Shown here: piece by piece, positions 1 to 64,000 of the stretch
Position numbering within the stretch: the first letter of the stretch is position 1
Layout of the letters: every line of letters begins with the position of its first letter
Assembly: GCF_014695715.1 (NCBI RefSeq)
Contig: NZ_JACJOT010000013.1
Coordinates: forward strand, 620,001-684,000
Source of the DNA: Microcoleus sp. FACHB-68
GTDB lineage: Bacteria > Cyanobacteriota > Cyanobacteriia > Cyanobacteriales > Oscillatoriaceae
DNA: 64,000 nucleotides
Reading direction: 5' to 3'
The notes under the pieces: generated by a model
Databases searched by the model: none
What the model saw: the letters and a program-made list of their open reading frames with translations, nothing else
Told to the model about the DNA's origin: nothing
Program-made: the position numbers and the translations under genes

Positions 1-2143
1 ACTGTCCAACTGAGTGCAGCAAGGGCTTTTCTTGTGTTTGCCCGATCTTCTCTAGCCGGTTATAAAGCGCACAATCGCCTCCTAAGAGTTCTCCTGCCAG
101 TGCAGTCAGCCGGTGGATATTTTCAACGGCATTGGTGCCAAATCCCAAGAAGCACTCATTAATTTTACTCAGCCGCAACTCGACTTGTTTGCGAGATGTG
201 ATATCGCGGGAGTTGATGACAATCCCTCTAACAGCCGGATCTTCGAGTAAATTAACGCTCACCGCTTCCAGAAAACACCAAGAACCATCGGCACGCCGGA
301 GGCGATACTCTTGGGGAATTGAGACTGCCGGCTTGCTTGTCAGACGTTCGTGGTTAGCGAGTGCTTGGGGCAAGTCTTCAGGGTGGACAAATTCAAAGGC
401 ATACTGCCCCACCATTTCTTCCGGTGGATAGCGCAACACGGTTGAGACTGAGGGACTTGCGTAGAGGATTGTGCCTTCGGCATCCGTAATCGTGATGATA
501 TCAGAGCTATGGCGAATCAGCGACCGCCATTTTGCTTCATGTTGAAATAGGGCAACCGCTGCTTGTTTGGCATTGGTAATGTCTTCTACTACGCCTAGAA
601 TAAATTGGACTTGGCCTTGAGCATTCCGGAGCGGGGAGACACTCAGCCGAACCCAGCGGATGCTACCATTTTTGCAAATAAAGCGTTTCTCACTTTGGTA
701 AGCGTTTTGTTCGCCCTTCGCCGGCCAATCGCCCTCTAAATCTGCATCATCTGGGTGAGTCAAGGCATTAAACGTCATGCCGCGCAACTCGCTTTCGGTA
801 TAACCTAGCATTGTCTGAAATGCCGGATTCGTGGCAATGAGTTTTTGTCCTTTTACAGAAGCGAGTCCCATGCCGATCACTGCGCCCTCAAAAATGGTGC
901 GGAAGCGCTTTTCGCTGTCTCGCAGTGCGGCTTCTGCTGCGATGCGATCTGTAATGTCGCGGCTGACAACAACGAGTCCTTTGCGGCTGCCATCCGGGTT
1001 GAACAGGGGCACTTTGCGAGTGTCATAGACTTTGCTTGAGGCATCTGGCTGTGGCAGGGTTTTGGTGTGATGGTTGCCGGCAGTCGAGGCGGTGCCATCG
1101 ATTTGCCGAATCTCGGCTAACAGATGTTTGTGGGGTTCGCTGATATAGGGGGCAAGGGCATCGTCTGTTTTGCCGTGATAGTCTACCGATTCTAAGCCAA
1201 AGAGTTGGAGGGCGGATTGATTGGCTACAACCCAGCGCCCCTGACTGTCTTTAAGGGTGACTGCATCCGGGACGGCGTCAATTAAGGTGTTGAGCCAGTA
1301 TTCTTGATTTCGCAAGGCGGCTTCGGCTTGTTTGCGCTGGGTGATATCCATGACGGTGCCTTCGTAGTACAAAAGCTCGCCCTGTTGGTTTCGGACTTCC
1401 CAGGCGTTTTCTGAAATCCAAATTTCGCTGCCGTCAGCGCGATAAATTGCGGCTTCAAAATTACTGACGGAACCTTGTTCTCGGATGTGGTGGGTAAATT
1501 CGGTGCGCCGGCTGCTATCGACATAAATTTTGTGTGCGACGCAACATCCCATCAGTTCTTCGGGTGAGTCGTAGCCATAAATTCTGGCTAAGGCGGGGTT
1601 GGCGCTGAGGTATCGTCCGTCTGTTGCGGTTTGGAAGATGCCTTCGGTGGAGTTTTCAAAGATGCTGCGATATTTGGCTTCGGTTTGCCGCAAGGCTTCT
1701 TCTGCTTGTTTGCGGTGGGTGATCTCTGTCTGCACTCCGATAAAGTGAGTCACTCGCCCTTCGGCGTCGCGTACCGGCGAAATGCTCAGTTCATTCCAAA
1801 ATGCGGTGCCATCTTTGCGGTAGTTTTTCAAGATTATTTGGATGTCGCGCTCTTCGCGCAGGGCACAACGAATTTCTTGAAGCGCGACTGGATCGGGGTC
1901 TGGCCCTTGCAAAAACCGGCAGTTACGCCCGATAATTTCTTCTCGCAAGTAGCCGGTAATGCGCTCAAAGGCGCGATTGCAGTAAACGAGGGGCTGGTCG
2001 GGTTGGGTTGCGTCCGCAATGACGATGCCGGTGCTGGTTGCGTCCAAAGCCCGCTCATAGAGTCGGAACACGTCTTCCATCAGGCTGGGTGCGCTACGGT
2101 CGGAAGGATTGCAGTGCAAGGTCTGAGTGGGAAGAAGTGTCAT
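1..2143 (-). CDS. LOV / multi-PAS / GAF sensor protein, N-terminal part (continues beyond window)
   Basis: I translated this minus-strand frame directly; it stays open to base 1, so the C-terminal output domain is outside the window. The ATG at 2143 is preceded by an in-frame TAA a few codons upstream. Domains in order: a LOV-type PAS (about residues 28-150) with the flavin-adduct motif GRNCRFLQG, cysteine at residue 75, followed by typical LOV NYRKDG and FIGVQ strands; then four ordinary PAS domains, each ending in an ITxRKQAE-like helix; then the beginning of a GAF domain. LOV domains of this type bind FMN and form a cysteine adduct in blue light. Most such cyanobacterial proteins end in a histidine kinase or GGDEF/EAL module, but which one applies here cannot be seen. 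Confidence 0.9.
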   Translation of the reverse strand, partial: MTLLPTQTLHCNPSDRSAPSLMEDVFRLYERALDATSTGIVIADATQPDQPLVYCNRAFERITGYLREEIIGRNCRFLQGPDPDPVALQEIRCALREERDIQIILKNYRKDGTAFWNELSISPVRDAEGRVTHFIGVQTEITHRKQAEEALRQTEAKYRSIFENSTEGIFQTATDGRYLSANPALARIYGYDSPEELMGCCVAHKIYVDSSRRTEFTHHIREQGSVSNFEAAIYRADGSEIWISENAWEVRNQQGELLYYEGTVMDITQRKQAEAALRNQEYWLNTLIDAVPDAVTLKDSQGRWVVANQSALQLFGLESVDYHGKTDDALAPYISEPHKHLLAEIRQIDGTASTAGNHHTKTLPQPDASSKVYDTRKVPLFNPDGSRKGLVVVSRDITDRIAAEAALRDSEKRFRTIFEGAVIGMGLASVKGQKLIATNPAFQTMLGYTESELRGMTFNALTHPDDADLEGDWPAKGEQNAYQSEKRFICKNGSIRWVRLSVSPLRNAQGQVQFILGVVEDITNAKQAAVALFQHEAKWRSLIRHSSDIITITDAEGTILYASPSVSTVLRYPPEEMVGQYAFEFVHPEDLPQALANHERLTSKPAVSIPQEYRLRRADGSWCFLEAVSVNLLEDPAVRGIVINSRDITSRKQVELRLSKINECFLGFGTNAVENIHRLTALAGELLGGDCALYNRLEKIGQTQEKPLLHSVGQ

Positions 2144-2623
2144 GAGGCTATCCGATTAAAAAAGTATAAAAATTCTGGGCAAATTTTCCGAGCGTGTGAA
2201 TATGTTAGAAACTTCCACTCATTTTGAGTGCTTTTGTTGGATAATAACTGGCGGCTATTGTGCAGGCCCATGAATACTAAAAGTGCCGGCACTCGGTAGA
2301 TGCAACTCAACCTTTTCCCTTTGCAGCTTTAGCGGCTGCTTACCCTTTTGTGCCAAGGCCAGGGAAGGCGATTCAAATGTCTAGTGGTGTTAGTTGAAAA
2401 TGTAGAGCGTTAGCCTGTAGCAGTTTTGGCTTATCGCTGGTAGATTCAGCCTAGGCGTTCTTTGTATTCTAGAAAACAATATAGAAAGATATCTCAGCTT
2501 AAGCTGTTTTGTTATGAAAGAAACTCTACCTTTAGGATGATTTTAAGTGTTAACCTGAAGGTAGGCCGACAGATGAGAAAGTCGTGTGTTGCACAGTGGG
2601 GTTCAGCAGTGGATAAGTGGCTT
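2144..2623. other. Intergenic, between LOV sensor and pentapeptide gene
   Basis: About 480 bases without a convincing gene. It holds the 5' side of the LOV sensor and the 3' side of the pentapeptide gene. An 11-bp hairpin with one wobble pair (arms 2526-2536 and 2554-2564) lies about 60 bases past the pentapeptide stop and may end that transcript, although the T-tract after it is poor. ORFs through here are overlaps of the repetitive neighbour. Confidence 0.5.
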
Positions 2624-3163
2624 TTAACCGAGTTGAGGCGTGATGCCCTCCGGGTTGGCATCGCCCAATTTGGTTTGCTGGAGATTCGCACCGAGAAGAT
2701 TAGTGGTTTTAAGGGCCGCCCCGCGCAAGTCTGCACCACTAAGGTTAACTTTGGCCATATCAACGCCGAGCAAGTTGGCCGTCCGCAAATCAGCCCCTTG
2801 CATATCAGATCCACGGAGATACGCGATCCGCAGATTCGCGGCAACCAAGTTAGCGCCGGCTAAATTTGCCTCCCGCAGGTCAACTGAAAGCAAGTTGGCA
2901 CCGGCTAGGTTAGCGCCGGCTAAATTGGCCTTACGCAGATCAGCCGCAACCAAGTTCGCCCCCGCTAAATTCGCACCGGCAAGATTGGCGCAGAACAGGT
3001 TAGCCTCACGTAAGTCAGCACAGTTTAGATTCGCCCCTTCTAGGTTCATCTGGTGTAACAATGCCTTACGCAAGTCAGGGCAGTTTGGGGGGGACTCTAA
3101 CCGCCATGCATTCCAGCCGGCAGTTCCTTCTTTAAGCACCGCAAGATGTCGTTCGTTAGCCAT
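2624..3163 (-). CDS. Pentapeptide repeat protein
   Basis: A 179-residue protein. After a unique N-terminus of about 28 residues it is almost wholly A(D/N)Lxx pentapeptide repeats (ANLAG, ADLRE, ANLVA and variants), which in this family stack into a right-handed quadrilateral beta helix. There is no signal peptide or membrane segment, so it is probably cytosolic. Cyanobacteria carry many such proteins, mostly of unknown role; nothing here ties it to gyrase protection or another specific function. The ATG at 3163 is taken as start. The repeats also leave a long open frame on the opposite strand, which I regard as a shadow caused by GC-biased repeat codons. Confidence 0.9.
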   Translation of the reverse strand: MANERHLAVLKEGTAGWNAWRLESPPNCPDLRKALLHQMNLEGANLNCADLREANLFCANLAGANLAGANLVAADLRKANLAGANLAGANLLSVDLREANLAGANLVAANLRIAYLRGSDMQGADLRTANLLGVDMAKVNLSGADLRGAALKTTNLLGANLQQTKLGDANPEGITPQLG

Positions 3164-4125
3164 TTAATTTCTTTTTTGGGCACAATAACTTTGACTGTTG
3201 GAACAACTCAGTGGCATTGCCGCCAGTGTTTCCCTTCATTCTTGAGCTAAAAAGTCTGAAACTATTCTTTACTTATAGGAGTGCTAGACCGAATGGCGTT
3301 CATCCAAATCTCGCACCTCTTCTTTCGCTCTTTGAATTTTTCCCTTTCTTTATCCATCAATGGTGTCATTCCTACTAACTTGTAAAACCTCCGCAGAACC
3401 CATACCACCAAGGACACGGCAGATGCACAAAACAAATTTTTCGGTTTTTCAGGACTGGAGAATTATCTACAATTATTACCCTTTTCTTTAAAGCAACAGC
3501 AAGTTAACACCCCAAATCCACCAACTCAGGTAGGAGAAATCTGAAGTTTCTCACGGGAAGTTCCCAATCTCCTCTCCATTAAAGCTAGATTGTAGATACT
3601 GAAATCAGAAAAGGCTTGTCAGGGAGCGATGCAAAGGTCTTGTTCAGGGAGCCGGTTCAAGCCAGGTTTGGCCTAATGGAGCAATCGGCTTGCAGAGATG
3701 TGCCTCGTCGTAGCGACTCAAACTTTAACCAACTTCGTTAAAATTTTAAGTCTCCACAGGCGAGCAAATATAAAACCCTCTAACAAAAGAATACCTCAGT
3801 TGGTGAATTTTCCAAAAAACACCTGTAACCCGGCCATCAGCAGGCAGATAGACCTCACTGCGAGACCTTTTGTGCCGGCATCCTATGCCTCGTCTATTAG
3901 GAATTTTTCTAGGAAAAGCCCTATGATCTACGCACCCGCTTCAGAAATAATGTCAAATTTAACCGGCTTGATTAAAGTTATTTATCTTCTAAAATTTTTA
4001 CAGGGCTTCAATCAGTGGGGCACGGTTTTTAGAATCAGATTTTTGCAAATATAAAAGAAATCTTATTAAATCCCCAGAAAAGTAAACGGTAAAATTGATT
4101 TACAGGATAGCAGAAAGTCATACAA
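3164..4125. other. Long intergenic region upstream of bilin-GAF kinase
   Basis: About 960 bases. It must contain promoters for the pentapeptide gene (leftward) and for the bilin-GAF kinase (rightward). A 118-codon open frame at 3698-4054 has no recognisable domain, no good ribosome binding site and a composition unlike the neighbouring proteins; I do not call it a gene. I see no RNA gene or repeat. Confidence 0.4.
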
Positions 4126-6279
4126 ATGAGTTCCTCAACTAGAAACAAGGATGTAGGTGAAGCCCTAACTCAGGGAAGTTTGTTAAATCGGATGACAAAT
4201 CGCATCCGCCAATCTCTGGAGTTAGCGGAAATTCTGTCGGCAACAGTGGCAGAAATGCGCTTGTTTCTCGACACTGATCGGGTGAAAGTCTATCGATTTC
4301 ATGAAGATGGCACGGGCGAAGTGATAGCCGAGTCCATCTATCAGAATCGTCTGCCATCACTGTTAGGTTTGCACTTTCCTGCCAGCGACATTCCCGTCCA
4401 CGCCCGCGAGCTATTTGTCAAGGCACGAGTGCGTTCAATTGTGGATGTTTCAGCTCAGCGCATCACCCTTAGCTGTATCAACTCTGTGGATACTACCGGC
4501 GGCTTAAGCATCGAAGAAGTGCGCTCACGAACGATTGAAGAGGTACTACAACGACCTGTCGATCCTTGTCATGTGGAATACCTGACAAGAATGGGGGTAA
4601 ACTCGTCTCTTGTGGTGCCGATTTTACACGAGGGAGAACTGTGGGGGTTGCTGGTTTCCCATCACGCAGATCCCAAAACTTTTTCATCGGAAGATCTGCA
4701 AATTGTGCAGATGATCGCGGATCAAGTGTCAGTTGCGATCGCCCAATCTAATCTGCTAGAGCAAGCTCGTACCAAGGCACGCCGAGAAACTTTAATTAAT
4801 CAAATTTCCAAGTTATTACACGCACCTCTCAATATTCAAGAAATCCTGCAAAATGTTCTAGGAAGAGTCGTAAAATCTGTTGCTTGTGCCGGCGGCAGAC
4901 TTTACCTGAATCCAATGGACACCGCCTCACTGCCAGAACTTTACACCACCGGCGAACAACCAGATTTGCCTTCTGAAGCCGGCAGAGCGATCTGGCTGGA
5001 ATATCACGCTTTCTGGCAGCATTTGATGGCACAAGAAAGTTTAGCAGGAGTGGGTTATCATCCCACGGCTGATGAGGCTGATCAATGGCTATTTGATACC
5101 AACGCTTTCTCCGGACAAGCGCGAGCGATCGCCTCGGTTCGCATTGTTAGGGATCTTTACCAAGAACCCTTACTGCAGTCGGTTGCGCCCGGTTTCCGCA
5201 CCGGCTCAATTCGCAGTTTACTGGTGATGCCCCTACGCTACGGGCAACAGTCCCTCGGTTGCCTCACCCTCTTCCGCGATGAAATTGATACTGATATCCT
5301 GTGGGCGGGTCGTTTTAACCCAGATGAACGAACGGCAAGGGTACGTGATTCGTTTGAGGTTTGGCGAGAGTTAAAACTCGGTCAAGCCCCAGAGTGGACG
5401 CGTGACGAACTAGAATTGGTACAGTCTTTGGGCACTCACTTGGCGATGGCGGTGATGCAAAACCGGCTTTATTTGTGGGAACGGGAACACCGGCTGTTAG
5501 TGGAAATGCGAAACCAAGAACTTAATGCCGCCCGCGCCGCCGCCGAGGAAGCCAGCCGGTTAAAATCAGATTTTCTCTCCTCCACAAGCCATGAATTACG
5601 CACACCACTTGCCTCGACACTCAATTACCTGAAACTTTTAAAAGAAGGTTTTTATGACAGCGAAGAAGAGTTAAAAGAATATATCCACGTCGCCCACCAG
5701 TCTGCAGAAAATCTGGTTGCAATTATTAACGATGTGTTGGATATTGCCAAGATAGAAGCCGGTCGGATGAATCTTAACTTTGAACGAGTCAGTCTGCCGC
5801 CCTTACTTGAAGAACTCACGCGAATGTTCAGTATTGACAGCCGGTGTAAAAATATTCCTCTGATCGTTGAGTGTGAGGTAGAAAGCCTATGGGCTGACAA
5901 AGTTAAACTCCGGCAAGTCCTGACAAATCTTCTTTCTAATGCCTTTAAATTCACCAGCACCGGCGAGGTTCGCATTCGGGCTATCAAACGACTCGGTGCC
6001 GGTTTCTCCCCCACTGCTGGGGCACCAGAGCCATTCTCCCGGCAATTTGCGGAAATTTCCGTCGCTGACACCGGCATCGGCATCGACAGCACCCAAGCGA
6101 ATTTGCTATTTGAACCGTTTGTGCAGGGAGATGGCTCAATTAAGCGGCGCTATGGGGGCACCGGCTTAGGTTTAACCGTCTGCAAACGTTTGGTGGAATT
6201 GATGGGCGGTCAAATTTGGCTAGAAAGCTCTGGTTTAGGGTACGGCACAAGCGTTGCTTTCACTTTACCCTGGATGTAG
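4126..6279 (+). CDS. Bilin-type GAF sensor histidine kinase (phytochrome/cyanobacteriochrome-like)
   Basis: A 717-residue protein. The first GAF (about 25-205) has the phytochrome-family signature FPASDIPVHAREL and the C-H pair in DPCHVEYL (Cys148, His149), the residues that bind and contact the linear tetrapyrrole. A second, diverged GAF (about 220-455) follows, then a coiled linker, a HisKA domain with phospho-acceptor His489 in SHELRTP, and a HATPase ending near the C-terminus with DTGIGI and GGTGLGL. There is no PHY domain, so it resembles a cyanobacteriochrome or PHY-less phytochrome. Predicted role: light-regulated autophosphorylation, then transfer to a receiver; the receiver gene just downstream (6354) is the obvious partner. 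Its colour response cannot be predicted. Confidence 0.93.
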   Translation: MSSSTRNKDVGEALTQGSLLNRMTNRIRQSLELAEILSATVAEMRLFLDTDRVKVYRFHEDGTGEVIAESIYQNRLPSLLGLHFPASDIPVHARELFVKARVRSIVDVSAQRITLSCINSVDTTGGLSIEEVRSRTIEEVLQRPVDPCHVEYLTRMGVNSSLVVPILHEGELWGLLVSHHADPKTFSSEDLQIVQMIADQVSVAIAQSNLLEQARTKARRETLINQISKLLHAPLNIQEILQNVLGRVVKSVACAGGRLYLNPMDTASLPELYTTGEQPDLPSEAGRAIWLEYHAFWQHLMAQESLAGVGYHPTADEADQWLFDTNAFSGQARAIASVRIVRDLYQEPLLQSVAPGFRTGSIRSLLVMPLRYGQQSLGCLTLFRDEIDTDILWAGRFNPDERTARVRDSFEVWRELKLGQAPEWTRDELELVQSLGTHLAMAVMQNRLYLWEREHRLLVEMRNQELNAARAAAEEASRLKSDFLSSTSHELRTPLASTLNYLKLLKEGFYDSEEELKEYIHVAHQSAENLVAIINDVLDIAKIEAGRMNLNFERVSLPPLLEELTRMFSIDSRCKNIPLIVECEVESLWADKVKLRQVLTNLLSNAFKFTSTGEVRIRAIKRLGAGFSPTAGAPEPFSRQFAEISVADTGIGIDSTQANLLFEPFVQGDGSIKRRYGGTGLGLTVCKRLVELMGGQIWLESSGLGYGTSVAFTLPWM

Positions 6280-6353
6280 GATGCCACAAACACCCCCTGT
6301 AATTGGGGAAAAACCGATTGATTCCAGTCCAGCAACAATTGCAGAGGTTCCGA

Positions 6354-6749
6354 GTGAACATTTTACTCGTAGATGATGATTACCTCTTGGCCAAAGGAAC
6401 GGCCAAATTAATTCAACGTATGGGAGGGCATACCGTTTCTATCACAGACAATCCCGTTGAAATTTTCAAGCAATGTGAATCGGGAAAGGTAGACATCTTG
6501 CTTATGGATGTTAACCTGCCGGGGGCATCTTGGGAAGGGCAAGAAGTTAGTGGGGCAGACTTGTCTCGCATCCTCAAAACTCAACCCTCAACCTCCCATA
6601 TTCCGATTATTATTGTTACCGCCTATGCTATGTTGACAGAGCGACAAACCCTGTTGGCAATTTCCCACGCGAATGATTTTTGTAGTAAACCCATCACAGA
6701 TTATGAGGCACTTTTAGAATTAATCGATCAGCTCACTAAAAAGACTTAA
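6354..6749 (+). CDS. Single-domain response regulator (CheY-like)
   Basis: A stand-alone receiver of about 131 residues. It has the acidic cluster VDDD near the N-terminus, phospho-acceptor Asp in LLMDVNLPG, the switch Thr in VTAYA and the conserved Lys in SKPI, so it should be phosphorylatable. It lacks an output domain. I start it at GTG 6354, which has AGAGG (6343-6347) six bases upstream and leads directly into the first beta strand; a TTG at 6303 would add 17 residues but has no ribosome binding site. It lies about 75 bases after the bilin-GAF kinase on the same strand, so a two-component pair is likely. Confidence 0.88.
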   Translation: MNILLVDDDYLLAKGTAKLIQRMGGHTVSITDNPVEIFKQCESGKVDILLMDVNLPGASWEGQEVSGADLSRILKTQPSTSHIPIIIVTAYAMLTERQTLLAISHANDFCSKPITDYEALLELIDQLTKKT

Positions 6750-7026
6750 AGGCTGGAAATCGCTGCGTCTGTTGCTGGGCTTGGCAGAAAGTCACCTGAC
6801 TTTAGGCGAAGTATAGAAAGCAACAGCACGCTAGGTAAAGGTCAACTCCCGCAACCAAGAAATATAAAACAAAAACTTCGCTTTTATTTGCCGGTTGTAG
6901 CGAGTGCCAGCCGATGATTTTAAGATTATTTTAAATTTTTGCCGATTTTTGCTTGAGCAGTATATGTAATAATTTAAGAAATTATGCGGTAGAATTAGAC
7001 ATTTCTATCATAAATCAAAGAAAGTA

Positions 7027-7449
7027 ATGAGGAAAATGTATAAAGTTGCCGTGCTTGATGATGATGAATATTGGTGCTTGGCAATCCAGCGATATTTCAG
7101 GAAAGAATTTGAAGTTTCTATATTTCTTGAAGTAGAATTTTTTTTAAGTCAAGCGAGTCAGTTTGACTTGGCGATTGTAGACTTCTCAATTCCGAGAGCT
7201 AAATTTGAACCAAAAATTAGCGGCAGCGAGATTATTACTCATCTCAAAACAACTTTAAAGAATCCGCCAATTTTAGTTTTAGCGAGTGGATTTATTAGCC
7301 AAAGCGACAGAGAAGCCGGTCAGCAACTGTGTTTGGAAGCTGACGATTTTTTAGCAAAAGATGCTGGATTAGATCAAATTTTGATCCAAATTCAAGAATT
7401 GATAGAAGTTAAAACTAATCAAAACAACGATTCAAACAATAAAATTTAA
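7027..7449 (+). CDS. Single-domain response regulator receiver
   Basis: A 140-residue receiver-type protein. Visible landmarks are the acidic triplet LDDDE, a phospho-acceptor Asp in AIVDFSIP, and a Lys in FLAKDAG in place of the usual KP motif. The C-terminus is Asn-rich and probably disordered. It is AT-richer than its neighbours. It follows the first receiver by about 280 bases and may belong to the same light-signalling group, but separate transcription is equally possible. The partner kinase is unknown. Confidence 0.82.
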   Translation: MRKMYKVAVLDDDEYWCLAIQRYFRKEFEVSIFLEVEFFLSQASQFDLAIVDFSIPRAKFEPKISGSEIITHLKTTLKNPPILVLASGFISQSDREAGQQLCLEADDFLAKDAGLDQILIQIQELIEVKTNQNNDSNNKI

Positions 7450-7749
7450 ACAATTATTTTAACGAACTTAAAAATTTTCAAAGTAACCGACGCATCCGAT
7501 TCTGTTGGCGAGGAAATTAACGGGAAAAACGCCTTGCCGCTTCCTGTTAAAAAGAGGAGAAGTTTCATCTTAACGAACCCGCTCAAAATTTTAAGAGTAC
7601 ATGACGAAACAGACAGCCGGCTAGTCTGTAAGCGGAAAAATCTGCTAGCTTTTTAAGACAATCGACAGAGTGGCGAATCCGGACAGGCGTTGAGGCACCT
7701 GCTGGAAATCGCGCCATTGCATCTACTGGAGGGAGTGAGGAGGATGAGC
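7450..7749. other. Intergenic upstream of argF
   Basis: About 300 bases with no gene. The right end carries a purine-rich ribosome binding stretch (GAGGGAGTGAGGAGG) just before argF. Two short similar stretches beginning TTAACGAAC occur near 7458 and 7571; their meaning is unknown. I see no operator I can name. Confidence 0.4.
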
Positions 7750-8670
7750 ATGGAAACATTAAAAGGACGCGATTTATTGAGTTTGGCAGACCTCAGCAAC
7801 GAGGAATTAGAAGGACTTCTGCAACTGGCGGCGCAGATGAAAGCGGGAAAAATTAACCGGCAATGTAACAAAGTTTTGGGTTTGTTGTTCTACAAAGCTT
7901 CAACTCGGACGCGCGTTAGCTTTTCTGTGGCGATGTACCAGTTGGGAGGCCAAGTCATGGATCTCAATCCCAGCGTGACTCAGGTGAGTCGGGGGGAACC
8001 GCTGATCGATACAGCCAGGGTTTTAGACCGTTATCTAGACGTTTTGGCCATTCGCACCTTTGCTCAAGCGGATTTGCAAACCTTTGCAGACTATGCCAAC
8101 ATTCCTGTGATTAATGCCCTGAGTGATCTGGCGCATCCCTGTCAGGCTTTGGCCGATTTGCTGACGGTTCAGGAGTGTTTTGGCACGCTGAAAGGCATTA
8201 ACCTGACTTATGTGGGCGATGGCAACAACGTGGCAAACTCCCTGCTGCTAGGCTGTGCAATGGCGGGGATGAATATTAGAGTGGCGACACCGGCAGACTT
8301 TATGCCGGCAGCCGACGTTGTAGAACAGGCGCGAACCCTTGCCGGCGGCAAATGCGAAATTACAATTACCAATGACCCCATAGCTGCTGCCACCGGCAGC
8401 CAAGTGCTATATACCGATGTTTGGGCGAGTATGGGGCAAGAAGAAGAAGCAAAGGATCGCGTTCCGCTGTTTCAACCTTACCAGCTCAACGAACAGCTAT
8501 TAAGTTATGCCGATAAAGATGCGATTGTCTTGCATTGCTTGCCGGCACATCGGGGAGAAGAAATTACCGACGAAGTGATGGAAGGTGAGCATTCGCGGGT
8601 TTGGGATCAGGCAGAGAACCGAATGCACGTGCAAAAGGCTTTGTTGGCAAGTGTCTTAGATGCGAACTAA
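7750..8670 (+). CDS. argF: Ornithine carbamoyltransferase
   Basis: Catalyses carbamoyl phosphate plus ornithine to citrulline in arginine biosynthesis, in the cytosol. From ATG 7750 the product has 306 residues, the usual OTCase length. Motifs: STRTRVSF (carbamoyl phosphate loop), HPCQALADL (substrate binding) and HCLPAHRGEEI, whose cysteine contacts ornithine. The ATG at 7750 has GAGG six bases upstream; the in-frame ATG at 7744 overlaps that Shine-Dalgarno, and longer starts have no family support. The gene ends tail to tail with the lipoate-ligase gene, overlapping it by 15 bases. Confidence 0.97.
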   Translation: METLKGRDLLSLADLSNEELEGLLQLAAQMKAGKINRQCNKVLGLLFYKASTRTRVSFSVAMYQLGGQVMDLNPSVTQVSRGEPLIDTARVLDRYLDVLAIRTFAQADLQTFADYANIPVINALSDLAHPCQALADLLTVQECFGTLKGINLTYVGDGNNVANSLLLGCAMAGMNIRVATPADFMPAADVVEQARTLAGGKCEITITNDPIAAATGSQVLYTDVWASMGQEEEAKDRVPLFQPYQLNEQLLSYADKDAIVLHCLPAHRGEEITDEVMEGEHSRVWDQAENRMHVQKALLASVLDAN

Positions 8671-9417
8671 TTGGTGAATCTCTTGCCACTCAGCCTCCGT
8701 TAATGGCTGCATCACCAACTCAACCCCAAAACAGCAGCCGGCAGCAGCAACCAACGCATTGATAATCGTTTCAATTGACATATTTAGGGATAACGCTGCC
8801 GGTGTTGCTTCTTCGCCAAAGACCTGAGAAAACAATTTAATATCCGGTTGTAGCCGCATCGATCCGTGCTGCAAAATTGCGCCATCGCGTCTTAATTGAG
8901 CACTGCCAATTAACTTCACACCGGCATCTGTAACTAAATCTGCGCCGGTTGCGTTGCCAAAACAATTGGGGTTGTGAATGTAACTGCGCCCAGCATCCCC
9001 GTAGTGCAACTCAATGCCCAGCGATCGCCAACCGGCAATTAAAAATCCACAAATTGCTTGATACGCTTGAATGCGGTTGCCGGCTAATTTTGAAGTCACT
9101 ACCGCATAGGTTAAATCTCCCTGATGCAGCACCGCCCGCCCGCCGGTGGGACGCCGCACCACATCCACCGGCATCCCTTGCCACTTGATTTGCTGCCAAA
9201 ATTCCGGCCAGCGATGTTGATGATATCCCAGAGAAAGAGCCGGCGGCGACATGGTATAAAACCGTAAAGTTGGCGGATGCAAGCCGGCACCATGCTGTTG
9301 CAGCAACCAACGGTCAATCGCCATCTGAACGTCCCCAGACGCTTGCAGCAGCGGTATGAAACGCCAAGAAGGGGCACAAGCGCAGGAAAGAACCTTACCT
9401 GTGTCGGGTTTTACCAT
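8656..9417 (-). CDS. Lipoate/biotin protein ligase family protein
   Basis: Member of the LplA/LipB/BirA fold family. The motif RRPTGGRAVLHQGDLTYAVV-type (about residues 90-110) and the later GSAQLRRDGAILQHGS-type loop are the nucleotide and lipoyl binding segments. Expected role is transfer of lipoate or octanoate to E2 or GcvH proteins, but some cyanobacterial homologues are uncharacterised. I start at ATG 9417: the longer frame to 9447 would begin inside an ATGCCCC heptamer repeat and add a low-complexity GHGAWGMG stretch. The 3' end overlaps argF by 15 bases in convergent orientation. Confidence 0.85.
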   Translation of the reverse strand: MVKPDTGKVLSCACAPSWRFIPLLQASGDVQMAIDRWLLQQHGAGLHPPTLRFYTMSPPALSLGYHQHRWPEFWQQIKWQGMPVDVVRRPTGGRAVLHQGDLTYAVVTSKLAGNRIQAYQAICGFLIAGWRSLGIELHYGDAGRSYIHNPNCFGNATGADLVTDAGVKLIGSAQLRRDGAILQHGSMRLQPDIKLFSQVFGEEATPAALSLNMSIETIINALVAAAGCCFGVELVMQPLTEAEWQEIHQLVRI

Positions 9418-9421
9418 TGAT

Positions 9422-9452
9422 CCCATGCCCCATGCCCCATGCCCCATACCCT
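9422..9452. repeat. STRR-type heptamer repeat (ATGCCCC)n
   Basis: At least three head-to-tail copies of the heptamer ATGCCCC, with a degenerate fourth, lie just upstream of the lipoate-ligase gene. Short tandemly repeated repetitive sequences of this kind are common between cyanobacterial genes. Confidence 0.75.
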
Positions 9453-9457
9453 ATTAA

Positions 9458-9958
9458 CTATTGCCCGTATTCCGCCTGTAACGCGTCGTCGTTGTCGTCT
9501 GCGATTGTCGCCACAATTGTAATCGTTCTAGAAATTTCTGTTGGTGAAAGGTCTGCTACGGTTCGCGTCGCTATTACCACAACCTGATCGTTAACAATGC
9601 CAAAGCGGGATTCAAATGTGGCTGATGCGTTCATCTCTAACAGCTTCCGCATTAACTGCGGTTCGTTCTTAGCCGGCAGCTGCATCACAAATGACCAAAC
9701 GCTTAAGGTATCATCATCGGTTGTGCCGGTGAGTTGCACGAACACCTCAACGCTACCGTAGTTAAACTTCCAAAGATGACCCTCTTCGCTTTGGGCAACC
9801 ATCACCTTTTGATCGATGGCCATACTGGTGACAACCGTTTCAATCTCCCCGATAAGATTGATTGTCGTCGCATCTTCAACCAGCTTGTTGGTGATGATAT
9901 CTTCAGTTGACGGGCTTTGAGCGGAAACCGCTTGCAAATTTTGCTCACTGGTCGTCAT
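9458..9958 (-). CDS. YbjN-domain protein
   Basis: A 166-residue acidic protein resembling the YbjN / type III secretion chaperone-like fold: a C-terminal half rich in alternating beta strands with the FNYGSVEVFVQL and FESRFGIVNDQVVV segments. In cyanobacteria this family is widespread and its function is not established; a chaperone or adaptor role is assumed from fold. The start at ATG 9958 is preceded by GGAGGAGAG; the longer frame to 9997 is not needed. No membrane segment. Confidence 0.75.
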   Translation of the reverse strand: MTTSEQNLQAVSAQSPSTEDIITNKLVEDATTINLIGEIETVVTSMAIDQKVMVAQSEEGHLWKFNYGSVEVFVQLTGTTDDDTLSVWSFVMQLPAKNEPQLMRKLLEMNASATFESRFGIVNDQVVVIATRTVADLSPTEISRTITIVATIADDNDDALQAEYGQ

Positions 9959-10108
9959 ACAAGTCTCTCCTCCTCTGTTAAGGTGTCGCTTAAGCAACAG
10001 TATCGCGTGTGAGTGGTCTTCTCAGCCAGTGATACTGACTTTTTCTTAAGGCGTCAGCAGATCAAGAGTCTACGGTGTACACACAAGTCTTCTCTAGTTA
10101 CGTTTGAG

Positions 10109-10313
10109 GTTGATTAGCCCCCTAAATCCACGCCAGTTGCTCCACTTGGGGAGACCCCAAGTGGAGCAACTGGCTCCCCAATTCTGGGGGACTTTGATAT
10201 TCCGGTTCTCCCTAGAATTGGGGGGCGAGTGTTGATTAGCCCCCTAAATCCCTCAATTCTGGGGGACTTTAATATTCCGGTTCCCCCCAGAATTGGGGGG
10301 TTAGGGGGGCGAG
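10109..10313. repeat. Two direct copies of a palindromic intergenic repeat, first copy interrupted
   Basis: A 21-base sequence beginning GTTGATTAGCCCCC occurs identically at 10109-10129 and 10231-10251. Each copy is followed by a CAATTCTGGGGGACTTT...CCGGTTC...AGAATTGGGGGG palindromic body and ends in GGGGGCGAG. The body starts at 10179 in copy one and 10254 in copy two, so copy one is longer by about 47 bases, which are the hairpin at 10132-10174. This is a MITE-like or REP-like cyanobacterial element with no coding capacity. Confidence 0.8.
10132..10174. repeat. Perfect 20-bp stem hairpin inserted in the first repeat copy
   Basis: Arms 10132-10151 and 10155-10174 are perfect reverse complements around a 3-base AGA loop. 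No T-tract follows, so a terminator is unlikely; it looks like an inserted palindrome inside the larger repeat. Confidence 0.85.
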
Positions 10314-10360
10314 TTCAGGGAATTCGCCCCCACAAATGCTTAATCCCGCTCACTTTTCAC

Positions 10361-11416
10361 TCAGGATGGTTTGTGGGCGATCCAGTATTTGCTCACCATG
10401 TGAACTTCCGTGGTGATATTCGTGAACCCTGCTTTTTCTAGCCGTTCTACCAAATCATCCGTTGTGTAGTGCCGGTAGTAAGGTTCGTGGAACATGGCTG
10501 GGAAGTTTTCCATCATCGCCATAAAATCAGGAGAATCACTCACCTGAATTGAGTCGCAGATCACAAAGACTCCGCCCGGTTTTGTTACCCTGAAGCATTG
10601 CTCAATTACCTGCTGCCGCGCCGCTGCCGGCAACTCATGGAACAGAAAAACGCAAGTCAATGCGTGGAAGTAGTTATCCAGGTAGGGTAACTCCTCTGCA
10701 TTGGCTTGTAGGAGTTGCGGCAGTTCTCCTGGATTTTCCGAGAGTAACTGATTTGCCTTGCGGAGGTAAGCCGGTGAGAGATCCGTCCCAAACAGGGAGG
10801 CTTCTGGCAGAGTACCCCGAATGAATTTTAAGGTGCGCCCAGTCCCACAAGCCACATCTAGAACCCGAATTTGATGAGGTGGGATGGAACTAAACGCTTG
10901 CAGTCCTTGCTTTAAAGGAGCCAGAATTCGCCGGCGCATGGCATCAGCCCCGCCGTTAAATAAAATTTCCACCTGCAAGTCATACAAATTGGCGGACATA
11001 TCACTTAAATAGCCGTCCGTTTGGTGGTGAAAGTTTTGCAGGTAGTAGCTGGGATAACCTTCTGTCTTAATTTCTGGGGAAAATTCATGATATTTTTTCT
11101 GGTTCGCGCGTTCCCAGATTTGCGGCATATCTAGCAAAATCACCGGATAGTAGCGGAAAAAATCTTCCCAAGGATTATCAAACAGCAAGCTGGAAGGATA
11201 TACCCCTTGTTCGGCATCCTGCCAGTCTTTTTCAAGCAGTTGATTGAACCTTTGTTGAAGTTTTAGTAACAGTTCTGGATGTAGAGGTTGAGTCTTCTGT
11301 TTAGCAGGACTAACCAAGTTCAGCAACTGCGAACTGATCGCTTTGTGAGCCAGACCAAAGTAAGTTTTGCCTTGTTGAAAACTTTGATAGGCGAGTTTAG
11401 TTAGGGTGTCAGACAT
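10361..11416 (-). CDS. Class I SAM-dependent methyltransferase
   Basis: A 351-residue cytosolic protein. Residues about 180-340 form a Rossmann methyltransferase domain: motif I VLDVACGTGRTL binds S-adenosylmethionine, then GTDLSPAYL, then a motif near ALTCVFLFHEL and PGGVFVICDS. The N-terminal 150 residues are family specific and rich in aromatic residues (FFRYYPVILLD, YPSYYLQNFHHQ). The substrate cannot be inferred; it is a Methyltransf_11-type enzyme and could act on a small molecule or lipid. It sits alone between the repeat block and glnA. Confidence 0.85.
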   Translation of the reverse strand: MSDTLTKLAYQSFQQGKTYFGLAHKAISSQLLNLVSPAKQKTQPLHPELLLKLQQRFNQLLEKDWQDAEQGVYPSSLLFDNPWEDFFRYYPVILLDMPQIWERANQKKYHEFSPEIKTEGYPSYYLQNFHHQTDGYLSDMSANLYDLQVEILFNGGADAMRRRILAPLKQGLQAFSSIPPHQIRVLDVACGTGRTLKFIRGTLPEASLFGTDLSPAYLRKANQLLSENPGELPQLLQANAEELPYLDNYFHALTCVFLFHELPAAARQQVIEQCFRVTKPGGVFVICDSIQVSDSPDFMAMMENFPAMFHEPYYRHYTTDDLVERLEKAGFTNITTEVHMVSKYWIAHKPS

Positions 11417-11498
11417 GGGGGTGGATGGGTCAATTTTAAGTCTAGGGGGATGGAATTATTAATAATTGTAACGAATAAATCTCGAACCGGCTTTGAGA

Positions 11499-11526
11499 TA
11501 AAAAAAAGCCACCGCATAGGGTGGCT
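11499..11526 (-). terminator. Rho-independent terminator of glnA
   Basis: Stem AGCCACC / GGTGGCT (arms 11520-11526 and 11507-11513 read on the minus strand), 6-base loop, then a run of T on the minus strand. It lies 30 bases past the glnA stop. Confidence 0.9.
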
Positions 11527-11555
11527 GCTGCGCTCGTTATACGAAGAGGCCGGTT

Positions 11556-12977
11556 TTAGCAATCGTAATAGAGAGCGAACTCGTAAGGGTGAGGGCGCAG
11601 ACGCATCGGGTTGACTTCGTTGTCGAGTTTGTACTCGATCCAGGTATTGATGAAGTCTTCGGTGAACACGCCGGTGCTCGTCAAGAATTCGTGATCGGCT
11701 TCGAGTGCTTTGAGTGCGTCCAACAGAGATCCAGGCGTTGAAGGAACCTTGGCCAGTTCTTCAGGAGTGAGGTCATAGATGTCCACATCCAGGGAGTCAC
11801 CGGGGTCGATCTGGTTCTTAATGCCATCAATACCGGCACACAGCATGGCTGCAAACGCCAAGTAGGGGTTGCAGGTGGCATCCGGACAACGGAACTCTAA
11901 ACGCTTGGCTTTGGGGTTCATCCCAGACAGCGGAATGCGGATTGAGGCAGAACGGTTGCCTTGAGAGTAAGCCAAGTTAACCGGCGCTTCAAAACCAGGC
12001 ACCAAACGCTTGTAAGAGTTGGTGGTGGGGTTGGTGAGTGCCAGCAGTGCCGGTGCGTGCTTCAGCAAGCCACCGATATAATGCAAAGCAGTTTGGCTCA
12101 GGTTGGCATAACCGTCGCCCCAGAATAGGGGTTGGCCGTCTTTCCAAATAGACTGGTGGGTGTGCATCCCGGAACCGTTGTCGTTAAACAGCGGCTTCGG
12201 CATGAAAGTGACGCTTTTGCCATATTTCTTGGCAACGTTTTTGATGACGTATTTGTAAGTCATCAAATAGTCAGCGGCTTTCACCAAGGTGTCAAAGCGG
12301 AAACCCAGTTCGTTTTGTCCGCCGGTGGCGACTTCGTGGTGGTGTTTTTCAATGGGAACGCCACACTCTGCCATTGTCAGCAGCATTTCGGTGCGGATGT
12401 CTTGCAGCGTATCTGTCGGCGCGACTGGGAAGTAACCTTCTTTGTAGCGAGGTTTGTAACCGAGGTTGCCGCCGGCTTCTTCTTTACCAGAATTCCAGCG
12501 CCCTTCTATGCTATCGACGTAGTAGTACCCTGTGTTCTCGGTTTGGTCGAAACGGACATCTTCAAACACGAAAAACTCGGCTTCTGGGCCAATGAAGGCG
12601 GTATCGCCGATGCCGGTGGAAATCAGGTAATCGACGGCTTTCTGAGCGATCGTGCGCGGATCGCGGTTGTACCACTCACCTGTGCGCGGTTCTTTAATGC
12701 TACAGATCATGCTTAGAGTCTTCTCTTTCATGAATGGGTCGATCCAAGCCGTGGTTGGATCGGGCACCATTGCCATGTCTGATTCGTTGATTGCTTTCCA
12801 ACCCCGAATGCTGGAACCGTCGAAGGGAACACCTTCGTCGAAGGCACTCTCGTCAATCAAATCGCGGTAGAAAGAGCAGTGCTGCCAGATACCTGGCGTA
12901 TCAATAAATTTTAGATCGATGATCTTGATGTCTTGCTCTTGGATCAGATTCAAGACTTCTTGAGGGGTCTGGGGCAT
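11556..12977 (-). CDS. glnA: Type I glutamine synthetase
   Basis: Condenses glutamate and ammonium with ATP, the entry point of the GS/GOGAT cycle. The 473-residue length and motifs are those of dodecameric [12 protein letters not shown] near the N-terminus, the ATP-binding [16 protein letters not shown] region, NRSASIRIP, and the C-terminal region ending YYDC. Cyanobacterial GSI is controlled transcriptionally by NtcA and post-translationally by small inactivating factors; no such inactivating-factor gene is seen here. The promoter (see 13035-13077) has a canonical NtcA box, and a clean terminator follows the gene. Confidence 0.98.
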
Positions 12978-13034
12978 GAACGACTCCTTGTTTCCTGGGT
13001 AGCTAAGGTTTTGCCACTCTGTTGAATCTGAATC

Positions 13035-13077
13035 ATCCTAGAGATTAGGGCTGGCTGTATATTGTATCGAAGGATAC
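13035..13077 (-). promoter_or_regulatory. NtcA-activated glnA promoter (GTA-N8-TAC, N23, -10)
   Basis: The box GTATCGAAGGATAC at 13064-13077 fits GTA-N8-TAC. Reading leftward, exactly 23 bases separate it from a -10 box TAGGAT (13040-13035), which fits TA-N3-T. This is the classic NtcA class II architecture and predicts transcription from about 13028, giving a leader of about 50 bases to glnA. Confidence 0.88.
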
Positions 13078-13536
13078 AATATCCCTTTTCGTCGCGCAGA
13101 GTGCTTGATGGATTTAACCATACTCTGGGCTTAGCGCCAATAGGGACTAGGGAAGTGGGGGTGAGTGGGTGAGGGGGTGCGCTATCCCTGATGGCCCATT
13201 TCCCTGTTTAAGGGTTAGTGGCTGGGGGTTAAAGATGGGGAAGATATTGTAAAGAAGCGTTACAAAAAAGTGATCAAAAACAACGACAGATCAAGAACAA
13301 AAGCTGGCAAATATGTTTGTGGGTAACGCTTTGTAGTAGACTACAATCGGCTATTTGTATGACGCCTACGCGGACTGGCGGGACAATTGGTGTCAACTTG
13401 CCCGACTCCTTATCAAGCTGGAGCAGTTGATAAACGCTCTCGCTATCAGGTTTCAAGTGTGCAAGCGGGTACTAGGTGTGTGGAGGCCGGTCACAAGTTG
13501 CAAATTCTGTGTTGAGATTGTTGGGAGAGAAATTGA
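13078..13536. other. Intergenic between glnA promoter and apcF
   Basis: About 460 bases separating divergent glnA and apcF. It must hold the apcF promoter. A 16-base near-palindrome TTGTAGT-AG-ACTACAA (13331-13346) lies about 190 bases before apcF and may be an operator, but no known regulator is assigned. Short open frames here look non-coding. Confidence 0.4.
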
Positions 13537-14046
13537 ATGCGGGACGCAGTCACAAGCCTGATTAGAAACTACGATGTTACGGGTCGTTACTTCGACCGGG
13601 ATGGGATTGAAAAGCTAAAATCCTATTTTGAAACCGGCACCGCACGGGTTCAGGCGGCAGCAGTGATTAATGGGAATGCAGCATCGCTGGTTAAGCAAGC
13701 TGGATCTCGTCTGTTTGTTGAATTGCCCGAACTGCTCCGTCCGGGTGGGAATGCCTACACAACCCGTCGCTACGCAGCTTGTCTGCGGGATATGGATTAT
13801 TACCTGCGCTATGCTTCTTATGCTTTGGTTGCCGGTAATACGGATGTGCTCGATGAGCGGGTACTCCAAGGTCTGCGGGAAACCTATAATTCTTTAGGTG
13901 TACCCATTGGGCCAACGGTTGTAGGCATTGAAATTCTCAAGGAGCTTGTTAAGGAGCAAGTCGCAGCAGCGGGAATTACTCCCGGTGCTTGGTTAGATCA
14001 GCCGTTTGAACACATGACCCGTGAGTTGAGTGAGCGGGATATCTAA
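13537..14046 (+). CDS. apcF: Allophycocyanin beta-18 core subunit
   Basis: A 169-residue phycobiliprotein of the phycobilisome core; ApcF pairs with the ApcE chromophore domain as part of the terminal emitter trimer. The sequence follows the ApcF pattern from MRDAVTSLI through RYAACLRDMDYYLRYA, which contains the phycocyanobilin-attachment cysteine (CLRD), to the C-terminal MTRELSERDI. The N in the INGNAASLV segment is near the position methylated in beta-type subunits. GGGAGAG lies about 8 bases before the ATG. It is transcribed alone, with terminators downstream, away from the main apc operon as is usual for apcF. Confidence 0.95.
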   Translation: MRDAVTSLIRNYDVTGRYFDRDGIEKLKSYFETGTARVQAAAVINGNAASLVKQAGSRLFVELPELLRPGGNAYTTRRYAACLRDMDYYLRYASYALVAGNTDVLDERVLQGLRETYNSLGVPIGPTVVGIEILKELVKEQVAAAGITPGAWLDQPFEHMTRELSERDI

Positions 14047-14089
14047 TAACAATTTGTGAGTGCGATTGCAACTTATTTAGATGTGATGC

Positions 14090-14142
14090 TTAGCACTTAA
14101 TGGTTAGCCGTTATTTTTTAGCGACTCTCTACTAAGTGCTAA
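14090..14142. repeat. 10-bp inverted repeat after apcF
   Basis: TTAGCACTTA (14090-14099) and TAAGTGCTAA (14133-14142) are perfect reverse complements separated by 33 bases. It may be a long-loop transcript-end structure. Confidence 0.55.
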
Positions 14143-14226
14143 TCCAATCACAATTAAAAGCAAGTTAAAAGCAAATTAGGATAACTGAGATTTAAGTGCG
14201 TTGATAATTGCAGCGCGATCAAATAA

Positions 14227-14250
14227 AGTCCGCACCGGCGGGCTTTTTGT
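14227..14250 (+). terminator. Rho-independent terminator downstream of apcF (first)
   Basis: Stem AGTCCGC / GCGGGCT (one G-T pair) with a 4-base loop and following TTTT, at 14227-14244 plus tail. Confidence 0.75.
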
Positions 14251-14274
14251 ATTTTTTATTTACACTTTGAAGAA

Positions 14275-14296
14275 AGTTCGCGGATGCGGACTTTTT
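14275..14296 (+). terminator. Rho-independent terminator downstream of apcF (second)
   Basis: Stem AGTTCGC / GCGGACT with loop GGAT and following T-tract, at 14275-14296. It closely resembles the first terminator 48 bases upstream, as if duplicated. The rest of 14297-14574 shows nothing recognisable. Confidence 0.75.
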
Positions 14297-14574
14297 GCGT
14301 TTTTAATCATTAACTGAAAGTTGACAAAGGTACACGAATCTATGAAGTGAGTCTGGCTTGCTCTTTGCAGGATGTGGGATTGAGAGCTTCTGAAAGCCTG
14401 CGCTTTAACGCCAGAGTGGATGAGGTCGAGTCGTGTCCAATAAAATTTTTCGTGATAATTCTTGAGAATTCCAGCTTAAGGGAGAGCCGGCAAAAAAATA
14501 TCCGCAATTTTACGGAAAAACTTAAATAAGAAGTTCTTCTAAAATAAAGACTTATAGTTCTAGAAAAAGGTTTT

Positions 14575-17500
14575 TTGTCTGTGACTCCCCGAAAACAAAA
14601 CGGCAAAAATCCCTCACGCAATCGCCCCACCACAAAGCTATCTGGGAAGTTAGAAGAAGTGACCTTCCCACTCCTCCCAGTCCCCGTGACACTTTGGGCG
14701 GATGAGAATGCTAAAAAAGAAGGGAAGGTAGGGGTTGGAGTAGGGTTAAACCTCCCTAAAAAGGGAGAAGAGGGGGGAATTTCACCCCTGATGAACCGGC
14801 AGTTGTTCAGTTCGGTAGGGCTGGAATTAAAAGGGGGTACTCCCGAAAAACAACTGGGAAGTGATGGGTTTGAAGCTATCCATCCAGATGATATTCAAAA
14901 ATGTAAAAATATTTACCAAAGCGCTTTTGAGGAGTGCCGGCACTTCCAGATCGAATATCGCCGCAAAGATGCCGGCGGGGAATATCGGTGGATTTTAGAA
15001 ACCGGCATTCCTCAATTTTCACCGGCAGGCGATTTACTGGGCTACATCGGCACTTGTTTTGACATCACAGACGAAAAGCGTCATTTATCTGAAGACATCG
15101 TAGAGAGTGACTCTCATCCAGAGCCGGTAGCAAAAATATTACAAGACAGCTTTCAATTTAATCGTTATCTATGGGAAAATTATAGCCTTTTACAAACAGT
15201 CATAGAAGGAACACCTGATATTATTTTTGTCAAGGATACTTGCGGATGCTATGTAACCGTTAATTCGGCATTTACTAAGCTGTTTGGGAAAGCAAAAGAG
15301 GAAATTCTGGATAAGGATGATAGTGTCTTATTTCCTCCAGAACTTGCAGCTCAAATCAAAGAAAATGACCGCAGAATTATCGTGAGCGGCGAAGCCCAAA
15401 CCTTGGAAGAAGTTATGCCGATAAACGGCGCTAGGCGAACGTATCTGACAACAAAAAGCGTCTGGCGAGATCGAGAGGGAAACGTCATTGGCTTAGTTGG
15501 CATTTCAAGGGACATCTCCTCTCGCAAGCAAGCTGAGGAAGCGCTGCGCTTGAGCGAACAACGGTTGAAGCTGGCGCTAGAGGCAGCAGATAACGGTGTT
15601 TGGGATTGGAATATAACCACCGGCGAAGCTTACTTCAGCCCTCAATTTCAACAAATGCTCGGCTATGAGGTGGGCGAGCTTGAAGCACACGTCAATAGTT
15701 GGGTAAATTTGGTACATCCTGACGATCAGCCAAAAGTGCAGGAGGCGCTGAACCTACATTTAGAAGGGCGCACTTCTGCCTACCAAACCGAATTTAGAAT
15801 GCCGAGAAAATCGGGAGAATGGCAGTGGATTTTTAGCACCGGCAAGATAGTAGAACGAGATGAAGCCGGCAAACCGCTGAGGATGCTCGGAACCCATCAA
15901 GATATTACCGAGCGCAAGCAAGCTGAGAAAGAAGAGCAAAAATTTATTGCTTTAATTGAAGGCAGTTATGACTTTGTCGGTATCTCAAACCTTTCTGGTG
16001 AAGCGACTTACTTGAACGAAGCCGGTCAAAAGTTGATTGGTCTTGAGAGCCTTGAACAAGTCAAGAACACCAAAATTATAGAGTTTTTCTTCCCTGAAGA
16101 CCGAGCCTATGTTTTAGAGCAGATTCTGCCCACTGTCATGGAACAAGGGCGATGGGAAGGCGAAGTTCAATTCAGACACTTTAAAACCGGCGCAGCGATT
16201 CCCGTCATTTGGAATGTTTTTGCCCTCAAAGACCCACAAACTGGCGAAGTTTACGGCATAGCCACCGTCACTCGCGACATCAGCGAACGCAAAGCGCTAG
16301 AAAAAGAATTAGAGAGGAGGCAAGCTCGTTTTGACGCCTTCTTCAGCTCTGCAACCGCCGGCATGGTCATCCTCGACGAGCAACTGCGGTACACTAACAT
16401 CAACGCAGCCCTAGCCGAGATGAATGGGGTGTCGATGGCAGACTCTATCGGTAAAACCGTGCCGGAAGTCCTGCCTGATGTAGGCACAATCTTGGAGGCT
16501 ACCTTTCAGACGGTGATGACCACCGGCCAACCAATTCTTAACATCGAGCTTAACGGTGAAACACCCAAACAACCTGGTGTAGAACGGCATTGGATGGTCT
16601 CTTACTTTCCACTTCCCGGGGCCGATGGCACAGTTTTGGGAGTCGGCGGCGTGGTTGTGGAAATTACAGAGCGCAAACGGGCTGAAGAAGCGTTGCGCGA
16701 GTATCAGGAACACCTAGAAGAGTTAGTAACCGAAAGAACTGCTCTTTTAACAGAAGCAAACGAGCAACTGCAACAACAAATCCAAGAACGCCAGCAAACC
16801 GAGGTAGTCTTACGGCAACAAACGCAAATTCTCGCTCAAATCCACGATGCCGTCATTACGACCGATTTGATGGGAGTAATTACCAGTTGGAACAATGGAG
16901 CGGAGCGAGTTTATGGCTATTCGGCAACAGAAACTATCGGACAAAATATTGCCTTTTTCTACACCGATGATGAGTTGCCACGTTTGCACGTCGAAGTCCT
17001 CGAACCTCTTTTAGCTAAAGGCAGTAATGAAGTAGAACTCAAAGCGCGTTGCAAATGTGGAAAAATTATTTATACTCATTTGTCACTGTCATTATTACGC
17101 GATAGCGACGGTGCTGTAACCGGCATGATCGGCTACTCGATAGACATCACAGCTCGTAAAGAACTCGAAAAAGAATTAGCCCTGCGGCAAGCTCGTTTTG
17201 ATGCCTTTTTTACCACTGCACCTGCCGGCCTCTGTATCTTTGATGAGCAACTGCGTTATGTTCAAATTAACGAAACCCTAGCAGATTTCATTGGGATGCC
17301 GGTGGCAGAGTGTCTAGGTCGCAATATATGGGAAATTATCCCCGAACTCGCGCCCACTTTAGAACCGATTTACAACAGAATTTTAACCACTGGCGAACCA
17401 GTCATTAACATTGAAATTGCTGGGGAAACCCAAAAGCACCCAGGCGTTACCCGGTATTGGATCAACTCTTATTTTCCGCTTCCTGGCCCAGATGGTAAAC

Positions 17501-19758
17501 CTTTAGGTTTGGGAATTGTTGTTATTGATATCACTGAGCGCAAACAGGCAGAAGCAGAACTCCAGCAAAGCTATAATCTCTTGAATTCCGTGCTTGAAAG
17601 TACACCTGATTTAATTTTTGTCAAGGATCTTCAAGGACGGTATGTGATGTTGAACTCTACGGTTGCCCGCATATTGAAAAAATCGATTGACGAAGTGATT
17701 GGCAAGACAGATGCTGACATAATGCCGGCTCCTCTAGCGCGTCAGCTTAGAGAAAATGACCTCAGAATTATCAATAGAGGTGTGACCGAGGTTTTGGAAG
17801 AGGAAGCCCCAGAAAATGGCCAAATCAAAACTTATCTTTCCTCCAAAAGTCCTTGGCGCGACTTGGAAGGAAATGTAGTTGGCCTTATTGGAATGTCACG
17901 AGATATTAGCGAGCGCAAGCAGATAGAAGAGGCATTACGCGACAGTGAGGAACGTTTTCGACGCATTGTAGAAACAGCCGGCGAAGGCATTTGGAGTGTT
18001 GATGCGGATAATAAGACAACATTTATTAACCAAAAGATGGCCGATATGTTGGGCTATACAGTTGATGAAGTGATGGGGCAACCCATGTTTGCTTTCATGG
18101 ATGAAGAAGGCATCGCCATCGCCACAGATAAGATGGAACTTCGGCGTCAGAGGATTAATGAACAGCACGATTTTAAGTTCCTCCGCAAAGATGGCAGCGC
18201 TCTTTGGGTAATTATCTCCAGCAGTGCGTTAACAGATGAACAGGGACGCTATGCCGGCGCGTTAGGAATGCTGACAGATATCACTGATCGCAAGGAGACA
18301 GAAGCGGCTTTAGTGCGCTCTGAGCAAGCACTCAGACAGCAAGCAATGCGAGAAAAACTGATAAACCGGCTTGCCGGTCAAATTCGCAATTCTCTTGATT
18401 TAGATACTATTTTAGAAACAAGCGTTCAAGAAATTCGCAATCTTTTGCAGATAGACTGGTGTACCTTTAACTGGGTTCGCCTCCAATTGTTTCCCGGTCT
18501 TTGGGAAACCGTACACGAAGCAAGAAATCCCGCTTTGCCATCACTTTTGGGTTCTTATCCACTTGAGTCAATGAACCTAATCTTGTCCCATATTGTGCAG
18601 CGGAAAACTATGTGGGCAGACGATATCAGAACAATTGACGATCCGCAAGTGCAAGCAACTTATTTGTTCCTGGGAATTAATTCGTCGTTCTCACTGCCTA
18701 TTCAAACGCAATCTTGCGAAGACATTGGGGTGATTGTCTGCAATCATACTCAACCACGGCTGTGGCGTGAAGAGGAAGTTGAACTGTTGCAAGCGGTTGG
18801 CGATCAACTGGCTATCGCAATGGATCAAGCCCGACTCTACGAACAAAGCCGCGCCAAAGCCCACGAACTGGAGCAAACTTTGCACCAACTCCAACGCACT
18901 CAAACCCAGTTAATTCAAAGCGAGAAAATGTCTTCTTTAGGGCAGTTAGTCGCGGGAGTTGCTCACGAAATTAACAACCCGGTTAACTTTATTTACGGCA
19001 ATCTCACCCATGCAAATGATTACACGCAAGATTTACTAAAACTGCTACAGCTTTACCAGGAAACTTATCAAAATCCTACGCCGGCAATTCAGGAAGAAAT
19101 CGAAGCTATTGACTTAGATTTCATGCAAGAAGATTTACCCAAGCTCTTATCTTCAATGAAAATAGGAGCAGATCGCATTCGCGAAATTGTCCTTTCTCTC
19201 CGGACTTTTTCCCGATTAGATGAAGCGGAAATGAAGGAGGTCGATATTCATGAAGGTGTTGAAAGTACGCTGCTAATTCTCGCCAATCGTTTGAAAGCGA
19301 AGTCAGAGCGCCGCCCCATCGAAATTGTCAAAGAATATGGCAGCTTGCCTTTAGTTGAGTGTTATGCCGGCTCCCTCAATCAGGTGTTTATGAATATCTT
19401 GACAAATGCCATTGATGCCCTTGAGGAATACAATAAACACCACTCCCCAGAAGAAATTAAAGCCAACTCTAACCAAATTAAAATTCACACAGAAGTCATT
19501 GCTCGTTCATCTGCAAACGAGCAAACATTTGTACGAATTGCGATTTCTGATAACGGCCCAGGCATGAGCGAACAGGTGCGTTCCAAGCTATTTGATCCCT
19601 TCTTTACGACCAAACCAATCGGCAGCGGAACAGGTTTAGGTTTGTCGATTAGCTACCAAATTGTGGTAGAAAAACATCACGGAAGTTTGCGATGTTTTTC
19701 AGCCCCCGGAGAGGGAGCTAAGTTTGTGATTGAGATTCCCGTCAAGCAATCTTGTTAA
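14575..19758 (+). CDS. Nine-PAS, GAF-containing hybrid-free sensor histidine kinase
   Basis: A 1727-residue soluble kinase with no transmembrane segment. I count nine PAS domains (about residues 75-165 partial, then 205-320, 325-450, 455-575, 580-705, 745-860, 865-985, 990-1120, 1125-1250), most closing with an RDISERK/ITERKQ-type helix; a GAF (about 1265-1420); then a HisKA domain with His1464 in VAHEINNP and a HATPase with DNGPGM and GTGLGLS. PAS pairs 2/8 and 5/7 are closely similar to each other, showing internal duplication. It should autophosphorylate and signal to an unlinked regulator. The start is uncertain between TTG 14575 and GTG 14581; AAGG lies at 14567-14570. Confidence 0.93.
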   Translation: MSVTPRKQNGKNPSRNRPTTKLSGKLEEVTFPLLPVPVTLWADENAKKEGKVGVGVGLNLPKKGEEGGISPLMNRQLFSSVGLELKGGTPEKQLGSDGFEAIHPDDIQKCKNIYQSAFEECRHFQIEYRRKDAGGEYRWILETGIPQFSPAGDLLGYIGTCFDITDEKRHLSEDIVESDSHPEPVAKILQDSFQFNRYLWENYSLLQTVIEGTPDIIFVKDTCGCYVTVNSAFTKLFGKAKEEILDKDDSVLFPPELAAQIKENDRRIIVSGEAQTLEEVMPINGARRTYLTTKSVWRDREGNVIGLVGISRDISSRKQAEEALRLSEQRLKLALEAADNGVWDWNITTGEAYFSPQFQQMLGYEVGELEAHVNSWVNLVHPDDQPKVQEALNLHLEGRTSAYQTEFRMPRKSGEWQWIFSTGKIVERDEAGKPLRMLGTHQDITERKQAEKEEQKFIALIEGSYDFVGISNLSGEATYLNEAGQKLIGLESLEQVKNTKIIEFFFPEDRAYVLEQILPTVMEQGRWEGEVQFRHFKTGAAIPVIWNVFALKDPQTGEVYGIATVTRDISERKALEKELERRQARFDAFFSSATAGMVILDEQLRYTNINAALAEMNGVSMADSIGKTVPEVLPDVGTILEATFQTVMTTGQPILNIELNGETPKQPGVERHWMVSYFPLPGADGTVLGVGGVVVEITERKRAEEALREYQEHLEELVTERTALLTEANEQLQQQIQERQQTEVVLRQQTQILAQIHDAVITTDLMGVITSWNNGAERVYGYSATETIGQNIAFFYTDDELPRLHVEVLEPLLAKGSNEVELKARCKCGKIIYTHLSLSLLRDSDGAVTGMIGYSIDITARKELEKELALRQARFDAFFTTAPAGLCIFDEQLRYVQINETLADFIGMPVAECLGRNIWEIIPELAPTLEPIYNRILTTGEPVINIEIAGETQKHPGVTRYWINSYFPLPGPDGKPLGLGIVVIDITERKQAEAELQQSYNLLNSVLESTPDLIFVKDLQGRYVMLNSTVARILKKSIDEVIGKTDADIMPAPLARQLRENDLRIINRGVTEVLEEEAPENGQIKTYLSSKSPWRDLEGNVVGLIGMSRDISERKQIEEALRDSEERFRRIVETAGEGIWSVDADNKTTFINQKMADMLGYTVDEVMGQPMFAFMDEEGIAIATDKMELRRQRINEQHDFKFLRKDGSALWVIISSSALTDEQGRYAGALGMLTDITDRKETEAALVRSEQALRQQAMREKLINRLAGQIRNSLDLDTILETSVQEIRNLLQIDWCTFNWVRLQLFPGLWETVHEARNPALPSLLGSYPLESMNLILSHIVQRKTMWADDIRTIDDPQVQATYLFLGINSSFSLPIQTQSCEDIGVIVCNHTQPRLWREEEVELLQAVGDQLAIAMDQARLYEQSRAKAHELEQTLHQLQRTQTQLIQSEKMSSLGQLVAGVAHEINNPVNFIYGNLTHANDYTQDLLKLLQLYQETYQNPTPAIQEEIEAIDLDFMQEDLPKLLSSMKIGADRIREIVLSLRTFSRLDEAEMKEVDIHEGVESTLLILANRLKAKSERRPIEIVKEYGSLPLVECYAGSLNQVFMNILTNAIDALEEYNKHHSPEEIKANSNQIKIHTEVIARSSANEQTFVRIAISDNGPGMSEQVRSKLFDPFFTTKPIGSGTGLGLSISYQIVVEKHHGSLRCFSAPGEGAKFVIEIPVKQSC

Positions 19759-19803
19759 TAGCAATTAAAGCTTTTCTCTAAGCCTTAAACTATCTTTATT
19801 ACC

Positions 19804-20859
19804 TTATCCGATATTTGCCAATGTAAGAGGTTCATTGGCAAACTCAGCGCCGGCATTCAAAGAATCAATCGCCCGATCAATTAAATCACACCCTTCGCTT
19901 ACCGTTTCCATTCGCGCTAATTTATCACGCAACTCCCCGGCATTCGGGAAACCTTTTGCATACCAAGTCATGTGTTTCCGCGCTTGCCGTACCCCGCGTT
20001 CACCTTTATATAAATAAAGGGCTTGCAGGTGTTCTTTGGCACATTCCAAGCGTTCAATCGCAGTGGGTGCTGCTTTTTCTATGCCGGTTTTCAGGAAGTG
20101 ATCAATTTCTCCCACCAAAAAGGGATAACCCATCGTTCCCCGCGAACACATGACTCCATCTGCGCCGGTTTCTTCTAAGCACCGAACTGCGGAATCAACT
20201 GAAAAAATATCCCCATTTCCAATTACAGGAATTGAGAGAATTTCTTTCACGCGCCGAATCCATTCCCACTTTGCCGCACCATTATATCCTTGAGCGCGAG
20301 TGCGACCGTGAATGGTGATCATTTGTGCGCCGGCATCTTCCATGCGCTTGGCAAATTCCAAAATATTAATTTCGTTGTCTGTCCAACCAATACGGGTTTT
20401 AACCGTTACCGGCACTGCAACAGCTTCCACCACGGCGCGAACAATTGCTTCTGCTGTTTCTGGATCGCGCAGCAAGGAAGAACCGCCACCATTTTTGGTA
20501 ATTTTGTTAACCGGACATCCCATGTTGATATCAACAGTATCCGCGCCTTCTTCAACAGCCATCACGGCTGCTTGTGCCAAAAAATCAGGCCGGCAGTCGA
20601 ATAATTGGATACTGATCGGGCGTTCGTTGGGGTCAACTTCCATAATTTTCGGCAATTCCCGCACATAGTGCAAGCCGGTGGCGTTCACCATTTCGGTGTA
20701 CATCATCGAGTCGGGTGCGTGCCGGCGCACCAAGCGACGGAATACCATATCTGTAACGCCGGATAGTGGCGATTGCAGGACGCGACTTTTGACCTCAAAA
20801 TTACCGATTTTGAGGGGCGCTGATAATCTTTGTTTTAATTCAGGGGAGAGAACAGGCAT
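19804..20859 (-). CDS. dus: tRNA-dihydrouridine synthase (DusB type)
   Basis: FMN- and NADPH-dependent enzyme reducing uridines in the tRNA D-loop. Motifs: QSPLSGVTD near the N-terminus, IQLFDCRPD, INMGCPVNKI with the catalytic cysteine, VKTRIGW, and IHGRTRAQGY. I start at ATG 20859 (about 351 residues); the TTG six codons upstream is less likely. The gene is convergent with the nine-PAS kinase, 45 bases apart. Confidence 0.93.
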   Translation of the reverse strand: MPVLSPELKQRLSAPLKIGNFEVKSRVLQSPLSGVTDMVFRRLVRRHAPDSMMYTEMVNATGLHYVRELPKIMEVDPNERPISIQLFDCRPDFLAQAAVMAVEEGADTVDINMGCPVNKITKNGGGSSLLRDPETAEAIVRAVVEAVAVPVTVKTRIGWTDNEINILEFAKRMEDAGAQMITIHGRTRAQGYNGAAKWEWIRRVKEILSIPVIGNGDIFSVDSAVRCLEETGADGVMCSRGTMGYPFLVGEIDHFLKTGIEKAAPTAIERLECAKEHLQALYLYKGERGVRQARKHMTWYAKGFPNAGELRDKLARMETVSEGCDLIDRAIDSLNAGAEFANEPLTLANIG

Positions 20860-20978
20860 CGTTAATGACAGAGCCAATCTGATTTCTTTATTTTATCTTG
20901 TTTTATCCAGACTTAATCTTGCAAGCAGCGTCATGCGCTAAACTCAGGGCAGAAATGCCGGCTGTGCGGAAAAGTTTT

Positions 20979-21488
20979 ATGACTCAAGAACTTATAGATT
21001 TGAGAAGTAGTATCCTTGAAGGTCGCTATGCAGACGCTTTGGCTATTGTGGATGAGCTAGATTGGATGAGTCAAAAAGCAACTCTGCGAAATATCTAATT
21101 TTTTTTAATCAGGCTGTTTGTTCACTTAATTAAAAATCAGGTTGAGCGACGATTGACAAATTCCTGGGTTGCTTTTATCTCTGATTCGATTGTACAAATT
21201 CAAGATTTGAACCTGCAAGATAATAAAAGTTCACACTACATCAAAATTGATGAATGGGAGCAAATTCTTCAAGACTCACTAGCCGCTGCCATCCGTCCGG
21301 CTAGCGTAGAAGTGCTAGGAGGACGCTTAAGACCTTCTCAACTTTCAGAGATGCTGGATAAGCCGCAAATTATCCTAACAGCAAAGCAATTGCTGAAGCT
21401 TACTTATGTACATTCAGCGTATAATTTACCAGATATTTTAGGTGAGTATTTAATTCAATTACCCGGTGGAGAAGATTGGCAAGAATAG
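20979..21488 (+). pseudogene. Small conserved protein gene interrupted by an in-frame TAA
   Basis: Two open pieces, 20979-21098 and 21099-21488, are in the same reading frame and separated only by TAA at 21096-21098. Read through, they give one roughly 169-residue protein: MTQELIDLRSSILEGRY..., then after the stop FFLIRLFVHLIKNQVE and TNSWVAFISDS... The text is like the cyanobacterial DUF29-type proteins (assignment moderate), in which I would expect a Glu codon at the stop; GAA to TAA is a single change. Either the gene is inactive, or a 111-residue piece is made from an internal TTG at 21153. A sequencing error is also possible. Confidence 0.75.
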
Positions 21489-21512
21489 CATTCGCAAATA
21501 GCACGGCAATTT

Positions 21513-23363
21513 CTATTCAGCTTGCCAAATTTTAATCGTATTGTCCCAACTGCCACTCGCCAGCCGTGTCCCATCTGGACTGAAGGCGAGAGAAGTAACC
21601 GGCCCGGAATGCCACTTCAAAGTATATTGCAATTGTCCGCTATCAAGATGCCACAAATGAATCGTGCTATCCCGGCTGCCGGTTGCAAGTAATTTCCCAT
21701 CGGGTCTAATCGCCACCACTTGCACCCAGCCAGATTTATTCGCAATTGTATAGTCTACTGTTTTGGTGTTTAAATCCCAAACTTTAATCGTTTTATCTTC
21801 ACTGCCACTGGCAAGCCGCTGACCATCTGGAGTGAAGGCGACGGAACGAACCGAGGCAGCATGACCCTTGAGGGTATCTATCAAGTTGCCACTGCTTAAA
21901 TCCCATAAATTGATCGTGTTGTCATCAAAGCCACCGCCACTGGCAAGCCGCTTCCCATCCGGACTAATGGCGAGAGATTCTACATAGCCGGTGTGTCCGG
22001 TGAGGGTGCCAATTAAGTTGCCGGTTTCCAGATGCCACAGCCTGATCGTGTTATCAAAACAGCCACTGGCAAGGGTTTTGCCATCGGGACTGATGGCGAG
22101 GGAAATGATATAGCCGGAATGACCTGTGAGGGTGGTTCTCAGGTTGCCACTGCCGATTTCCCACAGTTTGATGGTGTTATCTAAACTGCCACTAACAAGG
22201 GTTTTGCCATCGGGACTAATGGCGAGGGAACTTACCCAGGCGGCATGAGCATTTAAGGTGCCTAATAGTTGACCATTGCCCAAATGCCAAACTTTAATCG
22301 TTTTATCATAACTGCAACTGGCGAGGGTTCTGCCATCGGGACTGATCGCAACTCCAATGACATAGTTAGTATGACCGGCAAGGGTATGAACACAGCGCCA
22401 ACTCTGGGGAATGCCGGTGTTTGGGTGTTGAATTTTGGTGGGAGAATTCGAGTTTGAGGATGAAGCCGGCGACCAATAAAGGTCAGAGATTGCTTCACCG
22501 GCAGATTGATAGCGATCGCTGACCCAATCTTGTAGCAGTTTATCGATAACTTTTCCTAATCGGTCACGGACAGCGATTCCCTCTTCCATGAGGTGCGATC
22601 GCCACAACCAATTGCCTTTCATCGGATCATAAAGCTCATCGGGGGGGGTGCCGGTGAGCAGGTGAATGCAGGTGACACCTAAACTGTAAATATCACTGGC
22701 GGGATAGGCTTTGCCGCCTCGCAATTGTTCAATGGGTGCATAACCTTCTGTGCCGATTTTTGTGCCGGTTTTAACTAAAACGCTGGCGCTTAATTGCTTG
22801 GCAACGCCAAAATCAATCAGCACTAATTTGCCATCACTTTTACGGCGGAGAATATTTTCGGGTTTAATATCTCGGTGAATCACTTGCCGGTCGTGGATGT
22901 ATTGGAGCACCGGCAGGATATCTAGCAACAGTTCTTCAATTTCTTCTCCACTAAATGCGCCTTTTCGCTCTAATTCTTGTAATAAGTTTTGCCCATCAAT
23001 AAATTCTTGGATTAAATACAGCCGGCCTTCTTGTTCAAAGTCAGCAAATAAAGCGGGAATCTGCGGGTGATCTCCAAGTTGCAACAACTGTCTCGCTTCT
23101 TGGGTAAACATTTCCGTTGCTTTCTGCAATAAGCCAGAATTTTGCTGAACTTGTGATAAGGGCAAAAATTGTTTAATCACGCATCGAGCATTGCGCCGGT
23201 CTGAATCTTCGGCGATAAATGTTCTGCCAAATCCCCCTTCACCCAACACTTCAATCGCAGCGTAGCGATCTTTGAGCAGCAATTTTGTTCCGCAATTTTT
23301 GCAAAACATCATTCCTTCAAGATTCTGGGGATTTTGGCAGTCTGGGTTAAGACAGTAACTCAT
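21513..23363 (-). CDS. Ser/Thr protein kinase with C-terminal WD40 propeller
   Basis: A 616-residue protein. N-terminal four-cysteine zinc ribbon (CLNPDC...CKNCG, residues 4-24), then a Hanks-type kinase (about 33-290) with P-loop GEGGFGRTF, VIK lysine, HRDIKPEN and DFG, then a short linker and seven WD40 repeats (about 325-616), enough for one closed propeller. Expected to phosphorylate Ser/Thr with the propeller choosing partners. No membrane segment. First-read member, at the left end, of a minus-strand cluster of three kinases and one WD40 protein. Confidence 0.95.
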   Translation of the reverse strand: MSYCLNPDCQNPQNLEGMMFCKNCGTKLLLKDRYAAIEVLGEGGFGRTFIAEDSDRRNARCVIKQFLPLSQVQQNSGLLQKATEMFTQEARQLLQLGDHPQIPALFADFEQEGRLYLIQEFIDGQNLLQELERKGAFSGEEIEELLLDILPVLQYIHDRQVIHRDIKPENILRRKSDGKLVLIDFGVAKQLSASVLVKTGTKIGTEGYAPIEQLRGGKAYPASDIYSLGVTCIHLLTGTPPDELYDPMKGNWLWRSHLMEEGIAVRDRLGKVIDKLLQDWVSDRYQSAGEAISDLYWSPASSSNSNSPTKIQHPNTGIPQSWRCVHTLAGHTNYVIGVAISPDGRTLASCSYDKTIKVWHLGNGQLLGTLNAHAAWVSSLAISPDGKTLVSGSLDNTIKLWEIGSGNLRTTLTGHSGYIISLAISPDGKTLASGCFDNTIRLWHLETGNLIGTLTGHTGYVESLAISPDGKRLASGGGFDDNTINLWDLSSGNLIDTLKGHAASVRSVAFTPDGQRLASGSEDKTIKVWDLNTKTVDYTIANKSGWVQVVAIRPDGKLLATGSRDSTIHLWHLDSGQLQYTLKWHSGPVTSLAFSPDGTRLASGSWDNTIKIWQAE

Positions 23364-23566
23364 AAAAAATGCAGGGTTTAGATATTAGATAAAAAGTTTG
23401 GTATGATTTATATTATATCTTTTGCAAAATTTGTTTTTTTGAAAAACCGCAAATGTTACCGGCAGCCTGCCGTGAGACAGCAGCAGATGAAGTTGAGCCA
23501 GCGAAATTATATAAATTTCTTAAAGTTTCTGTGAAAAAATAGGCAATTTAAAAATACTGTGAGAAA

Positions 23567-24694
23567 TTAACTTTGTTGCCCAAACTCGGTTTTTAAAGAC
23601 TCTAGATCAGCCTGTACAGGGTCAAAACCGGCAGATTTTTTGGATGGAGGAGATTGATTGCCGGCAGCCGGCAGATTAGTCGGCGGTTGAGCTTGACTCA
23701 TTTGAGACTTCAGTGCTTCCAATTCCAGGGCAATAATATCGGATTTTACCGGCTGAGCAGTTGTTGATGAAGATTTGGGAGAAATTTTTGCCGGCATGAC
23801 GGGGGAGGCAGCATTTAAATCGTGCAACACTTCAGCCGCAGACTGATAGCGATCACTGGGTCTTTCTTGCAAGATTTTGTCTAAAACTTTCCCCAAATGA
23901 TCGCTGATAGATGCCCCTTTTTTTGCAAGAATTTCTCGCCAGATCCAATTCCCATCCACCGGGTTATACAATTCATCTGGCATTCGTGCCACTAGCAATT
24001 GAATGCAAGTCACACCCAAACTGTAAAGATCGCTCGCCGGAAACGCTTGCCCACCCCGGAGTTGTTCCATTGGCGCATAACCTTGAGTACCGGCTCTGGT
24101 ACCGCCGGTTTGAGCGAGTGCGGTGCCGGTGCCTTGCGTCGCCACGCCAAAATCAACGATTACCAATTTGCCATCTTTGTTGCGCCGTAAAATATTATCC
24201 GGCTTGAGATCGCGGTGAATAACTTGATGCTCGTGAATAAATTGCACAACCGGCAACAAATCAAGCAAGAATTCCCGAATTTGTTGTTCGCTAAAAGCAC
24301 CTTGCTGTTGTAATACCTGCAATAAATTCGGCCCATCAATAAATTCTTGGATTAAATATAGCCGTTTATCTTGTTCAAAATATGCCAGCAACGCCGGAAT
24401 TTGTGGATGTTCCCCTAATTCATCCAATCGCACCGCTTCCCGGCTAAAAAGTTCCGTTGCTTTTTGAATCGCCGTCGTGCCTTGAAATTGCGGTAAAAAC
24501 TGTTTAATCACGCAGCGTGCGTTGAGCCGGTCTTCATCCACGGCTAAAAAGGTGCGTCCAAAACCTCCTTCTCCAATCGGTCGAATGGCGCGATAGCGTT
24601 CTTTGAGCAGCAACTTAGAACCACAACTGAGGCAAAACTTTGTCCCTTCAGGATTCTGGGAATTTGGGCAGTTGGGAGTAAGGCAATAACTCAT
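23567..24694 (-). CDS. Ser/Thr protein kinase (no WD40)
   Basis: A 375-residue paralogue of the neighbouring kinases. Zinc ribbon CLTPNC...CLSCG, P-loop GEGGFGRTF, VIK lysine, HRDLKPDN and DFG are intact. The C-terminal 80 residues are Pro/Ser/Gln-rich and probably disordered, replacing the WD40 propeller found in the flanking kinases. It ends near a conserved-looking DLESLKTEFGQQ helix. Likely active; substrate unknown. Confidence 0.94.
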   Translation of the reverse strand: MSYCLTPNCPNSQNPEGTKFCLSCGSKLLLKERYRAIRPIGEGGFGRTFLAVDEDRLNARCVIKQFLPQFQGTTAIQKATELFSREAVRLDELGEHPQIPALLAYFEQDKRLYLIQEFIDGPNLLQVLQQQGAFSEQQIREFLLDLLPVVQFIHEHQVIHRDLKPDNILRRNKDGKLVIVDFGVATQGTGTALAQTGGTRAGTQGYAPMEQLRGGQAFPASDLYSLGVTCIQLLVARMPDELYNPVDGNWIWREILAKKGASISDHLGKVLDKILQERPSDRYQSAAEVLHDLNAASPVMPAKISPKSSSTTAQPVKSDIIALELEALKSQMSQAQPPTNLPAAGNQSPPSKKSAGFDPVQADLESLKTEFGQQS

Positions 24695-24756
24695 ATCTTT
24701 TGGATTTTAGATTTTGGACTGTTCTTTTTTTTTAGTAGCTTGCCCCTAATCTTTCT

Positions 24757-26712
24757 TCAAGGAAACCAACGCCAGATTTTAATGGTTTTATCCCAACTGC
24801 CGCTGATAATTGTCTTGCCATCTGAACTGATTGCCACCGCATTAACAGCGCCTAAATGCCCGGAAAGCGTGCCCAGCAGCTTGCCGGTGGCAACGTGCCA
24901 CAGCTTGATCGTTTTATCGCTGCTGCCGGTGATCAGGGTGCTGCCTTGAGGACTGAAAACCACAGAATTTACCATGCCGGCATGACCGGAAAGCGTGCGT
25001 AACGGTGCCGTAGCGCCGGCAGCCATTGACCACAACTTAATTGTCTGATCCTTACTCCCGCTAGCAAGAATTTTCCCATCTGGACTAATGGCAACTGAAT
25101 TTACCGAGTTGAAATGACTCGAAAGTGTGTTAAATACTTCCCCATTTGCCAAGTTCCAAATATGGATATTATTATCCAAACCCCCACTGGCAATGAAGTG
25201 TCCATCCGGGCTAATGGCAACCGATTTAACCATACCCGAACGCCCGGAAAGGTTGCGTGCGGGGTAGGACTGCTGCTGTTCTACTGCCTCGACTAACTGC
25301 CACAGCTTAACCGTTCTGTCTTCACTGCCACTGGCTAAAATTTGACCGTCTGAACTGATGGCAACCGAATTGATATCTCTTAAATGTCCAACCAGGGTGC
25401 TTAACAAATGGCCGGTGGATATTTCCCACAGCTTAATGTTGCCATCATCGCTGCAACTGGCAACAATCTGACCATTGGGACTAATCGCAACCGAATTCAC
25501 GGCATTTAAATGCCCAAATAAAGTCCGCAATAATTCGCCGGTGTGCAAATTCCAAATCTTGATCGTGTCATCTAAACTACCACTGGCCAGGATATGGCTG
25601 TTCAGGCCAATAGCAACAGAGGTGACCCATGAAGAGTGACCTTGCAGCGTTTGCACGCATCGCCAGCCGCGACTTCTCGGCTTAGAGACTGCTGCTGGGG
25701 GATTAACTGTGGCCTGAATGAGATTTTCCCCTGATTTTTTTACAGAAGCAGAAGCCGTTGCCGGCTGTGCCGGGATAGGAGCGGGGGTGCTGCTGGGTAA
25801 TACAGAAGTTGCCGGCAGTTCATTGAGTTCATTGAGCACTTCCTCCGCAGATTGATAGCGTTCACGAACCATGTCTTGAACCATTTTGTCCAAGATTTGC
25901 CCGAATTGGTCGTTAATTGCTTTCCCCTGATTGAATAAATGCTCTCGCCACGTCCAGCCGGTGAGTGGATCATAAAGATGTTCCGGTTTCACATTGGTCA
26001 GCAGGTGCAGGCAGGTGACGCCCAAACTGTAGATATCGCTTGCGGGGTAGGCTTTACCACTCCGCATTTGTTCCAGGGGTGCGTAGCCGTGCGTGCCAAT
26101 TTTTGTGCCGGTTTGCGCCATCGAGGTGCGGGTTAACAGCTTGGCAACTCCAAAATCGATCAGCATTAATTGGCCATCACGATGCCGGCGCAGGATGTTG
26201 GCTGGGGTGATGTCTCGATGAATCACGCGATGGCCGTGGATAAACTTGAGCACCGGCAGCATCTGGGTTAATACCTGCCGCACCTGCTGTTCGCTGAAAG
26301 CGCCTTGTTCGTCCAATTCCTGCCACAAATTTTGTCCGTCGATAAACTCCTGCACTAGATACAAGCGTTTGTCTTGTTCAAAGAAAGCCAGCAACGTCGG
26401 GATCTGCCGGTGTTCTCCCAACTCGCACAGTCGCAGTGCTTCTTGGTTAAATAGCTGGATGGCCTTTTCTAAGGAAGCTTGCTGCCGGGAACCACTTCCT
26501 TCGATTTTCGGCACGAATTGTTTAATCACGCACCGGGTTCCCAGCCGGTCTTCATCTACGGCAAGATAGGTGATGCCAAATCCCCCTTGCCCGATGGGAG
26601 TGAGGGCACGGTAACGATTTCTGAGCAACAAAGCCGACCCGCACTTTTGGCAATGCGAGACGGACTCAGGGTTTTTTGGATGTGAACACGAGGGATTAAG
26701 ACAAAAAGTCAT
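24757..26712 (-). CDS. Ser/Thr protein kinase with C-terminal WD40 propeller
   Basis: A 651-residue protein with the same plan as its left neighbour: zinc ribbon (CLNPSC...CQKCG), kinase (about 33-300), Ala/Pro linker, seven WD40 repeats (about 350-650). The catalytic loop reads HRDITPAN, with Thr where most kinases have Lys; this variant recurs in cyanobacterial kinases, so loss of activity should not be assumed. P-loop GQGGFGITY and DFG are intact. Tandem duplication from a common ancestor is likely. Confidence 0.94.
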   Translation of the reverse strand: MTFCLNPSCSHPKNPESVSHCQKCGSALLLRNRYRALTPIGQGGFGITYLAVDEDRLGTRCVIKQFVPKIEGSGSRQQASLEKAIQLFNQEALRLCELGEHRQIPTLLAFFEQDKRLYLVQEFIDGQNLWQELDEQGAFSEQQVRQVLTQMLPVLKFIHGHRVIHRDITPANILRRHRDGQLMLIDFGVAKLLTRTSMAQTGTKIGTHGYAPLEQMRSGKAYPASDIYSLGVTCLHLLTNVKPEHLYDPLTGWTWREHLFNQGKAINDQFGQILDKMVQDMVRERYQSAEEVLNELNELPATSVLPSSTPAPIPAQPATASASVKKSGENLIQATVNPPAAVSKPRSRGWRCVQTLQGHSSWVTSVAIGLNSHILASGSLDDTIKIWNLHTGELLRTLFGHLNAVNSVAISPNGQIVASCSDDGNIKLWEISTGHLLSTLVGHLRDINSVAISSDGQILASGSEDRTVKLWQLVEAVEQQQSYPARNLSGRSGMVKSVAISPDGHFIASGGLDNNIHIWNLANGEVFNTLSSHFNSVNSVAISPDGKILASGSKDQTIKLWSMAAGATAPLRTLSGHAGMVNSVVFSPQGSTLITGSSDKTIKLWHVATGKLLGTLSGHLGAVNAVAISSDGKTIISGSWDKTIKIWRWFP

Positions 26713-26945
26713 ACTGGGCAGCAGAGCAACCTGATCCTATGGTAAAGCTTCCACAGACTTTCCTCTGCCCAACTCTGCTAAGCCGGCCTTTTAAATTGTC
26801 TGTTCTTGCTGGTGAACTTGCGATTAGAGAGCCGGTCAACTCATTTTAAAAACCCGATTTCTAATCGTTGTCAAACTCGAAAAAATGGTTTTTCTAGCTA
26901 AAAAAACTGGTTGTTTGACCTTATTTTACATCCGTGACCGACGCT

Positions 26946-27875
26946 CTAGGGTGCGATCTGCCAAATTTTAATCGTCTTGTCAGCACTTGCACTGACCAGA
27001 ATTTGAGCATCCGGACTGACCGCTACAGAATTTACAGAACCCGAATGACCTGAAAAAATCTGCAGCCGTTTTCCAGTTGCCAGCTGGCGGACTTTAATAA
27101 TTCCGTCATAACCGCCACTAGCCAGCAGTTGCCCATTTGGGCTAATCACAACCGAATTAACTGAGTAAGAGTGCCCGGAAAGGGTGCGTACCAGTTTGCC
27201 GGTGTGCAAATTCCAAATCTTCAGGACTTGATCAACGCCGCCACTGACCAAAGTCTGGCCATCGGGGCTAATCGCGATCGAATAAATCCCGCCGGTGTGA
27301 CCGGCAAGCGTATTAATCTGTTCTTCAGTGTTCAGATGCCAGAGTCGAATCGTGTTATCTGCCCCATCACTGGCGAGGGTTTGGCCATCTGGGCTGAAGG
27401 CAAAGGACTTTACAGAGCCGGCATGGCCGGTTAGAGTGCCAATCAAATCGCCGGTGTCTAGCTGCCACAACTTGATCGTCTGGCTGTAGCTGCTGCTATG
27501 ACTTGCCACAATTTGACCGTCGGGACTGATAGCCACCGGCATCCAGCCAGAATCTAAGCGAGAGTAACCGGCAATTAGGGTGCGAATTAATTCAGCAGCC
27601 GGCAGTTTCCACAACTTAATCGTGCCATCGCCCCCCCCACTCACCAACGTTTGTCCGTTAGGGCTAATTGCCAGTGACTTTACCCCGTAGGTGTGTCCGG
27701 TGAGGGTGCGAAGCAGTTCGCCGGTGTGTAGCTGCCACAGCTTGATCGTGCCGTCTTCCCCCCCACTGATCAAGGTTTGCCCATCCGGGCTGATCAGGAC
27801 GGACTTAACCCCATCAGAATGACCTGTAAGGGTGTGCGTACACATACTCTGGTTGTCTTGCTGCAAATCGATCAT
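26946..27875 (-). CDS. WD40 repeat protein
   Basis: A 309-residue protein made of seven WD40 repeats of the TLTGHSxxVxSVAISPDGQTLASGxxDxTIKLW type, that is, one complete propeller with no kinase or other domain. Its repeats match those of the two kinases downstream, so it looks like a kinase paralogue that lost, or never had, the catalytic half. It may act as a scaffold that competes for the same partners. No signal peptide. Confidence 0.92.
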   Translation of the reverse strand: MIDLQQDNQSMCTHTLTGHSDGVKSVLISPDGQTLISGGEDGTIKLWQLHTGELLRTLTGHTYGVKSLAISPNGQTLVSGGGDGTIKLWKLPAAELIRTLIAGYSRLDSGWMPVAISPDGQIVASHSSSYSQTIKLWQLDTGDLIGTLTGHAGSVKSFAFSPDGQTLASDGADNTIRLWHLNTEEQINTLAGHTGGIYSIAISPDGQTLVSGGVDQVLKIWNLHTGKLVRTLSGHSYSVNSVVISPNGQLLASGGYDGIIKVRQLATGKRLQIFSGHSGSVNSVAVSPDAQILVSASADKTIKIWQIAP

Positions 27876-27989
27876 CGGAAATGTTGTTACCCAATGAATA
27901 GCGGTGTTTGGTTTGGTGAGGCAGCATGGAAGTTTAGATTTACCGGCAGCACCCCGGAATTTATCTGGTCGAGCGCGAGCTTAAGCTTT

Positions 27990-28286
27990 CTATTTTAATG
28001 ACTGCCGGCTGTCAAGTATAGCTTGCCGAAAGCCTAGCACAACCAAGATATTTGACAGGGTTAAGAACACTTCCGCACTGCCATGCAACCAATCTATATT
28101 CGCTAAAGACTCGTGATAAACAACTTTGGCATAAATGCCGGCGGGAATGGTAACGGCAACAAAAACCAAAGTCATGTAAAACCCGATCAGCGCCAGCCGG
28201 GGCATTTGCCCTGAACGGGTGACAAACCACAAGAATCCCAGGTAAGGAAACAAGGACACAGCAAACAAAGTTTCTTTAGAAATCAT
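27990..28286 (-). CDS. DUF3593 family membrane protein
   Basis: A 98-residue protein with three hydrophobic segments (LFAVSLFPYLGFLWFV, the TLVFVAVTIPAGIYA region, and ILVVLGFRQA). It fits the cyanobacterial and plastid DUF3593 family, whose function is unknown. Its start overlaps the stop of the DUF2499 gene by four bases, so the two are co-translated and probably form a complex. Confidence 0.85.
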   Translation of the reverse strand: MISKETLFAVSLFPYLGFLWFVTRSGQMPRLALIGFYMTLVFVAVTIPAGIYAKVVYHESLANIDWLHGSAEVFLTLSNILVVLGFRQAILDSRQSLK

Positions 28287-28651
28287 CCCTCGAATTCCTT
28301 TGGTGTGGTAGAAGGGCGAGAACCCTTTTCTTGTTCAAGTTGCTGTTGATTGCCGGCAGCGTCTCCTGTACGCCAAATTAACCAGCCGGCGATGCAGAGG
28401 GTGCAGTTATTCACCACTGTCATCGCTGCTTGTAGGGTGACAAGCCATTCTAAGGATTCTGGGTTGTCAAAAAAGTGCCAAGTACAGGCGCACATGGCGC
28501 TAATTAATGCCGGCAGCATCGCTAAAGACAGCGCCCACCAAGCCCGGTTGCCGGTAACTTCGCCATACGTCCAAATTAGCCAAATGGCTGCAATCCACTC
28601 AATGACGCTGGAAACGTGAATAATCCAAGTGGGAATCGAAAGCGCGTGCAT
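28283..28651 (-). CDS. DUF2499 family membrane protein
   Basis: About 122 residues from ATG 28651, with three or four membrane segments (HVSSVIEWIAAIWLIW, AWWALSLAMLPALISAM, and the NNCTLCIAGWLIW region). It fits DUF2499, a family confined to oxygenic phototrophs and regularly paired with DUF3593, as here. The function is unknown; the distribution suggests a thylakoid or photosynthetic role, which is inference. A GTG at 28666 is an alternative start. It is divergent from csaB. Confidence 0.85.
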   Translation of the reverse strand: MHALSIPTWIIHVSSVIEWIAAIWLIWTYGEVTGNRAWWALSLAMLPALISAMCACTWHFFDNPESLEWLVTLQAAMTVVNNCTLCIAGWLIWRTGDAAGNQQQLEQEKGSRPSTTPKEFEG

Positions 28652-28781
28652 AAAAATAACGGACACAGAAGATGTTGTTTATGCTACCCCGATTGATTGT
28701 TGCGCGAAGCGTTGTCTTTTGAAGTTTGCTGGCAACGGCTGCCCTAAACTGAACAAGGGGCGAACACAGCTAGGAAGTGAA

Positions 28782-29834
28782 ATGGGGCAGATTCGAGCAG
28801 TATGTAGCGGATATTATGGCAAAGGCAACGGCGGTGACGAAGCGCTGTTGGCGTCGCTGTTGCAAATGTTACCGGCTGATGTGACGCCGGTTGTTCTTTC
28901 TGGCAACCCGGCGCAAACCCGTGAACGCTATGGGGTGGCAGCCGTGGATCGGATGAACGCCCGGTTGGTATTTGCCGCCTTGCGCCAGTCTGATGTATTT
29001 ATTTGGGGCGGCGGCAGTTTAATTCAAGATGTGACTAGCGCCCTCAGCCCGGTTTATTATGCCGGCTTGATGGGATTAGCGCAGCGCTTGGGTTTGAAAA
29101 CGATTGCTTGGGCGCAAGGCGTTGGCCCCTTGAAGCGCCCCTTAACTCGCCAAATGGCAAAACGAGCCTTCGCCGGCTGCAACGTCGTCAGCGTCCGAGA
29201 TCGCGCCTCTGCCGGCCTGCTGTTAGACTGGGATATTCCTTGCTGTATGGCACCCGATCCCGTCTGGGCGCTAGATTCATCGCCTGTGCCTGGTTTATGG
29301 GATTTGCCGGCCCCTAGAGTGGCTGTAACACTGCGATCGCATCCTCAACTCACCCCCGCACGATTGCAAATTCTCACTCGCGCCCTGATTGACTTCCAGA
29401 AAGCCACCCAAACTTGTATTCTCCTAATCCCATTTCAGGCTTCTCAAGATTTGGCAATCGCTGAATTCATTCAGCCGCAATTAGCCGGTTCTTCTCATAT
29501 TCTCAGGCTGGAAGACCCCAAACAATTAAAAGGCGTGTTTCGGGGAGTAGAAATGGCAATCGGAATGCGCCTTCACAGCTTAATTATGGCGGCGGCGGAA
29601 GAGTGCCGGTGTTTTGCCCTTAGTTATGATCCCAAAGTGACTCAACTCATGGCAGAACTCGAAATGCCGGGATGGGAATTATCCCAAATCCCTGAAGACG
29701 CCACACTCATTAGCAAGCGTTGGATAGAAGAATATGCCAATGGCGATCCCCTTTCCCAAGGGCAGATTCAATCTTTGGTTGATCGGGCATTGATTCATCA
29801 AGAGGTTTTAAGAGATGCGTTTCAGCATTTCTAG
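28782..29834 (+). CDS. csaB: Polysaccharide pyruvyl transferase
   Basis: A 350-residue CsaB-type enzyme that adds ketal pyruvate to cell-wall polysaccharide, giving the ligand for SLH-domain proteins. Visible segments: GYYGKGNGGDEALLASLL near the N-terminus, WGGGSLIQD, AQGVGPL, and the C-terminal MRLHSLIMAA conserved in the family. ATG 28782 has AGGAAG upstream; the frame continues 51 codons further upstream without similarity, so I exclude that part. Likely cytosolic, acting on lipid-linked precursor. Confidence 0.93.
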   Translation: MGQIRAVCSGYYGKGNGGDEALLASLLQMLPADVTPVVLSGNPAQTRERYGVAAVDRMNARLVFAALRQSDVFIWGGGSLIQDVTSALSPVYYAGLMGLAQRLGLKTIAWAQGVGPLKRPLTRQMAKRAFAGCNVVSVRDRASAGLLLDWDIPCCMAPDPVWALDSSPVPGLWDLPAPRVAVTLRSHPQLTPARLQILTRALIDFQKATQTCILLIPFQASQDLAIAEFIQPQLAGSSHILRLEDPKQLKGVFRGVEMAIGMRLHSLIMAAAEECRCFALSYDPKVTQLMAELEMPGWELSQIPEDATLISKRWIEEYANGDPLSQGQIQSLVDRALIHQEVLRDAFQHF

Positions 29835-29929
29835 ACAACTGATAGGGGAAGTTAATCAATTTTTTAGAATATTGCCGGCATTTAAAGTTTTCCTGCGTTC
29901 TTCTATCAATAGAAGGATATTTATTTTTA

Positions 29930-29948
29930 CAGGAAATTAGATTTCCTG
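29930..29948. repeat. Small 8-bp stem hairpin
   Basis: CAGGAAAT / ATTTCCTG around a TAG loop between csaB and grxC. No T-tract, so a weak transcript-end or processing signal at best. Confidence 0.4.
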
Positions 29949-30002
29949 ACGAGGAATGATCTAGGCTATAGACAGTTCACTTACAATTTACCCGGTTTAA
30001 AA

Positions 30003-30320
30003 ATGCTAGATTTTCTTAACCCTGTTCTTGGCCGGCATCCAGAACGCATCAAAGCCAATGTGGAAATCTACACTTGGCAAACTTGCCCCTATTGCATCCG
30101 CGCAAAACTATTACTTTGGTGGAAAGGTGTTAATTACACTGAATACAAAATTGATGGCGATGGCGCAGCCAGAGTTAAAATGGCTGAACGGGCGGATGGA
30201 CGCCGCAGTGTGCCGCAGATTTTCATCAACAACCAACACATTGGTGGGTGTGATGATCTTTATCAGTTAGATAGTCAGGGACAGTTAGAACCCCTGCTAA
30301 CTCAGCAACCGGCTGTTTAG
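30003..30320 (+). CDS. grxC: Glutaredoxin 3
   Basis: A 105-residue dithiol glutaredoxin that reduces disulfides and glutathionylated proteins with glutathione. Active site CPYC near residue 30, the cis-proline segment VPQIFIN and the GG motif IGGCDDL are all present. The N-terminal extension of about 17 residues before the first beta strand is slightly longer than usual. It is followed 45 bases later by tadA on the same strand, so the two may be co-transcribed. Confidence 0.95.
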   Translation: MLDFLNPVLGRHPERIKANVEIYTWQTCPYCIRAKLLLWWKGVNYTEYKIDGDGAARVKMAERADGRRSVPQIFINNQHIGGCDDLYQLDSQGQLEPLLTQQPAV

Positions 30321-30365
30321 ATAATCACCGGCATTGTTTGTGCAGCCCCAGAATTCAAATCTGAG

Positions 30366-30854
30366 ATGCTAATTGATGATCCAACCTATCAGATTCACCG
30401 GCACTGGATGAGTCGCGCCTTAGAACTTGCACAAGCTGCCGGAGATGCCGGCGAGGTGCCGGTGGGGGCGTTAATTGTGGACAATGCCGGCACATTAATT
30501 GCAGAAGCGCAGAACCGTAAAGAGCGAGATAAAGATCCCACTGCTCATGCTGAAATTCTTGCCTTACGGGCTGCCGGCCAATTTTTGCAAACTTGGCATC
30601 TTAATGATTGCACGCTTTATGTCACCCTAGAACCGTGCCCCATGTGTGCCGGCGCGATTGTTCATGCAAGGTTAAATCTGCTCGTTTATGGGGCAGATGA
30701 TGCCAAAACCGGCGCGATTCGCACAGTGGCAAATATACCAGACAGTGCGAGTTCTAATCATCGCTTGCCGGTGCTTGCCGGCATTTTAGAATCTGCTTGC
30801 CGGCAGCAATTGCAATCTTGGTTTGCCCAGCGCCGGCAACAAGCAAAAGGGTAA
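30366..30854 (+). CDS. tadA: tRNA adenosine(34) deaminase
   Basis: A 162-residue zinc deaminase converting A34 to inosine in tRNA-Arg(ACG). Motifs: HAEILAL with the zinc-binding His and catalytic Glu, and PCPMCAGAI with the two zinc-binding cysteines. The gene contains twelve CCGG words in 489 bases, an extreme example of a motif bias seen throughout the window. Length and motif spacing fit TadA rather than cytidine deaminase. Confidence 0.95.
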   Translation: MLIDDPTYQIHRHWMSRALELAQAAGDAGEVPVGALIVDNAGTLIAEAQNRKERDKDPTAHAEILALRAAGQFLQTWHLNDCTLYVTLEPCPMCAGAIVHARLNLLVYGADDAKTGAIRTVANIPDSASSNHRLPVLAGILESACRQQLQSWFAQRRQQAKG

Positions 30855-31081
30855 AGGGAAACCAAAGAGGGAGAGAGCAACTCTCAGATCAATTCTGCTC
30901 ATCAATCTGTTGAACCGATTAAGGCAAAATTCGTAAAAAAGTATCAAACTTTAGATTTGCAAAAATCAATATAAAAGCATCATTCTAAAGAGAGAGGGCT
31001 AGATTCAGAATCGAGTTAGATATGATCAAGATTGGCGTTCACCGGCACACTTAAAAGCACTTTATTTTTTAGCGGCCTGCG

Positions 31082-31225
31082 ATGTACTTAATTATCGTAG
31101 GAGCCGGCCCGGAAGGCTCTCGCTTAGTCGAATTAGCGCTTAAAGATGGTCATCGGGTATCAATCATTGAGAAAGATGAGAAACGCGCTCAAGCAGTACC
31201 GAACCTGAAGCCAACCGTTTGGTAG
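31082..31225 (+). pseudogene. TrkA N-terminal fragment
   Basis: A 47-codon frame reading MYLIIVGAGPEGSRL...VSIIEKDEKRAQAV, the first beta-alpha-beta of a TrkA/KtrA-type NAD-binding Rossmann domain with its GxGxxG-like glycine cluster (GAGPEG). It breaks off after about 40 residues, where full TrkA has about 220 or more, and runs into a different frame of a TrkH remnant. It is a remnant of a potassium-channel regulatory subunit. Confidence 0.8.
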
Positions 31226-31515
31226 AAGGGGCGGCTATTTTGGCAGTGCTTTGGGTGGGGCTTTTGGCTGCCGGTGTTCTGATTTTGCTGCATATCGTAC
31301 AGCCTCAGTACGCATTAAGCGATGTCATTTTTGAAGCGGCTTCTGCGTTGGGAAGTGTGGGTTTATCCACAGGAATTTCCCATCCCGATTTGCATTGGCT
31401 AGGCAAGCTTATCTTAATTTTATTTATGTGGATGGGCCGGCTGGAAATTATTCCTGTTCTGATTTTGTTTTCCTGTTTGCTGGGTTCGTTTAATAAATTG
31501 ATGGGCCGGTTGTGA
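31194..31515 (+). pseudogene. TrkH/KtrB potassium transporter C-terminal fragment
   Basis: A frame open from about 31194 reads STEPEANRLVEG and then about 95 residues of the last repeat of a TrkH/KtrB transporter: a membrane helix (AILAVLWVGLLAAGVLILL), the fourth pore loop with its filter glycine SVGLSTGIS, and the final helix near WLGKLILILFMWMGRLE. No ATG precedes it; a TTG at 31219 is the only start. The three preceding repeats are missing. The TrkA fragment joins it out of frame near 31195-31200, pointing to an internal deletion of a former trkA-trkH locus. Confidence 0.8.
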
Positions 31516-31585
31516 GGGAGAGAGGTTAAAAGTGTGGTTTTTTTTAACGTTTTTCAACGTCTCCCCGTTCGCGGCATCAATAATT

Positions 31586-32512
31586 TTACAACTCTCTAGG
31601 TTTCCTCTGTTGAAATGCTTCAATTAATTGGTGAGCTGAATAAGATATTGAAAGCTTATTATAAAGCCGATGTTTCTGGCTGAATGTAGAAAAGAAAATA
31701 TTGTCAATTCCAGAATTTGGTTTTTCTTGATTGCCTAAAACTAAAAATCCAGTATCCTTTAACCCAAAATGAAGGCGATATAAAACTCGATTTTGTCCCC
31801 TGATGTTAAAATATATCAACGTATTGCGACACACCAATAAGTCCACTTTAGAAATAGGAGCATCGTCAAGCAGGCTCCTCTGGGCGAAGATGATTGGCTG
31901 CCGTAATTCCTTGCGAAAGATATAGTTTTGATCGATTTTTTCAAAGTATCGTTCTCGGAAAGCCGGGGGAACTCCCATAATTTTATTTTTACAGTATCTG
32001 CCCTGACGAGCAAGCTCGATCGCTTCTGGATCGATATCCGTTCCATAAATCCGAACTTGCTGGTTAAATTGTTCGACTCCCAAGGCTTCAATTAGTAAAA
32101 TTGCTAGGGTATAAACTTCTTCTCCAGATGCACACCCAGCACTCCAAACCTTAATTAAATCATCAGATTTTTTATTATCAAGAATCTGCGGAATAACTTG
32201 GGTAGCAATATAATCCCAAGTCTCTGCATCTCTGAAAAAATGCGTGTAATTAACGGGTAAGAACTCAAACAGAGCTTTTGGCTCTTCTGGATACGCTTTT
32301 ATGTATTCGATATAATCCTTATAGCTTGATATCCCAACAAATTTCATTCGCTGCCCGACTCGTCGCATCAAGCTATGGCGTTTGTAATCCGTGAAGTTAA
32401 CCCCGTAGTTTTTCCAAAGGTAGCTCAGAAAAGCTTCAAAAGACTCTCTTTCTTCAACAGATATAAAATCGTGATTTTTTGTTGAATTTTCAACAGCATT
32501 ATTTGAAAGCAT
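31586..32512 (-). CDS. cheR: CheR-type protein-glutamate methyltransferase
   Basis: A 308-residue CheR: N-terminal helical domain with the family segment GVNFTDYKRHSLMRRVGQRM, then a SAM-binding domain with VWSAGCASGEEVYTLA and LLVCRNTLIYFN. It would methylate receptor glutamates using S-adenosylmethionine. No chemoreceptor, CheB or CheA gene lies within this window, so its partner is elsewhere. I start at ATG 32512; the TTG at 32542 adds ten residues with no ribosome binding site. The candidate NtcA-type small RNA lies upstream on the same strand but ends at a terminator before this gene. Confidence 0.92.
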   Translation of the reverse strand: MLSNNAVENSTKNHDFISVEERESFEAFLSYLWKNYGVNFTDYKRHSLMRRVGQRMKFVGISSYKDYIEYIKAYPEEPKALFEFLPVNYTHFFRDAETWDYIATQVIPQILDNKKSDDLIKVWSAGCASGEEVYTLAILLIEALGVEQFNQQVRIYGTDIDPEAIELARQGRYCKNKIMGVPPAFRERYFEKIDQNYIFRKELRQPIIFAQRSLLDDAPISKVDLLVCRNTLIYFNIRGQNRVLYRLHFGLKDTGFLVLGNQEKPNSGIDNIFFSTFSQKHRLYNKLSISYSAHQLIEAFQQRKPREL

Positions 32513-32651
32513 GGTGATGAATTGCAACCAATGAATGTTCAAAAAATAAATTTTATGTAGCCAAACTAATCATTCAATCAACTAGACAAGATGTGCTGGC
32601 AAAATACTCTAATAAATATTTTTTTATTCTCTAGATGAGGTTTATTAAAAT

Positions 32652-32862
32652 TAAAAAAAAGTTTCGGATTTTTTAGAAAAAATCCGAAACTAAAAATAAT
32701 TATTTAACATTTGACCACAAATGTATGAAAAGTTGAAACTTATGCTTTTATAAACGGGTAAGATCTCCTTGATATCGTGCAGCAAACTAAATATTGAAAA
32801 ATTGTAGGGTTGAGTAATTGTACCGACCGCGAACAATAGCTCTAAAACCTGATTGTTAATCT
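32652..32862 (-). ncRNA. Candidate NtcA-type small RNA
   Basis: A promoter with GTA-N8-TAC, N23 and TATTCT (32869-32911) predicts a start near 32862 reading leftward, and a 14-bp perfect hairpin with eight T residues ends the transcript near 32653. The roughly 210-base interval contains no ATG-started reading frame of meaningful length. A TTG-started frame of about 48 codons crosses it, so a small protein cannot be excluded. Not similar to any RNA I recognise. Confidence 0.45.
32653..32690 (-). terminator. Strong rho-independent terminator
   Basis: Perfect 14-bp stem, arms 32661-32674 and 32677-32690, followed on the minus strand by eight T residues (32660-32653). It lies 140 bases upstream of cheR and would stop transcripts entering from the right. 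Confidence 0.88.
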
Positions 32863-32868
32863 TCCTTA

Positions 32869-32911
32869 AGAATAATTTTAACCGGCCTCAAGTTTCTGTA
32901 CGGTTCCGTAC
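32869..32911 (-). promoter_or_regulatory. NtcA-type promoter (GTA-N8-TAC, N23, TATTCT)
   Basis: The 14-base palindrome GTACGGTTCCGTAC at 32898-32911 fits GTA-N8-TAC; 23 bases to the left lies TATTCT (32874-32869) on the minus strand. Spacing equals that of the glnA promoter in this window. The palindrome differs by one base (on the matching strand) from the box at 35863. Confidence 0.75.
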
Positions 32912-32975
32912 TTAAAATGTATTGATTTCTCAGCACCGGCAGCTCGCTGAAAGCAGGACATTAAATCGTGAAAAG

Positions 32976-33389
32976 TTAGCGAGCGCAACAGAGCCGGCAC
33001 AGAAGATTCATTAACTGCTGCCCATCTTCCAGGTAAGTCACATACTCACGTTCGCCAATCTGAATATCTTGGCCTTCCAGATCCGTCCCGTAGTGCTCAG
33101 CGATAATCACAATCGGCGTATCTTTAGGAATATCCGTGCTTTGACAGATATACAGACCTAAATTTACGCACTCCTCAATCGACAGATCCATCTGATTGAT
33201 CAAAAGTAGGTCAGGAGGTTCGCTTCTGCCACGAATACGGTCGATCGCGTCTTGTGCATCTAGCACCACAATCGTACGGTAGCCTTTGCTGATGAGATTA
33301 TGCTTTAGCAGTGGGCGTGTCTCGTCATCCGGCTCAAGCACCAGAATGGTTGGCGGTGCACTTCGTTCCTCTTTCATGAGGTTAGACAT
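32976..33389 (-). CDS. Degenerate receiver-domain protein (pseudo-receiver)
   Basis: A 137-residue CheY-like fold starting TILVLEPDDETRPLL. The expected phospho-acceptor Asp appears as Asn in LLLINQMDLS and the usual KP motif is missing (EYVTYLEDG), so ordinary phosphorylation is unlikely. It starts two bases after the stop of the Crp-type gene and is surely co-transcribed with it, so it may act as a partner or ligand sensor for that regulator. The C-terminus ends with cysteines (LLCRLCCAR), an unusual feature. Confidence 0.75.
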   Translation of the reverse strand: MSNLMKEERSAPPTILVLEPDDETRPLLKHNLISKGYRTIVVLDAQDAIDRIRGRSEPPDLLLINQMDLSIEECVNLGLYICQSTDIPKDTPIVIIAEHYGTDLEGQDIQIGEREYVTYLEDGQQLMNLLCRLCCAR

Positions 33390-33391
33390 TT

Positions 33392-34090
33392 TTATTTTAG
33401 TCCTAGCAAGCGATCATATTCGTCCTTGACTGTCTCGAAACACTCACAGCAGGCTGCTTCTAGTCCCTGTTGGTCGATAATCTGGACGCGCCCCCGGCTG
33501 TAGTCGATCAGACGCTTTTCTTGGAACTTTTGGGCGGCTTGGGTGACACCGGCACGGCGCACGCCCAGCATATGCCCAAGGAACTCCTGCGTCAGCAACA
33601 GCTTGTCCGATTCCATTCGGGTTTGGGATTCTAGCAGCCAACGTCCAAAGCGTTGTTCCAAAAGGTGAAGTCGGTTGCAGGCGGTTGTTTGCGATATCTG
33701 CGCGATTAGCGCTTGGGTATAACGCAGCATTAAATCCCGCACTTCCTTATTGTGATCAAACTCATCCAGCAGCACTGCCGCATCCATCTTCATCGCGCTG
33801 CCAGCAATCTGTACGATATATTCCGTCTGCGTGGTTTCCCTGCCCCCCATAAAGGCGTTGACACCCAGCATTTCTCGATTGCCAATTACACCCGTCTCAG
33901 CGGTAGAACCGTCTTTCATGGTGATGGTGATGGAAATCAGGCAATCAAGGGGAAAATAGACATCGCGGATAATCTCGCCTGGAAGGTGGAGAATTTTGCC
34001 TCGCTCTAGGGAGACTAGCTTTAAATGGGGAGCGAATTTCTCGGATACTTCACGAGGCAAGGCAGTAAGCAGCCGGTTGTGATGACTCAT
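33392..34090 (-). CDS. Crp/Fnr-family transcriptional regulator
   Basis: A 232-residue regulator: N-terminal cyclic-nucleotide-binding-type barrel (about 15-130, with YFPLDCLISI and GVIGNREMLGVNAFMGG), a long dimer helix, and a C-terminal winged helix with LLTQEFLGHMLGVRRAGVTQ. The helix VRRAGVTQAAQKF does not match NtcA. The effector is unknown; the cAMP-binding RxS signature is not seen, and ligand type cannot be deduced. Two Cys pairs near the C-terminus (AACCECFE) could bind metal. Operon with the degenerate receiver downstream. Confidence 0.9.
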   Translation of the reverse strand: MSHHNRLLTALPREVSEKFAPHLKLVSLERGKILHLPGEIIRDVYFPLDCLISITITMKDGSTAETGVIGNREMLGVNAFMGGRETTQTEYIVQIAGSAMKMDAAVLLDEFDHNKEVRDLMLRYTQALIAQISQTTACNRLHLLEQRFGRWLLESQTRMESDKLLLTQEFLGHMLGVRRAGVTQAAQKFQEKRLIDYSRGRVQIIDQQGLEAACCECFETVKDEYDRLLGLK

Positions 34091-34391
34091 AAGGATATTT
34101 TTAAACGGCTAGATGAAAACATCCTTTTAGAGCCTTTCTAAAAAAGAAGCAACATCTCGCAGACAAATACAGCGTTTTTCCTGCCGGTGGAATCCCGGCA
34201 TTGTTGTAGGGGCGGATTGAGTAATTATCTCAGCTTCCCAAGGAATAAACTATCTATCAAAGGGTGCCTCTACAAATGCTGTGCGGCAGTTTGCAAACCA
34301 ATATGGGAGATTGATTCGCCCGCCTTTCACGATTGCAAAAAGGGCGAATAGAAGATTTGCAAAAATTAGAGGCTCCCATTTCTTCGCGGTT
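34091..34391. other. Intergenic between two Crp-family genes
   Basis: About 300 bases between the stop of the PAS/Crp gene and the start of the Crp/Fnr gene, both reading leftward. It should contain the Crp/Fnr promoter; no GTA-N8-TAC box is evident to me here. Confidence 0.4.
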
Positions 34392-35552
34392 TTATCGTTT
34401 CAAAATTAAGTGATGCTGGGAGTCTAGGCTCAGTTTCTTTTGCTGCTGAAGTTTGCTCAGTAACCGGGTGACGGTGACTCTAGTTGTGCAGCAGGCAGTG
34501 GCTAACTCTTCATGGGTGAGACGAACGCTTAGCCGAGTGCCATTTGCTACAGGTTCCCCAACTTCTTGTTTTAACAGCTGTAATAAGCTGTACAGGCGAT
34601 CTGCAACTCGTGTTTGTCCGTAAACCGTTAGCAGCAATTCAGTTTGTTTGAGCCGGCTGCTAATTTGTGGCAAAAGGCGCTGTCTGAGTGTAGGAGAAGA
34701 CTCAAAGTCAGCCAAGGGAATGCTGCACAGCTCAGTATCGCTGAGGGCAGTTGCTTCATAAAGTGGCAAGGCAGTCAAGCTAGGGCCAAAAGGAGCCTCA
34801 GCACCCGCTAAGCCAACCAAAACTTCTTGACCGTTATCTGAAAATGTGGTTAATTTCACCAATCCTGAACGCACCTGCCAAATGATCTGAGGGTTGAGGG
34901 GAATGGCTTCTCCTTTGTAATAAACCTGCACAGAATAGTTCAGCTCGGCATTACTGTTAGATGCTTCCAAGGTTTCCCCTCGGCTGTCATCTTTGTGCCG
35001 GCACAGCAACCAGCGCAGAGTCAGGGGTTCGTCAATTGCGGGCCGGCTGCTCTCAACGACAGCGTTGACTTTAAAAGCAATATCGTGACGTGGCTGCAAA
35101 TTTAGCTGGCACTGCTGTTTCCAGGGACTTTGCTGAAACTGCTGCAACTGAGTTTGAAATTGTTTGCGCGTTTCGGGCGCGATAAAAGCGGTGAGAGACT
35201 GACCGATCACTAGGGTTTGAGGAAGGTTGAGCAATTCCGCAGCCGCCCGATTAGTTTCCTGAATGATTCCCGTTGCATCGGTTAGCAGGCAAGGATCGGG
35301 GATAAACTCTAACAATTCTTGATATCGCTGGCGTTCGGTTTTTACCGTCTGGTCAGCTAATAATAACTGTTCATTCTGTTGGTACAGCATTTTGGCTGCC
35401 AGCTGAAGCCGTTCAGAGACAATGCCAAGTTCTTTTAGGGCAGAAGGCAGGAGTGCCGGCGGTAGTGCAGCAGAGGTATTAAGTCCTTGATACAGGTGTG
35501 CTAAGCGATCAGAGATCACTTTAACCTGTTGTGTAAAGACCGTTGTGTTCAT
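34392..35552 (-). CDS. PAS-containing Crp-family regulator with NtcA-like recognition helix
   Basis: A 386-residue regulator. Order: helical coiled N-terminus (about 1-80), a PAS domain (about 80-190, YQELLEFIPDPCLLTDATGII), a cyclic-nucleotide-binding-like barrel (about 210-320) and a C-terminal helix-turn-helix reading ATACCTTRVTVTRLLSKLQ. The stretch TRVTVTRLL equals that of NtcA as I know it, so GTA-N8-TAC binding is predicted. Such a box sits in its own promoter at 35863, suggesting autoregulation or NtcA control. Start ATG 35552 overlaps the stop of a 67-codon ORF (ATGA). The longer frame to 35642 is less likely. The sensed signal is unknown. Confidence 0.9.
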   Translation of the reverse strand: MNTTVFTQQVKVISDRLAHLYQGLNTSAALPPALLPSALKELGIVSERLQLAAKMLYQQNEQLLLADQTVKTERQRYQELLEFIPDPCLLTDATGIIQETNRAAAELLNLPQTLVIGQSLTAFIAPETRKQFQTQLQQFQQSPWKQQCQLNLQPRHDIAFKVNAVVESSRPAIDEPLTLRWLLCRHKDDSRGETLEASNSNAELNYSVQVYYKGEAIPLNPQIIWQVRSGLVKLTTFSDNGQEVLVGLAGAEAPFGPSLTALPLYEATALSDTELCSIPLADFESSPTLRQRLLPQISSRLKQTELLLTVYGQTRVADRLYSLLQLLKQEVGEPVANGTRLSVRLTHEELATACCTTRVTVTRLLSKLQQQKKLSLDSQHHLILKR

Positions 35553-35752
35553 GTTGTAAGCACCCCTTGAAGGTATGGACTTTGCTGAGCGACGGTTGCG
35601 ATTAACATATCCATGTCGGAGAATTTTGCTCGATGCCGGCAAACGTCAGCAGACAGAACGATGCGCTTGTCGTCGTCAGTCTGTGCCGGTAAAGTAATGG
35701 CTGGGATTATGAGTAGTTGTTGCGCGTTCTCAAAAGTTTTCACCCGACTCAT
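35549..35752 (-). CDS. Small unknown protein coupled to the PAS/Crp regulator
   Basis: A 67-codon frame starting MSRVKTFENAQQLL and ending in TGA that overlaps the ATG of the PAS/Crp gene by the tetranucleotide ATGA, an arrangement typical of translational coupling. It lies about 75 bases downstream of the predicted start of the 35863 promoter, so it would be the first cistron. The protein is mixed alpha/beta in appearance with a DDDKRIV and SDMDML segment; I recognise no family. No strong ribosome binding site is visible. It could also be a leader peptide. Confidence 0.45.
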   Translation of the reverse strand: MSRVKTFENAQQLLIIPAITLPAQTDDDKRIVLSADVCRHRAKFSDMDMLIATVAQQSPYLQGVLTT

Positions 35753-35833
35753 CAGTGAGTAGTTATCTTGATCAGGAATATCTTTTAATGCAAAAGCATT
35801 GCTAAATTAAGCTAGACTGCTCAGCTAAAATTT

Positions 35834-35876
35834 AGTATAATGTTTGCCGGCATTCGTAGTCAGTACGAAACCGTAC
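35834..35876 (-). promoter_or_regulatory. NtcA-type promoter of the PAS/Crp gene
   Basis: GTACGAAACCGTAC at 35863-35876 fits GTA-N8-TAC; 23 bases to the left on the minus strand is TATACT (35839-35834). This is the class II activator layout, predicting a start near 35827. The box on the matching strand differs from the one at 32898 by a single base. Confidence 0.78.
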
Positions 35877-36205
35877 TTACCTGCGATGAATTCAGGCAAA
35901 TCTAATTCAGCCAAGGATTAACCCGTCAAGTTGAGCTGAATGTTGACTGTGGCGTAAAATTTTTCAGCCCTATTTAATTAATAGTACGTCCAAAGTATTG
36001 CAGTGTGTCGCCCTGCACAATTAGGACTTTTAATAAATTATTAATCAAATTACTCTATCAAACAATCCTACCTTTGTTAAAAACTGAATCTATCTACAGA
36101 TATATGGATCAGACGAGCTGTTGTGCAAAGCTGGCAGACAAGCGCTGAATGATTGCTACAGACAGTAGCGCTTGGCTCGAATCGCACATTACGAAGGCAA
36201 GTAAA
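35877..36205. other. Intergenic upstream of the DUF389 gene
   Basis: About 330 bases between the PAS/Crp promoter and the rightward DUF389 gene. It should carry the DUF389 promoter. No second GTA-N8-TAC box is seen. Confidence 0.4.
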
Positions 36206-37483
36206 ATGCGTCAACTACTAATCCAGGTTCCCCGTGGGTGCGGGAATGATGTTCTGGATATTGCCAAAGCTTGTAACGGAGCGAATCTTGCCCAAATTGA
36301 AGCAACCGGAATCGATGAACCACTGGACTTGGTGATCGTTCACGTCTCCAACGGAAAAGTTGAGGAACTGCTCGAAAAGTTAGAATCCATTCCAAAATTG
36401 CACATCACGTTGCAGCCGCAAGGGGTGATCGCCCTCAAGCCACCGGCTTCGGAAGCCGCGCAGCAAGTCACGAATGTGGAAGCACGCAGTCCCGTCGAAG
36501 TGTTTCTCTCCGGTTTGCAAAGTGTAGGTTCATGGAAAGGCTTTTTGGCCTATGCAGCTTGTGGCGGGGTTATTGTTTGGATCGGCTTATTTACGAGTAC
36601 AAGCTACCTTTTGGTGGCTGCGATGCTGATTGCGCCATTTGCAGGGCCGGCGATGAATGTAGCGCTCGCTACAGCACGGGGCGATGGAACGTTGCTCAAA
36701 CGAGGTTTGATGCGATATTTTGCAGCCTTGGCAGTGACGATCGCCGTGACGTGGGCGCTGAGTCTGATTCTGCGGCAAGAAACAGTAACCGCCCAAATGT
36801 CTGCCACCAGTACAGTTTCGTCTGTGGCGCTGCTGCTGCCACTGATTGCCGGTGGGGCTGGGGCGCTCAATTTAGTGCAATCGGAACGAAGCAGCCTTGT
36901 CTCAGGTGCGGCAACTGGAATGCTGGTTGCGGCTTCCCTAGCACCTCCTGCCGGCCTGGTTGGGATGGCAAGCGCAATGGGCCAGTGGGATCTGGCAATT
37001 AATGGGGTGTTTGTACTGTTGCTGCAACTGGTGGGGATTAATATTTCAGGTGCCTTAGTGTTCCGCCTTTTCGGGCTGTCTGCAAAAGGTGCGCGTTATG
37101 ATCGCGGGAAAAAATGGGCATTTCCAGCCATTCTAGCCGCTACAGTGGCAGGACTGGCCGGCTTGCTAACGTGGCAGTTTTCCACTTCACCTCAGTTACA
37201 GCGTTCTAGTATTGCTCAACGAGCGAATAGTGAGATTCAACAAATCGTTAACAACAGCGGTTTGGCAGACTTGGTGGAGGCAGATGTTCGTTTTACCCGC
37301 CCACACATTAAAGGTCAAAACACGGTTCTCGGCACCGTCTACGTTCAGCGCCGGCAAGGAATCACCCAGTCATCTGTGGAAATAAAATCTCGTCTCACCA
37401 GCCAGATTCAAAAGCAATTACAGAATCAAGACTTCAATATCACACCTTTGATAGATGTCAGTGTTCTTGACTCTCCAAATTAA
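36206..37483 (+). CDS. DUF389 family membrane protein
   Basis: About 425 residues from ATG 36206, which has GAAGGCAAG upstream and begins MRQLLIQVPRGCG as family members do; an ATG at 36149 adds 19 residues. Residues about 1-85 form a soluble ACT-like domain, 120-340 carry six or more membrane helices with the family segment MLIAPFAGPAMNVALATARGD, and the C-terminal 90 residues are soluble. DUF389 proteins are membrane proteins of unknown function, some thought to be transporters; the role here is not known. Confidence 0.88.
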   Translation: MRQLLIQVPRGCGNDVLDIAKACNGANLAQIEATGIDEPLDLVIVHVSNGKVEELLEKLESIPKLHITLQPQGVIALKPPASEAAQQVTNVEARSPVEVFLSGLQSVGSWKGFLAYAACGGVIVWIGLFTSTSYLLVAAMLIAPFAGPAMNVALATARGDGTLLKRGLMRYFAALAVTIAVTWALSLILRQETVTAQMSATSTVSSVALLLPLIAGGAGALNLVQSERSSLVSGAATGMLVAASLAPPAGLVGMASAMGQWDLAINGVFVLLLQLVGINISGALVFRLFGLSAKGARYDRGKKWAFPAILAATVAGLAGLLTWQFSTSPQLQRSSIAQRANSEIQQIVNNSGLADLVEADVRFTRPHIKGQNTVLGTVYVQRRQGITQSSVEIKSRLTSQIQKQLQNQDFNITPLIDVSVLDSPN

Positions 37484-37819
37484 ACTTACGTTTTTGGAAT
37501 AATTTTGCTCTCAAAAGGCAGCCGGTGATTTATTTAAATACGCCTTGAGAGCAGATTTCTGTTTCGGTAAAGACAGCAGCTTTAAGCGTTAATTTGGAAC
37601 AAAAAGATTATCCTTTTTTTGAGCCGGTTTAACAAATTTACAATTGATTAAAAACTAACTATTTGCAATTGCTGCTTTTATCTTCAATGTTGGGAAGAAA
37701 TTAAAAACCGAAACCGAGTGAAAGCTAAAACCAAATTGAGAGGCTTCCCACTAAATTCGGCATAACCGGCATCTTTCTGGCACAATAAGCTTGAAAGTAA
37801 AATTTTATCTAGCTTAGCG
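37484..37819. other. Intergenic after the DUF389 gene
   Basis: About 335 bases. A hairpin with arms GCTCTCAA (37507-37514) and TTGAGAGC (37545-37552) may end the DUF389 transcript, though no T-tract follows. The right part should hold the promoter of the binding-protein gene. Confidence 0.45.
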
Positions 37820-39109
37820 ATGATTGCTCAGTGGTGGCGTTGGTTGTGTGTAATTTTCCTCAGTCTCAATTTGCTGATTATCAGTGGCTGTCAAACCTTC
37901 CCAAATGCGTCTGTCAGCGGGGAGGCAAAGCAAGTCATTCATCTGACGCTATGGCATGGCATCAACCCGCCACCCAACCGGGATGTGTTTCAAAAGTTGG
38001 TCGATAAGTTTAATAAAACGCATCCCAACATTCAAGTTGAATCACTTTATGTGGGGCAAGCCGATCAACAATTAGCGAAAATTCTCACGGCTGTGGTTGG
38101 CAATGCGCCGCCGGATATTCTGTGGTTTTCACCCATGCTCACCGGCCAGTTGTTAGAATTGGGAGCAATTCGACCTGTGGAAGATTGGTTGAATCAATCG
38201 CCCCTACAGTCTGACATTGATCCGGTCATGTTTGAAAGCATGAACTTGGACAGTCATACTTGGTCTATCCCAATGGGGACGAATAATCTTGGAGTGTTTT
38301 ACCGGCCTAGTTTATTTAAAGCAGCCGGCATTACTCAATTACCCCGAACTTGGGAAGAATTTCGGCAAGTCGCCCGCAAATTGACGCAAGATAAAAATGG
38401 AGATGGCCGGCCTGACCAGCATGGGATAATTTTATCTCTAGGCAAAGGTGAATGGACAGTTTTCACCTGGTTGCCTTTTATGTATAGTGCCGGTGGAGAA
38501 TTGTTGCAAGGCGACCAACCTAATTTAGTTAATAAGGGGGCGATCTCCGCCTTGCAATTGTGGTCAGATATGGTAAAAGAAGGATCGGCTATACTTTCCG
38601 CGCCAGAACGAGGTTATGAACAAGATGATTTTATTGCCGGCAGGGTGGCAATGCAATTAACCGGCCCTTGGACATTAGGTTATTTGCCCCAGGCAGGGAT
38701 TGATTTTGATGTGATGCCGGTGCCGGTGTTAGAGAAACCGGCTGCCGTCATGGGTGGGGAAAATTTATTTGTCATGAAAACACTGCCGGCACGAGAACAA
38801 GCGGCTTGGGAATTTTTACAGTATGTTTTAACTGAAGAATTTCAAACGCAATGGGCTTTGGGCACTGGCTATTTACCGATTAACTTAAAAGCGAGAAAAA
38901 GCAAAGCTTATCAAGCTTTTATCACCCAACAACCGACGCTCAAAGTATTTCTAGAGCAAATGAAATGGACACGTTCGCGGCCTATCATTCCCGGCTACTC
39001 TCGCTTATCTGACAGCTTGGGAAGGGCAATTGAAGCAACGTTATTAGGGGGCGCACCTAAAGAAGCTTTAGAAAATTCTCAAAAGCGCTTAAATTTGATT
39101 TTAAATTGA
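37820..39109 (+). CDS. ABC transporter substrate-binding lipoprotein (sugar type)
   Basis: A 429-residue extracellular solute-binding protein of family 1. The N-terminus is a lipoprotein signal with the lipobox IISGC, so Cys24 or so would be lipidated and the protein held at the membrane. The body has WHGINPP, FNKTHPNIQVE and a PMGTNNLGVFYRP region typical of MalE/UgpB-like sugar binders. No permease or ATPase gene is adjacent, so it must use components encoded elsewhere. Substrate unknown, probably an oligosaccharide or a compatible solute. Confidence 0.92.
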   Translation: MIAQWWRWLCVIFLSLNLLIISGCQTFPNASVSGEAKQVIHLTLWHGINPPPNRDVFQKLVDKFNKTHPNIQVESLYVGQADQQLAKILTAVVGNAPPDILWFSPMLTGQLLELGAIRPVEDWLNQSPLQSDIDPVMFESMNLDSHTWSIPMGTNNLGVFYRPSLFKAAGITQLPRTWEEFRQVARKLTQDKNGDGRPDQHGIILSLGKGEWTVFTWLPFMYSAGGELLQGDQPNLVNKGAISALQLWSDMVKEGSAILSAPERGYEQDDFIAGRVAMQLTGPWTLGYLPQAGIDFDVMPVPVLEKPAAVMGGENLFVMKTLPAREQAAWEFLQYVLTEEFQTQWALGTGYLPINLKARKSKAYQAFITQQPTLKVFLEQMKWTRSRPIIPGYSRLSDSLGRAIEATLLGGAPKEALENSQKRLNLILN

Positions 39110-39146
39110 GGGGTTTGGCAATTCGTATCAAATCTTGGTATTAACT

Positions 39147-39231
39147 GAAATATTGCACCCGTCTCCCCAGCCGGCAGGAATTTAAATCCCCCGTAAATAG
39201 CTGAATTCCTCGCAAAAGGGTGCAATATTTC
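39147..39231. repeat. 85-base element with perfect 14-bp inverted ends
   Basis: Outer arms 39147-39160 and 39218-39231 are perfect reverse complements (GAAATATTGCACCC). A second inner pair, AGGAATT (39176-39182) and AATTCCT (39204-39210), nests inside. It may be a miniature inverted-repeat element or a structured RNA; no T-tract follows. Confidence 0.75.
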
Positions 39232-39318
39232 TGTCTTAACCCTCTCCTTAAGACGCAAGTCGGCAGTGGGTGCAAAGTCTAAGATTGATCTAGTCAGTCA
39301 TATTTAAGGAGCAACCCT

Positions 39319-39939
39319 CTGTCACTAGACGTTATCACCATCCCACCGGCAAGCGGTCAACCCCCTGTTGGCTTAATCATTGTGTTGCATGGCTGGGGTG
39401 CCAATGCTCAAGATTTGGCATCTGTGGTGCCGGTGTTGAATTTACCGGATTACCAGTTTCTGTGCCCAAATGCCCCCTTTACTCACCCCCGGATGCCTAG
39501 GGGCAAAGCCTGGTACAACTTGGAACGAGAAGATTACAAGGGACTTGCAGAAAGCCGGCAAATATTAACAGATTGGTTAAAATCCCTCGAAAGCACGACC
39601 GGCGTTCCCCTTTCGCGCACAATTTTATGCGGATTTTCTCAGGGTGCGGCAATGACGATGGATGTGGGATTAACCTTACCCCTTGCCGGTTTAATCTGTC
39701 TCAGTGGCTATTTGCATCCAAACCCTCAGCCGGCTAAGACTTCCACGCCGGTTTTGATCATACATGGCCGGCAAGACTATATGGTGCCACTGCGGGCTGC
39801 CCAGCAAACACGAGACACTTTAACGGCTTTAGGATTGCCGGTGCAGTATCAAGAATACGACATGGGGCATGAAATTGTGCCGGCTGCCATTGTTCTGATG
39901 CGAAGTTTTATTGTGGAAACGGTGTCGAATACCCGCTAA
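39319..39939 (+). CDS. Carboxylesterase/phospholipase family hydrolase
   Basis: An alpha/beta hydrolase of the YpfH/Est family, about 206 residues. Catalytic Ser in GFSQGAAM, Asp in HGRQDYMVP and His in DMGHE. It would hydrolyse short esters or lysophospholipids. The frame has no ATG, GTG or TTG upstream of GTG 39382, yet the 5' 63 bases encode the expected first strand (LDVITIPPASGQPPVG). A CTG at 39319 has AAGGAG (39306-39311) seven bases upstream, so I start there. An in-frame TGA lies upstream of the Shine-Dalgarno. Confidence 0.85.
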   Translation: MSLDVITIPPASGQPPVGLIIVLHGWGANAQDLASVVPVLNLPDYQFLCPNAPFTHPRMPRGKAWYNLEREDYKGLAESRQILTDWLKSLESTTGVPLSRTILCGFSQGAAMTMDVGLTLPLAGLICLSGYLHPNPQPAKTSTPVLIIHGRQDYMVPLRAAQQTRDTLTALGLPVQYQEYDMGHEIVPAAIVLMRSFIVETVSNTR

Positions 39940-40023
39940 AAAGCGTAGGATAGATGTCGGAGTCGCATCTGTACTCCTTGAGTCAAAAGTTAATGCAGAT
40001 GCTAACCAAAGGAGGGCGGATCA

Positions 40024-40236
40024 ATGGTAACTTCGAGCATTTTCAAGCAAGAAATCGCTACTCTGACATCAGATGATGTAGCGAAACTGGCTGTACGCCT
40101 AGAGAAAGATGAGTATACGGATGCCTTTGAGGGGCTAAATGATTGGCATCTTTTGCGTGCCATCGCATTTCAACGTCCAGAACTCGTTGAACCTTACATC
40201 TACCTCCTGGATATGGAAGCTTATGACGAAGCTTGA
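40024..40236 (+). CDS. DUF2555 family protein
   Basis: A 70-residue acidic helical protein typical of the cyanobacterial DUF2555 family, with the conserved segment FEGLNDWHLLRAIAFQR and the C-terminal YLLDMEAYDEA. Function unknown. AGGAGGGCGG lies just upstream as a strong ribosome binding site. A clean terminator follows. Confidence 0.88.
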   Translation: MVTSSIFKQEIATLTSDDVAKLAVRLEKDEYTDAFEGLNDWHLLRAIAFQRPELVEPYIYLLDMEAYDEA

Positions 40237-40265
40237 CGGGAAGTAACAGAGGAACTCCAGCAGTG

Positions 40266-40303
40266 AGGGAGAATTAAACTTAAAAGTTCTCCCTTGCTTT
40301 TTT
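40266..40303 (+). terminator. Rho-independent terminator of DUF2555 gene
   Basis: Stem AGGGAGAA / TTCTCCCT (arms about 40266-40273 and 40287-40294), AT-rich loop, then TTGC and TTTTTT. It is read through into coaBC only if inefficient, as coaBC starts at 40311. Confidence 0.82.
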
Positions 40304-40310
40304 CTAAATT

Positions 40311-41531
40311 ATGTTGAGTGGCAGACGAGTTTTAATTGGCATCACCGGCGGCATTGCAGCTTATAAAGTCTGTGATGTGATTTCAACCTTGGCAAAAGCT
40401 GGGGCGGAAGTTCGGGTAATTATGACGGATAGTGCCCAAGAATTTATCACACCTCTAGCGGTGGCAACCCTATGCCGGCATCCCGCCTATACCGATGCAA
40501 ATTTCTGGCAACCCACCCACAAACGCCCGCTACATATTGAGTTGGGAGAATGGGCAGAAATTTTTGCAATTGCGCCGCTAACCGCGAATACGTTGGCAAA
40601 ATTAACTTACGGCATGGCAGACAACCTGCTGACAAATACGGTACTCGCTTCTACCTGTCCAATTTTGTTAGCACCGGCAATGAATACAGATATGTGGGAA
40701 CAGATGCCGGTGCGGCGAAACTGGCAACTGATTCAAACCGATTCCCGCTATCATAGTGTCGGCCCTGATGCCGGTATTTTAGCCTGTGATCGCGTAGGTT
40801 CCGGTCGGATGGCAGAACCTGACCAAATTTTGACCCAAATTGAATCGCTGCTACATACCGCCGGCAAACGAGATTTAGCCGGCAAGCAGATTTTAATTAG
40901 TGCCGGTGGCACACGAGAATACTTAGATCCGGTGCGCTTCATCGGCAACCCTTCGACGGGTAAAATGGGCATAGCCTTAGTCCAGGCAGCCGTCCACCGG
41001 GGTGCGAAGGTGACACTGGTTCACGCACCAATGGAGACAAAAATGCTCGCCTCTCTCCAACAAGTGCGAACGATTGCTGCCGGCAGCGCAGCGCAGATGC
41101 AGCAGGCAATGCTTGAATGTTTTCCCGATGCTGATTTAATTATCATGGCGGCAGCAGTCGCCGATGTTAAGCCGGCGCATTACACCGCCCAAAAGTTACC
41201 AAAACGAGCACTGCCGGCATCTTTACCCTTAGAGCCGGTGCCTGATATTGTCGCGCAGTTAAGCACACTCAAACAACCTCATCAGCGTTTGATCGGATTT
41301 GCTGCCCAAACCGGCGATATTTTGACGCCGGCGCGGCAGAAATTACAGACTAAAAAATTAGATGCGATTGTTGCTAACCCGATTGATATCCCGGATGCCG
41401 GTTTTGGCAGTAACACCAATCAAGCCATCTTTCTAAATACTGAAGGCCGGCAAGTTGAAATTCCCCCCTGTAGCAAGCTGCAACTGGCTCATCATCTTTT
41501 TGATTTTCTTCAAGAAGAAGCCGGTAATTAA
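40311..41531 (+). CDS. coaBC: Bifunctional phosphopantothenoylcysteine decarboxylase/synthetase
   Basis: A 406-residue flavoprotein that makes 4-phosphopantetheine for coenzyme A in two steps. N-terminal CoaC half (about 1-185): [10 protein letters not shown] at the start, PAMNTDMW, and [14 protein letters not shown]-terminal CoaB half (about 190-400): [15 protein letters not shown]-type dinucleotide-binding loop and [10 protein letters not shown]. The gene starts at ATG 40311, immediately after the DUF2555 terminator, with no clear Shine-Dalgarno. Essential housekeeping gene. Confidence 0.96.
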
Positions 41532-42195
41532 TCCCAAGCACAATTACTCAACTGGCTTTTACTTAACATTTAAGCAAGCCGAGCTTTTAATAAGTTTACA
41601 TTTATTAAAACTTATCAAAGCTCATAGGATAAAGACTTACAGGCTTTTTCCACTGTTAGAAAATAACTATATCTTGCTAAAAGTAAAGTTTTTTATCACA
41701 ATCAGTTGCTTTCAAAATGCAGTGCTATATTAATAAGTGAAGCAACAAAGCTTCCCTGGCAGAGACAACAGCCAAGTCCCATTAAATTGAGAGGTAAAAA
41801 GAGCTGTTTCACTTAAATCTGTCTCGTCTAAATACAGTAACACCCAAGCAGAACGCTGATACTTCCTCATTTAGTTGATAGAGAGCAATGTCACTGATAT
41901 TCCTAAGAGAATTAGGAAAAATATAAATCAGTACACCTCTAAAAAAGATCACCAAACAAGAGGAAATCACTCAGTTAGTAAAGCCTTGGGTGTTGCTGTT
42001 TAAAATATTAATAACAACTAAATATTTTCCGAATCCCCTCATCCCCTAATCTCAGCCTTCTTTCTCTAAAACCTAAAATTTTGTGAGTCTGCTATCCTAG
42101 GTAAAGTTTTTGGTGCAGTTTTCTGAGAAAATTGCGTTGTTTTCTATATAACCCTGCTCATAATGAGAGGGATGCGTTTAGGATAGCCATTCTGT
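41532..42195. other. Intergenic between coaBC and a small gene
   Basis: About 660 AT-rich bases. I see no convincing gene; a frame at 41455-41733 overlaps coaBC and has no recognisable product. The right end should hold the promoter of the gene at 42196. No RNA or repeat was recognised. Confidence 0.4.
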
Positions 42196-42459
42196 ATGCC
42201 CAGAACCCCTAATGAATATGCCGTCCACATCTTGATGGAGGGTGGACACCGGGAAGAAGTTCGTTTCCCGACCATTCAAGAATTTCAGAAGTGGTACAGC
42301 GGCGAATTAGTGCCCAAATCCAATTCCAACGACTTCATCAGCGTACCGATCAAAAATATTCAAGGCGAGTATATGGTCGCACGCCCATCCCGAATTTTGG
42401 CGCTTCGGGTAGAACCGATTTACACATCGAGTGTAGAAAGATATACCGAAGAAGATTGA
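42196..42459 (+). CDS. Conserved cyanobacterial protein of unknown function
   Basis: An 87-residue soluble protein beginning MPRTPNEYAVHILMEGGHREEVRFPTIQEF. The even mix of charged and hydrophobic residues, conserved-looking WYSGELV and VARPSRI segments and ATG start after AGGATAGCC favour a real gene. I recall close relatives only as hypothetical proteins from cyanobacteria; no function can be given. Confidence 0.8.
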   Translation: MPRTPNEYAVHILMEGGHREEVRFPTIQEFQKWYSGELVPKSNSNDFISVPIKNIQGEYMVARPSRILALRVEPIYTSSVERYTEED

Positions 42460-42863
42460 CACACCTCGCTCTCATCGCGCTAGCCATATAGACGAGGATT
42501 CTGACTTCTTTTAGGCTGTTTAACACAGCCTCTACCCACTCCGGTAAAACCCTTGTGGCTACATTTATCTGCAATATTGGCGGCACCATTACATTCAGCA
42601 TTCATCCTCTGGTTGCTCAAGCCGTATCGTTCACATCACGCGCTGAGCTTGCTTCTCAGACTCCCATGCGGAATTTAGACACAGTTCTGATTGTTTTTGC
42701 CTCCAATATTGATTTATTGCTTCATCGAGTTTTCGGGTTATTGAGACTAGATAGCGAAGTGATCAGGATGGCATTGGCGTGAGAACGGTTACAACCGGCA
42801 GCCAGTGTTTTTGTCTCAGCGCAGCCTAGCGACTGAGTTTCCTACTCTATCGGATTTTTCTTT
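42460..42863. other. Intergenic upstream of mltA
   Basis: About 400 bases. A 7-bp hairpin (arms AGGCTGT 42513-42519 and ACAGCCT 42525-42531) may mark the end of the upstream transcript. A 75-codon frame at 42555-42782 shows no family resemblance and is not called. The mltA promoter should be in the right part. Confidence 0.4.
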
Positions 42864-44030
42864 ATGATTAAAAAACTGGCTTTGGTACTCAGTTTGGGAG
42901 TCGCCTTATCAACGCTACCATTGAGCGTGCTATCGAGTGTCCCATTGCAGCCCATCATTCCAGATCGCCAGAATACGAGCAACGTCTTGGGTTTAGATGA
43001 TCAATTGTGGGACAAAGCCGGCCAACCTGGAGATCGGCAAGCACTCTTGACGGCAATTGACAACAGCCTGCGATATTTAGAAACACCGGCAGCCGCCAAA
43101 GCCTATCAGCAGTATCCGGCGGAGGACATTACTCTTGATCGGGTTCGTCGCAGTCTCCAACGGTTCCGGCAACTGGTGATCAAATCAAACTCGCCGGCAG
43201 AACTGCAAGCGGCTGTGCGCCGTGAATTTGTGTATTACCAATCCACCGGCAGCGATGATCGGGGAACCGTGTTTTTCACCGGCTATTACACACCGCAATT
43301 TGCCGCCAGCCGCGTCCCCAATTCAGTTTATCGTTACCCCCTCTACCGCCGGCCCCCCAACTTCGCCAACTGGTCTCAACCCCATCCCACTCGCGCCCAA
43401 CTTGAAGGTTACGATGGATTGCAAGCGGCGAATGGCCCGCTACGGGGGATGGAACTGGTGTGGCTCAGTGATCGCTTAGAAGCCTTCTGGGTTCATATCC
43501 AAGGATCGGCGCAATTGCAGTTAACTGACGGCAGCGTGATGAGCGTTGGCTATGGCGGCGCAACCAACTATCCCTATACCAGCATTGGCCGGCTACTGGC
43601 AAACGATGGTAAATTAAAGCTCGATGGCCAGACAATCCCGGTTCTCACCGACTTTTTCCGCAGAAATCCGGCTGAAATGAATAACTATCTGCCGCGAAAT
43701 AATCGCTTTATCTTCTTTGCGGAAACGAAGGCTGGGGGACCGACGGGAAGCTTGCAAGTGCCGGTGACTGCGGAACGCTCGATCGCCACCGATAAATCTG
43801 TTATGCCTCCTGGTGCCTTAGCCTTGGTTCACACCAAACTGCCTTACCACAATGCTGCCGGTCAGATAGAGCAACGTTTGGTTAGCCGCTACGTGCTTGA
43901 CCAAGATGCCGGTAGCGCCATAAAAGGGCCGGGTCGCGCCGATTATTTTGTGGGAGCCGGTAAGATGGCTGGAGAACGTGCCGGTGTCACCGGCACCAGA
44001 GGAAATCTATACTATCTGCTCCTTAAATAA
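42864..44030 (+). CDS. mltA: Membrane-bound lytic murein transglycosylase A (MltA)
   Basis: A 388-residue periplasmic enzyme that cleaves peptidoglycan glycan strands to 1,6-anhydro products. It has an N-terminal signal (KKLALVLSLGVALSTLPLSVL) without a lipobox cysteine, so it may be soluble or uncleaved rather than a lipoprotein. The MltA domain shows FTGYYTPQFAASR and WVHIQGSAQL, and the C-terminal 3D domain shows DQDAGSAIKGPGRADYFVG with its conserved aspartates. Length is normal for the family. Confidence 0.93.
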   Translation: MIKKLALVLSLGVALSTLPLSVLSSVPLQPIIPDRQNTSNVLGLDDQLWDKAGQPGDRQALLTAIDNSLRYLETPAAAKAYQQYPAEDITLDRVRRSLQRFRQLVIKSNSPAELQAAVRREFVYYQSTGSDDRGTVFFTGYYTPQFAASRVPNSVYRYPLYRRPPNFANWSQPHPTRAQLEGYDGLQAANGPLRGMELVWLSDRLEAFWVHIQGSAQLQLTDGSVMSVGYGGATNYPYTSIGRLLANDGKLKLDGQTIPVLTDFFRRNPAEMNNYLPRNNRFIFFAETKAGGPTGSLQVPVTAERSIATDKSVMPPGALALVHTKLPYHNAAGQIEQRLVSRYVLDQDAGSAIKGPGRADYFVGAGKMAGERAGVTGTRGNLYYLLLK

Positions 44031-44356
44031 GGAGATATCCACAATCTTTAGATTTTGCCGGACAGAGCAGGGTGATTAGCCTTCAGTCTCTGGCCGGCAC
44101 CCTTGAGCTTAGCAGTCTAACTAAAGCATTCAATCGGCTATGCTATTCTGGGTTGACTTGGGTCTGAGGCTCCAAGGAAATCAAAAACAATTTTTAGATT
44201 ATCATTTTTCCTGGGTTAACCCCTGACTTTGGACGAACTTCTGGGGAAACTTTTTACTCCCCCGCTTCAGTGTTTATGCCAACTCCATTCAGTCGCGCTC
44301 AACCCGAAAAATGAGGCATTTAACCCCAAGCGGATAGTCTGCACTGAATCACGCCT
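44031..44356. other. Intergenic between mltA and antiporter gene
   Basis: About 325 bases with no coding potential I trust. It should contain the antiporter promoter. No repeat or RNA gene was recognised. Confidence 0.4.
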
Positions 44357-46282
44357 ATGGACTCACCTTTTGATATTACCCTGCTGATAGTTTTAACTGT
44401 CGTCAGCGGAATAGCGGCTCAAGTTCTGGGCGACTATTTAAAAGTCCCCAGTATCGTCTTCTTGCTGCTGTTCGGCATTCTTTTAGGCGCGGATGGCTTT
44501 GGAGTGCTGCATCCCAACCTGCTGGGCGATGGCTTAGAGGTGATCGTCTCTCTCTCAGTGGCATTAATTTTATTTGAGGGAGGGCTGAATCTAGAACTGC
44601 GAGAACTCGGAAGAGTTTCAACGAGTTTGCGGAACTTAGTTACCATCGGCACGCTAATCACGCTAATTGGCGGGGGCATGGCGGCGCACTGGCTGGGTGA
44701 ATTTCCTTGGCCCATTGCCTTTCTCTACGCTGCGCTTGTCGTTGTCACCGGCCCGACAGTTATTGGCCCATTGCTGAAACAGGTACAGGTTGATCGTCAG
44801 GTTGCCGCCTTGCTGGAGGGCGAAGGAGTCTTAATCGATCCGGTGGGGGCGATTTTATCGGTTTTAGTGCTCGACATCATTTTAAATGGCGATGCTGACC
44901 CTGTAAGGCTGATTTCAGGTTTGGTTCTTCGCTTAGGAATTGGCGGTGCAATCGGTGCTGCCGGTGGTTGGGTTATGGGCTTTTTCCTGAAAAAAGCTGA
45001 GTTCCTCTCTGAGGAATTGAAGAATTTAGTCGTTTTAGCCGGCTTGTGGGGTATATTTTGTCTGGCGCAAAGCGTGCGGGATGAGTCGGGACTGATGGCA
45101 ACGGTGGTTGCCGGTATTGTCTTGCGTTCGGCGTCTTTGCCAGAAGAGCGTTTGTTGCGCCGGTTTAAAGGCCAGCTCACGATTTTAGCCGTTTCAGTGC
45201 TGTTTATTTTGCTGGCGGCAGATTTATCCATCGCCAGTATTATCGCTTTAGGATGGGGCAGCCTTTTCACAGTCTTAGCGCTAATGTTTATAGTGCGCCC
45301 GATTAATGTCTGGCTTTGCACTTGGAACAGTGGGCTAAACTGGCGTCAAAAGCTATTTGTCTGTTGGATAGCCCCCAGAGGAATTGTTTCCGCCTCAGTG
45401 TCTTCTCTATTCGCAATTTTGCTAACCCAGCGCGGAATTAACGGGGGAGATTCAATTAAAGCCCTGGTTTTTCTCACAATTATTTTGACGGTTTTTGTGC
45501 AAGGATTAACCGCTCGTTGGGTGGCTCAGTTGCTGCGCGTTACCTCCACAAAGGCAACCGGCGCGGTGATTGTAGGTTCAAACCCGCTATCGCGGCTGAT
45601 TGCACGTCTGTTCCAAGAACGGGGTGAATCAATCGTTTTAATTGATACGAACCCGGAAGCTTGTAAGCTGGCTGAGCAAGAAAATATCCCGGTGTTTTTG
45701 AGCAGCGCTCTCGATACCAATGTATTGGAAGAGGCGGGACTGGCATCAATGGGAACATTTGTAGCAATGACGAGCAATGGTGAGGTAAATTTAGTCTTAG
45801 CTCAGCGTGCTGTGGAAGAATTTCAACCTCCCAGAGTTTTGGCAATATTTCCTCGCGATCCGCAAGCGAATCCTCCCGCGAATAAAGGAAAAATCAATCA
45901 GCCGTTTATGCCAGATGTGCCAAGTAAAACTTGGAATGAATACATCAGCGATGGGGAAGTAAAGTTAGGAGAAACGCTTCTTAAAGAACCTGGCTTTGCC
46001 TTTCAAGAAGCTCATCTCCAAGCGCTAATTCGTTCTGGAGAATTGGTGCCCTTATTAATAGAACGGGAAGCGCATTTGCAGGTCGTGCCGGCCTCTGAAG
46101 CTTGGCAACCTGGAGATCGAATTATTTATCTGCTGCACGACCCCAAACCCAAACTTTTGAGGCGACTATCGGGTGCAAATAATTCTCGTCTAACTCTGGA
46201 AAAACTGCCGGCGGTGGAAGAAATTCCGATCCCGGCTGCTGTGTTAGAAACTGCTTTAGAAGAAGTTAAAGCCGAGTCGTAA
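44357..46282 (+). CDS. Monovalent cation:proton antiporter with TrkA-N domain
   Basis: A 641-residue CPA-type Na+/H+ or K+/H+ antiporter. About twelve hydrophobic segments span residues 5-390; the pore region includes ALILFEGGLNLELREL and EGEGVLIDPVGAILSV, with the charged residues expected for ion exchange. Residues about 395-500 form a TrkA-N Rossmann domain (VIVGSNPLSRLIARLF), which in relatives binds NAD(H) and gates transport; a TrkA-C-like domain follows. Located in the plasma or thylakoid membrane. It is convergent with the next gene, separated by three bases. Confidence 0.92.
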   Translation: MDSPFDITLLIVLTVVSGIAAQVLGDYLKVPSIVFLLLFGILLGADGFGVLHPNLLGDGLEVIVSLSVALILFEGGLNLELRELGRVSTSLRNLVTIGTLITLIGGGMAAHWLGEFPWPIAFLYAALVVVTGPTVIGPLLKQVQVDRQVAALLEGEGVLIDPVGAILSVLVLDIILNGDADPVRLISGLVLRLGIGGAIGAAGGWVMGFFLKKAEFLSEELKNLVVLAGLWGIFCLAQSVRDESGLMATVVAGIVLRSASLPEERLLRRFKGQLTILAVSVLFILLAADLSIASIIALGWGSLFTVLALMFIVRPINVWLCTWNSGLNWRQKLFVCWIAPRGIVSASVSSLFAILLTQRGINGGDSIKALVFLTIILTVFVQGLTARWVAQLLRVTSTKATGAVIVGSNPLSRLIARLFQERGESIVLIDTNPEACKLAEQENIPVFLSSALDTNVLEEAGLASMGTFVAMTSNGEVNLVLAQRAVEEFQPPRVLAIFPRDPQANPPANKGKINQPFMPDVPSKTWNEYISDGEVKLGETLLKEPGFAFQEAHLQALIRSGELVPLLIEREAHLQVVPASEAWQPGDRIIYLLHDPKPKLLRRLSGANNSRLTLEKLPAVEEIPIPAAVLETALEEVKAES

Positions 46283-46285
46283 AAG

Positions 46286-47155
46286 TTATGACTGATGGGC
46301 TTCTAACCAAGCAACTAAATCAGTAGCTTCGGAGAAATCCAACAGCGCTTCACCTAATTCCTCTAGCTGAGGGATTGATAGGCGTTGAATGCGTTCTTGC
46401 ATCTGTGTATCAACCCTACCCAGCCGGCGGGCAATCAGGCGCAGAATTAGCAGCACCTCGCCTTCTTTACGCCCTTCTTGCCGGCCTTCTTGGCGACCTT
46501 CTTGGCGACCTTCTTGCCGGCCTTCTTCAAGAATAGCTTGATAGGTAACAGATTCCTTCATAATGTCCTCTCTAAATAGTTGACGAATCAAATCTTTTTC
46601 AAATCGTAAGCCGGCGAGAATATCCGCACAACTTAAAATATTTCGTCGCTCATCAATGTCTTCAATTTTAGCGATTTGTTGGGCGACTTGCTCTAGCAAG
46701 GTTGCAGGAGAGGCGGTGCGAGTTAGGGTGGCTAGGGGCAGCAGTGCAGGGTTGGCTAGAAATGGCGCGGGATCTTGTTCCCACAGACGGATGACTTGAT
46801 AGCGATGTCGCGTGTTTGTGTCTTGATACTCGTCGGTAAAGACAATTTCTGAGCCGGTTTGTTTTAAAAAGAGCGCCACCTGCTCAACTTCACACCAATA
46901 CTGTCGCTTTAATCTCGTATAGTAATCAAGCATCCGGAATGGAATAGGTGGATCAGAAGTCGGTATCGTTTGAAATTCAATGTGCAAGATTTGGTTAGGC
47001 GTTTGTAGAAAAGTAACAGAATCGGCGCGAATGGGTTCTAGGGTGAGTTCCGTTTTAAGAACTTGAACGGAAGTCGTGTTAACTGATAGCAGCCAGCGAG
47101 CAAATTCTGCTGGGTACTTTTCAGCGAGATATTTACAGGCGTTGTCGTAAGTCAA
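46286..47155 (-). CDS. Rpn-type PD-(D/E)XK nuclease family protein
   Basis: A 289-residue protein of the Rpn / transposase_31-like family. N-terminal domain: ILHIEFQT carries the E-x-K-like nuclease strand (here E-F-Q, so the lysine may be replaced), followed by RMLDYYTRLKRQY. A charged region holds four consecutive GRQE repeats and one GRKE, encoded by a 12-base tandem repeat near 46466-46527. The C-terminus matches DUF4351, ending QLEELGEALLDFSEATDLVAWL. Such proteins are mobile and multi-copy in cyanobacteria; the function is usually given as recombination-promoting nuclease. Confidence 0.82.
   Translation of the reverse strand: MTYDNACKYLAEKYPAEFARWLLSVNTTSVQVLKTELTLEPIRADSVTFLQTPNQILHIEFQTIPTSDPPIPFRMLDYYTRLKRQYWCEVEQVALFLKQTGSEIVFTDEYQDTNTRHRYQVIRLWEQDPAPFLANPALLPLATLTRTASPATLLEQVAQQIAKIEDIDERRNILSCADILAGLRFEKDLIRQLFREDIMKESVTYQAILEEGRQEGRQEGRQEGRQEGRKEGEVLLILRLIARRLGRVDTQMQERIQRLSIPQLEELGEALLDFSEATDLVAWLEAHQS
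46466..46527. repeat. 12-base tandem repeat within the Rpn-type gene
   Basis: Five near-identical units of the pattern CTTCTTGCCGGC / CTTCTTGGCGAC encode the (G-R-Q/K-E) run. Unit number probably varies between strains. Confidence 0.8.
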
Positions 47156-47405
47156 AAGGATGTGTTAAGTAAAGGACTACGCATTGATATTACCGGCAGC
47201 CGGTAAAGTTGGGGATGCCGGTGATACCCCTCACCGCACTAAGTAGCTCTTTGTAAATCGGAAGCTGCGGTTTATACTGAGCGATGCGCTGCCGGTAGAT
47301 CAATTTAAACTATTGCCTTAGTAACTATACGGATTCTAAGGGATTATAAAACTGATAACGTCTGGTTTAACTGTTGAATCCTCCTCACCGGCACTATCAC
47401 TAATA

Positions 47406-47846
47406 ATGACACATTCAAATCTTCATATCTTCCTAAAAAGAATACTTTTGCTAAGCTTTCTCTTGGTTTGTTTTCTATTTAGCTTTCCGAATCTAGCCCA
47501 GGCTGAGCTGACTACCATTAATGTAGAAATTGATCGAGCAAAAGCCAATAGTGAAAAGTGGGATATTCTGAATGGTGCACCAGATATCGCTATCTGTGTG
47601 ACAAATCAAATGGTTGGCATGGAGTGCTTCCCTGATGGCGACAAAATTGAGTCTATCACTAGCTCCCAGTGTCCAGATTCTTTTAAATGCAAGTTTAATG
47701 CTGATCTTCCAGAGGGGAACTTTAAAATAGCTGTCGTAGATGTTGATGTAAAATTTAATGATCCCATAGGCACCGGCTTGTGCCATACAGGTACGACTTG
47801 TGAAATTGGACAAGCTAAGGTGACAATTGGAGATCCGCAGCAGTGA
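47406..47846 (+). CDS. Secreted cysteine-containing protein of unknown function
   Basis: A 146-residue protein with a clear signal peptide (KRILLLSFLLVCFLFSFPNLAQA) that predicts export. The mature part has six cysteines (ICVTNQMVGMEC, QCPDSFKC, LCHTGTTC) likely in disulfides, and an alternating beta pattern (FKIAVVDVDVKFND) suggesting a small beta sandwich, possibly C2-like. No family name is assigned. Neighbours give no clue. Confidence 0.75.
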   Translation: MTHSNLHIFLKRILLLSFLLVCFLFSFPNLAQAELTTINVEIDRAKANSEKWDILNGAPDIAICVTNQMVGMECFPDGDKIESITSSQCPDSFKCKFNADLPEGNFKIAVVDVDVKFNDPIGTGLCHTGTTCEIGQAKVTIGDPQQ

Positions 47847-48012
47847 AGGTAATAGGATGACCTATTATTAGGACAACAACCCAATTAAATGCGGTGTGCA
47901 GTTTATCTGCAGTTTTCTGGAAATATCATCCATAACTCTATCCCTACAGAGACTAGGTATCCATACATAGAGTAAACTTTAAAACAGTAACTTTGGATAC
48001 CAAATCAATCTG

Positions 48013-48621
48013 ATGGCTAGAACCCTATACTACGCTCAGAGATCGCCTTACGCTCGGAAGGTGCGGATCTTGCTGGCAGAGAAAAATTTGCCTTGTGAAC
48101 TCAAGGAAACGGATATTGCCAATAAATCACCGGAATTCCTGAAAATTTCTCCCATTGGCAAAGTCCCAGTCTTCGTAGATGAAGATGGCACCACCCTTTG
48201 GGACTCTACATTGATTGTGGAGTATCTTGACGAAACTTATCCAGAACCGAGTTTTTACCCCAGTGATCGCGCCCAACGCCTCCAGTGCCGGCAGTGGGAA
48301 GAACTAGCGGATACTCTGGGGGATAATATTGTTGGCCTCTGGTATCAGAAGCGTAAAGGCGACAAGGCAGACGCCGGCGATCAGGCGAAGTATCAAGCGG
48401 CAATTGACCGGCTCTTACCTATCCTAGAACAGCAACTCAGCACCTCTCCCTACCTCCTCGGTGCAAATTGGACGGCTGCAGATATTGCTGCACTGTCTGC
48501 CCTTGGCTACTATACTCTGCGATTTGGGGAAGAGTGGCAGCAGCAACACCCACACCTTGAACAATGGTTTAAAACGCTTCACCAACGCGCATCGGTAAAC
48601 TCAACCATTCCGCAAGGATAA
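48013..48621 (+). CDS. Glutathione S-transferase family protein
   Basis: A 202-residue GST: N-terminal thioredoxin-like domain (about 1-80) with YAQRSPYARKVRILLAEK, GKVPVFVDEDG (cis-proline) and DSTLIVEYLD, and an all-helical C-terminal domain with WTAADIAALSAL. The Ser10 region is the likely glutathione contact. Substrate not predictable; detoxification or redox protection is the usual role. A terminator-like hairpin lies between it and the convergent lipase gene. Confidence 0.93.
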   Translation: MARTLYYAQRSPYARKVRILLAEKNLPCELKETDIANKSPEFLKISPIGKVPVFVDEDGTTLWDSTLIVEYLDETYPEPSFYPSDRAQRLQCRQWEELADTLGDNIVGLWYQKRKGDKADAGDQAKYQAAIDRLLPILEQQLSTSPYLLGANWTAADIAALSALGYYTLRFGEEWQQQHPHLEQWFKTLHQRASVNSTIPQG

Positions 48622-48677
48622 CCGGCAGCTAAAACTTTTGCCTCTAATTTGCATAGCATTGTAGTAGTTGAAACAAA

Positions 48678-48710
48678 GGTAAAAGGACAAAGTTTTCTTT
48701 TACCTTTTAC
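48678..48710 (+). terminator. Terminator between GST and lipase-like genes
   Basis: Stem GGTAAAAG (48678-48685) / CTTTTACC (48697-48704) followed by TTTT, between two convergent genes. Overlaps the last codons of the minus-strand gene's 3' region; could serve GST mainly. Confidence 0.65.
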
Positions 48711-49411
48711 TTTAAATAGGGCACCCAAGCCGGCAAAACCTCTGGGGAACCATACCACAACCCAACACGCCTCGGAGAATGCATGACTCCTTCTATCACT
48801 AGGTTCTCCGCACCTTCCAGATGTGCTGCCTCAACCGGCGTTATTCCATCTCCCCAAGTATTGCCGGTGCCACAAGTCAATTTATAACTGTTGTAAGCCA
48901 ACAATTGCCCCGGACGCCGCGCCCCAAAAATCGCCTTACCGGCAACACAGACATAGTGCACATTTGGATGAAACGCACCTGGATAGTTATTATTGACAAA
49001 ATCTAGATTCTTGCGAGTCCAACGTTCATATAAGCTGTATTGAGGGGTTCCCAGCGTCACCAACGTCGTCACCGATGGATGGGCGAACCACAAACCGGCA
49101 TCTTCCATCACATCTCCATGAATGATGTAAGGTTTTTCTCCTAAATAAATGCGCGAGATCCAACCGGCAGCAGAGTGACCGATTAAGTTAACTTGAGAAG
49201 CATTGTATTGTTGTAAAACTTGTTTGACTGTGCGATCTAGTAGCCGCAAAATAGGAACAATTGAGCGTCCCCCCACCGTGGGCAACCAATCCCGCCGGCG
49301 CACCGGCACTGTCACAGCAGGGAAACCCAACCCCACCAAAGATTGTTGCAATTCGAGGTATTCAGCAGCGCCAGCGAAATAACCCGGTAAAATAACAGTT
49401 GGTAATGGCAT
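48707..49411 (-). CDS. Alpha/beta hydrolase, triacylglycerol-lipase-like
   Basis: A 234-residue cytosolic or thylakoid-associated hydrolase. Nucleophile elbow GHSAAGW holds the catalytic Ser; the PTVILPGYFAGAAEYL start and WLPTVGGRS segment fit the plant/cyanobacterial lipase-like group. The catalytic His probably lies in EGVMHSPRRVGLW near the C-terminus. Substrate unknown, possibly lipids or esters. Confidence 0.85.
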   Translation of the reverse strand: MPLPTVILPGYFAGAAEYLELQQSLVGLGFPAVTVPVRRRDWLPTVGGRSIVPILRLLDRTVKQVLQQYNASQVNLIGHSAAGWISRIYLGEKPYIIHGDVMEDAGLWFAHPSVTTLVTLGTPQYSLYERWTRKNLDFVNNNYPGAFHPNVHYVCVAGKAIFGARRPGQLLAYNSYKLTCGTGNTWGDGITPVEAAHLEGAENLVIEGVMHSPRRVGLWYGSPEVLPAWVPYLK

Positions 49412-49614
49412 TTTAGTTTTTAAAGTTAAAATTGAGTTGACAATTATTCCAAAAGATGCTTAAAAAGGTAAGAATAAATCTACGCTAATCTAGCTCATTG
49501 GTTCGTTAATCTCAGGTAATATTTTATGATATTTTGCCATAATATTGTTTGCTTGTGCATCTCTCTATAAACAAATTGATGGTTAAAAGTTAATCTAAAA
49601 TTTAAAATGGCATT

Positions 49615-50073
49615 ATGCAACGTGAACCAATTCCGACTAGGTATTCTGCAATCGTTATTGTTCGGTTAGAACAGCAGTTTCTGTTAGTTCAAGAATGTAA
49701 CTACGGTCAGCCGTGGTATTTTCCAGCCGGCAGAATTGAGCCGGGAGAAACTTGGATAGAGGCGGCGCAGCGGGAAACATTAGAGGAAGCCGGAATTTCT
49801 GTGATTCTTGAAGGAATTATTCGCATTGAATACACCCCTGTAGATGGAATATCGGCTGGTGTTCGAGTGTTTTTTGTTGCGCGTCCGAAAGATAACACAC
49901 CCCCGAAAACAATAGCAGATGAAGAATCTTTAGGTGCAGCCTGGTTTACTTTAGAAGAAATAGAGAATTTACCGCTTCGCGGACAAGATGTTCGAGAAAT
50001 CTGTCATTATGTAGCCGGCGGTGGCATAATTTACCCGCTTGAGCTGGTAACTTTTAAAGGGAGCGCCCTTTAG
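49615..50073 (+). CDS. Nudix hydrolase
   Basis: A 152-residue pyrophosphohydrolase. A complete Nudix box lies at residues 39-61, starting GRIEPGE and ending REtlEEAGI, with all the catalytic Glu residues and Arg in place for Mg2+ binding. The fold resembles MTH1/ADP-ribose pyrophosphatase proteins, but the substrate cannot be assigned. It starts at ATG 49615. The next gene follows 39 bases later on the same strand. Confidence 0.93.
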   Translation: MQREPIPTRYSAIVIVRLEQQFLLVQECNYGQPWYFPAGRIEPGETWIEAAQRETLEEAGISVILEGIIRIEYTPVDGISAGVRVFFVARPKDNTPPKTIADEESLGAAWFTLEEIENLPLRGQDVREICHYVAGGGIIYPLELVTFKGSAL

Positions 50074-50112
50074 GAAATAAAATTAAACATCAAACAGGCT
50101 ATTTATTCAATT

Positions 50113-50874
50113 TTGAAGACTGAAATAACTGTGCAAACCGGCATATTATACGGCATTGGCGTTGGCCCAGGCGATCCAGAATTAATCACGGTCAAAGGAA
50201 TGCGGCTGCTGGAAAGGGTGCCGGTGGTGGCATTTCCAGCCGGCATTCACGGCAAACCGGGAATCGCCCAAGACATTGTGGCTGAATGGTTGCGTCCCCA
50301 ACAAGTGCAACTGGCGTTAAACTTTCCATACGTGCAAGATGAGGAAATCTTGACACAAGCGTGGCAGCAGTCAGCCGAAACAGTTTGGCAATATTTGCAG
50401 CAGGGACAAGATGTGGCGTTTGTCTCTGAGGGAGATGTGAGCTTTTACAGCACGTTTACCTATTTATCGCAAACACTACAACATTTGCATCCAGAAGCTG
50501 TCGTGCAGACGATCCCTGGAATTAGTTCACCAATGGCAGCAGCAGCAGCTTTAGGATTGCCTCTAACCATTCGTGGTCAACGCCTGGTTGTGCTGCCGGC
50601 ACTTTATAACATCACTGAACTAGAAACGGCGCTAAATTGGGCAGATGTTGTGGTGCTAATGAAGCTGAGTTCGGTTTACGAACAAGTTTGGGCGCTATTA
50701 CACCGGCATAATTTACTAACCAATACTTGGGTGGTAGAACGCGCCACATTACCAGACCAAGTGATCTATACTGACTTGCTAGATCGTCCCCACTTAAACT
50801 TGCCTTATTTCTCGCTAATGATCGTACAAGTGTCTGGAACGAAGCCTATCAAATCCGAGGATAGCAACTTTTAA
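50113..50874 (+). CDS. cobI: Precorrin-2 C(20)-methyltransferase
   Basis: A 253-residue SAM-dependent enzyme of cobalamin biosynthesis (CobI/CbiL) that methylates precorrin-2 at C20. Family signs: LYGIGVGPGDPELITVKG at the N-terminus, SEGDVSFYSTF and IPGISSPMAAAAALG. The start is uncertain between TTG 50113 and GTG 50131. No other cob gene and no cobalamin riboswitch is seen nearby, though it might be co-transcribed with the Nudix gene. Confidence 0.93.
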   Translation: MKTEITVQTGILYGIGVGPGDPELITVKGMRLLERVPVVAFPAGIHGKPGIAQDIVAEWLRPQQVQLALNFPYVQDEEILTQAWQQSAETVWQYLQQGQDVAFVSEGDVSFYSTFTYLSQTLQHLHPEAVVQTIPGISSPMAAAAALGLPLTIRGQRLVVLPALYNITELETALNWADVVVLMKLSSVYEQVWALLHRHNLLTNTWVVERATLPDQVIYTDLLDRPHLNLPYFSLMIVQVSGTKPIKSEDSNF

Positions 50875-51051
50875 GCCGGCAAAGCGGTCATTTTTCCAGA
50901 GCAAATTTAGCTCGGCAGTGGTAAAAACCCCTTCTACGATCTTAAAATTTTGAAGTAATTCTGACGCCTAATCTATGAGCGGAATACTTCTGTAGAATAG
51001 ATTGCCTGCTGACAAGTCCGCCACGACAGAGTGGCCTATAGTATACCGATT

Positions 51052-53103
51052 ATGGAAAACGCCTCCCCCTTGAATAGCCTGCGAACAACACTGTTGCAGC
51101 CAACTTGGTTGGCCATCTTCGCCTCAGTGGGCATCCATGCACTTCTCGCTGTGGGGTGGCCCCTGTTGCCCCTGTCTTCCAAGACAGTGAAGTCGGCCTC
51201 AACAATTAATGTTATCCAATTAACTCCCCAAGAACAGCGCCTCCTGCCGGACTTGTCAAGCAGATCGCAAATTACCCTACCACCGATTCCTTCGCCCATT
51301 AATTCACTGCCACCTCTGCCGGCGCTGCCCGGAGAAGGTGAGCTACCCAAGCTGCCGCCCCTAGATAATCAAGTCACTGCTTATAATTTTCCTCCCCTGC
51401 CGCCGCCGAATGCCTTTCCCAAATTAACCGATCTGCCGCCGCCGATTTCCTTACCAGATTTATATAGCGCCATACCTCCCACTCCCCTCCAAGATTGGTC
51501 AAACCTGACATCCCCCGCCGATATCCCAGATGGGTCAAACCTGCTACAGAACAACAGTGTGCAAGGTTCGCTCGACCAGCGGCAAAAAATGGCCTCTGCA
51601 AACTGGGGTGCCCTGCCGGCACCGCCGCCCTTGACAAATTTCCCTCCCCCTGTAACATCGGGTGGGATATTGCCGAATACGGGTTTGCAGGCAGGACTAT
51701 CGCCCCTTGATCAAATGCTGGCAGCTGATCTACCGGATAACCCGCCAGCAAGGGAAGTTCAACAAAAGGTTGCAGAAACCTTGAAGAAGCGACAGCAGAT
51801 CGCACTACGCCAACAACAGCAGGATCAAGCTGTGCGGAAGACAGATGCGGCTGGGGCAACGGCATTAGCAAAACCAGGCACTCCCAATTCCAGTTCACTC
51901 ACCCCTGAGCAACAACGCAGGGCACAAGAGGAAAGAATTGCGGCGGCAATGATGCGGCAGAGGCAGCAACAGCAACAAGCCGCCGCAACTGCTACCGGCT
52001 CGATTTCAGAGAATGACCAACTGAGGCTGAGGGCGACAGAAGCTTATACCAGCTACGTTGCCAAAGTAAAACAGACAAATCCTGATGCCGTCCCGGCAAG
52101 CCCCCAAGTGCTACAAGCTCGCTATCCGAAAGAGGCCGGTTCACCGCAAAAAGAAGCGGCTGCTTTAGTTGGGGTGACGGTGGATCCCCAAGGCAAAGTT
52201 GTTGAGGTCATGCTGTTAATGAGCACAGGGGATGCAGCTGTGGACAAGGCAGCGCTACAGGCGGCGATGCAGGATGAATACCCACCGAATGAAAAGCCGA
52301 TCGTTTACCAGGTAGTTGTCCAGTTCCAAACCGGCAACTCACCCCAGAATGCAGCACCGGCAACAGAAAAGCCGGCACAAAACCAGCAGCCAACTCCAGA
52401 AAAACCGGCAACAGAAAAGCCGGCACAAAACCAGCAGCCAACTCCAGAAAAACCGGCAACAGAAAAGCCGGCACAAAATCAGCAGCCAACTCCGGAAAAA
52501 CCTGCACCTGAGCTGATCCCCGAACAGCCGCTACCGGCACCCACTCAGCCGGAACAGTCTGCACCCACTCCAGAAAAGCCTGCAGCCGAACAGCTTGAAA
52601 AGCCGCCGACACCAGGCGCAGGAGCATCTGACCTGATCCCCGAACAGCCGGCATCGGCACCAGAAAGTGGGGCACCGGCTCAGAACCCAGATAAGTCAAC
52701 ATCTGCCCCTAAAAAGCCGGCAGTGAATCAGACTTCTAAAGGCTCATCCGCTGTCCCACAACAGCCGGCAGCACCTCCCGCAGAGGCAGCCGCACCGACC
52801 CCCGAAAAGCCGGCAGCGCCTCAAACGGAGGCTACCACACCGGCCCCCGAAAAGCCGGCAGCCACTCCAACAGAGGCTGCCACACCGGCCCCCGAAAAGC
52901 CGGCAGCCACTCCAACAGAGGCTGCCACACCTGCCCCTGAAAAGCCGGCAGCGCCTCAAACGGATGCTCTCACACCGGCAGCCAAACAGCCGGCAGCTAC
53001 TCCAACAGAGGCGGCTACTCCTGCTCCCGAACAGCCGGCACCTGACCTGATTCCCGAAAAGTCCCCGCCGACAAAGGAATCTGCACTTCCCTCACTGCCT
53101 TAA
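51052..53103 (+). CDS. TonB-like protein with central TonB domain and long Pro/Ala/Glu tail
   Basis: A 683-residue protein from ATG 51052 (a GTG at 51031 is an alternative). An N-terminal membrane anchor (LAIFASVGIHALLAVGW) is followed by a proline-rich stretch of about 180 residues, a Gln-rich helical part, and a TonB-C-like domain (about residues 355-440, AAALVGVTVDPQGKVVEV). Unusually, about 245 more residues follow: three copies of a 16-residue unit, then PAPEKPAATPTEA-type repeats. It would sit in the plasma membrane and span the periplasm. No ExbB/ExbD or receptor gene is adjacent, so energy coupling is only inferred. Confidence 0.85.
   Translation: MENASPLNSLRTTLLQPTWLAIFASVGIHALLAVGWPLLPLSSKTVKSASTINVIQLTPQEQRLLPDLSSRSQITLPPIPSPINSLPPLPALPGEGELPKLPPLDNQVTAYNFPPLPPPNAFPKLTDLPPPISLPDLYSAIPPTPLQDWSNLTSPADIPDGSNLLQNNSVQGSLDQRQKMASANWGALPAPPPLTNFPPPVTSGGILPNTGLQAGLSPLDQMLAADLPDNPPAREVQQKVAETLKKRQQIALRQQQQDQAVRKTDAAGATALAKPGTPNSSSLTPEQQRRAQEERIAAAMMRQRQQQQQAAATATGSISENDQLRLRATEAYTSYVAKVKQTNPDAVPASPQVLQARYPKEAGSPQKEAAALVGVTVDPQGKVVEVMLLMSTGDAAVDKAALQAAMQDEYPPNEKPIVYQVVVQFQTGNSPQNAAPATEKPAQNQQPTPEKPATEKPAQNQQPTPEKPATEKPAQNQQPTPEKPAPELIPEQPLPAPTQPEQSAPTPEKPAAEQLEKPPTPGAGASDLIPEQPASAPESGAPAQNPDKSTSAPKKPAVNQTSKGSSAVPQQPAAPPAEAAAPTPEKPAAPQTEATTPAPEKPAATPTEAATPAPEKPAATPTEAATPAPEKPAAPQTDALTPAAKQPAATPTEAATPAPEQPAPDLIPEKSPPTKESALPSLP
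52360..52503 (+). repeat. Three tandem 48-base units
   Basis: Near-identical direct repeats encoding ATEKPAQNQQPTPEKP three times inside the TonB-like gene. Later 45-base-like units occur around 52780-53040. Confidence 0.9.
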
Positions 53104-53155
53104 CTGGAGATTGGCGGAATTAGCTCAACGTATAAGGTTGCAGAATAATAACGCC

Positions 53156-53197
53156 GAGGGAAGCCGAGAAAACTTAAATCTCAGCTTCCCTCTTTTT
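53156..53197 (+). terminator. Rho-independent terminator after the TonB-like gene
   Basis: 14-base arms 53156-53169 and 53179-53192 pair except for one C-A mismatch, followed by TTTTT. It is 50 bases past the stop. Confidence 0.88.
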
Positions 53198-53227
53198 GGT
53201 TCAATTTGGCTGGTTTCAGGAAATGGT

Positions 53228-54001
53228 TTAAACCACACCGGCAAGAACTTTGCGCTCATCTTCAGCGATGGCCAAATTCCGCTGAGCCATCGCCCACTGT
53301 TCTGGGAATTTATCCAGGGTGTAAACCTGCAAGGCATTTTCATAGCAGCTGATGGCTTGCTCTAAATTCTCCAGCCGATCCCCTTGAGGGCGATCACTGT
53401 AAGCCACCGCTAAATTATTTTGGGTGCCGGCCCACACTTCTGGGAAGCTTTCCGGGCTAAACACCGCCGCCGCAATTTCGTAGCCGGTGATAGCAATCTC
53501 TAAATTACTGCCCTTATCACCCATTGGGAATTGCTGAATCAGGTTGCTAAAATTGCCAATCACGCCGGCAAGTCCTTCGCCCTCTTCTTGATCCACCTGC
53601 GGCAGCGTTGACATCGCCCAGCTTTGCAGCAATTGCGCGAAAAATCCATCCAGCTTATCTACATTATTTTGCAGCAGCGGGTAAACCACTTGCGGATCAG
53701 GATTTTCTGAGACGACTTGCAAGATTTCACCCAAGAAATTGAAATACTCCTCTGGACTGGCAGCGGCAGCGGCGGCGTTACCCATCGCCGCATTTAGCTG
53801 AGTTGCGAACTCTTGTAAGAACCCAGCAGCATCGTGATTGCCCTCCTCTGACAGCTTTGCCGACACCATTTGCATCGTTTCCACCAAGCCGGCATCAATC
53901 AAGTCTAGGTTGGCATTTAAGATCTCCAGTTCTTCACCACTCGTACAAGTCATCAGTTCTTCGATCAGCGCCAAGTAAGCTTCAATGCGTTCTTCATTCA
54001 T
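53228..54001 (-). CDS. TPR-like helical protein
   Basis: A 257-residue all-helical, acidic protein. The N-terminal half (EERIEAYLALIEELMTC...FLQEFATQLNAAMG) resembles the N-terminal region of cyanobacterial TPR/CHAT proteins; the C-terminal part has two TPR-like units (EAISCYENALQVY). No protease or CHAT domain is present. It may be a truncated or stand-alone relative that binds partners. ATG 54001 is the only plausible start. Confidence 0.75.
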   Translation of the reverse strand: MNEERIEAYLALIEELMTCTSGEELEILNANLDLIDAGLVETMQMVSAKLSEEGNHDAAGFLQEFATQLNAAMGNAAAAAASPEEYFNFLGEILQVVSENPDPQVVYPLLQNNVDKLDGFFAQLLQSWAMSTLPQVDQEEGEGLAGVIGNFSNLIQQFPMGDKGSNLEIAITGYEIAAAVFSPESFPEVWAGTQNNLAVAYSDRPQGDRLENLEQAISCYENALQVYTLDKFPEQWAMAQRNLAIAEDERKVLAGVV

Positions 54002-54364
54002 AGGGTTTATAGGCTTAGATTTGATTTTTTTCTTGAATCGCTCCCTTCCCAGAAGAAGATTATCGCTATCTCAGCATTTTCCTCTGCTGCCCGATGGGTA
54101 TTCTTAAAGTGGGAAGCGAGTAAACCTTTTAAATCTTAACGTTTATACTTTTGCTGCCGGCGGGATGCACACCGGCAGGAGTTTTGCTGAGGACCCTATC
54201 CGCCCGAAACCCTTTTCCTGCAACGGTTACAATGGCCGGCAGGCGTCTCCCTCACTGATTAGCAATTCCTCTCAAAGCCCCTGTGAGCTAAAGTTTCTTC
54301 CAATTATCCATTGCAGGGAGTTCCTTATTGCACAAAGCTTTGCTATGATAGCAAAGCGCATCAT
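54002..54364. other. Intergenic upstream of tRNA-Leu
   Basis: About 360 bases. It should hold the promoters of the leftward TPR gene and the rightward tRNA. No gene is supported; a 78-codon frame overlapping the tRNA is spurious. Confidence 0.4.
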
Positions 54365-54446
54365 GCGGATGTGGCGAAATTGGCAGACGCGCCAGATTTA
54401 GGTTCTGGTTCCGCAAGGAGTGAAGGTTCAAGTCCTTTCATCCGCA
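54365..54446 (+). tRNA. tRNA-Leu (anticodon UAG)
   Basis: An 82-base cloverleaf: acceptor arms GCGGATG (54365-54371) and CATCCGC (54439-54445), discriminator A; D-loop with GGC; anticodon stem CCAGA / TCTGG around loop TTTAGGT, giving TAG; a long variable arm (typical of leucine tRNAs); and TTCAAGT T-loop. The CCA end is not encoded. Confidence 0.95.
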
Positions 54447-54474
54447 TTAGAAGCCGGTTGTAAGCCGGTTCAAG

Positions 54475-55422
54475 CTAAAACTTACAAATCGACTCAGGTT
54501 GAACCGGGCAAGCTTGTTCAGAAATTCGGTTTTGGCGCAGATTAACCGTTGTTAGTTTCGTTAAAGATTTCAAAGCGGTAATATTTTTAACTTGATTGGA
54601 ATTCAAGTTCAGTTCAGTTAAATTCGTGAGAAATTGCAAAGCCTCGATTTCTCTAATTTTATTGACGCTAAGATAAAGAATCGTTAAGTTAGTCAATCCT
54701 TGCAAAGCACTAATATCTCTGATTTGATTGCCGCTCAGAAAAAGAGCAGTTAAGTTTTCTAGCGATTTCAGCGGGTTGAGATCCCTAATTTGATTGCCGC
54801 TGAGATAGAGTCCGGTTAAATTTGTCAGAGATTGTAAGGAACTGATATCAGAAATTTGATTAAAATCTAGAGATAATGTCTTTAACTTAGTCAGAGATTT
54901 CAGCGACGTAATATCTGATATCTGATTATGACTGAGAGAAAGATAAGTGAGTTCAGTTAAAGAGTGCAGGGGGGTGAGATCGGAAATTTTATTTTCGTAC
55001 AGGTCTAGATGAGTGAGATTCGTTAAAGATTGCAGAGGTGTAAGATCGGAAATTTGATTATAGCTGAGATATAAATTCGTTAAATTAGTCAGGGATTGTA
55101 AGGGGCTAAGATTAGAAATTTGCTGACTTTTAAGGATAAGAATAGTCTGTCTTGAAAGTTGCTTGTTTGCAACATCACAATCAGAAGTGCCGGCTTCTTT
55201 TAACAGCACCTCAACCGTATGTTTGACATCGGCAGAAAGATTGGCTTGATTGGAACACCAATCAGCAAACGTTTTGAACATCGTTGCCGGCACCCCTTGA
55301 CCCGAAGAAGCCGGCAGCCTGTAAACTTCTAAAGAGAGCGTTATAGCAATACTGACAGAAACGACTGTTTGAAAGATTTTTGCGCGAACCGAGTTATTTT
55401 TGCCTAAAATTTTCAGTAACAT
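54475..55422 (-). CDS. Leucine-rich repeat protein
   Basis: A 315-residue protein with nine consecutive 22-residue leucine-rich repeats of the internalin type (LTNLTNLYLSYNQISDLTPL-like), from about residue 100 to 300. The N-terminus has a hydrophobic segment (IFQTVVSVSIAITLSLEVY) that could be a signal or anchor. Between them lies a cysteine-containing cap region. Probably a surface or periplasmic binding protein; the partner is unknown. It converges with, and lies just after, tRNA-Leu. Confidence 0.9.
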   Translation of the reverse strand: MLLKILGKNNSVRAKIFQTVVSVSIAITLSLEVYRLPASSGQGVPATMFKTFADWCSNQANLSADVKHTVEVLLKEAGTSDCDVANKQLSRQTILILKSQQISNLSPLQSLTNLTNLYLSYNQISDLTPLQSLTNLTHLDLYENKISDLTPLHSLTELTYLSLSHNQISDITSLKSLTKLKTLSLDFNQISDISSLQSLTNLTGLYLSGNQIRDLNPLKSLENLTALFLSGNQIRDISALQGLTNLTILYLSVNKIREIEALQFLTNLTELNLNSNQVKNITALKSLTKLTTVNLRQNRISEQACPVQPESICKF

Positions 55423-55455
55423 TCTCTTACTTTACACAGGAGTCACGATCAGGTT

Positions 55456-55911
55456 ATGACAATCGAACAACTATTCACCGGCGCTAATTTATTCGTCTTA
55501 CCCTTTTGGACATTAATGATTTTATTGCCCAACTGGGGGATCACCCGAAAGATTATGCAATCCCTCATACCTTTTGTGCTCTTAGCCGCGCTGTACTTAT
55601 TTTTGCTCAGCGGCACCATCACATCTGAATCTGCTCAAGCATTATCCAATCCAAAATTAGCAGATATCGCCCGCTTCTTCGCTGAAGAAAGAGCCGCAGC
55701 AACCGGCTGGATACATTTTCTAGTAATGGATCTATTTGTCGGTCGTTGGATCTACCTAGAAGGACAACGCACCGGCACCTGGACAATTCATTCTATCGCC
55801 CTCTGCTTATTTGCCGGCCCATTAGGCTTACTCTCCCATATTGTCACCGCTTGGGTGAGTCAGAAATTCTTCCCCCAACCTGAAACAGAACCAACACCAA
55901 CAACACCCTAA
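55456..55911 (+). CDS. ABA4-like membrane protein (DUF4281)
   Basis: A 151-residue membrane protein with four hydrophobic segments, of the ABA4 / DUF4281 family. Plant ABA4 is needed for neoxanthin formation; cyanobacterial homologues are not well studied, and a carotenoid or quinone role is only inference. Conserved-looking WIHFLVMDLFVGRW matches the family core. It is divergent from the LRR gene, 33 bases apart. Confidence 0.88.
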   Translation: MTIEQLFTGANLFVLPFWTLMILLPNWGITRKIMQSLIPFVLLAALYLFLLSGTITSESAQALSNPKLADIARFFAEERAAATGWIHFLVMDLFVGRWIYLEGQRTGTWTIHSIALCLFAGPLGLLSHIVTAWVSQKFFPQPETEPTPTTP

Positions 55912-56088
55912 CCCCATTTTAGAGAGATTGCACCGAAACAAAACGAACAAGAACCGCTCTTTGTCACCAAACTCTTGGCAAAAATCATCCTAAAAAAAAC
56001 AACTGAACCTAGGTAAATACAGATAACCCATCTGTGTTTATCTGTGTTTATCTGTGGTTAAAAAATCTTAAAAATTCCAATAAACAGC

Positions 56089-56700
56089 TTAAACACTCCC
56101 ATCCGTAGAACTCACCGGCTCAAACTCTAAAGGCGAACACTTTTCCGGTTTCCCAAAGATATGAAAACTCACCGCCGGCTCATCACCTAAAGCTTCAACA
56201 CAATGAATCACATTAGACGTAAAACCGAGAATATCCCCACCCTCCAAAATGCGTTCACCAACCCGTTGAACTCGATTTGGAAATTCAGCCTCCCCGGTTC
56301 TTTGCCAAAACGTATTTTTCTCTTGGCCACTAATTAGCGCCACCACCGCCCAAGTCCCATGATGGTGAATCGCCGAAACTTTTCCAGGTAGCCACGATAC
56401 AATCTGCACGCACAGCGGAAAATTTGGCTCCTCATAAAGCTTTAAAACCGACCATCCCGTTTCCGGTGAAGGTTCAAGATAAGCACATTGCAGCCAATAG
56501 GAACTTGTGAGCAACCGGCGCACCAATGGGCGAATTGCTTGGAGACGCCGGCGATCTTCCTGTACTTCCAACAGAATATCTTCCACCTCTGTTAGAAACC
56601 GATAGAGCCGGTAAGTGCTGGTTGGCCACTCACTCTCGCTCAGCAACACACAAGCTTGACACTGCCCGCTATCGGTGACTAACCAATCATGACTTTCCAT
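56089..56700 (-). CDS. Cupin protein, cysteine dioxygenase family
   Basis: A 203-residue single cupin. HHHGTWAV supplies two metal-binding histidines and NVIHCVEALG the third, as in iron-dependent cysteine dioxygenase. Substrate may be cysteine or another thiol. It is divergent from a flavoprotein disulfide reductase gene, so a shared regulatory region (56701-56824) is likely. Confidence 0.82.
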   Translation of the reverse strand: MESHDWLVTDSGQCQACVLLSESEWPTSTYRLYRFLTEVEDILLEVQEDRRRLQAIRPLVRRLLTSSYWLQCAYLEPSPETGWSVLKLYEEPNFPLCVQIVSWLPGKVSAIHHHGTWAVVALISGQEKNTFWQRTGEAEFPNRVQRVGERILEGGDILGFTSNVIHCVEALGDEPAVSFHIFGKPEKCSPLEFEPVSSTDGSV

Positions 56701-56824
56701 AAAAAGGCAAAACTTAAAAATATCGGTGCAGCAAATATTACTGAACCGAATCGCTCAATCAGCTTTAACTGCATCCCAAGCTAAGCTAAAGTTACGACGC
56801 AACACGGGAATAACAGGTGAAATC

Positions 56825-58249
56825 GTGGCAGTTGAATACGATTTAGTCATCATCGGCGGTGGATCTGGAGGTTTAGTCGTCGCCAGTGCGGCAGCGCAAC
56901 TGAAAGCAAAAGTAGCTTTGGTAGAACGGGATCGTTTGGGAGGCGACTGTCTCTGGGTGGGTTGCGTACCCAGCAAATCCCTGATCCATGCCTCTCGTAT
57001 CGCCTGGGAAGTCAAAAATGCTGAGCGTTTTGGTATTTCCTGCCAAGATCCCCAAATTGATTTTGCCAAAGCCAACCGGCACGTTCAGCGCGTCATCTCT
57101 ACTATTGAACCCAATGACTCACCGGCACGATTTGAAAGCTTAGGCGTTGAAGTCATCTTTGGATCGGGCCAATTCCTTGACCGGCAGACTTTTGAGGTAA
57201 ATGGCCGAAAACTTTGCGCTAGAGCATTTGTGATCGCCACCGGCTCAAAACCGGCACTTCTCCCTGTACCGGGACTGCAACAAGCCGGTTATCTCACCAA
57301 CGAGCAAGTTTTCTCTGTGCAACAGCGTCCCAAATCTCTTGCGGTTATTGGTGGGGGGCCAATTGGCTGCGAGTTGGGTCAAGCATTCTCCCGCTTAGGT
57401 TCGCAGGTAACGCTGATCGCCAGCAAGGATCGCATTTTACCTAAAGAAGACCCGGAAGCTGCGGCTGTGGTGCAAGCTCAGTTTGAATCTGAAGGCATTC
57501 GAGTGCTAACGAACACACGAGTAGATCGGGTGGAAGTGGTTGAGGGTCAAAAACTTCTCTGGGCGGGAAACCAGAAAATTGTCGCGGATGAAATTTTGGT
57601 TGCTGCCGGTCGAGTTGCGAATGTAGAATCTCTTAACTTAGAAGCTGCCGGTGTGGAAGCCGGTAAACAGGGAATTCAGGTAAACGGCAAACTGCAAACA
57701 ACCAATCCCCGCATTTATGCCTGTGGGGACGTGATCGGCGGCTACCAGTTCACCCACGTTGCCAGCTATGAAGCCAGTGTGGTGCTGAAAAATGCCTTAT
57801 TCTTTCCCATAACTAAAGCGAATTATCGGGTGATTCCCTGGGCCACCTTTACCGATCCCGAACTTGCTAGAGTCGGATTAACAGAGGAAGCGGCGAGAAA
57901 TCGTTACGGGGATCGCATTGAGGTACTTAAACAGGAATTTGCCTCTGTAGATCGCGCTCAAGCAGAGGCAGCGACAGTGGGGTTTGCTAAAATTATTACT
58001 AAGGGTAACGGAGAAATTCTCGGCGCTCATATTGTTGGCCCATCTGCCGGCGAGTTAATTCACGAGGTCGTTTTGGCGATGTCCAACCGGCTCAAGGTAT
58101 CGGCCCTCACCGGCATGATTCACATCTACCCCACCCTGGCAGAAGTTAACAGTAAAGCGGCTTTGCAGCTCACCAAGCAAAAATATGCCAAAAATAGCCG
58201 GTTGCAGAGCATTCTAGAGAAGTTCTTCCAATTGCGTCGATCCTTGTGA
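56825..58249 (+). CDS. FAD-dependent pyridine nucleotide-disulfide oxidoreductase (mercuric reductase-like)
   Basis: A 474-residue class I flavoprotein. FAD loop IIGGGSGG near the N-terminus, redox disulfide CLWVGC (in LGGDCLWVGCVPSK), NAD(P) loop VIGGGPIGCELGQ, FAD loop YACGDVIGG, and the C-terminal dimer interface with HIYPTLAEV. The sequence resembles mercuric reductase or soluble dihydrolipoamide-dehydrogenase-like enzymes; no heavy-metal-associated domain is present. Substrate unknown. I start at GTG 56825 with AGGTG upstream; a GTG at 56726 would add 33 residues. Confidence 0.92.
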   Translation: MAVEYDLVIIGGGSGGLVVASAAAQLKAKVALVERDRLGGDCLWVGCVPSKSLIHASRIAWEVKNAERFGISCQDPQIDFAKANRHVQRVISTIEPNDSPARFESLGVEVIFGSGQFLDRQTFEVNGRKLCARAFVIATGSKPALLPVPGLQQAGYLTNEQVFSVQQRPKSLAVIGGGPIGCELGQAFSRLGSQVTLIASKDRILPKEDPEAAAVVQAQFESEGIRVLTNTRVDRVEVVEGQKLLWAGNQKIVADEILVAAGRVANVESLNLEAAGVEAGKQGIQVNGKLQTTNPRIYACGDVIGGYQFTHVASYEASVVLKNALFFPITKANYRVIPWATFTDPELARVGLTEEAARNRYGDRIEVLKQEFASVDRAQAEAATVGFAKIITKGNGEILGAHIVGPSAGELIHEVVLAMSNRLKVSALTGMIHIYPTLAEVNSKAALQLTKQKYAKNSRLQSILEKFFQLRRSL

Positions 58250-58557
58250 GCAGACCGAGCAAAAACACATTTCTCCTTTTTTGTCTGCTACTCTTTCACG
58301 CTTCAATTTTTTTACGCTCGCGCTGCCGCACTGCCTGCTCACTAGCCACCGATCTCATCCATTCGTTCCGATTAGTGAGCTAGATCACATAATTTTCATA
58401 CCTATATCACCCTTCCTCAATAACTAGAATCACTCTTCCGGTAGATGATTGTCACATAATTTTAATGAATCGGTCACTGCCGGTGGGGGAAAAATGCCCC
58501 ATACTAGAAATATGAAGATTTGTTTATGGCACCCAACAGTCCTAGGAGGGACTTGCC
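58250..58557. other. Intergenic after the flavoprotein gene
   Basis: About 308 bases. An 8-bp inverted repeat, GCTCACTA (58337-58344) and TAGTGAGC (58373-58380), may form an end-of-transcript hairpin without T-tract. The right part should carry the promoter of the following gene; no operator was recognised. Confidence 0.4.
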
Positions 58558-58950
58558 ATGCTCTCAAGACCCAGTTTCGATGATCGAACTCTGGCTGAAT
58601 CCTTTTACCAAGCGTTACTAGATCGCTTCTGTGATTCTTTTGATGGTTCCACTCGCACCCTGTTAGATAATTGCACTTTTGGTATTGCCCCCAGTCAAAC
58701 TGGCGTGAAAACCTTTTTCATCTTGGCTCCTTCCCTAGACGTGGCAAAGCAACTAGCCGAAAGCATCGGTAGCATCATCACTCAAGTCACAAACCTCATG
58801 CCTGGAGTCGCCCAGACAGCTATCTGCGTAGTCCCGGCTGATACTCAAGCAGAAGATTCTGCCGCTTCAAACGACTTAGGGCAATTTCCACCTAAGTTTA
58901 TGATGGGTAAAATTTTCTCCCACCCATCCGAGGTTGGAAGTGCAAGTTAG
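58558..58950 (+). CDS. Unknown small soluble protein
   Basis: A 130-residue protein with an excellent ribosome binding site (AGGAGGG, about nine bases before ATG). Helix-rich N-terminus (LAESFYQALLDRFCDSF) and a central segment KTFFILAPSLDVAKQLAESIGSIITQV. The C-terminus is disordered. I do not recognise the family. A terminator-like hairpin follows at 59001-59023. Confidence 0.75.
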   Translation: MLSRPSFDDRTLAESFYQALLDRFCDSFDGSTRTLLDNCTFGIAPSQTGVKTFFILAPSLDVAKQLAESIGSIITQVTNLMPGVAQTAICVVPADTQAEDSAASNDLGQFPPKFMMGKIFSHPSEVGSAS

Positions 58951-59000
58951 CAAATATTTTGTTCGCCCCTGCGACATCTAATTATGACCTGCTGTGTGAG

Positions 59001-59023
59001 AGCCTGCTTTTGTGGGCTTTTTT
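59001..59023 (+). terminator. Terminator after the unknown gene at 58558
   Basis: Short stem AGCC (59001-59004) / GGCT (59015-59018) followed by TTTTTT. Moderate strength. Confidence 0.6.
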
Positions 59024-59555
59024 AATGGGGATCACGCTGTGCCAAGGGAAAGGGCTACGATGTTTCTGCCGGCAGCCTAGTGCGCCTCCCGATCAAGACG
59101 AACGCTCCCCAAACCAATTGTTAAGTTTTTTTGCGTCTAATGCCTGAACAACTAACCACTGGTAGCGAACAACTGATATTATTTCTCCGGGAGCCGCTCC
59201 ATGCACTGGGAGTCCAGGTGACCAAGCAACAAAAGCAAAAAAAAGCTTGACAAAAGCGGCTAGTAGGTATTTAGTTTTGAGTTTTGATGCGGCTTGGCGT
59301 GATCGGCAATACAGTCGGCCAGATCGGAGCATTCCAATGTGGTCAGTTTTGCCGGTACAAACTTTTCCCCAAATAAAAGATAGCTGACATTAAAGTGCGA
59401 AGGGACTTTTTTTGTTCAAGCGACTGTGTTAGAAAAGTGTGAGTTGGATTGATACTAAGTTGTTTCCTCAGTTAGGATTAGCCAGATAAGGATGAAAATC
59501 ATTCGCCAAAGTCTCAAAATAAAATTATGCGAGCGTAACTTAGTATCAGGCTTTT
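59024..59555. other. Intergenic upstream of the partner-switching module
   Basis: About 530 bases with short frames of no recognisable product. It should hold the module's promoter, close to 59556. Confidence 0.4.
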
Positions 59556-60554
59556 ATGGTTAGCCAACCCCCAGACGCAGACTTTCGGGTTATAGTCACC
59601 AACGAAATTCCCTTGGTTCAGCTGCCTGCTCGCCTAAGCGTGCTAGAAGCAGTTGCCTTTAAGCAAACCTGCCAACAGCTTTGCCAGCAAAGCCCCGTTC
59701 CCAGCAAAATCATCCTTGATTTTAGCCAAACCCACTTTATGGACAGTAGTGGGGTTGGGGCTTTGGTCAATAATGTGCGAATCACCCAACAGCAGGGAAT
59801 TGAATTGATCCTGCAAACTGTCCAGCCCCAAGTTATGGCAGTCCTGTCCATAACTGGACTCGATCAAGTTTTAAAAATTGAACCCGCAACGGAAACGCCG
59901 ACACCCAGTAGCGCCCGTCGCGTCCAAAATCAGCTACCAACGACCCATCCCTCCGTGCGCTCGTGGGTCAAACGCTTGATAGACGTGGTGGGGGCTTTGG
60001 TGGGTTTGGTTTTGACGGCAATTTTGCTGATTCCCATTGGGATTGCCATCAAACTGGACGATCCTGGCCCAATTTTCTTCAGTCAAATCCGCTGCGGTTG
60101 GATGGGCCGGCGATTTCGGCTGTGGAAACTGCGCTCAATGTGCGTCAATGCAGAAGCGCTGAAATCGCAAGTGGTTAACCAAGTAGAAGGCCCATTGTTT
60201 AAAAACGACAATGATCCCCGGATCACGCGAGTAGGCCGGTTTCTGCGGCGAACCAGTTTGGATGAGCTGCCGCAGTTTTGGAACGTCCTTAGAGGCGAAA
60301 TGAGTTTAGTTGGCACCCGGCCTCCAACCCCGGATGAAGTAGAGCGTTACGAAGTGCCAGAATGGCAACGCTTAGATGTCAAACCCGGCATGACCGGCGA
60401 ATGGCAAGTAAAGGGCCGGTCTCGCATCAGCAAATTTGAGGACGTGATCCGTCTGGATTTGCAATATCAAAAAAATTGGAGCCTTATCTATGACTTAAAA
60501 TTAATTCTTCAAACTGTTCTAGTCCTGTTTAATAAAAACAGCGGTGCGATGTGA
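59556..60554 (+). CDS. STAS domain fused to exopolysaccharide-initiating sugar transferase
   Basis: A 332-residue fusion. Residues about 10-110 are a STAS (anti-sigma-antagonist) domain with FMDSSGVGAL; Ser64 aligns with the phosphorylated Ser of SpoIIAA. After a linker (about 110-135), residues about 135-330 are a polyprenyl-phosphate hexose-1-phosphate transferase: membrane hairpin (GALVGLVLTAILLIPIGIAI), FRLWKLRSM, DELPQFWNVLRGEMSLVG and a TGEWQV segment. It would start polysaccharide assembly at the inner membrane, with the STAS part regulating it. The GTG of the downstream frame overlaps its TGA by four bases. Confidence 0.92.
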   Translation: MVSQPPDADFRVIVTNEIPLVQLPARLSVLEAVAFKQTCQQLCQQSPVPSKIILDFSQTHFMDSSGVGALVNNVRITQQQGIELILQTVQPQVMAVLSITGLDQVLKIEPATETPTPSSARRVQNQLPTTHPSVRSWVKRLIDVVGALVGLVLTAILLIPIGIAIKLDDPGPIFFSQIRCGWMGRRFRLWKLRSMCVNAEALKSQVVNQVEGPLFKNDNDPRITRVGRFLRRTSLDELPQFWNVLRGEMSLVGTRPPTPDEVERYEVPEWQRLDVKPGMTGEWQVKGRSRISKFEDVIRLDLQYQKNWSLIYDLKLILQTVLVLFNKNSGAM

Positions 60555-60576
60555 GTGAAGACTTTAGAATTAAGAA

Positions 60577-60634
60577 TTGGGAATTCTTTATTCTTCCTTC
60601 TTCATTCTTCCTTCTTCATTCTTCATTCTTCATT
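60577..60634. repeat. Pyrimidine-rich STRR-like repeat (CATTCTT)n
   Basis: Imperfect tandem copies of CATTCTT and CCTTCTT between the two module genes. If the downstream gene started at GTG 60551, this repeat would encode its Ser/Phe-rich N-terminus. Confidence 0.75.
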
Positions 60635-60640
60635 GAGAAG

Positions 60641-61135
60641 ATGGTGTTAGACAACCTTGGCGGCTGGTGGAAATCCCACCTGGGAAAAAAACCAGAGAAA
60701 CAAGAACAACCCCTCAAACAAGCCCAGCTTTCCGTCTTGACGGAACTGAATGCTCTAGCCGAAGTTTTGCAATGGTTTGAGCAGTTTAAACTGGCGCTGC
60801 TCCCCTGTAACGTTTGGTGGCAATGCCAAACAGCCCTCGCAGAAGGTTTAACGAACGCGGTGCGCCATGCTCACCGAAACTTGCCCCAGACGACCCCCAT
60901 TGAGATTGAGGTCAAACTTTTTTCGCACCAGATGGAAATGCGAATTTGGGATCAAGGTCAACCGTTTGATTTAGAAAAAAGGTTGCACGAAAACCTAAAA
61001 CTCTTTCGTCCCGGCGATCCCGACCCGCACGGCAATGGATTGATCTTCATGTACAAGCTGATGGATGAGCTTTCGTATACGCGAACACCAGACGAGCGCA
61101 ATTGTTTGCTGATGCGAAAAAAAATTAGCAAATAA
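60641..61135 (+). CDS. RsbW-type serine kinase / anti-sigma factor
   Basis: A 164-residue GHKL ATPase from ATG 60641. N-box EGLTNAVRHAHRN, ATP-lid motif WDQGQPFD and the GNGLIFMYKLMDEL box fit RsbW/SpoIIAB kinases, which phosphorylate STAS-domain partners on serine. GTG 60551 overlaps the upstream stop by four bases but would encode a repeat-derived tail (FFILPSSFFLLHSSFF), so ATG 60641 is preferred. In this context it should phosphorylate the STAS domain of the fused transferase and perhaps the second STAS protein. Confidence 0.9.
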   Translation: MVLDNLGGWWKSHLGKKPEKQEQPLKQAQLSVLTELNALAEVLQWFEQFKLALLPCNVWWQCQTALAEGLTNAVRHAHRNLPQTTPIEIEVKLFSHQMEMRIWDQGQPFDLEKRLHENLKLFRPGDPDPHGNGLIFMYKLMDELSYTRTPDERNCLLMRKKISK

Positions 61136-61194
61136 TCAAATTTTTTAATGTTGGCCGTGTTAATTGCGCTTTTTTCCCCGCCCGTTTAAAATCA

Positions 61195-61206
61195 CCCCCT
61201 AGGGGG
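61195..61206. repeat. 12-base perfect palindrome upstream of PP2C gene
   Basis: CCCCCTAGGGGG lies 80 bases before the phosphatase gene. It could be an operator; no factor is known. Confidence 0.5.
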
Positions 61207-61286
61207 ATTGCCTCCATGAGCTAGGTCTATTTAGATGTATAGGAGTAGCTTATACATTCAAATCTTGGCTTGAGGCAAATCGTCTG

Positions 61287-63632
61287 ATGGTTAACTCCCT
61301 CGCAAGTGGTCGTATCGCAATGATCAAGGCACCATTGCCTGATAACGAAGCCAAGAGGATTGAAGCGCTACGGAAGTATCAGGTACTTGATACATTACCT
61401 GAACAGGCATTTGACGATCTGGTGCGTCTCGCTGCAAAAATTTGTGAAACTCCCATCGCACTGATTAGCTTAATCGATACCGACCGGCAGTGGTTCAAGT
61501 CGAAAGTGGGATGGGCAGGACGGGCTTCAAAACGGGATGTGGCGTTCTGTGCCCATGCGATTTTGTCCGATCAAGTGTTTACGGTTAGCGACACTTTGCA
61601 AGATCCCCGCTTTGCCGCCAATCCCTTAGTGATTAGTCCTCCTTATATCCGGTCTTATGCCGGTGCCCAGCTAGTGACCCCCGATGGTTTGGTCTTGGGC
61701 ACCTTATGTGTTATGGATTACGTGCCGCGAGATTTGAGCGACGGGCAGCTAGACATTTTAGCAACCCTGTCGCGTCAGATAATGGCGCTGATGGAGAAAG
61801 GCCGCCAACTGCGGCAAATGGAAACAACCCAAGCTCATCTCCACAATTTTCTCGACAGAGCCAATGTTTTGATCCAGAGCATTCGCGTTTCTGATGGGCG
61901 TTTTCTCTCTGTCAATCAGACATGGCGGCAAACGTTGGGCTATAGCGACGAGGAAGTGGCCCAACTATCGCTGTGGGATATTTTACATCCAGAAAGCCGT
62001 CAGTCTTGGTTGCTCGAAAAACTCCGCCACGGAGAATCACTCGAATCAGTCGAGATGATTTTTGTTAGCAAGCAAGGGGAGCCGATATGGGTGGAAGGAA
62101 ATATCAGCTGCCGGTGGGAAAATGGTCAACCTGCCATCACGCGAGGGATTTTCCGAAATGTCACCGCTCGGAAGTACCGGCAAATTTTTGAAAATACCGC
62201 TCAAGGGCTTTTTCAAGTGACCCTGGACGGACATTATCGCACCGCTAACTCCGCCTTGGCTCGCATTTACGGTTATGATTCCCCAGAGCAATTCCTAGAG
62301 AGTGTGGGAAATATCAATCAACTCTATGTTAATCCCACCCACTGGAGTGAGTGCGTACGCTACTTAGAGACTCAAGGCCAGGTGCAGTACAAGACTGAGG
62401 CTGAGGTCTGCAAACGGGATGGCTCGGTCATTTGGATTTCCGAAACGATCCGGCTGCTGCGAGATACCCAAGGCCGGTCTGTGGCTGTGGAAGGGTTTGT
62501 GCAGGATATCACCAATCTCAAGCAGTCAGAGGCGACATTACAGATGGCGAGGGACTTGCTCCAAGTTGTGCTGGATGCAGTGCCCGGTACAGTTTCTTTA
62601 ATTAGTTCTAATTTTCGTTATCTGGGAGTGAACCGGCATTTGGCAAGCCTTCTCAACTTGTCTCAAGACGCGTTAGTTGGTCAAGAAGTCGGCTTTCGCC
62701 AAGATAAGTTTGGTAAATTTGTCCGCAGTTTTTTTGCTAACCGGACGAGCGAAGACTCTATAGAAATTGAGGGTCCGCCAGTCGATGGCATTCCCCGAAG
62801 TCTGGTGGTGATTGCCAAAAAGTGGAAATGGCTTGGAGACGAAGCGGCTGTTTTTGTCGGGATTGATATTACTAAGCGCAAGCAAGCCGAGGCGGCGTTG
62901 CGAGCAGAATTAGCGGAAGCGGCTGAGTATGTGAAATCGCTCCTGCCCTCTCCGGTTACTGAGCCAATAAAAATAGAGTCAAAGTTTATTTGCTCTCAAC
63001 AGTTGGGCGGAGATTGCTTTGATTATTACTGGCTTGATCAAGACCATTTAGCGATTTACTTGCTAGATGTTTCCGGGCATGGTTTAGGGCCGGCACTGCT
63101 ATCGGTTTCTGTATTAAATGTTTTGCGTTCGCGCTCTCTCAATACAAATTTTTATCAACCGAATGCGGTCTTAGAAGCGCTGAATGAGGCGTTTCAGATG
63201 GAAAAGCAACGAAATATGTACTTTACCATCTGGTATGGAGTTTATAACCGAGTCACGCGCAAACTCGTCTATGCTAGTGCCGGCCACCCGCCGGCAGTCT
63301 TACTATCAAAGATCAATACTTCTTCCCCCCAAGTTCAACATCTAAGAACCCCCGGAGGGTTGCCCATTGGAATGTTTCCTAACGTCAAATATGCAAACGC
63401 TGAGTGTCACGTTGAACCTTTCAGCACGTTGTACATTTACAGTGATGGAATTTACGAAATTAAGCAACCGGATGGGACGATTTGGAGCTTCGATCATTTT
63501 ATTGAGTGGTTGGCCGAGTCCAGACGACCCGACACCCTCAGCCTTCAACATATTTTAGACGACCTACGGGCTTTGGGCAGCCAAGACACCTTTGAGGATG
63601 ATGTATCTCTTTTAAAAGTGAACTTCGATTAA
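61287..63632 (+). CDS. GAF-PAS-PP2C serine phosphatase (RsbU/IcfG type)
   Basis: A 781-residue protein. GAF domain (about 20-175), three PAS domains (about 190-300, 300-415, 425-540), short coiled linker, then a SpoIIE-type PP2C phosphatase (about 560-780) with GGDCFDYYWL, LLDVSGHGLGPALLS, SAGHPPAVL, YSDGIYE and a final DDVSLLKV, giving all metal-binding aspartates. It should dephosphorylate phospho-STAS proteins in response to signals at the GAF and PAS domains. It resembles IcfG-type proteins. The start could be ATG 61287 or 61320. Confidence 0.93.
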   Translation: MVNSLASGRIAMIKAPLPDNEAKRIEALRKYQVLDTLPEQAFDDLVRLAAKICETPIALISLIDTDRQWFKSKVGWAGRASKRDVAFCAHAILSDQVFTVSDTLQDPRFAANPLVISPPYIRSYAGAQLVTPDGLVLGTLCVMDYVPRDLSDGQLDILATLSRQIMALMEKGRQLRQMETTQAHLHNFLDRANVLIQSIRVSDGRFLSVNQTWRQTLGYSDEEVAQLSLWDILHPESRQSWLLEKLRHGESLESVEMIFVSKQGEPIWVEGNISCRWENGQPAITRGIFRNVTARKYRQIFENTAQGLFQVTLDGHYRTANSALARIYGYDSPEQFLESVGNINQLYVNPTHWSECVRYLETQGQVQYKTEAEVCKRDGSVIWISETIRLLRDTQGRSVAVEGFVQDITNLKQSEATLQMARDLLQVVLDAVPGTVSLISSNFRYLGVNRHLASLLNLSQDALVGQEVGFRQDKFGKFVRSFFANRTSEDSIEIEGPPVDGIPRSLVVIAKKWKWLGDEAAVFVGIDITKRKQAEAALRAELAEAAEYVKSLLPSPVTEPIKIESKFICSQQLGGDCFDYYWLDQDHLAIYLLDVSGHGLGPALLSVSVLNVLRSRSLNTNFYQPNAVLEALNEAFQMEKQRNMYFTIWYGVYNRVTRKLVYASAGHPPAVLLSKINTSSPQVQHLRTPGGLPIGMFPNVKYANAECHVEPFSTLYIYSDGIYEIKQPDGTIWSFDHFIEWLAESRRPDTLSLQHILDDLRALGSQDTFEDDVSLLKVNFD

Positions 63633-63861
63633 ATCTAAACACTCAATCGGCGGCGCTGCGAACGATTCAGCTTTCATGCTGATTATTATTTTTTACATTC
63701 ATTTTAAAAATTATAGGGGCGAAGTTAAAAATCGCCCCGACTCCCCAGAAAAATTGACTGAAATCTCAGTTGTGCCGGCGTAAAATAAAAATCAAAGGCT
63801 CCAAAAGCGTTAGTCTTTGATTAAACAGTATTGCCTATCGAGCGACAATTTTATCAAACAA
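63633..63861. other. Intergenic between PP2C and STAS genes
   Basis: A hairpin GGGGCGA (63716-63722) / TCGCCCC (63732-63738) probably serves the phosphatase transcript. The next hairpin is listed separately. Confidence 0.5.
63783..63822 (-). terminator. Terminator of the right-end STAS gene
   Basis: Stem AATCAAAG (63790-63797) / CTTTGATT (63815-63822) followed on the minus strand by TTTATTTT. It lies 40 bases past the STAS stop. Confidence 0.7.
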
Positions 63862-64000
63862 TCAACGTGATGAGTCGGATGAGACTAAAGAGTTGCTAAA
63901 TTCCTCACGATTGGCAAAAATATCAAGGAATCTATCAACGCTTGCTAGCTCAAATAACATTCTTACCTGATGGTTAACGGAGCAGACAGCTAGTTTGCTT
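63862..64000 (-). CDS. STAS-domain anti-sigma factor antagonist, C-terminal part (continues beyond window)
   Basis: A minus-strand frame open to base 64000, ending at TGA 63864-63862. It reads SKLAVCSVNHQVRMLFELASVDRFLDIFANREEF, the C-terminal strand and helix of a STAS domain (compare SpoIIAA/RsbV, where this region is AVCAISPAVKRLFDMSG). The phospho-serine region is outside the window. It is convergent with the PP2C gene and would be a second STAS substrate for the switch. Confidence 0.85.
   Translation of the reverse strand, partial: SKLAVCSVNHQVRMLFELASVDRFLDIFANREEFSNSLVSSDSSR

Follow-up and report, generated by a model that had tools for sequence, protein, structure and literature searches.

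The PAS-containing Crp-family gene of the window (the whole stretch of 64,000 nucleotides that was analyzed) is probably a passenger in a class II operon autoregulated by a second Crp-family protein, Crp2, and the palindrome GTACG-N4-CGTAC in front of the operon is probably the Crp2 operator. This reading, drawn from sequence comparison, is better supported than the nitrogen-control story that it replaces, in which a sequence-only reading had taken the gene for a PAS-equipped NtcA paralog behind an NtcA-type promoter. Comparison across loci shows that the box is conserved, that it is linked to Crp2 genes in two phyla and that a TAN3T element follows it at a preferred spacing. The features concerned are listed in table 1.

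Table 1. Features of the window discussed in the text, in descending order of position
Feature	Positions	Strand	Basis or remark
Operator box 1, GTACGGTTTCGTAC (GTACG-N4-CGTAC)	35863..35876	(-)	9/10 or 10/10 in 12/12 distinct clade loci
-10 element TATACT, 23 bases after box 1	35834..35839	(-)	
Decayed remnant of the RR1 receiver gene, in the leader	35555..35779	(-)	tblastn; N-terminal half missing
PAS-Crp regulator, 386 aa, PtrA-like C-terminal part	34392..35552	(-)	ORF, domain and family models, tree, ortholog alignment
Codons of TRVTVTRLL, residues 357-365 of PAS-Crp	34458..34484	(-)	Stretch common to NtcA and several PtrA-like proteins
Crp2, 232-aa Crp-family regulator, proposed box reader	33392..34090	(-)	RRAGVT recognition stretch
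RR2, 137-aa receiver-like protein	32976..33389	(-)	Response_reg 17.9 bits against a cut-off of 30.2 (weak)
Operator box 2, GTACGGAACCGTAC	32898..32911	(-)	3/3 genus genomes, varying center
-10 element TATTCT, 23 bases after box 2	32869..32874	(-)	
Strong hairpin of terminator type, after box 2 and before the CheR-type gene	32660..32691	(-)	
CheR-type methyltransferase gene downstream of box 2	31586..32542	(-)	
NtcA-type box GTATCCTTCGATAC before glnA, in-window comparison	13064..13077	(-)	GTATC-N4-GATAC

A PAS-Fused Relative of PtrA

The start of PAS-Crp was placed at the ATG at 35552, which is the same Met as in the aligned orthologs; a longer frame from a TTG at 35642 is unsupported. The gene does encode a PAS-equipped Crp protein, as had been proposed: Pfam recognizes a PAS domain (1.5e-11, residues 76-141 matched) and HTH_Crp_2 (1.5e-10), with cNMP_binding marginally below its cut-off (27.4 vs 27.5 bits), and the layout consists of an N-terminal stretch, the PAS domain, a shortened cNMP-like part and a Crp-type HTH. 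Matches to PAS-Crp at E ≤ 1e-70 are common (113 of the 388 genomes of the order; rows of 37-100% identity, a few of them partial) and are approximately full length, with the N-terminal stretch, PAS and Crp part co-linear. The subgroup to which the window's protein belongs (above 60% identity) is rare, being present in 7 of the 388 genomes, its own included. The same genome encodes a second PAS-Crp (L003, G000:C18), 48% identical, which carries TRVTITRLL and has no box in the 700 bp upstream. An AlphaFold2 model built from nine sequences was too poor for a fold search (mean pLDDT 43.6). A weak literature search, covering titles and abstract starts of open-licence PMC papers, found among the papers listed no PAS-fused cyanobacterial Crp protein and no Crp operator of the form GTACG-N4-CGTAC.

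On the evidence of family models, phylogeny and residues, PAS-Crp is related to the phosphate regulator PtrA, with a PAS domain fused on, and is not a second NtcA. The best NCBIfam match of its Crp part is the PtrA model NF053664, at 177.8 bits and under the cut-off of 300, which no protein of the 30 related genomes exceeded. The NtcA model TIGR03697 gives 66.8 bits (cut-off 244.95), and the genome's own NtcA, located elsewhere on another contig (G000:C9), scores 391.4 bits with it. All 26 PAS-Crp rows cluster together (support 95/95) in a tree built from 49 Crp proteins, with PtrA-like proteins as their sister group, and the ten rows of the window's clade share a single branch (100/100). Grouping the window's clade with the NtcA clade was rejected (p-AU 0.0076), as was grouping all PAS-Crp rows with NtcA (p-AU 0.0051), in this 49-row tree with four NtcA rows and some long branches. 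PtrAlike_L043 was left out of the tree (wrong reading frame), and the NtcA rows L202-L204 were assigned by reading the match listing and not by the model cut-off. In the alignment, the column that we take to be Arg88 of NtcA holds a Pro in PAS-Crp, beside a 5-residue gap, and the Arg129 and Glu134 columns are retained. Arg88 holds 2-oxoglutarate in NtcA (PMC12937710).

A true NtcA paralog that has lost 2-oxoglutarate sensing would account for the identical recognition stretch, and the best PDB matches of PAS-Crp are indeed NtcA structures (6e-19), for which the reason may simply be that no PtrA structure exists. However, the PtrA model outscores the NtcA model, both joint clades are rejected (long branches being present in the tree), and Arg88 and the 5-residue loop are missing; we thus hold such a paralog to be extremely improbable. 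The earlier assignment to NtcA fails on model cut-off, tree and 2-oxoglutarate residue alike.

The stretch TRVTVTRLL, on which that assignment was built, is present in the HTH and equals the recognition stretch of NtcA in the window's protein. Its distribution indicates that this identity is a family resemblance and is not diagnostic. Exact copies occur in 6 of the 15 PtrA-like proteins without PAS (L175, L180, L181, L193, L197, and L198), and a further Crp of the window's genome (L008) has TRVTVTRLM. Among the 26 PAS-Crp rows, TRVTVTRLL is exact in 3 and replaced by TRVTITRLL in 11; within the window's clade of ten, it is exact in 3 and reads TRVTITQLL in 2. The variants seen in orthologs (TRVTITRLL, TRVTITQLL, TRVTITRLF, and TRVTVTRTL) show that even the second Arg varies. 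The four NtcA rows of the comparison were chosen by the motif itself and are therefore uninformative on its constancy in NtcA. That the stretch might be generic to Crp proteins of many specificities, an objection that the sequence-only reading had raised against itself, largely holds within the cyanobacterial NtcA/PtrA-like set that the survey covered.

A Conserved Palindrome with Class II Promoter Geometry

Upstream of PAS-Crp, the earlier description had combined box letters from the plus strand with -10 letters from the minus strand. Read on the minus strand throughout, the arrangement is confirmed as GTACGGTTTCGTAC, exactly 23 bases and TATACT. The window contains 10 copies of GTA-N8-TAC alone, compared with 5.1 in shuffles (10 being reached in 2 of 100), and 3 copies of its combination with N22/23 and TAN3T, compared with a shuffle mean of 0.3 (at least two in 5 of 200). 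The extended palindrome GTACG-N4-CGTAC occurs twice, compared with a mean of 0.025 (twice in none of 200 shuffles). It is this extended form, beyond GTA-N8-TAC, that orthologous loci retain, with 9 or 10 of the 10 positions in all 12 distinct loci, the window included. Three loci that duplicate the upstream letters of others (L050, L052, and L033, duplicating L025, L027, and L024) are part of the upstream scan (n=15) and are excluded from these 12.

Over 48 distinct sites, the logo reads TT-n-GTACG-n-TA-n-CGTAC-n-GA. TAN3T follows at 22 bases in 18 of these sites and at 23 in 11, with 0-4 sites at any other spacing up to 35. Taking 21-23 bases together, 32 of the 48 have the element, so that the proposed class II geometry holds and is kept by relatives. 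An Rfam search of 32500-36200 returned no match up to E 1. Within the window, a canonical NtcA-type promoter (GTATCCTTCGATAC, N23, and TAGGAT) is found in the glnA region (11556-13077, minus strand), the gene itself (11556-12977, minus strand) being identified by NCBIfam TIGR00653 at 692 bits over the cut-off.

The second box of the window is equally real, with N23 and TATTCT. In three genomes of the genus its arms are unchanged and its center varies (GGAACC, GGTTCC, and GTTTTC). About 110 bases after it are well conserved between the window and L024, after which conservation fades, and the hairpin is not conserved in L024. Because this strong terminator (32691-32660) precedes the CheR-type gene, transcription from box 2 may yield a short RNA some 200 bases long.

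The Box Is Linked to Crp2 Genes in Two Phyla

We scanned the 700 bp before genes, counting boxes with at least 9 of 10 positions and using dinucleotide shuffles as the null. The Crp2 set comprised 90 cyanobacterial homologs (41-100% identity), 89 of which were scanned, L150 having been dropped for too little upstream sequence. A box precedes 29 of the 89, in 22 cases a perfect one, compared with 0.45 and 0.000 in shuffles; the homologs are related and these counts are therefore not independent. The other 60 of the 89 have no such box within 700 bp. Window-clade PAS-Crp stands in front of Crp2 at 6 of the 90 loci, and the box is therefore further upstream there. Over the same 700 bp, no box was present before any of 27 PAS-Crp paralogs or any of eight PtrA-like genes without PAS. 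Conversely, the box is kept without PAS-Crp in the available stretch of L077 and of the Kovacikia plasmid L221, both of which have exactly GTACGAAACCGTAC, and of L081 (9/10). Box-to-gene distances in the Crp2 set range from 84 to 796 bases, and the centers vary.

At the scale of whole genomes, 19 genomes with Crp2 matches contain 31 perfect boxes compared with 17 copies of a control pattern, the box occurring in 17 of the 19, and 19 genomes without Crp2 matches (E ≤ 1e-35) contain 14 compared with 16, the box occurring in 8 of the 19; both sets were hand-picked from the Crp2 match listing. Of the four perfect sites in the window's genome (G000), two Crp2 modules account for three, and the remaining one (C8:523415) is within a 184-codon open frame. 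A genome-wide regulon, sought with one mismatch allowed, was rejected: the control was commoner in G000 (30 vs 55), G003 (30 vs 55) and G004 (32 vs 51), and a regulon would therefore be small. Extra boxes adjoining Crp2 genes were observed in L084 (2690-2703), L089 (2357-2370) and L209 (10-23, 175-188, and 3382-3395), where they precede receiver, sensor kinase or small genes, a possible local regulon. In L083, a perfect box (688-701) lies 100 bases before a Crp gene of another type, whose product is 35% like PAS-Crp and to which Crp2 is convergent.

Crp2 matches were also found in 353 plasmid records (E ≤ 1e-10), which among the matches listed are mostly annotated, if at all, just as "Crp/Fnr family transcriptional regulator." From these records, human-source ones being left out, we took 18 plasmid loci, 17 of them non-cyanobacterial. 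A box with at least 9 of 10 positions lies upstream of 6 of these 17 Crp2 homologs, 2 of the boxes being perfect (shuffles, 0.155 and 0.010), and all six loci are from Pseudomonadota. The perfect boxes are those of Azospirillum lipoferum (GTACGGTTCCGTAC) and of Halomonas, with TATACT 21 bases on; the other four are 9/10. One locus each of Granulicella (Acidobacteriota) and Gemmatirosa (Gemmatimonadota) had no box and a different recognition stretch. In 3 of the 17 loci a box was also scored in the downstream flank, more than in shuffles, and such boxes may serve as promoters of the next genes. In Paraburkholderia 22B1P, boxes precede neighboring genes and none lies within 700 bp before Crp2. 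The label of NtcA-type box is not sustained by these results, given a conserved operator GTACG-N4-CGTAC that accompanies Crp2 genes of two phyla, even in modules without PAS-Crp.

A Predicted Crp2 Operon

The module has the order box, RR1 (in some loci), PAS-Crp, Crp2 and RR2, the last being present in most loci whose contig reaches far enough. PAS-Crp and crp2 are separated by 300 bases, and the 600 bases before crp2 give at best a 7/10 box. The RR1 remnant of the window was detected by tblastn against a very small database (E 2e-10 to 4e-15, 42-49% identity); its presence makes the leader long. Longer RR1 genes lie between the box and PAS-Crp in L025, L026, L028, L029, and L031, and RR1 was seen in this place in Scytonema, Chlorogloeopsis, Spirirestis and an uncultured Coleofasciculus. 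Near what we take to be the usual position of the phospho-acceptor Asp, RR2 has an Asn and the RR1 proteins of these five loci a Glu, so that both may be non-phosphorylated partners. For Crp2 itself, NCBIfam contains no family at E ≤ 0.1, the PDB gave a single weak match (3dv8), and no binding site of the family was found in the literature among the matches listed.

From the arrangement of these sites and genes we infer that Crp2 binds the box and acts as an activator and that the genes share a transcript. A Crp2 dimer would bind the palindrome GTACG-N4-CGTAC some 41 bases upstream of the transcription start and, judged by the class II geometry, would most likely activate its own operon. PAS-Crp would be carried along as a member of this operon in the window's clade, and box 2 (32898) would be a second copy of the operator with the same role for the next transcript.

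Two other readers of the box have to be weighed. NtcA, which the window's genome encodes, might itself read the box and place the operon under nitrogen control. The NtcA class II arrangement is described as GTA-N8-TAC about 22-23 bases before TAN3T, a distance at which the GTA-N8-TAC contained in box 1 is found, and NtcA is reported to bind widely, at up to 2,424 sites in the Anabaena genome (PMC3898017). Yet the strongest NtcA ChIP sites prefer T4, C5, A10 and A11 (PMC3898017), with which box 1 (C, G, C, and G) agrees at none of the four positions and the glnA box (T, C, G, and A) at three. Genomes without Crp2 matches show no excess of the box. Moreover, the extended box precedes Crp2 genes of Azospirillum and Halomonas, which to our knowledge lack NtcA; as far as we know NtcA is confined to cyanobacteria, and the box therefore does not appear to need it. 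We regard NtcA as a very unlikely reader.

Alternatively, PAS-Crp might read the box and regulate itself, without being of NtcA descent. Its TRVT-x-T stretch is like that of NtcA, which reads GTA, and since the box is present in all 12 distinct loci of its clade, PAS-Crp could also read it. However, its 27 paralogs lack the box despite similar stretches, the box persists without PAS-Crp in L077, L081, and L221, and two orthologs (L027 and L030) in which the second Arg is changed to Gln keep a 9/10 box, all of which makes autoregulation by PAS-Crp rather unlikely. One may also imagine two readers of GTACG-N4-CGTAC in one operon, Crp2 with its RRxGVT stretch and PAS-Crp, with a PAS input added to an older Crp2 loop, two receiver partners acting without phosphorylation and box 2 driving a small RNA of the same circuit; taken as a whole, this scheme is quite improbable. 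The preferred reading thus remains Crp2 as reader of the box and PAS-Crp as passenger.

If so, a predicted operator with its promoter geometry can be assigned to an orphan Crp/Fnr subfamily of several phyla, on the basis of loci from Cyanobacteriota and Pseudomonadota. GTA-N8-TAC together with TAN3T would be insufficient to call an NtcA promoter, since the frame seems to serve another Crp family as well.

Comparison with Known Systems

PtrA is known as a phosphate-stress regulator of marine Synechococcus (PMC11098088). Its model NF053664 is the best for the Crp part of PAS-Crp, and PtrA-like proteins branch next to PAS-Crp in the tree, whereas PAS-Crp falls below the curated cut-off and has the PAS domain and N-terminal stretch in addition. 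With NtcA (TIGR03697), PAS-Crp shares TRVTVTRLL, the Crp fold and a class II promoter geometry nearby; it differs in its low score (66.8 bits vs a cut-off of 245), the lack of Arg88, its separate position in the tree and a box that is unlike that of NtcA outside GTA...TAC. The 232-aa gene of the window belongs with the uncharacterized Crp/Fnr proteins that have RRxGVT, that is, the Crp2 family. The promoter in front of the module resembles NtcA-dependent class II promoters of the glnA, nirA and urtA type in the palindrome, N22-23 and TAN3T, but its conserved core reads GTACG-N4-CGTAC and accompanies Crp2 genes in both Cyanobacteriota and Pseudomonadota. Judged by their boxes, the NtcA and Crp2 families seem to use a common GTA...TAC frame whose inner letters set them apart, CG standing where NtcA has TC.
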